Shown one piece after another: positions 1 to 14,859 of a stretch of 14,859 nt of DNA (positions within the stretch are counted from its first letter, which is position 1; every line of letters starts with the position of its first letter). The position numbers were made by a program, and so were the translations under genes. Origin of the DNA: Bacillota bacterium (GTDB lineage Bacteria; Bacillota; Clostridia; Tissierellales; Sporanaerobacteraceae); assembly GCA_029779375.1 (NCBI GenBank), contig JAKPAR010000260.1:1-14859 (forward strand), written 5' to 3'. The notes under the pieces are model-generated. The model was not told where the DNA came from. It made no database searches and saw nothing but the letters and a program-made list of their open reading frames with translations.

Positions 1-1
1 T

Positions 2-448
2 TTTTTCTCATATAAAAGGGCATGTGAAATGGGAGAGGATATATTTGGGGATTTACCTGATTTGCTCATATTTGGTCAAGGCAAAAAGATAATAAATAGC
101 TTTTCTTTTATAAAAGAGCTGACTTCTCCTTTGAAACTAGAAATACTGTATTTTGGGGATATTGATCCTGAAGGATTTATGATATATAGAAGTTTTAAAG
201 AAAGATATAAAGATTTAAATATAAATTTGCAAATTAAAGCCTATGTGCAACTTTTAAAAATTGGAAACAGAAAGTATCCTTGCGTTGGTCAAAGGAAAAA
301 TATCCGAGATTTAAATTTTGTACTAGATGAATTTCATGCTCATTTTTTGGATGAGTATGGGGAAATGCTAAAAAATTTATGGAATGAAGATAGAAGAATT
401 CCCCAAGAACTCATAAATTATGAATACATATTGAAAGGTGATAGATGA
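2..448 (+). CDS. jetD: Wadjet nuclease subunit JetD, C-terminal part (5' end outside window)
   Basis: This is the C-terminal part, about 148 residues, of a JetD-like (DUF2220) protein. The frame is open from the first bases of the window, so the ATG at 29 is an internal methionine and the gene begins upstream; family members are usually nearly 400 residues. The diagnostic stretch is YFGDIDPEGF, with aspartate codons at 158-160 and 164-166. This is the DxD metal-binding motif of a TOPRIM fold, as in topoisomerase VI subunit A. The tail contains the IPQE motif that I associate with JetD C-termini. In Wadjet systems JetD is the nuclease that cleaves circular plasmid DNA once the SMC complex has recognised it. 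The catalytic glutamate expected earlier in the TOPRIM fold is not visible and probably lies off the window. The gene is followed after one base by jetA. Family is fairly sure from motif and context; completeness cannot be judged. Confidence 0.85.
   Translation, partial: FFSYKRACEMGEDIFGDLPDLLIFGQGKKIINSFSFIKELTSPLKLEILYFGDIDPEGFMIYRSFKERYKDLNINLQIKAYVQLLKIGNRKYPCVGQRKNIRDLNFVLDEFHAHFLDEYGEMLKNLWNEDRRIPQELINYEYILKGDR
434..442 (+). promoter_or_regulatory. Ribosome binding site that sets the jetA start
   Basis: AAAGGTGAT lies inside the last codons of jetD and matches much of the anti-Shine-Dalgarno complement. It is well spaced (about 7-9 bases) for the ATG at 450. It overlaps the alternative GTG at 438, so that GTG is unlikely to be the start. 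Reading the ATG also gives the same one-base stop-to-start gap seen at the other two jet junctions. Confidence 0.6.
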
Positions 449-449
449 T

Positions 450-1925
450 ATGTCAATTGAAAAAGGGTTTTTTGATAGAATGAAAAAAATTGAAGTTATG
501 AGGATGTTGGGGACAGGCATGGACGTAGGAGAACTCAATGAGTTTTCTCATGAGATATGTTTTCTTTTACTACTCAATATATTTAAGAGAGAATTAACTG
601 AAAACCCAAATAGAAGTAGAACTGATATGATTCATATTGTAGAAGATATATTGAGGGATATGAAAATAGATACTTCAAAAGAAAATATTGAGAGAATTGT
701 AGATGGTACCTTGTGGTATAGGGATCCAAACAAACAAGAATATTTTAGTTCAACTATTTACAATGAACAAAGTGGAAGTAGAGAAGAATATGTATTTAGA
801 TATTTAAAAATAGATAGAGAACACAGTAATTGGGAAGATGGTGGCCCTACTGTGTATATGCTGTCTTCAGAATCTCAGGAAATGATTTTTATAACAAGAG
901 AGATACTGGAGGAGTTTGGATTTGATGTAGAGCAGTTCTATACCCTTCAACTCATAAAGACGGGAAATTTCACCAAGGCTCAAAGTAGCGTAGACAATCT
1001 TATAGCTAGAGTCAGAACTCTCATACGAAGGGAAAAAGAATATAAGCAAGATATGATAAGAGATCCTCAAACTATGTTTTTTGATAGAAAGAGAAATGCG
1101 AGAAAGACAGAAGAGATAAAAAGGCAATTTGAAGATGAACAAAAAGTATTTGATGAGATGTTTTCTTGGAAGGGCAGATATGATTCTCTTCCTGATGAAA
1201 AAAAGTATGAGGCTAAACTAATGTTTGAAAATTTAGAAACAGCTAGAGTGCTTCATGACAATTTAGCTAAAATAGTCATGGAAAACATAGCTTATGAGAT
1301 GGAAGTTAGAGTCAAATATCCAGAAAGTTTTTGGAAGAGTTCAAATGTAAGTTTTAAAAAAGATATTTGGAAAAATATTTTAGTGAAAAATGGACTTGAA
1401 AATTTTGAACAGTTGGAATATATTCTGTCGCCGCTTTTTTCTCCAAAGCTTGATTTTATATTTCCATTAGAATGGGCTTGGAATGAGCAAATGGTTAAAA
1501 ATTATTTTCAAGATGTGATAGAGGATGAAGAAGAAGAGGAAGAAGAAATTTATTTTACAGAAGAAACCGATTGGGAGCAAATAGTGGAATTGTGGAAATT
1601 TATATTTGATTTGCTTCTTCAAAGGGGAGAGTTTTCTATAGGGGAGTTAAATAAAATAAGTGATGAAGAAAAAGAAAAGTGGTTAAGTCAAAGAGAGAAT
1701 ATTGAACTTTTCATGATGTTTGTCATATCTGAAGTGGTTTTGGTTGAAAATTTTGAGGGAATAGATGAGAGATTGAAACTTTTTAGTTTGCTATGTGAAA
1801 GTGATGAAAAGTACAAAGCTCTCTATGGGAAGAGGATAAAGAGTGTTGTTGAAATAGATAAATCTCCACTTTTGTGGAGTGAAGTATATATATCACCTTA
1901 TACAATATATGTGGAGGAAAATTGA
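450..1925 (+). CDS. jetA: Wadjet subunit JetA (probable kleisin)
   Basis: A 491-residue soluble protein with no signal peptide or membrane segment. Its position between a JetD TOPRIM protein and a JetB/JetC pair identifies it as JetA. In studied Wadjet complexes JetA is the MukF-like kleisin that bridges the two SMC heads and binds JetB. Visible features are a mostly helical N-terminal half, a charged coiled-coil-like stretch at about residues 180-240, and a run of consecutive acidic residues near 355-365 that looks like a flexible linker. The C-terminal part (about 375-491) is again helical and could be the winged-helix end that binds an SMC head. The start at ATG 450 is preferred over an in-frame GTG at 438 because of the upstream AAAGGTGAT. 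The gene sits one base after the jetD stop and ends one base before jetB. Assignment rests more on context than on motifs. Type II or III Wadjet seems likelier than type I, but I cannot settle the subtype. Confidence 0.72.
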   Translation: MSIEKGFFDRMKKIEVMRMLGTGMDVGELNEFSHEICFLLLLNIFKRELTENPNRSRTDMIHIVEDILRDMKIDTSKENIERIVDGTLWYRDPNKQEYFSSTIYNEQSGSREEYVFRYLKIDREHSNWEDGGPTVYMLSSESQEMIFITREILEEFGFDVEQFYTLQLIKTGNFTKAQSSVDNLIARVRTLIRREKEYKQDMIRDPQTMFFDRKRNARKTEEIKRQFEDEQKVFDEMFSWKGRYDSLPDEKKYEAKLMFENLETARVLHDNLAKIVMENIAYEMEVRVKYPESFWKSSNVSFKKDIWKNILVKNGLENFEQLEYILSPLFSPKLDFIFPLEWAWNEQMVKNYFQDVIEDEEEEEEEIYFTEETDWEQIVELWKFIFDLLLQRGEFSIGELNKISDEEKEKWLSQRENIELFMMFVISEVVLVENFEGIDERLKLFSLLCESDEKYKALYGKRIKSVVEIDKSPLLWSEVYISPYTIYVEEN

Positions 1926-1926
1926 A

Positions 1927-2670
1927 ATGAGCTATTCAAATGAAAATATACAAAAGGCTTCTCAAGTTTTTTTCTATCTTTTGAAGAACAAAATAGTACC
2001 TATAAACGATACTTTTGGAAATGAGTATATTGAAAATCTTGAAGTAAGAGAAATTGTCAAGACCATGGCAGATGAGGCTGGACTTTTAGTTTTTCATATT
2101 GGGGGAAATGTGCATTTAGTTAGTAATCCTGACAATTCTATTTTTGCTACTTCTTATACTCATATGAAAGAAAAGTATAAGGGACTCAAAAAGAAAAAAT
2201 ATTTTTATCTTGCAAATATTATTATATGTATATTTTTATCAGAAGTTGACAAAGAAAAGTTTGTAAGAATTAGGGTAGAAGAAGAAGGTATTTCCTATTA
2301 TAAATTGGAGGATATCATCACCAAAACTATTGAATCTTGGAAAAAGCGAAATGATGAAGAGGAAAATTTTTCAAAAGATTGGGCTTTAGCTATTGATGAT
2401 ATATATACTTTGTGGACGTTGGAACTTTCTCATTCAAAGCCATCAAATAGTGAAGAACTTCCATTTAGCAAATCTATAGATACAAGACTTGGATTTATTC
2501 ATGAAGCTTTAAAACCTTTAAAAGATGAAGGACTTATTGTAGATATGCTAAAAGAATCTAGGATAATACCTAAAGATGAGCTTTATGAAAGGCTTAATTA
2601 TTTATATCACAGTCAAGAGAGGTATGAGGAAATCATGGGTCTTATAGAGGATACAAAGGAGGGTTTTTAA
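1927..2670 (+). CDS. jetB: Wadjet subunit JetB (KITE/MukE-like, DUF6063-like)
   Basis: A 247-residue soluble protein. Its N-terminus, with a helix followed by VFFYLLKNKIVP and later LLVFHIGGNVHLVSNPDN, resembles the DUF6063 family as I remember it, which accompanies non-type-I Wadjet ATPases. In the complex JetB is the KITE subunit, a tandem winged-helix protein that dimerises and binds the kleisin JetA. The start chosen is ATG 1927, preceded by GGAGG at 1913-1917 with nine bases of spacing. The frame is open further upstream to 1879, but that would overlap jetA by 47 bases without a good ribosome site. The gene begins one base after the jetA stop and ends one base before jetC, which suggests translational coupling and balanced subunit synthesis. 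No enzymatic motif is visible, consistent with a structural role. Confidence 0.78.
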   Translation: MSYSNENIQKASQVFFYLLKNKIVPINDTFGNEYIENLEVREIVKTMADEAGLLVFHIGGNVHLVSNPDNSIFATSYTHMKEKYKGLKKKKYFYLANIIICIFLSEVDKEKFVRIRVEEEGISYYKLEDIITKTIESWKKRNDEEENFSKDWALAIDDIYTLWTLELSHSKPSNSEELPFSKSIDTRLGFIHEALKPLKDEGLIVDMLKESRIIPKDELYERLNYLYHSQERYEEIMGLIEDTKEGF

Positions 2671-2671
2671 T

Positions 2672-5600
2672 ATGCCAAGAATTTCTAAAATTAGGCTTGT
2701 AGGCTGCAAATATGATGGATTTAAAAAGGAGCATGAAAATTCTATATTTGATTTGACCAAAGATGGAAGCCCAGATCACACTCTTTTTACTTTGAAGAAT
2801 GGTGGGGGAAAAGGTGTCATGATGCAGCTTATATTTCAAATAATGCTACCTGAAACTCGATGGGGGAAAAACAATGGAAACAAAATAAGCTCTATGTTTT
2901 ATGATCAAAAGGGCAGATTAAATCCCTACACATTCCATGTATTATTGGAATGGAAATTAGATACGAATAGAGAAAAATATCTTATTACGGGAATATGTAT
3001 GAAAGCCTATAGGAAAAATGTAGGGAAAAATGAAGATGATGATGAGAAGATAGGTTTAAACTATTTTCTATATACTTATGAGCATGAAAACAATGGATTT
3101 TATACTTTGGAAAATATACCTGTTTATGATAGAGACAATGAAAAGGCTGTAGAAATGGAAGTGTTTGAAAAGTTCATAGAAGACAATAGAAGGGATTTTG
3201 TGAAATATTCTCAAAGCAGTGCAAAAAGGCTTGATTCAAATTTTTATGAATATATGAAGAGATGGGGAATTTATAGATCTGAATGGGAAATTTTAAAGGT
3301 TATAAACAAAGTAGAAGGAGGAGTAGGGGATTATTTTCAAAAGGCTACAGACAACAAGGCGATTTTTGACAATCTCATACTTCCGGCCATATCTGAGAAT
3401 ATGAAGAATTATGAATATGAAGGTGATGGTCTTAAGGAAATGTTTAAGAGCAATCTTTATATAACGAGAAATTTGCCTATACTGCTGAAACGAGAAGGAG
3501 ATTTTAGGGAACTTTCTATAGCTATAAATCCTTTGATTAGGAATGCAGAGATAGGTTCAAAATTTTTAGACATAAAGGAAAGATGTATTGCTGATGGAAA
3601 TGATCTATATTTTATTTTGAAGGATGAAGAAAAAAATGCAGAAAAGAATATTGAAAAGTGGGAAAGTGAAATAATAAAAAGCAAAGAAAAACAAGAGGAA
3701 CTATTATTTCAAAGAGAAAATTTAGAATATGCTGAAGTCAATAGAGAAATAGAAAAAATTGAAGAAAAGAATAAAGTACTAGATGTAAGTATAGCTGAAG
3801 CAAAAGAAAAAATAGCTGATGAGAAGCATTTAGAGAAACTATATGAAATAAACAAGATATTGACTGAAGTAAATGAAATTGAGCTTTTACTTAAAGAAAA
3901 GACAGCTGAAAGGCAAAGGCTTATAGATAGTTTAGAATTAGATGATACCAAGAAGAGATTGGAAGAACTAGATTTAGAAATAAAAGATAAATGGGAAGGT
4001 TTGAAGGTTAAATGGGAAGATGTTTCAAATAAGTATTATGGCTATGACAATTATCTTAATAGAGAAATCGAAAATATATATACTCAAAAATCCAAGATGA
4101 AAGAAGTAGAAAAAGGGATAGAAATAGAAATAAATAAATTTTCTTTAAGAAAGGAAGAAAATCAAAGGGAATACGGAAGACTTTCAAATATATTCGATCC
4201 TTTCAGTATGAGTTTTCCAGAAAAACTTTTAGATGATATAAAAAGTAGATGTGAAAACGAAATGAAAAAAGTAGAAAGGCTTGAGATTGAAATTGAAGAA
4301 AAAAGAAAAAATAAAAATCAATTGGAAATTGAAAAAAATAAAATTGAGATAGAAAAGAAAAATGAAAAAGGAAAGATAAAAGAGCTTAAAAAAGAGTTTG
4401 ATATTGTAGAGAAGATAGAAATGGATTTAAAAAAGAGAATATGCTGGGAACTTGGTATTGATGATGTAAAAGAAGATATATCTTCTTCTTGGATTGATGA
4501 AAAACTATATAGTTTGGAATTAGTTTTGAGTGAAAAGGAAAATAAAATAGAAGAATTCAAGAAAAATCTTTGGGAAAGCAATATAGATAAATCTTTAAAT
4601 AAAGATAGGGAGTATTGGATACCCAACAAAGACATATTGGATTTAAAAGAGAGAATTATATCTGTTGGTATAAATGTTCAAACAGGTATGGAATTTTTAA
4701 ATGGAATGAAGAAAGAAGAAATACAAGAAATACTTAAAGCTAATCCTTCTTTCATATATGGATTGGTCATTGGAAATGAAGAAGATTGGAAGATAATAGA
4801 AAAGACTATTGATAGAGATTTTTTAGTACGCAATTTAGTTCCTATATACTTAAGGACAAATATGGGAAATCATGAAAAAGAGTTCAATACAGTAGACAAC
4901 AAGGGTTTTGATTTTATTTATAGTGAAAAATATATTGAATGGATTGACAATATAGACAGGGAATACAATAGCATAGAAGAAATCATAGATAGTTTTAAAG
5001 AAAGAGTTGGGGAAATTAACAATTTAATTGGGGATATAAAAAATTGGAAATTTGGCAAAAATTCTATTGAAATTCAAAGTGAAATTGATAATCATAAATC
5101 TCTAAGTGAAGAACTGGAAAGAAAAGAAGGTAAGTTAAAAGTTCAATTGTATGAGGAAGAAAAGTTAATAAGCACAATGACTAGTGAATTTAAGAATTCT
5201 AAAAATGAAGTGGAAAAATATAAAGACAATTTAGCTGAGTTGAAAAAGTATGTAGAAGCAAATGCAATTGTCTTGAAAGAAGAGAAAATTTACAATGAGA
5301 ATTTAGAAAAGCTTGAAGATGTAAGGCAAAAAATTAAGAGTGCAGAAAAAGACATGGAATTCAAAAAAAGTATGAGAGAATCCAACAATTTAGAATATGA
5401 AAAATGGAAAATTGAAATTGAAAATAAACTTGAAAGTATAAAAAAGGCAATACCTGAAGCTAAAGTTTGTTTCAATCAAATCAAAGATTTAGAAATAGCT
5501 TCTATGCCTATCTATGAAATATGGGAAGGAGATATATTTGTAGATTTAAGAGAGAGAAGTGCATTGGCAGAGGATATTGAAAAGAGAAATGGTGAAATAA

Positions 5601-7135
5601 AATTTATTCAAAAAGATATAGACCATTTCCTTGAGAAAATCGAAGTTCGTAGAAAAGATTTAGAAAAAATAGATGTGCTTTGGGAAAAATATGAGAGTTT
5701 GAAATTATCCTTAAATGAAATAGTCATTAGGCTTGAAGAAGTAAAGAAGAATTTAAAAGCTCATGAATATGAATACAATAGTTTAAAATCTGAAAAGGAT
5801 AGACTAGTTGGAAGTTTAGAAGAAAAGCAAAAAAACTTTATAAAGCTTGGAAAGAGAATACAGAAGAATTTTGGTAGGGCTCCTCAAATTTGGGCAGATT
5901 TAGACCTTTTAGAAAAGAGCATGTATATAGAAAAAGAATATAAAGAGAATAAGGAATATTTAGTTCAGGCAGAAAAAATATTGGAAGAGAGAAAAAAATA
6001 CAAAAATCAAATACGGGAATTCATTTTGCAGCTTGATGGATATAAGGAAATAGATTTTCACAAGGGAAAGATCAACAAGATATTAAAGGAAAAATTCATA
6101 AACAATTCACAGATAGAAGTAGAAGAGTGGATCAGAAGATACAAAAAGAGTGAGGATGATTTGAGTAGAGAAATTGAAAAAGGAGAGGAATATTTAAAGA
6201 CTTTTAAGGAAATTGTTGAAACTAAAGTTTATGATGAGGTTCTAAAGGCAAGGATACTAAATGAAATGCAGAAAGTAGGTATAAGCAAATTTAAAGCAAA
6301 TTTAGAGTCTTTTGGAAGCATGAAAAACTATTTTCAAATAGAACTAAATACCCTTTCAAGTGACAAAGAAAAGGCAGAACAGGCAAGAAATCAATGGACC
6401 ACAAGAGCTTCAAAGAGAGTTTTGAAGATAGTAGAATCATTGAGAGAAATGGTTTCGGGAATGGTATATATAAATGAAAATGAGTATTCATTTCCTCTTG
6501 TGAAGCTTAAAGGAGAAGAAAGGCTTCCCAAAGAGGAAGAAGATGTATTGTTTTTGTTGAAAGAATATTTTGTGGAAGCTATAGAAAAAGTGTTTAGCGA
6601 AAATGAAAATATTGAGGATATTGATGACAAAAAACTTGAGGAAATAATGAGCGATAAAGTCATATTTTCCAAAGCCCTTCAAGGAAGATATCCAATACTT
6701 ATGGTATACAAGATGACAGAGAAAAATGAATTCAAATATAAAAAGCCAAGGGACTACTACTATACTACCTGGGAAGCTATCAACAAAGGAGAAGGAGATA
6801 TGCCAGAAGGAAGTGGTGGCCAGACCCTTTCCATAAATACTTTTGTCATAATGATGCTTATGAACTACAAAAAAAGGCATATCGGAAATGAAAATCCTTG
6901 GACTGTTTTAGTTCTTGACAATCCATTTGGGAAGGCCTCGGCTAAACATATATTGGACCCAGTGTTTGAAATTGCCGATAAATTGAACTTTCAAATAATA
7001 GCTTTTGCTGCTCCGGAAATCATAAAAGTAGAGATAAGCGAGAGATTTCCTGTATTTTGGGAGCTTAGAATTGGTCATGATGAAAAAGAAGGACTTATCA
7101 CAGGAAAGGTAATGCATGGAGGAAGAAAAATGTAA
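2672..7135 (+). CDS. jetC: Wadjet SMC-family ATPase JetC (MukB-like)
   Basis: A 1487-residue SMC-like ATPase. The N-terminal head carries a Walker A-type loop, LKNGGGKGVM (residues 41-50, lysine 47). Two long Lys/Glu-rich coiled-coil arms (about 315-640 and 770-1290) flank a compact, less charged segment at about 645-765 that is the probable hinge. The C-terminal head holds the ABC signature GSGGQ (1380-1384) and Walker B VLVLDNPF, with aspartate 1416. In Wadjet complexes JetC dimers hydrolyse ATP to extrude DNA loops and let JetD cleave small closed circles. Two motif departures are notable: the Ser/Thr after the Walker A lysine is glycine 48, and the glutamate after the Walker B aspartate is asparagine 1417. 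I recall LDNPFG endings in related proteins, so these may be family traits and not damage. The ribosome site AAAGGAGGG at 2655-2663 supports ATG 2672. It is the last gene of the operon, and a hairpin follows. Confidence 0.9.
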   Translation: MPRISKIRLVGCKYDGFKKEHENSIFDLTKDGSPDHTLFTLKNGGGKGVMMQLIFQIMLPETRWGKNNGNKISSMFYDQKGRLNPYTFHVLLEWKLDTNREKYLITGICMKAYRKNVGKNEDDDEKIGLNYFLYTYEHENNGFYTLENIPVYDRDNEKAVEMEVFEKFIEDNRRDFVKYSQSSAKRLDSNFYEYMKRWGIYRSEWEILKVINKVEGGVGDYFQKATDNKAIFDNLILPAISENMKNYEYEGDGLKEMFKSNLYITRNLPILLKREGDFRELSIAINPLIRNAEIGSKFLDIKERCIADGNDLYFILKDEEKNAEKNIEKWESEIIKSKEKQEELLFQRENLEYAEVNREIEKIEEKNKVLDVSIAEAKEKIADEKHLEKLYEINKILTEVNEIELLLKEKTAERQRLIDSLELDDTKKRLEELDLEIKDKWEGLKVKWEDVSNKYYGYDNYLNREIENIYTQKSKMKEVEKGIEIEINKFSLRKEENQREYGRLSNIFDPFSMSFPEKLLDDIKSRCENEMKKVERLEIEIEEKRKNKNQLEIEKNKIEIEKKNEKGKIKELKKEFDIVEKIEMDLKKRICWELGIDDVKEDISSSWIDEKLYSLELVLSEKENKIEEFKKNLWESNIDKSLNKDREYWIPNKDILDLKERIISVGINVQTGMEFLNGMKKEEIQEILKANPSFIYGLVIGNEEDWKIIEKTIDRDFLVRNLVPIYLRTNMGNHEKEFNTVDNKGFDFIYSEKYIEWIDNIDREYNSIEEIIDSFKERVGEINNLIGDIKNWKFGKNSIEIQSEIDNHKSLSEELERKEGKLKVQLYEEEKLISTMTSEFKNSKNEVEKYKDNLAELKKYVEANAIVLKEEKIYNENLEKLEDVRQKIKSAEKDMEFKKSMRESNNLEYEKWKIEIENKLESIKKAIPEAKVCFNQIKDLEIASMPIYEIWEGDIFVDLRERSALAEDIEKRNGEIKFIQKDIDHFLEKIEVRRKDLEKIDVLWEKYESLKLSLNEIVIRLEEVKKNLKAHEYEYNSLKSEKDRLVGSLEEKQKNFIKLGKRIQKNFGRAPQIWADLDLLEKSMYIEKEYKENKEYLVQAEKILEERKKYKNQIREFILQLDGYKEIDFHKGKINKILKEKFINNSQIEVEEWIRRYKKSEDDLSREIEKGEEYLKTFKEIVETKVYDEVLKARILNEMQKVGISKFKANLESFGSMKNYFQIELNTLSSDKEKAEQARNQWTTRASKRVLKIVESLREMVSGMVYINENEYSFPLVKLKGEERLPKEEEDVLFLLKEYFVEAIEKVFSENENIEDIDDKKLEEIMSDKVIFSKALQGRYPILMVYKMTEKNEFKYKKPRDYYYTTWEAINKGEGDMPEGSGGQTLSINTFVIMMLMNYKKRHIGNENPWTVLVLDNPFGKASAKHILDPVFEIADKLNFQIIAFAAPEIIKVEISERFPVFWELRIGHDEKEGLITGKVMHGGRKM

Positions 7136-7148
7136 TGAATTATAAGAT

Positions 7149-7188
7149 GAGAAAAAAATCGACACTGGGGAGGTGCCGATTCTTTCTC
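7149..7188. terminator. Convergent hairpin terminator between jetC and the opp operon
   Basis: The core arms AATCGACACT (7157-7166) and AGGTGCCGATT (7171-7181) pair around a GGGG loop with one mismatch or bulge. Flanking GAGAAA and TTTCTC extend the stem on both sides. Read on the minus strand, the stem runs into ATTTTTTTC, a proper U-tract, so it should terminate transcription leaving the opp operon. Read on the plus strand, the tail is CTTTCTCTTT, an interrupted U-tract, giving weaker termination after jetC. The element lies in the 88-base gap between the two convergent operons, which holds no gene. Confidence 0.75.
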
Positions 7189-7223
7189 TTTACCAAAAGT
7201 ATAAAAACCAATATTAGGGATAT

Positions 7224-7418
7224 TTAAAAGCTATAACTCCAAAATAATATTCCAATCAATACTAGAAGAAATGGACTAAAAACCAAGAGGGCTGAAAGAA
7301 ATAAAGCCAGCATATCATTTTTTTCCAATTTAATATGTTCTTCTTCTATATTAAATTCTAGTTTGCTTTTTTCTTTGAGCCAATCTATAGTAGCATTTAA
7401 TTTTTTTTGAAAAATCAT
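7224..7418 (-). CDS. Small single-pass membrane protein coupled to oppF
   Basis: A 64-residue protein with a charged amphipathic first half (about residues 1-36, rich in Lys and Glu) and one hydrophobic helix at about 37-61 ending close to the C-terminus. The arrangement suggests a cytoplasmic N-terminus and a C-terminal membrane anchor. Its ATG overlaps the oppF stop as ATGA (7415-7418), a typical translational coupling junction. The only ribosome-site-like sequence, AAAGG inside the oppF end, is somewhat distant. I do not recognise the family. By position it is the last gene of the peptide importer operon, and a strong minus-strand terminator follows. It may be an accessory or stabilising peptide of the transporter, but that is inferred from context only. 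The overlap and the clear two-part organisation argue that it is a real gene. Confidence 0.65.
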   Translation of the reverse strand: MIFQKKLNATIDWLKEKSKLEFNIEEEHIKLEKNDMLALFLSALLVFSPFLLVLIGILFWSYSF

Positions 7419-9004
7419 ACTGCATCAAGACCTTTCTGCTTTTTCTTTTCTATATTGAGTTTATGATGGCAAGCTACAAAATGTCCAGGACGAGCCTCTT
7501 CCCATTCTGGTACAACCATTTTACATATATCAGTAGCATATTTACAACGAGTATGAAATTTACATCCAGAAGGTGGTTTAATAGGGCTTGGAACATCACC
7601 TTCAAGAATTTGAATTTCTCTATCGTCATCAACATCAGTAGTAGGTATTGCCAAAAGAAGTGCTTCAGTATATGGATGCATAGGGTGTTCATAAAGTTCT
7701 TCAGTTTCTGCCAGTTCTATGATATTGCCAACATACATAACTCCCACTCTATCACTTATATATTTAATGACACTTAAATCATGAGAAATAAATAAATAAG
7801 TCAAGTTTTCCTGTTTCTTTAAATCTAGCAACAGATTCAATATTTGAGATTGAATAGATACATCCAGTGCAGATACAGCTTCATCACACACAATAAATTT
7901 TGGATTTAATGCTATAGAACGAGCTATTCCTATACGTTGCCTTTGCCCTCCAGAAAATTGATGAGGATAGCGATGAACAAAATAAGGGGCTAATCCACAA
8001 TTGTCCATAGTTTTTAAAATATAATTCTGTACATTTTTGTCCTTTTTTGCAAATATCTTATGAGAATACAAGCCTTCAGATATTATCTGTCCTACAGTAA
8101 GCCTTGGATTCAAAGAAGAATAAGGGTCTTGAAATATAAGTTGTAAGTCCTTTCTAAGAAGTCTCATTTCTTCTTCGGTTAATTTAGCAAGGTTAATACC
8201 TTTATCTCTATAGGCTTCGTGCTTTTCAAAATCTGGATGATCTCTATATTTATCTAACATTTTTTGAATATCTGTGTTGATACTATTTAAAGCTTTTTCA
8301 ATTTTAGCAAGTTCATTTTCCATATTTTTAATTGTAGCTAAATACTTGTTAGTTTCATTTTCAATATCTTTTTGAGATTTGCCTTGCTCTTTCAACAAAG
8401 ATTTAGCTGCTTCCATTTCTATTCTTGTTTCATTTATTTTATTTTTAAGTTTTCGTGTTTCTATAGCATAATTGTGCTGTTTCATTAAAATATCCGATAC
8501 AGGATTTAAATCTTCAGCTACCATAAATCCTCCAATCAATTGAGCTAAATCAAGATATAAAAGTCTAGCCTCTTTTTCAGCTAAACGAAGTTTTTCTAAA
8601 GTACGATATTTTTCAGGACCTTCTTCTAAACTATCATATATTTTTTGAATATCCTTTTGCTTTTTTTCTAATTCTCTCAACTTATGACGTTGTGAAGACA
8701 AATTCTTCAAGGTATCTAATACATATTTTGGTGCAAAATCATCAATATCCCTACCATAATATATAGTTCGACCATCAGTTTGGTCGTACAATTGCAAAAG
8801 AGTTCTGCCCAATGTAGATTTTCCGCATCCGCTTTCTCCTACTAGGCCCAAGGTTTCACCTTCATAGATATCTAGAGTAATGTCTTCATTAGCTTTTACA
8901 TACAATTGCTCAGAATTAAATACAGATTTTTTCTTTAGAGGAAAATATTTTTTCAAATTTTCCACACGAATTAATACTTTTTTATCTTTCTTATTTTCAA
9001 GCAT
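7415..9004 (-). CDS. oppF: Oligopeptide ABC importer ATPase OppF with a coiled-coil insertion
   Basis: A 529-residue cytoplasmic ATPase that powers the OppBC permease. ABC motifs are complete: Walker A GESGCGKST (56-64), Q-loop IFQDPYSSLNPR (Q292), signature FSGGQRQR (350-357), Walker B IVCDEAVSALD (D374, E375) and H-loop ISHD (H408). The C-terminal oligopeptide-transporter extension has cysteines 481, 487, 494 and 512, in the CX5CX6C...C arrangement that binds an iron-sulfur cluster in some Opp/Dpp ATPases. Ordinary OppF is about 310-350 residues. The extra length is a block at about 95-275 between Walker A and the Q-loop, mostly charged helix and likely coiled coil. The frame is unbroken and every catalytic motif is present, so this is not a faulty fusion. 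The start has AGAGGTGAG just upstream and overlaps the oppD end by 8 bases. It probably pairs with OppD as the two nucleotide-binding subunits; the substrate could be peptides in general. Confidence 0.92.
   Translation of the reverse strand: MLENKKDKKVLIRVENLKKYFPLKKKSVFNSEQLYVKANEDITLDIYEGETLGLVGESGCGKSTLGRTLLQLYDQTDGRTIYYGRDIDDFAPKYVLDTLKNLSSQRHKLRELEKKQKDIQKIYDSLEEGPEKYRTLEKLRLAEKEARLLYLDLAQLIGGFMVAEDLNPVSDILMKQHNYAIETRKLKNKINETRIEMEAAKSLLKEQGKSQKDIENETNKYLATIKNMENELAKIEKALNSINTDIQKMLDKYRDHPDFEKHEAYRDKGINLAKLTEEEMRLLRKDLQLIFQDPYSSLNPRLTVGQIISEGLYSHKIFAKKDKNVQNYILKTMDNCGLAPYFVHRYPHQFSGGQRQRIGIARSIALNPKFIVCDEAVSALDVSIQSQILNLLLDLKKQENLTYLFISHDLSVIKYISDRVGVMYVGNIIELAETEELYEHPMHPYTEALLLAIPTTDVDDDREIQILEGDVPSPIKPPSGCKFHTRCKYATDICKMVVPEWEEARPGHFVACHHKLNIEKKKQKGLDAV
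8180..8722 (-). other. Coiled-coil insertion inside OppF
   Basis: This segment encodes OppF residues of about 95-275. It consists of a first charged helical stretch (about 97-150), a short less polar stretch (about 151-180, including LIGGFMVAEDLNP), and a second longer helical stretch (about 181-255) leading into the LTEEEMRLLRKDLQLIFQ lead-up to the Q-loop. The pattern suggests two antiparallel coiled-coil arms protruding from the nucleotide-binding domain into the cytoplasm. Boundaries are estimated by comparison with the neighbouring OppD, which lacks the block. Confidence 0.8.
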
Positions 9005-9989
9005 TAGCTCTCACCTCTTTCTGTGGATAAAAGCAACGGATTAGATGTTCTTTTTCTACTTCTATCAAATCAGGTTCTTCTTTTTCACATCTGACCGTAG
9101 CATATTTGCATCTAGGAGCAAATTTACAACCTACAGGCAATTTTAAAGGATGAGGGACTGCTCCTGGAATTGCATCTAAACGAACTCCCGGAGGAGTATC
9201 TAATCTAGGAATTGATGTCAACAATCCTTCAGTATATGGATGAGAGTAAGAGGTATTCTTTCCAAATATAGTTCTTACAGGTGCGTTTTCCACTACTTGA
9301 CCACAGTACATTACAGCCACATCATCAGCCATTTTATTTATAACACCTAGATCATGAGTAATAAATAAAATAGAAGTATCAATTTTAGATTTCAATTCAT
9401 TCATCAATTTCAAAATTTGTGCTTGAATAGTTACATCCAGTGCAGTTGTAGGTTCATCTGCAATCAGAAGTTTTGGAACACATGCAAGAGCCATAGCTAT
9501 CATAACTCTTTGTCTCATGCCCCCTGAAAGTTGATGAGGATACTGTTTAGCAACATCTTCTGGATTTGGTATTTTAACCATATGAAGCATTTCAACTACT
9601 TTTTTAGCTGCTTCTTGTTTATTCATTGCTTGGTGAATCATAAGAGGTTCGGATATTTGTTTTTCAACAGTAAATACAGGATTTAAAGATGTCATAGGTT
9701 CTTGAAAAATAACAGAGATATCATTTCCCCTTATTCCTGTCATTTCATCCATAGGAACGTCTACTAGATTTTTTCCATCAAACCAAATTTCACCACTAGC
9801 TATATATCCATTTCCATCTAAAAGCTTTATAATGCTCATTGCTGAAACACTTTTTCCACAACCACTTTCACCTACAAGGCCAAGGGTCTTGCCAGCTTCA
9901 ATACTATAAGAAACATCGTTTACTGCCTTTACGATGCCTTTTTTTGTTGTAAAATAAGTATGCAAATTCTTAACTTCTAACAAAGCCAT
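8997..9989 (-). CDS. oppD: Oligopeptide ABC importer ATPase OppD
   Basis: A 330-residue ATPase of normal length for the Opp/DppD family. Motifs in order are Walker A GESGCGKSV (40-48), Q-loop IFQEPMTSLNP (Q96), signature LSGGMRQR (154-161), Walker B LLIADEPTTALD (D178, E179) and H-loop ITHD (H212). The C-terminal extension carries cysteines 288, 294, 301 and 319, the same CX5CX6C...C spacing as in OppF, which matches the iron-sulfur cluster site known from some DppD/OppD structures. It works at the inner membrane face with OppF to drive peptide uptake through OppB/OppC. The start ATG at 9989 is preceded by GGGGGA, 12 bases after the oppC stop, and its end overlaps oppF by 8 bases. Nothing is missing or inserted. 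Whether the substrate is di-, tri- or longer peptides cannot be told from this gene. Confidence 0.95.
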   Translation of the reverse strand: MALLEVKNLHTYFTTKKGIVKAVNDVSYSIEAGKTLGLVGESGCGKSVSAMSIIKLLDGNGYIASGEIWFDGKNLVDVPMDEMTGIRGNDISVIFQEPMTSLNPVFTVEKQISEPLMIHQAMNKQEAAKKVVEMLHMVKIPNPEDVAKQYPHQLSGGMRQRVMIAMALACVPKLLIADEPTTALDVTIQAQILKLMNELKSKIDTSILFITHDLGVINKMADDVAVMYCGQVVENAPVRTIFGKNTSYSHPYTEGLLTSIPRLDTPPGVRLDAIPGAVPHPLKLPVGCKFAPRCKYATVRCEKEEPDLIEVEKEHLIRCFYPQKEVRANA

Positions 9990-10001
9990 TTAATTTTCCC
10001 C

Positions 10002-11840
10002 CTAACGTTCTTGAGATTTTGGATCAATTGCATCTCGTAAGCCATCGCCTATTGAGTTAATAGAAACTACACTTATACTCAATACAATAGAAGCAAAAAC
10101 CCATCTCCACCAATAATTTTGAATAACTATACTATTATTTGCTCCATACAACATATTGCCCCAGGTTGGTAGAGGAGCTTGCACGCCAAATCCTAAATAA
10201 GATAAAGTGGCTTCAGTCAACATACTACTTGCAAAAGATAATGTAGCCGAGACAATAATTACTGATATCACATTTGGTAAAATGTGTTTAAATATGATAT
10301 TTTTTCGTTTAACACCAAGAGATTTTGCAGCAATTACATATTCTTGTTCACGAACTGATAGAACTTGTGCACGAACCAATCTTTGAAGTCCTGGCCATGA
10401 CAGTAGTCCTAAAATAATCATAATCAGCACAACTCTTTCTCTTGATGACATAGCATTTCCAATTAGAGCTGATAAAATCATTGCAAAAGGTAAAAATGGC
10501 AAAGAAGCTACCATCTCTGATATTCTCTGTAGAACCATATCAACTTTTCCTCCAAAGAAACCAGATATGCCACCTATAATTACACCAATAATTGTGGAAA
10601 TGATTACAGCAACAGCACCTATTGTTATAGACATACGTCCACCATTTAATAGTCTTGTAAATATATCTCTACCTAATTCATCACTTCCAAAGGGATATCC
10701 TTTTAATCCCCAAGTTAGAACTTTACCTTTTGTAGTGACTGCATAATTTTGATAAAATCCAGTATAAACTTTGGATATTTTTGCTTCAGAAATTTTCTTG
10801 GGAATAGTTGATTGCTTGTAGCAATTTGAACCCCAAGAGATAACTTCACCATTTTCAGTCACTGCAGTATAGTGATAACTTCCTCCTTGTATAGATATTA
10901 TTTTATCTTTTACTTCTGGTATTTTGTTTTCATCTCGTGAAGTAATATTTCCCCATATAAATACCTTTCCTTCATCATTTAGACTAGCTACAGTAGAAGC
11001 AGTAGCAGCTATATCCACTACATTTCCCATATTTTTAGGTATATTGGTATAAGAATTTATCTGAGTTCCAAGATGAACTACTTGTCCATCAAAGGTCAGT
11101 CCAATCAATGTATCAGAAGTAGTTATTACTTTTTTCAATTGACCTTGATAAGGGTGAAATTCGTTGAAATCATTGTTTGTAGAGTTGCCTAAATAATATA
11201 AATAGCCATCTTCAGTGAGGATACATGAATTTTGGTATCCAGCAGCAATATCTACAATTTTTTTATCACGGATTAATTCAACTGGAATAGATGTTTGTTT
11301 TTGACGATTATTTCCCCATGCAAATAGCTTTCCCTCATCATTTAAAGCTAGTGCATGATCAAATCCAGCAGCGATTTTCACGACTTTTCCCATATTGGCT
11401 GGAATATCCTTTAAATCAACATTTTTGTTTATCTTTGTTTTTCCCCAAATATATACCTTGCCATCTGTAGACACACCTATACTAAATGTAGGACCAATAG
11501 CAATTTGTTCAACTTTTCCATCTAAATCTTGTGGAATTTTCATAAGGTCAAGCCCGGGGGCTACATTTTGCTGAGTAGTTTCGGAAAAAGACAAATCAAT
11601 AGGTACTACTAATGGTCCAATCAAAACTATGACAAATATCACTAAAAATACAGTTAGAGCTGTCATAGCAACTTTATCGCTTTTAAATGAAGAAAGAACA
11701 GATTGCCAAGGACTTTGAATATCTTCCTCTTCAAGCATTGTCATTTTTTCTTTTCCGCCAAAGAGATTTATAAACATAAGATGACAAAAAGACTTTTTCT
11801 TCTTATCTTTCTTTTTATTACTAATTTGTTTTGTATCCAT
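10002..11840 (-). CDS. oppC: Oligopeptide ABC importer permease OppC with inserted seven-repeat RCC1 propeller
   Basis: A 612-residue permease, about twice the usual 300. The N-terminal 55 residues are cytoplasmic, first Lys-rich and then acidic. Membrane helix 1 is at about 59-80. Next, where a normal OppC has a short outer loop before GTDELGRD, comes a block of about 270 residues with seven RCC1-type repeats (about 110-378). The normal permease resumes at YPFGSDELGRDIF (382-394), with further helices at about 404-428, 445-462, 468-484, 520-540 and 577-597. The EAA coupling loop, which docks on the ATPases, is at 500-522 (EYVIAAKSLG ... ILP). Both ends of the permease are intact around the insert in one uninterrupted frame, so this is a domain insertion and not two fused genes. 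AGGAGGAG upstream supports the start at 11840. OppC forms the channel with OppB. The insert should face outward and could contact the binding protein, the peptide or the cell wall; its function is unknown. Confidence 0.95.
   Translation of the reverse strand: MDTKQISNKKKDKKKKSFCHLMFINLFGGKEKMTMLEEEDIQSPWQSVLSSFKSDKVAMTALTVFLVIFVIVLIGPLVVPIDLSFSETTQQNVAPGLDLMKIPQDLDGKVEQIAIGPTFSIGVSTDGKVYIWGKTKINKNVDLKDIPANMGKVVKIAAGFDHALALNDEGKLFAWGNNRQKQTSIPVELIRDKKIVDIAAGYQNSCILTEDGYLYYLGNSTNNDFNEFHPYQGQLKKVITTSDTLIGLTFDGQVVHLGTQINSYTNIPKNMGNVVDIAATASTVASLNDEGKVFIWGNITSRDENKIPEVKDKIISIQGGSYHYTAVTENGEVISWGSNCYKQSTIPKKISEAKISKVYTGFYQNYAVTTKGKVLTWGLKGYPFGSDELGRDIFTRLLNGGRMSITIGAVAVIISTIIGVIIGGISGFFGGKVDMVLQRISEMVASLPFLPFAMILSALIGNAMSSRERVVLIMIILGLLSWPGLQRLVRAQVLSVREQEYVIAAKSLGVKRKNIIFKHILPNVISVIIVSATLSFASSMLTEATLSYLGFGVQAPLPTWGNMLYGANNSIVIQNYWWRWVFASIVLSISVVSINSIGDGLRDAIDPKSQER
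10707..11513 (-). other. Seven RCC1-type repeats within OppC (predicted beta-propeller)
   Basis: OppC residues 110-378 contain seven copies of the pattern V-x-I-A-A-G-x-x-x-x-x-A-L-x-x-D/E-G-K-V-x-x-W-G. They begin at about residues 110, 153, 195, 235, 274, 314 and 355, a spacing of about 40. Linkers often contain IPxxM or IPxxI. Copies 2 and 6 are closest to the consensus (IAAGFDHALALNDEGKLFAW; IQGGSYHYTAVTENGEVISW). Copy 4 is the most divergent, with no aromatic before the final glycine. Seven is the blade number of RCC1 itself, so a closed propeller is likely. The copies differ from each other at many positions, so the array is not a recent tandem duplication. Confidence 0.9.
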
Positions 11841-11858
11841 AAAAATTATCTCCTCCTG

Positions 11859-12845
11859 CTATTGATCTATTCTGACACGGGGATCTACAAATCCATAACT
11901 TATATCAGTGACTAAATTGCTTAAAAGAGCTATTATGATATAGAACAGTTGTATTGCCAGTGCTACATTGTAGTCTTGATTGTTTAATGCATTGATATAG
12001 AAGTTTCCCATGCCATGTAAATTGAACATTCTTTCAATAACTAATGAACCCGAAAATACACTCATAATCCATGCTATAATTAAGGTAATAACAGGAAGAA
12101 GTGCATTCTTCCATGCATGAGAGTAAATAACCACTTTTTCTTTTAAGCCTTTTGCTCTAGCTGTCTTTATATAATCCATACTTAAAGCATCTATCATTGC
12201 TGCTCTTACGTATCTTGTGACGCCAGCCAAAGAAGTTACAACTAATATGATTATAGGCAGTGACAAGTGATACATAATATCCAGAAAACGTTCAAATTCT
12301 GTTCCCTTAAAATTAGGAGTAGTCATTCCGCTAACTGGAAACCATTGCAGTTTTACTGCAAAAATGAAAATAAACAACAATCCTGTAATGAATATAGGAA
12401 CACTGTAGCCAACTACAGTTAAAACTTGTATAGTTTTATCAAATCCAGAATGTTTCTTTACAGCAGTACGAATTCCCAAAGGAATGGTTATGAGAAGGAC
12501 TAAAGCTATAACAAATATATTTATAAATACGGTATTTTTTAAAGGTACTGTTACCACATCTTTAACTGGTTGCTTATAAACAGAGGACATACCAAAATCA
12601 CCTTTTAAAATACCTTTCATCCATTTTCCATATCTTATGATAGGAGGGTCATCTAAACCAAGTTGTTTTCTTGCTTGTGCATATCTAAATTGGTATTCTT
12701 CTGGCGTTAAAGTATCTTTTATGGGTTCTAGCTGAGCTCTAGCTGGGTCACCAGGGATTAAATTGTATAAGAAAAATAGAACAAGAGACATGACAAGAAA
12801 CACAAATATCATATATAAAATTCTTTTACAAATATATTTAACCAT
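11859..12845 (-). CDS. oppB: Oligopeptide ABC importer permease OppB
   Basis: A 328-residue inner-membrane permease of normal family length. Helix 1 (about 8-29) is followed by the hallmark IPGDPA (30-35) and the outer-loop motif GDFGMS (82-87). Further helices lie at about 105-127, 138-166, 190-213, 250-270 and 293-315. The EAA coupling loop is at 224-251 (DYIKTARAKGL ... NALLP), and the C-terminus ends in DPRVRI as is usual for OppB/DppB. It pairs with OppC to form the translocation pore and docks on the OppD/OppF ATPases through the EAA loop. The start ATG at 12845 has AAGGAAGG seven to eight bases upstream. Its stop lies 18 bases before the oppC start, next to the oppC ribosome site. Unlike OppC, it carries no extra domain. 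Confidence 0.95.
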   Translation of the reverse strand: MVKYICKRILYMIFVFLVMSLVLFFLYNLIPGDPARAQLEPIKDTLTPEEYQFRYAQARKQLGLDDPPIIRYGKWMKGILKGDFGMSSVYKQPVKDVVTVPLKNTVFINIFVIALVLLITIPLGIRTAVKKHSGFDKTIQVLTVVGYSVPIFITGLLFIFIFAVKLQWFPVSGMTTPNFKGTEFERFLDIMYHLSLPIIILVVTSLAGVTRYVRAAMIDALSMDYIKTARAKGLKEKVVIYSHAWKNALLPVITLIIAWIMSVFSGSLVIERMFNLHGMGNFYINALNNQDYNVALAIQLFYIIIALLSNLVTDISYGFVDPRVRIDQ

Positions 12846-12992
12846 TTTATTACCTTCCTTATCCTAAATTTTCAATCTACTATTGTTTCAATTGTTAAAA
12901 ACATAAAATTTAGTACAATAAAGTGTTTGTAATTATGTAGAAATAGGGTATTTTCATACCCTATTTCCATCAGTCATTGTTTTAAAGAGTAA
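12846..12992. other. Non-coding gap between oppA and oppB
   Basis: These 147 bases hold the intercistronic hairpin (12940-12967) and the oppB ribosome site near the left edge. I looked for a sigma-A-type promoter for oppB in the roughly 90 AT-rich bases between them and found only poorly spaced candidates, so none is called. Confidence 0.6.
12940..12967 (-). terminator. Perfect 12-bp hairpin with GAAA loop after oppA
   Basis: GAAATAGGGTAT (12940-12951) and ATACCCTATTTC (12956-12967) are exact inverse complements. On the minus-strand transcript the loop reads GAAA, a stable GNRA tetraloop. No U-tract follows on that strand (CTACATAATT), so it is probably a leaky terminator or a 3'-end stabiliser that raises oppA mRNA above the downstream transporter mRNA, a common arrangement for binding-protein genes. 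The inverted repeat is certain; its function is inferred. Confidence 0.7.
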
Positions 12993-14859
12993 CTATTCTG
13001 TTACATATGAGTAAAGAATTGCGTCAGGTATTTTGATAAGGGAGTTCATATTGTAATTTTGAAGCTTATTGGTATAGAAGTCATGATATATATTTGAATA
13101 TAGTGGTATATCTGGCAACAATTCATTCCACCTAACAATAAAGTCCACAAATTTTTTCTTAAATCCATCTTTATCATCTGGATCTGTTAGAACCATTTCT
13201 TTTGCATATTTTTCTAGATCTTTGTCTATAATATGGTTGCTGTTTAATCCTTGTTTGATTAGATCTGGATCTGTTGTATAAGTTACGGAAAGGTCATATC
13301 TTGGTGTAAAACCAGTTCCTAAATTAAACATATGATAAGTAGGTACTCCATATTTAGCATCTTTAGATCCATCACGATATAAGTAATTCAACAACTCTCC
13401 AAAGGTCATAACAGTTTGATTGATTTTCATACCTGCACTAGCCACATCAGGATTTTCTTGCAATTTTATAACTAATAAGTCAGATACTTCATTTTGTTCA
13501 GTAGAAGCCCATTCTATAACAAGTGGCATCAATGTACCATCTTCTAGTTTTTTATAGCGGATACCTTCTTTATATTCATTTCCATTTTTATCATATATCC
13601 ATCCACTTTCTTCCAAAAGCGCAATTGCTTTTTCAGGGCTGTATGGATATTGATCTAATTTACTATTTAATTCAGCTTTTGTTTCTTGATAGAACCACAT
13701 AGCTTCACCATAAGGACCATTAACTACTGTACCAAATCCTCCAGTGAAAGCTTTAGCAAAATCATTTCTATCTATAAGATGGGCAATTGCTTTACGAACA
13801 TTGACATCTTCAGTAGGACCGTGGTCGCATATCAATTCCAATTTACCATATCCAGCACGAGGATATTCAGTAAAGCTATATCCACCTTTTTCCACAAGGT
13901 CAAGGCCTGCGTTGATTTCATCACCACTAGCCATACCAGACAACAAGTCAACTCCTCCTGTAGCTAATTCATCCATAGCTGTTTCGTTAGTTACTTTCTT
14001 ATATATAACTGTCTTAATCAATGGTTTTCTACCTTCATAGTTTCCAAGGAATTTGTCGTTTACTTCAAGAACTGCAGTTTTAGATGCTTCATCATAGCTT
14101 ACAACTTTATATGGTCCAGTTGAAGGATAGCTTTCAAATCTTGCTTTATTGATTCTTTCTTCAAAATTGTCTTTAGTGAAATTGTCAGAAAAATAACAGC
14201 CATTTCCATCGTCTTTAATTTCTACTGTGTCATCAGTCCAGAAAGACAATTTTAGAGGCGAAGCACTTACAAGAGTTAGTTCGAAAAAGTAAGGAATATT
14301 TTCTGCATCAATAGTAAACGCAAAAGTTTTTTCGTCAATTAAATTAACACCAATAAATTCTTTTGCATTTCCTGTTGAATATTCTTTCCAACCTTTGAGA
14401 TATTGACCACTAGTATTGTCTCCACCCATTTCACCAACTACAGGTGATGACCAGAACATATAGTCTGAAACATAATCAAGTGCTGTAATAGGGCTTCCAT
14501 CGTCATAAGTAAGACCATCTTTGATAGTAAAGGCATAGGTTTTAGAACCATCGTCGTTTTCTGTAACTTCATGTTTTTCTACTACGGTGTCATTGATTAA
14601 ATATTTGCCATCAAAAGTCATATCAACAGTGCCATATCCAGTAATAAAGTTATAAATATCATAGTCTGCTGCATTGTTTTGGAAATAAGGTTCCCAGTCG
14701 CCAGTCAATTCTGTCGTATTTCCAATAGTTATTTGCCCCGTAGGTTCAGTAGGTTCAGCATTTGTGTTTTCTTCTACTGGTTCTTCTTCAGTTTCTTCTT
14801 CACCAACAGTAGGATTTTCCTTTTTGCCACAAGCTGTAGTAAAGACAGTCAGTAGAAGT
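12993..14859 (-). CDS. oppA: Oligopeptide-binding lipoprotein OppA (5' end outside window)
   Basis: An extracytoplasmic solute-binding protein of family 5 (SBP_bac_5), with about 621 residues visible. The frame stays open to the window edge, so the TTG at 14706-14708 is not the start. The edge shows the end of a lipoprotein signal peptide: a hydrophobic run into FTTAC, with the lipobox cysteine at 14829-14831. An acidic, Pro/Thr-rich linker of about 30 residues follows (GEEETEEEPVEEN and onward), tethering the domain to the membrane. The body has family-typical stretches such as YAFTIKDGLTYDDGSPITA and later NVRKAIAHLIDRNDFAKAF. The mature protein is about 612 residues, rather long for the family. 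It should capture peptides outside the cell and deliver them to OppB/OppC. The genes for its transporter follow after a 147-base gap. Substrate preference cannot be read from the sequence; other family-5 ligands, such as nickel chelates, are possible but less likely beside OppBCDF. Confidence 0.92.
   Translation of the reverse strand, partial: LLLTVFTTACGKKENPTVGEEETEEEPVEENTNAEPTEPTGQITIGNTTELTGDWEPYFQNNAADYDIYNFITGYGTVDMTFDGKYLINDTVVEKHEVTENDDGSKTYAFTIKDGLTYDDGSPITALDYVSDYMFWSSPVVGEMGGDNTSGQYLKGWKEYSTGNAKEFIGVNLIDEKTFAFTIDAENIPYFFELTLVSASPLKLSFWTDDTVEIKDDGNGCYFSDNFTKDNFEERINKARFESYPSTGPYKVVSYDEASKTAVLEVNDKFLGNYEGRKPLIKTVIYKKVTNETAMDELATGGVDLLSGMASGDEINAGLDLVEKGGYSFTEYPRAGYGKLELICDHGPTEDVNVRKAIAHLIDRNDFAKAFTGGFGTVVNGPYGEAMWFYQETKAELNSKLDQYPYSPEKAIALLEESGWIYDKNGNEYKEGIRYKKLEDGTLMPLVIEWASTEQNEVSDLLVIKLQENPDVASAGMKINQTVMTFGELLNYLYRDGSKDAKYGVPTYHMFNLGTGFTPRYDLSVTYTTDPDLIKQGLNSNHIIDKDLEKYAKEMVLTDPDDKDGFKKKFVDFIVRWNELLPDIPLYSNIYHDFYTNKLQNYNMNSLIKIPDAILYSYVTE

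Follow-up and report, generated by a model that had tools for sequence, protein, structure and literature searches.

Peptide importers of the Opp/Dpp type, such as OppBCDF (8z21) and DppABCDF (8z1y) of E. coli and OppABCD and DppABCD of M. tuberculosis, are assembled from the same five kinds of subunit as the system described here, which is encoded in a window of 14,859 nucleotides forming one entire contig (G000:C142) of a 402-contig, 1.8-Mb assembly. Relative to these importers, the window OppC carries an additional propeller of ~275 residues between TM1 and TM2, while its OppF carries an additional helical insert of ~160 residues and reads DEA in place of DEP. The maltose importer likewise has one permease subunit, MalF, with an additional domain (P2) in a loop outside the cytoplasm; P2 has another fold and lies in another loop than the OppC propeller. 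P2 interacts with the binding protein according to the titles of two studies (Daus 2009; Grote 2009) cited in PMC3328499. In E. coli, DppC pairs with DppF and DppB with DppD, the TM1-TM2 region of DppC is periplasmic, and a "scoop" of DppB enters the cleft of DppA, which is the basis of the known OppA-OppB contact (PMC12136057, excerpted text). Like the propeller, the scoop belongs to the TM1-TM2 region of a permease; however, it is a stretch of only ~30 residues of the B subunit, made up of a loop and two short helices, whereas here the C subunit carries an entire domain and the corresponding OppB region is retained.

By both structure and sequence, the best match of the propeller is to BLIP-II/RCC1-like propellers, with which it shares seven blades and RCC1_2 repeats. 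BLIP-II is secreted and inhibits beta-lactamase (PMC9218822, excerpted text), whereas the OppC propeller is part of a membrane importer. The preliminary description of this DNA knew of no characterised Opp/Dpp permease with such a domain, and the open-licence PMC literature agrees: no publication was found there on RCC1 together with OppC or an oligopeptide permease, and a wider search of the same papers gave no title on a propeller-OppC architecture among the matches listed. Combining RCC1 with ABC transporter permease retrieved, in the same literature and as far as the available text goes, the RegA regulon of Rhodobacter only; the available part of PMC9218822, which deals with the RCC1/BLIP-II propeller group, lacks the words transporter and permease, and that of PMC10191383 offered nothing usable on pneumococcal AmiC as a possible analogue. 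The propeller Opp importer is a real and widespread variant that is apparently undescribed.

Propeller within the TM1-TM2 loop of OppC

The five genes oppA-oppB-oppC-oppD-oppF were assigned on the minus strand from open reading frames and Pfam/NCBIfam profile matches (Table 1), and related loci keep this arrangement of binding protein, OppB, OppD and OppF around OppC as far as their contigs extend. At L042 and L040, at least two OppA-like genes or gene fragments lie upstream of the propeller operon. Three further OppC paralogues of the window's own genome are all without a propeller. An operon on the opposite strand of the window (2-7135, +) matches Wadjet type III, with JetD3 (start truncated by the contig end), JetA3, JetB3 and JetC3.

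Table 1. Positions in the window of the opp genes and of the structural elements of OppC and OppF.
Feature	Position	Strand	Basis
oppA, peptide-binding protein (SBP_bac_5)	12993..14858	-	Pfam; start truncated by contig end
oppB, permease, TM1-TM2 (scoop) region present	11859..12845	-	profile matches
oppC, 612-aa permease, RCC1/BLIP-II-type propeller inside TM1-TM2 loop	10002..11840	-	Pfam, AlphaFold, superposition
OppC TM1 (residues 56-78)	11607..11675	-	AlphaFold helix 56-78, OppC_N; N-terminus inside by homology
TM1-to-propeller linker (79-100), conserved TQxN..PG	11541..11606	-	AlphaFold, alignment
N-terminal segment (101-108), taken as completing blade 7	11517..11540	-	repeat register, suggesting closure
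Blade 1, strands A-C (110-133)	11442..11513	-	AlphaFold
Blade 2, strands A-C (153-176)	11313..11384	-	AlphaFold
Blade 3, strands A-C (195-218)	11187..11258	-	AlphaFold
Blade 4, strands A-C (235-258; strand C modelled 254-256 only)	11067..11138	-	AlphaFold
Blade 5, strands A-C (274-297)	10950..11021	-	AlphaFold
Blade 6, strands A-C (314-337)	10830..10901	-	AlphaFold
Blade 7, strands A-C (355-378), then directly LKGYPFGSDELGRD	10707..10778	-	AlphaFold, sequence
Junction and permease core (379-612)	10005..10706	-	BPD_transp_1; superposition on E. coli OppC
oppD, ATPase, usual length (330 aa)	8997..9989	-	profile matches
oppF, 529-aa ATPase partner of OppC, with insertion	7415..9004	-	Pfam, AlphaFold, superposition
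Helical insertion in OppF (93-251), between Walker A and Q-loop	8252..8728	-	AlphaFold, sequence

In OppC, Pfam recognises OppC_N at residues 43-95 (42.4 bits; cut-off 23.9), RCC1 repeats up to ~379 (RCC1_2, 133.1 bits against 22; RCC1, 33.3 against 21.7) and BPD_transp_1 at 419-608 (108.2 bits; cut-off 26.4), with WD40_RLD (PF25390) narrowly below its curated cut-off (147 against 150 bits). The top-scoring family, the NCBIfam equivalog Opp4C (NF045476), reached 306.9 bits against a cut-off of 350, so that this OppC is not classed among its members. All 278 residues of E. coli OppC (8z21_B) were aligned with the OppC model by superposition, and AlphaFold predicts the inserted repeats as a closed seven-bladed fold, in line with the seven RCC1-type blades, the intact permease on either side and the outer-loop position between TM1 and TM2 that had been read from the sequence. 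The solved structures nearest by sequence are BLIP-II for the propeller and E. coli OppC for the permease, and none of the 49 distinct sequences matched in the PDB sequence search covers both. The (F)GTDxxGRD motif preceding TM2 lies at residue 56-99 in 14 of 17 ordinary OppCs drawn from genomes and at 366-466 in 81 of 85 propeller OppCs. L043 (5940-8030) encodes a propeller OppC of 696 aa with a long, low-complexity acidic insertion following blade 2.

The superposition on E. coli OppC, together with the periplasmic TM1-TM2 region of DppC (PMC12136057, excerpted text), places the propeller on the extracytoplasmic side. Guanine-nucleotide exchange on Ran, as carried out by RCC1 proper, is not expected of a domain outside the bacterial cell. 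Since both linkers exit on the AB/CD side of blade 7 in the strand order, the AB/CD face should look at the membrane, as judged from topology rather than coordinates.

Conservation was assessed on 76 different propeller sequences (effective number 44), with blade number in relatives judged by alignment occupancy; mean occupancy of the strand positions was 1.00. Loop variability is lower on the presumed membrane face, with a mean entropy of 2.03 bits at non-Gly/Pro positions as against 2.35 bits on the far face (permutation p 0.012). Residues conserved at ≥0.7 in a single blade only number 12 of 75 on the presumed membrane face and 3 of 64 on the far face (Fisher p 0.028), in a sorting made by hand after the entropy result had been seen and with repeat-consensus and junction residues excluded. 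Part of this face difference is ordinary for an RCC1 repeat, as AB/CD turns are also kept for structural reasons.

Helical insertion in OppF and spread of the family

The length of the window OppF, 529 aa, is due to an insertion of ~160-170 aa separating Walker A from the Q-loop. AlphaFold models this insert as five helices (93-100, 102-125, 130-162, 167-206 and 211-251; ten-residue pLDDT means 85-97, whole-chain mean 80.4), while superposition of the remainder on chain D of 8z21 (E. coli OppBCDF), which we take to be OppF, covers 319 of its 328 residues. Weak matches to coiled-coil proteins were all that a PDB sequence search with the insert returned. In a length comparison over 15 genomes (11 with the propeller and four chosen without it; E≤1e-75), the 11 OppFs of propeller operons had frames of 392-556 aa, versus 322-392 aa and a core-only alignment for 27 other OppFs; the two shortest of the former (392 and 412 aa) retain the insert and are truncated behind it, the 392-aa one by a contig end. 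The spacing from Walker A to the Q-loop is 196-251 residues in 64 of the 66 measurable among 72 propeller loci, which are not mutually independent, and 225-257 in all 15 measurable of 19 further loci. Of 19 ordinary OppFs, the motif search located both sites in seven, all with a distance of 50, and the other 12 have their Q-loop at residue 92-126. The residues after Walker B read DEA in 61/61 OppFs of complete propeller operons, as opposed to 18 DEP and one DEA in the 19 ordinary ones.

The two exceptions in Walker A to Q-loop spacing are sister MAGs, L083 and L092, whose propeller operons encode an OppF without insert (Walker A to Q-loop 56 and 58) that reads DEP after Walker B. In a tree of OppF cores, in which 12 of the 19 ordinary rows were skipped as they gave no motif match, a single clade (100/99) unites the 27 insert-bearing rows with these two short ones, and an ordinary OppF of the window's own genome is next to it. 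On these sequences, the propeller and the OppF insertion mark the same clade, and the short OppF looks like a later loss. When searched alone, the insert was found in 15 of 391 Clostridia genomes, 14 of them propeller genomes and the fifteenth (G102) with the insert on a 3.7-kb contig where no OppC is visible; two propeller genomes unmatched by this search (G117 and G351) nevertheless encode OppFs of 556 aa.

The preliminary description, which suggested searching OppC homologues for RCC1 insertions by lineage, had missed a widespread operon family and the OppF insertion that nearly always accompanies the propeller. The protein search gave 1,769 matches at E≤1e-3 among 7,999 scored candidates, and the best 120 of the 1,769 were of 606-628 aa with both Pfam sets present. 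The propeller query (E≤1e-15) matched 19 of 391 Clostridia-class genomes, within OppC in 16 of them, spread across nine families, and within very large RCC1 proteins in the other three. The order of G387 has the propeller OppC in 22 of 245 genomes, all 19 newly fetched loci having an opp operon, and the order of G338 has a propeller match in five of 30. Two peptide patterns, applied non-exhaustively to one genome per species, yielded 76 loci, in 72 of which (many truncated by contig ends) a propeller OppC adjoins opp genes and in four not. Named isolates are Clostridium sp. Cult1, Fenollaria massiliensis, F. timonensis, Anaerosporobacter faecicola and Merdimmobilis hominis; the carriers are anaerobes, many from gut or digester. 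Where database names exist for clade members, they are those of ordinary peptide permeases only. A Sphaerochaeta MAG (L109) and a partial protein labelled Sphaerochaetaceae (P0206) also have the propeller OppC, for which transfer and mis-binning are both possible. Five stretches of viral contigs matched a pattern, none of which encodes a relative, and viral structural matches were mostly proteins named as RCC1 repeats.

In a permease-domain tree of 85 propeller rows and 23 without, near-copies included, all 85 fall in a single clade (support 100/99), just outside of which lie a paralogue from the window's own genome (L002) and two Solobacterium paralogues. This topology points to one origin of the propeller OppC and a gain retained across many families. 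Very large RCC1-repeat proteins of Clostridia genomes (L024, L026, L027 and L116-L118), with frames of ~1,650 to >4,000 aa, some truncated by locus ends, are a possible source of the propeller. Six propeller-less rows are nested in the clade, so that five label changes are needed. Four of these (P0191, P0213, P0232 and P0238) were rejected as propeller losses, since they are mosaics that go, within the gene, from 16-50% to ~90% identity with their closest propeller OppC and are perhaps assembly chimeras; P0139 (with near-copies P0141 and P0149) and P0183 have even identity past the junction and may be true losses. Such independent losses would suit a propeller that is a passive or decaying passenger with no specific function, but fully occupied strand positions, conserved blade-specific loop residues and a single gain kept across many families make this reading very improbable.

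Coupled divergence and proposed docking of OppA

The importer is an oppABCDF system from a separate clade, and by sequence and confident models its OppC-OppF half carries additions on the outer as well as the inner side of the membrane. Within it, we favour the propeller as a docking platform holding OppA at the mouth of the translocator, to which we assign a probability of about 0.45 on the strength of coupled divergence and geometry. For complete operons (61, reduced by thinning to sets of 50 and 49, and later 70, reduced to 57), we compared how far each part diverges from one operon to another, the selection requiring all five genes and an OppF of >460 aa and hence leaving out L083 and L092; the partial rank correlation is what remains for each pair after removing all other parts. 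Over the 57 operons, the highest value belongs to OppA-OppB (0.55), followed by OppA-propeller (0.44; 0.27 to 0.57), OppD-OppF core (0.44; a known pair), OppF core-insert (0.35), and OppC core-OppF core and OppA-OppC core (0.24 each). The strong pairs include known contacts (PMC12136057, excerpted text) or covalent neighbours. Much lower values were obtained for the propeller with OppD (0.19), OppF core (0.18), OppF insert (0.14), its own permease core (0.08) and OppB (0.07).

With squared terms, the partials of the propeller were 0.36 for OppA (Mantel p 0.001), 0.25 for OppF core (0.001), 0.20 for OppB (0.002), 0.16 for OppF insert (0.005) and -0.01 for OppC core (0.60). Removing any 12 neighbouring operons left OppA-propeller at 0.33-0.56. 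Speed of evolution alone does not explain this coupling, since the OppF insert, the fastest-evolving part, does not track OppA (0.05). Among far pairs, OppA stands out as the correlate of the propeller (0.49). For close pairs, the propeller values are 0.41 with the OppF insert, 0.32 with OppB and 0.30 with OppA, and in the 10 operons nearest the window the propeller follows OppF core (0.53) above OppA (0.24). The method errs both ways, as OppB-OppC core (0.17) is a known contact ranked low and OppB-OppD (0.04) one that is missed, while the propeller is coupled to cytoplasmic parts beyond its reach. The MalF P2 analogy of the preliminary description gains indirectly from a propeller divergence that tracks OppA more closely than its own permease domain, and the contact itself stays putative. 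The results speak neither for nor against the other roles put forward there, gating of peptide delivery and binding of the cell wall or a partner protein.

Alternatively, the propeller may bind a third partner (cell wall, S-layer, a secreted peptidase, another cell or a host protein) and so place the importer where peptides arise. The structural neighbours of the OppC model, which include BLIP-II with TEM-1 beta-lactamase, HERC2 RCC1-like domains and UVR8 with RUP2 or COP1, illustrate that RCC1-like propellers are general protein binders, and the more variable face, presumed to look outwards, is as expected with varied partners. This explanation is nevertheless somewhat unlikely, given that propeller divergence tracks OppA best and, more weakly, that no unmatched neighbour of one length recurs family-wide when flanking genes are compared by eye. 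A position at the pore mouth and the solved complex of an HERC2 RCC1-like domain with an acidic peptide motif (7q41) would also suit a propeller that captures free peptides, as an additional receptor or filter, for transfer to OppA or the pore; we regard this as quite unlikely, because the OppA gene is retained in propeller operons and the propeller is therefore no substitute for OppA.

A decidedly unlikely proposal is that the propeller and the OppF helical domain act together as a gate on ATP hydrolysis, sensing the states on the two sides of the membrane. It draws on the pairing of DppC with DppF (PMC12136057, excerpted text), on two insertions that mark the same clade and occur together in nearly all measured operons, on the uniform DEA of complete operons and on the close-pair correlation between propeller and insert, but the sister operons with a propeller and no insert and the low propeller-insert value over all 57 operons speak against it. 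A related version, in which OppA, perhaps in its loaded form alone, is recognised by the propeller and the OppF domain relays or answers a cytosolic signal, so that import would be licensed from both sides, we hold to be unlikely; we know of no Opp system under such control.

In the docking model preferred here, one face of the outer propeller would grip OppA at the mouth of the translocator from the OppC side, and the OppB scoop would act on OppA from the opposite side. Working like MalF P2, such docking would raise local OppA occupancy, select the cognate OppA and fix the pairing of OppA with its permease, and the OppF helical domain might, speculatively, tune ATPase coupling of the OppC-OppF half. 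The nested propeller-less OppCs P0139 and P0183, if they are losses, count against docking. Two further lines of argument were dropped. OppA residues 341-480 as the docking site (r 0.46, Mantel p 0.0005) fell to ~0.02 without the clade around L204-L210. The OppAs of L065, L073, L097 and L105, from presumed monoderms, lack a lipobox and appear to have a type I signal peptide, which might suggest that the propeller must hold an unlipidated OppA. However, the other OppAs identified in G392, G393 and G396 look alike and are equally without a lipobox.

What makes the system more interesting than first noted is the enlargement of one half-transporter at the outer and the inner side of the membrane. 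Recruitment of binding proteins usually relies on a weak contact that is not easily told apart from transport proper. Should the propeller dock OppA, this recruitment would reside on one separable domain that can be cut or swapped, and relatives without the propeller or without the OppF insert (the latter at L083 and L092) would serve as natural controls and test cases. The propeller marks an importer clade in gut and digester anaerobes.
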